Made by a program: the position numbers and the translations under genes. A model generated the notes under the pieces. That model did not search any database. It was given only the letters and a program-made list of their open reading frames with translations, and was not told the origin of the DNA. This document shows positions 1 to 5,494 of a stretch of DNA of 5,494 nucleotides, one piece after another (within the stretch, counting starts at the first letter, position 1; the number at the start of each line of letters is the position of its first letter). This stretch comes from an uncultured Pseudomonas sp. Its GTDB lineage: Bacteria; Pseudomonadota; Gammaproteobacteria; Pseudomonadales; Pseudomonadaceae. The stretch spans positions 1 to 5,494 of the forward strand of contig CAMPJN010000274.1 of the NCBI GenBank assembly GCA_946886875.1. The letters are read 5' to 3'.

Positions 1-1061
1 TCAAGGCCTATGCGCAGATCATTCGCGAGCGAGCGACCCTGCGTAAGCTGATCGGTATCAGCAACGATATCGCCGACAGCGCCTATGCGCCGCAAGGTCG
101 CACCGGCGAAGAGATTCTCGACGAGGCCGAGCGGCTGATCTTCCAGATCGCCGAGGCGCGGCCGAAGACCGGTGGCCCGGTGGGGATCAACGACATTCTG
201 GTCAAGGCCATCGACCGCATCGATACCCTGTTCAACAACGGTGATGCGATCACCGGTCTGTCCACCGGTTTCAGCGAGCTGGATGACCTGACCAGTGGCC
301 TGCAGCCGGCCGACATGGTGATCGTCGCCGGCCGTCCGTCCATGGGTAAGACCACCTTCGCCATGAACCTGGTGGAAAACGCGTTGATGCGCAGCGACAA
401 GGCGATTCTGGTGTACTCCCTGGAGATGCCTTCGGAGTCCATCGTCATTCGTATGCTCGCATCCCTCGGGCGTATCGATCAGACCAAGGTGCGTGCCGGT
501 CGCCTGGACGACGACGATTGGCCGCGCCTGACTTCGGCGGTCAACCTGCTCAACGACCGCAAGCTGTTTATCGACGACACCGCCGGCATCTCGCCCTCGG
601 AAATGCGTGCGCGTACCCGGCGCCTGGCCCGTGAGCACGGCGAGATCGGCTTGATCATGGTCGACTACCTGCAGCTGATGCAGATTCCCGGCTCCAGCGG
701 CGACAGCCGGGTCAACGAGATTTCTGAAATATCCCGCTCGCTGAAGGCTCTGGCCAAGGAATTCAACTGCCCGGTGATCGCGCTGTCCCAGCTCAACCGC
801 GGCCTCGAACAGCGCCCCAACAAGCGCCCGATCAACTCCGACCTCCGCGAATCCGGGGCGATCGAGCAGGACGCCGACATCATCATGTTCGTTTACCGGG
901 ACGAGGTGTATCACCCGGAAACCGAATACAAGGGCGTCGCCGAAATCATTATCGGCAAGCAACGTAACGGTCCGTTGGGTACCGCGCGCCTGGCCTTCCT
1001 CGGCAAGTACTCGCGCTTCGAGAACCTGGCGCCTGGCAGCTATCAGTTCGACGAAGACTAG
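1..1061 (+). CDS. dnaB: Replicative DNA helicase DnaB (5' end outside window)
   Basis: DnaB is the hexameric, ATP-driven 5'-3' helicase that unwinds DNA at the replication fork and binds primase through its N-terminal domain. The frame is open from base 3 and gives 352 residues to a TAG stop; the usual length is about 460, so roughly 110 N-terminal residues lie outside. Visible in order, numbered from the first residue in the window: the end of the N-terminal domain and the linker helix (to about 60); Walker A GRPSMGKT (110-117); Walker B ending LIMVDYLQLM (217-226); the DnaB/RecA-fold segment PVIALSQLNR (257-266); and the C-terminal DIIMFVYRDE and GKQRNGPLGT blocks carrying arginines expected near the ATP site. 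A GTG at 180 (VGINDILV) is internal and not a start, because conserved helicase sequence continues upstream. It converges on the regulator gene at 1200-1901. Identification is very secure. Confidence 0.98.
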   Translation, partial: KAYAQIIRERATLRKLIGISNDIADSAYAPQGRTGEEILDEAERLIFQIAEARPKTGGPVGINDILVKAIDRIDTLFNNGDAITGLSTGFSELDDLTSGLQPADMVIVAGRPSMGKTTFAMNLVENALMRSDKAILVYSLEMPSESIVIRMLASLGRIDQTKVRAGRLDDDDWPRLTSAVNLLNDRKLFIDDTAGISPSEMRARTRRLAREHGEIGLIMVDYLQLMQIPGSSGDSRVNEISEISRSLKALAKEFNCPVIALSQLNRGLEQRPNKRPINSDLRESGAIEQDADIIMFVYRDEVYHPETEYKGVAEIIIGKQRNGPLGTARLAFLGKYSRFENLAPGSYQFDED

Positions 1062-1077
1062 CAGGCCGTTGAAAACG
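1062..1077 (+). repeat. Left terminal inverted repeat of the MITE-like element
   Basis: CAGGCCGTTGAAAACG directly follows the dnaB stop codon and matches the right end (1184-1199) on the opposite strand, with one substitution and one extra A in the right copy. Confidence 0.7.
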
Positions 1078-1183
1078 TAGGCGAGGCAGACGAGACAAGG
1101 CAAAAATGGCCGAAAAAGCGGAGTTTATTGGTGTAAATGAGCATTTTGAGGCCATTTTTAACGCAGTATCGTCCACGTAGGTA

Positions 1184-1199
1184 GTTTTTCAACAGCCTG
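1184..1199 (-). repeat. Right terminal inverted repeat of the MITE-like element
   Basis: On the minus strand this reads CAGGCTGTTGAAAAAC, the partner of the left end at 1062. It directly abuts the stop codon of the minus-strand regulator gene. Confidence 0.7.
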
Positions 1200-1901
1200 T
1201 TAAGACTTGTACGCCGGCGCCATGCTATCGCCGCAGAGATACTGCGCGAGGTAATCCTCCAGGCGTTGTCCGGGACCGGTCTGGTAGGTTTCGTCGAGGT
1301 CGTCGAGGCTTTCCACCCGGTCGATGCGGAAATTACGGAAGTCGTTGCGCAATTCGCACCAGCTGCACAGCGTCCAGGTCTGCCCCCAGAAGAACAAGCC
1401 CAGTGGCCAGATGCGCCGCAGGCTGGCTTGTCCGCTTTCATCGCGATAACTCAAGTGCAGTTTGCGCCGCTGACGGATCGCCTGGCGCAGATGGCCGAGC
1501 CAATGCACCGGATAGATATTCACCTCGGGAGCGAACAGGCGGTTGCCGTTAAGCTCGTCGCGTAGGGCTGCGGGCAGCACGCTGTGGATTTTCGCCAGCG
1601 CCGATTCGGCGGCCCGTTGCAGGTCCGGGTCGGCCCAGGCGTTGACCATGCGCGCGCCAACCACCAGGGCTTCGATCTCCTCGCGCTCGAACATCAGCGG
1701 CGGCAAATCCATGGGCTGGCGCAGCACATAACCGACCCCGGCCTCGCCCTCCAGCGGTACGCCGGACAGCGATAGATCCTGAATATCGCGGTAGATGGTG
1801 CGCACCGAGACCTGCAAACGCTCGGCCAACCACTGTGCGGTGGTCAGGCGGCGACTGCGCAGGAACTGGACGATTTGGAACAGGCGGTCGGCGCGTCTCA
1901 T
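1200..1901 (-). CDS. YafY-type HTH/WYL-domain transcriptional regulator
   Basis: This 233-residue protein has the plan of the YafY family: an N-terminal DNA-binding domain and a C-terminal WYL ligand-sensing domain. Residues 3-43 form a winged helix-turn-helix (RRADRLFQIVQFLRSRR, then TTAQWLAERLQVSVRTIYRDI as the recognition part), and the wing contains GVPLEGEAGVGYVLR (47-61). The WYL region spans about 135-205, with LSYRDESGQ, RRIWPLGLFFWG, WTL (176-178) in place of the eponymous WYL, and the conserved RNFRIDRV (189-196) ligand-pocket segment. The ATG at 1901 is preceded by AGGAAGAG at 1905-1912. The gene lies 102 bp downstream of the VOC gene on the same strand and probably shares its transcript or has its own promoter in the gap. 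Its likely targets are its own locus, especially the palindrome at 2456-2479. The effector molecule is unknown. Confidence 0.9.
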   Translation of the reverse strand: MRRADRLFQIVQFLRSRRLTTAQWLAERLQVSVRTIYRDIQDLSLSGVPLEGEAGVGYVLRQPMDLPPLMFEREEIEALVVGARMVNAWADPDLQRAAESALAKIHSVLPAALRDELNGNRLFAPEVNIYPVHWLGHLRQAIRQRRKLHLSYRDESGQASLRRIWPLGLFFWGQTWTLCSWCELRNDFRNFRIDRVESLDDLDETYQTGPGQRLEDYLAQYLCGDSMAPAYKS

Positions 1902-1921
1902 GTTCTCTTCCTGATTGAGCT

Positions 1922-1931
1922 GGTTATAACC
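1922..1931. promoter_or_regulatory. Perfect 10-bp palindrome upstream of the regulator gene
   Basis: GGTTATAACC is fully self-complementary and sits 20 bp before the regulator's ATG, just upstream of its ribosome binding site. It includes TATAAC, which could act as a -10 element on the minus strand, but no convincing -35 lies at the right distance. It could be an operator, a promoter element or chance. Confidence 0.3.
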
Positions 1932-1985
1932 TATTCCTTTTCACGGTTGGGATGCCGAGGCAAAGCTGCCGGACGACTGCATGGC

Positions 1986-2002
1986 TGCCCGGCGCCCGGG
2001 CA
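1986..2002 (-). other. GC-rich hairpin just after the VOC stop codon
   Basis: TGCCCGG, a CGC loop and CCGGGCA form a perfect 7-bp stem one base past the VOC stop. No T-run follows on the minus strand, so it is not a standard intrinsic terminator. It could protect the VOC transcript 3' end or weaken read-through into the regulator gene. Confidence 0.5.
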
Positions 2003-2003
2003 C

Positions 2004-2369
2004 TCAGGACATGCTGTGCAGGCCCACCACGTTGCCTTCGCAGTCTTTTATCACGGCGATAAAACCATGGGGGGCGATGGACATCCGGTTCTGGATGATT
2101 TCACCACCAGCTGCGGGCACTCGATCCAGCACCGCATCCAATTGACCTTCGACATTCAAGTAGACCCGGGTGCCGCCGGCTCCCGGCTGTTGCTCCGTCG
2201 AGTCGCTCAGGCAACCGCCGACCGCGCTTTCCGGGTCGCAGGGAAACATGGCCATGCGTCCGCCCATGGTATCCATCGTCTCCAGCGTGGTTGCCAGCGC
2301 CTGCTCATAGAAGCGGCGGGCGCGCTCGAAGTCGCTGACGAACAGTTCGAACCAGTTGATCGCATTCAT
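2004..2369 (-). CDS. VOC (glyoxalase/bleomycin-resistance fold) family protein
   Basis: This 121-residue protein is a single VOC-superfamily unit of two beta-alpha-beta-beta-beta modules. The first module shows NWFELFVSDFERARRFYEQAL (5-25), the hallmark pattern of one acidic/aromatic strand followed by a helix with FYE. The second has GGTRVYLNVEGQLDAVLDRVPAAGGE and ends DCEGNVVGLHSMS, the typical closing strand. VOC proteins include glyoxalases, dioxygenases and antibiotic-binding proteins. Metal-ligand positions cannot be assigned with confidence here, so the substrate is unknown. The frame also has an ATG at 2402, but the ATG at 2369 is chosen because AGGAG (2376-2380) lies 6 bp before it and homology-like sequence starts at MNAINWF. 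The gene is followed by a WYL regulator on the same strand, suggesting a regulated small operon that responds to a small molecule or stress. Confidence 0.88.
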   Translation of the reverse strand: MNAINWFELFVSDFERARRFYEQALATTLETMDTMGGRMAMFPCDPESAVGGCLSDSTEQQPGAGGTRVYLNVEGQLDAVLDRVPAAGGEIIQNRMSIAPHGFIAVIKDCEGNVVGLHSMS

Positions 2370-2375
2370 CTCTCT

Positions 2376-2380
2376 CTCCT
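2376..2380 (-). promoter_or_regulatory. Ribosome binding site of the VOC gene
   Basis: AGGAG on the minus strand lies 6 bp before the ATG at 2369. It selects this start over the in-frame ATG at 2402, which has no comparable site. Confidence 0.8.
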
Positions 2381-2455
2381 TGGAATGGGGTGATGTCAGC
2401 AAGCTGGCGCCGTCGATGGCGCGCTTTGGCCTGCGGAGCCCACTCTAAGACAGGG

Positions 2456-2479
2456 CTACTGACAGCTTGGTGTCAGTAG
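2456..2479. promoter_or_regulatory. Perfect inverted repeat, candidate operator of the WYL regulator
   Basis: CTACTGACA, six bases (GCTTGG), then TGTCAGTAG: a perfect 9-bp inverted repeat centred about 98 bp upstream of the VOC start codon. CTGACA read on the minus strand also resembles a -35 hexamer, so a bound protein could block RNA polymerase at the VOC promoter. The natural candidate is the YafY-type regulator encoded just downstream in the same unit. A transcribed hairpin is the alternative, but no T-run follows on either strand. Confidence 0.65.
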
Positions 2480-2502
2480 GGGCTGCGTCTGCGCCAGATT
2501 GC

Positions 2503-2519
2503 TGCACGACTGCTTTGCA
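2503..2519 (+). promoter_or_regulatory. NtrC-like enhancer site
   Basis: TGCAC-N7-TTGCA matches the NtrC consensus half-site arrangement TGCAC-N7-GTGCA over 17 bp, with a single deviation. Its centre is about 130 bp upstream of the start point predicted from the sigma-54 promoter, within the range in which NtrC enhancers normally act. Only one clear site was found; NtrC sites often come in pairs. Confidence 0.55.
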
Positions 2520-2571
2520 GCGGCCCGTTGCTGGGGCGCTGAGCTGTATGTCGATGCCCGTTCTCCGAAGC

Positions 2572-2599
2572 TAAGTTAAACCAATTCAGTAACTTATAA
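2572..2599 (+). promoter_or_regulatory. AT-rich segment, possible IHF bend site
   Basis: This is the most AT-rich stretch of the control region, placed between the NtrC-like site and the sigma-54 promoter, where IHF commonly bends DNA to bring the activator to polymerase. AACCAATTCAGTA (2579-2591) resembles the IHF consensus with two mismatches. It is suggestive only. Confidence 0.25.
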
Positions 2600-2614
2600 G
2601 CTGCTTGTGGCAGC

Positions 2615-2630
2615 TGGCGCAGAGTTTGCA
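2615..2630 (+). promoter_or_regulatory. Sigma-54 (RpoN) promoter of the electron-transfer operon
   Basis: TGGCGCAGAGTTTGCA matches the sigma-54 consensus TGGCAC-N5-TTGCA with one change. The invariant GG (2616-2617) and GC (2628-2629) are exactly 10 bp apart, as required. The preceding C and the following A also fit the extended consensus. Transcription would begin near 2641, leaving a leader of about 150 nt before the ATG at 2792. Activation would need an enhancer-binding protein; the NtrC-like site at 2503-2519 fits that role. Confidence 0.75.
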
Positions 2631-2640
2631 ATTGCGCTGG

Positions 2641-2691
2641 CAACACAACGACTGTGCCAATGGCGGTGCAGGGTTGACAGACAAAGACGTC
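2641..2691 (+). ncRNA. Probable ANTAR (NasT-type) target hairpins in the operon leader
   Basis: Two small hairpin motifs share a loop of the form A-x-x-G-A-C. The second is clear: GAC (2680-2682), hexaloop AAAGAC (2683-2688), GTC (2689-2691), with further broken pairing outside. The first holds AACGAC (2647-2652) between short complementary arms (CACA 2644-2647 with TGTG 2653-2656, or ACA/TGT around a 7-base loop); its stem is weak. ANTAR-domain antiterminators such as NasT, EutV and AmiR are known to recognise paired hairpins whose six-base loops have A at position 1 and G at position 4. Combined with the terminator just downstream and the sigma-54 promoter upstream, NasT is the most likely partner. 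Confidence 0.62.
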
Positions 2692-2741
2692 GTGACCGGT
2701 GCAGGCAAGTTCGCTTGCGCTCCGGCCGCGGCGTTTTTTTT
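2688..2741 (+). terminator. Intrinsic terminator (attenuator) within the operon leader
   Basis: The arm starting at 2688 pairs with the arm ending at 2733. I count 18 pairs, including two G-U, with two single mismatches (2695/2726 and 2700/2721) and a two-base bulge at 2703-2704. The apex is GCAAG-TTCG-CTTGC, a stable UUCG tetraloop. A run of eight T (2734-2741) follows at once. It lies 50 nt before the start codon, so transcription would stop before the genes unless it is prevented. The base of its 5' arm (2689-2691) is also the 3' arm of the AAAGAC hairpin, so the two structures are mutually exclusive: the hallmark of an antitermination switch. Confidence 0.85.
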
Positions 2742-2751
2742 CGGCTCAACC

Positions 2752-2779
2752 CCGCGCCCGCCACACAGGCGGTGCGCGG
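2752..2779 (+). other. Leader hairpin abutting the ribosome binding site
   Basis: CCGCC (2758-2762), loop ACACA, GGCGG (2768-2772), extended by six further pairs (2752-2757 with 2774-2779) past a single bulged T at 2773. This 11-bp GC-rich stem ends at the base just before the AGGAGG Shine-Dalgarno. It could influence ribosome access or protect the transcript, but may simply be a spacer structure. Confidence 0.5.
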
Positions 2780-2785
2780 AGGAGG
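2780..2785 (+). promoter_or_regulatory. Ribosome binding site of the fusion oxidoreductase
   Basis: AGGAGG lies 6 bp before the ATG at 2792. It fixes the start there rather than at the in-frame GTG at 2699, which falls inside the leader terminator and would add 31 residues of arginine-rich, non-family sequence. Confidence 0.85.
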
Positions 2786-2791
2786 AAGCAG

Positions 2792-4795
2792 ATGCTGCTC
2801 GATCGTGTCACCGCCATTTCATCCGCTGCATCCCCTGTTGCGCTGCCCTTGGCATCGCTGGCGCCCGCCGTTGCACCCTTGATCATCGTCGGCGCCGGTC
2901 CGGTAGGCGTGCGTTGCGCCCAGGAATTGCTGCGCCGTGGCTATCCCGGGCAGGTCCTGCTGTTCGGCGACGAGCCCTGGGCGCCCTATGACCGGGTGCG
3001 CCTGAGCGCGCTGTTGGCCGGCGAGGTCGACCTGGACGGCATCACCACCCCTGGCGTGGAAGGCCGGTTGAGCAGCCATCTGGGATGCCGGATCAGCCAT
3101 ATCGAGCCGCTGGGCAAGTATGTGGAAGATGCTCAGGGCCGGCGTTTCCACTATTCCCGCTTGATTCTCGCCACCGGCTCGCGCGCGCATATCCCCGAGG
3201 TGCCTGGCGTCGACTTATCCGGAGTTTTCGTTTTTCGCGATCTGGGCGACACCGTCGCCTTGCTCGCCCGCACCGCGCGCAGCCGCCACTGTGTAGTAGT
3301 CGGCGGCGGCCTGCTCGGTCTGGAAGCGGCGCGCGCTATGCAGCGCGGCCATACCCAGGTGACCCTGGTGCAGCAGGCGCCGCGGCTGATGAACCGGCAA
3401 TTGGACGAGCCGGCTGCCGAGCTGTTGCTGCGCCAGGTACGCGAGCTGGGTATCGAGGTGCTGCTGGGTGCCGGTTTGGGCGGCGTGCTCGGTGCCGGGC
3501 GGGTCAGTGGCGTGCGCCTGCGCGATGGCCGCGAACTGGCTTGCGATACGGTGCTGCTGGCCACCGGCATTCGGCCCAATATCGAACTGGCGCTGGCGGC
3601 GCAACTGCGGGTCGGCCACGGCATAGTGGTCGACGATGAACTGTCGACCTCCCATGCTGACATCCATGCCATCGGAGAATGCGCCGAGCACCGTGGCCTG
3701 ACTTACGGTCTGGTCGCGCCTGGTTTGGAACAGGCTGCGGTGCTGGCTGCGCGGCTGACCGGCGAAACGGCGCATTACCGTGGCTCGTTGCAGGCGACCC
3801 AGCTCAAGGTGGCCGGTCTGCCGGTGTTCAGCGCCGGCGAGGTGGTCGAGCCGCTTAAGCGCATCAACCAGCGCGAATACAGCTACAGCGACCCGCAACA
3901 GGGCGGCTACCGCAAGTTGCTGGTGCACCGTGGCCGCCTGCTCGGTGCCCTGGCGGTGGGCGAGTGTGCGGAAAGCCGGCGCTGGCTGGACGCCCTGCAG
4001 CAGGGCCGGCGCATCGGCCCGTTGCTGCTCTGGCGCTTTCGCCGCGAGGGCCGCTTGTGGCCGGCGGCCAGCGAGCAGGTCGCGCAGTGGCCGGCCAATA
4101 CTGTCGTCTGCCAGTGCATGGGCGTCCAGCGCGGCCAACTCAGTGCCTGTATCGCCAACGGCGCCGGGGATATCGCCGAGCTGGGTCGGCAATGCGGCGC
4201 CGGCAGCGTCTGCGGCGGCTGCAAACCCTTGCTGCAGAACCTGCTGGGCGACAGTGCGCCACGCCAGGCCGAGCGCGGGTCCGCTGGGCTGGCACTGGGC
4301 GGTGGTCTGGCCGTGGCCGCGGTGCTGGCCTTCAACCAACTGCCGGCCCTGGCGGCGCCGACTTCGGTGTTGCAGGCGGGGCTCAGCTGGCTGTGGCAGG
4401 ACGGCTTCTGGCGCCAGGTCAGCGGCTTCTCATTGCTCGGTATGGCCCTGCTCGGCCTGTTGATGTCGCTGCGCAAACGCCTGCCGAAGTTGCCCCTCGG
4501 CGCCTTCGCCAGCTGGCGCCTGCTGCATGTGGCCCTCGGCGTGCTGGCCCTGCTGCTGCTGGTGCTGCACACCGGGTTGGACGGTGGGCAGAACCTCAAT
4601 CGCTGGTTACTCGCCGATTTTCTCCTGCTGCTTGCCGTCGGCGGCCTGGCGTCGGCTTTGCTCGCGGTCGAGCACAAATTGCCGCCGGCCCTGGCCCGGC
4701 GCGCCCGGCAGCTGTTGCTGTGGGGCCACATAGTCGCGGTCTGGCCGTGGCCGGCGCTGCTCGGCGTGCATGTGCTGTCGGTTTATTACTTTTAA
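2792..4795 (+). CDS. NirB/NasB-like FAD oxidoreductase fused to BFD [2Fe-2S] and di-heme b membrane domains
   Basis: The 667-residue protein probably passes electrons from NAD(P)H across the inner membrane. An Ala/Pro-rich stretch of 30 residues leads into an FAD-binding GAGPVG (34-39), a NirB/NasB-like PYDRVRLS (65-72), LATGS (126-130), a second dinucleotide fold GGGLLGLE (171-178) and the closing FAD motif IHAIGECA (291-298). A BFD-type iron-sulphur domain has C440-x-C442 and C474-x2-C477, 31 residues apart. Five predicted membrane helices follow: about 498-517, 543-560, 574-594, 605-625 and 641-664. Helices 3 and 5 carry H579/H593 and H646/H660, both HX13H, as expected for two bis-histidine b hemes. 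Basic loops RKRLPK and ARRAR fall on the cytoplasmic side, so the flavin end is cytoplasmic. The sirohaem reductase part of NirB is absent. It is followed after 9 bp by a multiheme cytochrome c. Nitrate or nitrite assimilation is suggested by the leader only. Confidence 0.85.
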   Translation: MLLDRVTAISSAASPVALPLASLAPAVAPLIIVGAGPVGVRCAQELLRRGYPGQVLLFGDEPWAPYDRVRLSALLAGEVDLDGITTPGVEGRLSSHLGCRISHIEPLGKYVEDAQGRRFHYSRLILATGSRAHIPEVPGVDLSGVFVFRDLGDTVALLARTARSRHCVVVGGGLLGLEAARAMQRGHTQVTLVQQAPRLMNRQLDEPAAELLLRQVRELGIEVLLGAGLGGVLGAGRVSGVRLRDGRELACDTVLLATGIRPNIELALAAQLRVGHGIVVDDELSTSHADIHAIGECAEHRGLTYGLVAPGLEQAAVLAARLTGETAHYRGSLQATQLKVAGLPVFSAGEVVEPLKRINQREYSYSDPQQGGYRKLLVHRGRLLGALAVGECAESRRWLDALQQGRRIGPLLLWRFRREGRLWPAASEQVAQWPANTVVCQCMGVQRGQLSACIANGAGDIAELGRQCGAGSVCGGCKPLLQNLLGDSAPRQAERGSAGLALGGGLAVAAVLAFNQLPALAAPTSVLQAGLSWLWQDGFWRQVSGFSLLGMALLGLLMSLRKRLPKLPLGAFASWRLLHVALGVLALLLLVLHTGLDGGQNLNRWLLADFLLLLAVGGLASALLAVEHKLPPALARRARQLLLWGHIVAVWPWPALLGVHVLSVYYF

Positions 4796-4798
4796 GGA
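4794..4798 (+). promoter_or_regulatory. Ribosome binding site of the cytochrome c gene, overlapping the upstream stop
   Basis: AAGGA begins within the TAA stop of the oxidoreductase and lies 6 bp before the ATG at 4805. This close arrangement indicates one transcript and possible translational coupling. Confidence 0.75.
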
Positions 4799-4804
4799 CG
4801 GGCG

Positions 4805-5494
4805 ATGAAGTACGCAATCTGGGCGCTGTGGTTGTCGACCCTGCTGGCTGTGGCCGGCTGGTACGGCTATCGCCTGTATGCCGGCGAAGAGCTGCAAGTC
4901 TTCAACCCGGGGCCGCTGTCGGCCGGCCACCATCAACTGGAGCAGGCCTGCGGCGCCTGCCATGTCAGCCCAATGGGCGGCGGCGAGGTGCTGCAGCAGG
5001 CTTGCGTCAATTGCCATGGCGATGAACTGAAAACCGCCCGTGACGCCCACCCGCAAAGCAAGTTCACCGACCCGCGCAATGCCGATCGCCTGGCCCATCT
5101 GGACGCGCGCTACTGCCTGGCCTGTCACGTCGAGCATGCGCCCGAGCGCACCCGGCCGATGGCGGTGACCCTGCCCGACGACTTCTGCGTGCACTGCCAT
5201 GCGGACATTGCCGAGGACCGTCCCAGCCACCAGGGCATGGCCTTCGATACTTGCGCCAGCGCCGGCTGTCACAACTACCACGACAACCGCGCGCTCTACG
5301 AAGACTTCCTGGTCAAGGGCGCCGACCAGCCGCTGCTGCTAGAGATCGCCCGCATCGCCGCGCCAGCACCGTTGGCAGATAAACACCCTGACTGGCAGAT
5401 ACCGGCCGAGGTGCCGCAGCCCGACGCCCCCCGCGAGCAACTGAGCGCCGAAGCGGTCGCCGATTGGTTGGCCAGCGGCCATGCCGAAGCCGGG
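4805..5494 (+). CDS. Multiheme cytochrome c (cytochrome c3-like), 3' end outside window
   Basis: 230 residues are visible and no stop is reached. The N-terminus (MKYAIWALWLSTLLAVAGWYG) is a short hydrophobic signal sequence or uncleaved anchor; AVA at 15-17 is a possible cleavage site. Covalent heme motifs follow at C49GACH, C67VNCH, C104LACH, C128VHCH and C150ASAGCH. The last is CX4CH, a spacing known from cytochrome c3-type proteins. Extra histidines at 42-43, 82, 98, 111, 142 and 159 could be distal heme ligands, favouring low-potential bis-His hemes. Residues 160-230 have no heme motif, and the visible end DWLASGHAEAG may lead into further ones. It must work in the periplasm, where c hemes are attached, and is the natural electron partner of the membrane heme domain encoded just upstream. 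Its own partner is unknown. Confidence 0.88.
   Translation, partial: MKYAIWALWLSTLLAVAGWYGYRLYAGEELQVFNPGPLSAGHHQLEQACGACHVSPMGGGEVLQQACVNCHGDELKTARDAHPQSKFTDPRNADRLAHLDARYCLACHVEHAPERTRPMAVTLPDDFCVHCHADIAEDRPSHQGMAFDTCASAGCHNYHDNRALYEDFLVKGADQPLLLEIARIAAPAPLADKHPDWQIPAEVPQPDAPREQLSAEAVADWLASGHAEAG

Follow-up and report, generated by a model that had tools for sequence, protein, structure and literature searches.

A NirB-type flavoprotein fused to a candidate di-haem membrane domain, and a putative nitrate-controlled route for NAD(P)H electrons to the periplasm

The window (the whole stretch of 5,494 nucleotides that was analyzed) encodes a 667-residue protein in which a NirB-type flavoprotein and a BFD ferredoxin domain run into a di-haem-type membrane domain. 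With a probability of roughly 0.62, a figure from which the identity of the acceptor is excluded, this fusion belongs to a nitrate-controlled chain that exports electrons from NAD(P)H to the periplasm. The fusion itself would be an inner-membrane NAD(P)H dehydrogenase, and the likeliest use of the chain would be to provide periplasmic reducing power during nitrate assimilation. The architecture of the fusion, its conserved ligands, the bias in its topology, the operon, the leader motif and the co-occurrence with nitrate genes are supported by the analyses below.

Architecture and distribution of the fusion

The fusion is a single open reading frame on the forward strand (positions 2792 to 4795), delimited by ORF calling, Pfam and NCBIfam matches and alignment. 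A preliminary description of this DNA had proposed three parts in one chain, beginning at ATG 2792, and the start, coordinates and domain order were all found to be correct. A ribosome-binding site, GGAGGAGG, can be read at positions 2778 to 2785 of the same strand. An alternative in-frame GTG at 2699 gives a longer ORF but lies within the leader and terminator described below, so ATG 2792, with GGAGGAGG ahead of it, is the preferred start. The FAD/NAD(P)H domain (residues 30–302, positions 2879 to 3697) matches Pyr_redox_2 (PF07992, E 4.9e-51) and is followed by a Rubredoxin_C-type domain (residues 335–405, positions 3794 to 4006; PF18267, E 2e-12) and by a BFD [2Fe-2S] domain with C440, C442, C474, and C477 (residues 438–485, positions 4103 to 4246; Fer2_BFD, PF04324, E 3.8e-9). 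Five membrane helices (positions 4280 to 4789) complete the chain, with H579 and H593 on helix 3 and H646 and H660 on helix 5 predicted to ligate haem b; all of these features are on the forward strand. Upstream of the fusion, the window holds the 3' part of dnaB and then two genes on the minus strand.

The flavin half had been called NirB- or NasB-type, and its best NCBIfam model is indeed NirB (TIGR02374), which aligns residues 30–493 with profile positions 1–473 of 794 (E 4e-110) at 369 bits, under its cut-off of 578. NirB has the same order of FAD/NAD, Rubredoxin_C-type, and BFD domains across profile positions 1–473 and continues into a sirohaem half (474–794), where the fusion has its membrane domain. 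The TIGR02374 match ends at profile position 473, and no sirohaem domain was found among the 23 Pfam matches. Judged by its domains, the fusion retains the redox half of NirB, while a membrane domain takes the place of the sirohaem half. At least 20 of the 120 matches listed in the homologue search are named nitrite reductase, and these names are probably wrong for relatives of the fusion.

Five membrane helices had been proposed for the C-terminal part, and they are present in an AlphaFold2 model of the last 176 residues (492–667; 26 sequences), which has a pLDDT of 91.1 and a pTM of 0.84. The predicted helices span about residues 497–516, 538–563, 572–594, 602–629, and 632–666, the last being broken at 651, and the model places the two histidine pairs on helices 3 and 5. 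The loops differ in basic residues: mean K+R is 5.5 in loop 2-3 and 4.1 in loop 4-5, versus 0.6 in loop 3-4 and 0.2 in the C-terminal tail, while the N-terminal side of helix 1 (2.7) and loop 1-2 (2.1) do not discriminate. This charge bias supports a topology in which the flavin/BFD half is cytoplasmic and the C-terminus lies outside. Such a topology would put the candidate haem pair H579-H646 near the inside and H593-H660 near the outside, and the membrane domain may accordingly hold two bis-His haem b sites. The same inner and outer pairing is the arrangement of NADPH oxidases and ferric reductases.

Pfam searches with 26 members of the membrane domain, accepting E values up to 0.5, returned DUF4405 in 16 (best 2.4e-4), Ni_hydr_CYTB in six (best 1.9e-6), and Ferric_reduct (PF01794) in six (best 6.7e-4), together with scattered unrelated membrane families. 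DUF4405, Ni_hydr_CYTB, and FRD belong to one common clan, the di-haem cytochrome b superfamily. The window's own chain has no Pfam match to Ferric_reduct (PF01794). For the fold of the membrane domain, no Foldseek match in the PDB reached E 0.001, talin coming closest with E 0.17, the viral structure library yielded no match, VIA-align rows were mixed helical bundles, and the membrane profile, when searched against PDB sequences, returned a single meaningless row. A search for the domain as a free-standing protein, which covered lengths of about 97–308 residues, scored 7997 candidates and yielded 18 proteins; 17 of these come from contigs shorter than 6 kb.

The preliminary description had likened the logic of the protein to that of NADPH oxidases while placing an unrelated flavin domain at the opposite end, and this comparison holds. 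In NADPH oxidases and ferric reductases, an NAD(P)H flavin domain feeds two stacked bis-His haem sites on helices 3 and 5, and their pattern of two histidines on each of these helices, about 14 residues apart, is present in the fusion. The flavin fold, however, is unrelated: in the fusion it is an N-terminal Pyr_redox_2 domain, the chain ends with helix 5, and Pfam finds no C-terminal FAD/NAD dehydrogenase of the ferredoxin-reductase type. The fusion also differs in its extra [2Fe-2S] relay and its five helices, and the window's chain gives no FRD match. Despite its similar working, it does not belong to the NADPH oxidase/ferric reductase family, and it is not a NirB nitrite reductase.

The full-length fusion was found in 23 of 369 sampled Gammaproteobacteria (E 1e-110 or better) and is not rare in that sample. 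Sampling within the genus recovered it in one of 298 genomes, P. benzenivorans, and sampling across the phylum in two of 398, P. benzenivorans among them. A scan of 41 loci on genome contigs showed matches through residue 667 only in L001-L003, the others covering the flavoprotein/BFD part or less. The 120 matches listed span 94–100% of the query, and the closest named relatives among them are P. zhanjiangensis (79%) and P. benzenivorans (73%), which makes Pseudomonas the probable source of the window. In all 23 fusion genomes, the match runs to residue 667 with the frame intact and without an internal stop, at identities down to 35%, and this recurrence of the same domain order refutes the notion, which can be given virtually no weight, that an assembly artefact or frameshift joined two separate genes.

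The four BFD cysteines and the four membrane histidines, the latter in two pairs each 14 residues apart, are invariant in 142 of 142 aligned relatives. This alignment comprises P0001, the 120 matches listed, and 21 of the 24 genome loci, and the sequences were picked by similarity to the query, so the invariance reflects constraint within the family rather than the rarity of exceptions. Neither Pfam nor the best 25 of 73 NCBIfam matches contains a model that spans the whole chain, in keeping with the earlier remark that no named enzyme has this layout, and no structure of the whole assembly was found either. No description of the fusion or its operon was found in the open-licence literature, as judged from titles and abstract openings among the matches listed. 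Every part comes from a known superfamily, and the assembly appears to be new as far as was found.

Multihaem and haem-Cache partners

The gene that follows the fusion encodes a multihaem cytochrome c, of which the window holds the N-terminal 230 residues (positions 4805 to 5494, forward strand), with an N-terminal membrane anchor, four CxxCH motifs and one CX4CH motif. The window end cuts this gene after haem 5, and the operon beyond that point was out of view of the preliminary description. Full-length relatives have 11 haem motifs, and exactly 11 further invariant histidines were found in 90 sequences. A multihaem gene follows the fusion in all 24 fetched loci, 23 of them with 10 CxxCH motifs; the remaining locus (L078), which is partly masked, shows four.

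In relatives, the second half of the 11-haem protein resembles octahaem cytochromes such as hydroxylamine oxidoreductase (HAO) and octahaem nitrite reductase, through octahaem haems 2, 3, 5, 6, 7, and 8. Profiles were aligned with hhalign against three octahaem template groups and their union, both locally and globally (8 runs): haems 6–10 corresponded to octahaem haems 2, 3, 5, 6, and 7 in eight of eight alignments, and haem 11 to octahaem haem 8 in six of eight. Profiles with permuted order scored lower against the octahaem proteins, yet still scored. Short stretches of the 11-haem protein also match NrfA and octahaem nitrite reductases, and the DmsE decahaem model reaches 38 bits against a cut-off of 192. 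The 11-haem protein differs from the octahaem cytochromes in its five other, N-terminal haems, in its N-terminal membrane anchor, and in the absence of haem 4, since no haem motif lies between haems 7 and 8 of the relatives. In octahaem nitrite reductase, according to PMC12285233, the active site is haem 4. No CxxCK motif was found in the multihaem proteins of the fetched loci. The missing catalytic haem, together with 11 further invariant histidines that would fit bis-His ligation, makes a wire on an octahaem scaffold, rather than an enzyme, the best reading of this protein. One of the 11 histidines could be catalytic instead of a ligand.

A haem-Cache (Tll0287-like) gene follows in 23 of 24 loci, with PF11845 found in the two proteins tested. 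In relatives, this third gene of the operon encodes a stand-alone member, with a CxxCH motif, of the Tll0287-like/sCache_heme proteins as these are presented in PMC12889525. The operon proteins differ from the Tll0287-like proteins described there in that the mature protein lacks a second cysteine for Cys/His ligation: in 22 of 22, no cysteine occurs outside CxxCH beyond the N-terminal signal/lipobox region, so the cysteine ligand described for Tll0287 is missing. A search of the PDB with the haem-Cache protein gave no match. The conserved core of the operon encodes no clear catalytic acceptor.

Nitrate-type leader and association with nitrate uptake genes

A narK-RNA-like cis-regulatory leader, absent from the preliminary description, was found upstream of the fusion at positions 2616 to 2693 (forward strand; Rfam RF03032, model 1–72 of 72). 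The match scores 32.9 bits, short of the gathering score of 43.2, with an E value of 0.0018 when the whole window is searched and of 9e-5 for the segment 2550–2830. MFE and centroid folds of 2650–2698 contain two hairpins on this strand, P1 (positions 2652 to 2671), with 7 bp and the hexaloop AAUGGC, and the bulged P2 (positions 2672 to 2697), with the hexaloop AAAGAC; in both loops the first base is A and the fourth is G. According to PMC3369931, ANTAR targets, among them the nasF leader of Klebsiella, follow this rule of paired hairpins whose six-base loops carry A1 and G4. The window carries this signature of an ANTAR (NasT/NasR) leader, with tandem A1/G4 hexaloop hairpins before a terminator.

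The terminator-like stem (positions 2683 to 2741, forward strand) appears in the fold of the 151-base leader and ends in eight T (2734–2741). In this fold, bases 2683–2694, which form the loop and 3' arm of P2, pair with 2727–2738, including the start of the T-run. P2 and the terminator-like stem are mutually exclusive because they share bases 2683–2694, as antitermination requires. The 151-base leader folds better than its shuffles (z -4.32), whereas the short pieces were no more stable than theirs (z -1.66 for 2650–2698, 0.48 for P2 alone, and -0.45), and a terminator scan found two terminators versus a mean of 0.7 (sd 1.0) in shuffles.

Similar leaders precede the fusion in some relatives. 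Rfam was run on 25 relatives' loci (L066 left out) and detected narK RNA in two, one of them above gathering, and P11 in one. Unlike the window, the fusion locus of P. benzenivorans (L042) passes the narK RNA gathering score, at 44.7 bits; L057 has a narK match of 28.7 bits, and L054 matches the Pseudomonas sRNA P11, a NasT-controlled nitrate leader. The 12-mer of P2 occurs upstream of nine of 25 fusions, against an expected 0.006 per region. When the observed loops were written into a pattern, both hairpins turned up in four of 25 regions and P2 in nine of 25, counts that favor the pattern since it was shaped on some of the same sequences. One general hexaloop scan identified four of 25 regions (shuffled mean 0.02) and a second five of 25 (shuffled mean 0.04), with none on the reverse strand and five in 916 other windows; both scans missed the window itself because of the bulges in P2. 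In P. benzenivorans, a like double motif stands before the fusion, before NrtA (L097, 17922–17886), and also at the start of a called 528-residue ORF (10339–10304).

The genes around the fusion in the 24 loci, grouped by clustering, also point to nitrate. NasT-like regulators lie near eight of the fusions, with the ANTAR domain confirmed in two, and NrtA-like, NrtB-like, and porin genes near seven, eight, and five, respectively (Pfam on single examples). Among the sampled Gammaproteobacteria, 21 of the 23 that carry the fusion have an NrtA-like gene (E 1e-80), as do 56 of the 346 that lack it (Fisher p 8e-14). At E 1e-150, which avoids some weaker paralogues included at E 1e-80, the numbers are 19 of 23 and 42 of 346 (p 5e-13). 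Relatedness among the genomes violates independence and makes both p values too small, but the contrast is large. Two fusion genomes (G056 and G289) have no NrtA match and two others (G085 and G315) have weaker matches only. As candidate terminal acceptors, in comparison with 23 chosen NrtA-positive genomes that lack the fusion, neither NapB (six of 23 fusion genomes versus seven of 23 controls) nor CCP_MauG (17 of 23 versus 15 of 23) was enriched.

Proposed electron path and candidate acceptors

A wire from NAD(P)H to the membrane had been suggested from the order of the centers, and the FAD domain, BFD cluster, and two candidate bis-His sites do occur in that order. From these features we infer cofactor binding and an outward direction of flow, in which electrons would pass from NAD(P)H to FAD, the BFD [2Fe-2S] cluster, the inner haem b (H579-H646), and the outer haem b (H593-H660), with the cluster and haems b carrying them singly. 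The outer haem b would then reduce the membrane-anchored periplasmic 11-haem cytochrome, and this wire would pass electrons to the haem-Cache protein, the small cytochrome c discussed below, or both. We further infer control by NasT in the window's organism: nitrate or nitrite would turn the operon on by way of an ANTAR protein of the NasT type, which would keep transcription from terminating in the leader.

Proteobacterial periplasmic electron supply is usually thought to go via the quinone pool. The proposed chain would bypass quinones as electrons leave the cytoplasm; the membrane potential favors movement in this direction, which conserves no energy. Bypass and outward movement together mean that the chain should conserve none, which suits respiration less well than a role in assimilation or protection. 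If this is true, NAD(P)H electrons cross the membrane directly, in the manner of NADPH oxidases but through parts of a nitrite reductase, a nitrogen-cycle enzyme scaffold has been turned into a wire, and the nitrate regulon has an unrecognized branch.

Handling of nitrite or NO is our leading guess for the purpose of the chain, and it is favored by analogy with the Bradyrhizobium Flp-Bjgb-NasC system, in which a flavoprotein and a single-domain globin guard against NO from nitrate assimilation (PMC4724949). As proposed for the fusion, Flp is a nitrate-controlled NAD(P)H flavoprotein, and its gene lies with those for nitrate uptake and for a single-domain globin; it differs in serving NasC as well as NO defense, and the available portion of that report describes neither a membrane domain nor a multihaem partner.

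Two other readings of the acceptor depart from the proposed export chain mainly on that point. One, which is possible though clearly less probable than the export chain as such, holds that the chain acts as a redox valve: an NAD(P)H:cytochrome c reductase that does not pump and whose electrons reach oxygen by way of a small cytochrome c and a terminal oxidase. It would thereby relieve over-reduction upon a change in nitrogen metabolism. A small cytochrome c gene follows the fusion in nine of 24 loci, as grouped by clustering, and also in P. benzenivorans, with Cytochrome_CBB3 matches in the two tested, and no dedicated reductase was found in the conserved core, which also favors this reading. 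In the other 15 loci, however, no such gene is clustered with the fusion, and nitrate assimilation itself consumes reductant, which makes an electron dump linked to nitrate odd.

More doubtful is the reading that the chain itself ends in catalysis, with nitrite, NO, or hydroxylamine reduced either by the haem-Cache protein or by the 11-haem protein through an unrecognized open haem. The nitrate leader and the NrtA co-occurrence are consistent with it, as are the globin genes near 13 of 24 fusions (10 globin and three truncated globin; clustering, with Pfam on four), the nitrogen-cycle enzymes among the octahaem relatives, and the cysteine ligand missing from the haem-Cache proteins. The absent counterpart of haem 4, the absence of CxxCK, and the match between 11 haems and 11 further histidines (bar a catalytic one) all argue against it. 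So does the stand-alone haem-Cache protein of P. putida, the one studied, which binds NO weakly according to PMC12889525. A specific form of the proposal, in which a nitrate-induced chain of NirB-derived dehydrogenase and haem-stripped hydroxylamine-oxidoreductase-type wire reduces periplasmic nitrite or NO, is similarly tentative. If true, it would mean that periplasmic nitrogen-oxide chemistry can be powered straight from NAD(P)H, independently of quinones.

An assimilatory metal reductase, which, in the manner of ferric reductases, would reduce Fe(III) or a different metal on the outer side of the inner membrane to cover the need of nitrate assimilation for iron and molybdenum, is unlikely. 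The histidine spacing and helix positions are like those of NADPH oxidases and ferric reductases, metal reduction is a common activity of multihaem wires, and a TonB-dependent-receptor-like neighbor was seen by eye in three of 24 loci (L074, L094, and L095). Among clusters of at least three loci, inspection by eye of the 24 loci revealed no other recurring neighbor related to metals, and the link to nitrate is much stronger.

Reverse flow is least probable among these readings of the chain; here the 11-haem wire would take up periplasmic electrons and deliver them inward to NAD(P)+ or to a cytoplasmic partner for nitrate reduction. All centers are reversible in principle and nitrate assimilation takes eight electrons, but inward flow would be opposed by the membrane potential, the step to NAD(P)+ would be uphill, and the relatives examined have separate NirB-like and NasA-like genes.

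Haem-Cache cysteines

Among the 22 haem-Cache proteins aligned from fusion operons, none contains a cysteine outside the CxxCH motif once the N-terminal signal/lipobox region is passed. In this they differ from Tll0287, for which Cys/His ligation is reported (PMC12889525).

Leader RNAs in relatives

The tandem ANTAR-type leader motif is present twice in the nitrate locus of P. benzenivorans (L097), with one copy located before NrtA (17922-17886) and the other (10339-10304) at the beginning of what was called as a 528-residue ORF. Directly 5′ of the fusion gene in another relative (L054, 1268-1422), a match to the Pseudomonas sRNA P11 scored 35.4 bits, versus an Rfam gathering threshold of 70.

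Neighboring genes

In L002, the operon is immediately followed by genes (12572-13933) that Pfam searches identified as encoding first a truncated globin and then a Fer2/FAD/NAD reductase; the latter is possibly a globin reductase. A neighbor of ~740 residues, common to loci L074, L094, and L095, looks by eye like a TonB-dependent receptor. In the window, genes for a WYL-domain/HTH_11 regulator (1200-1901, minus strand) and a glyoxalase/VOC-family protein (2004-2402, minus strand), both assigned by Pfam, are oriented divergently from the fusion gene. An imperfect inverted repeat (1102-1159; 16-nt arms at 1102-1117 and 1144-1159, 88% complementary) lies between dnaB and the next gene.
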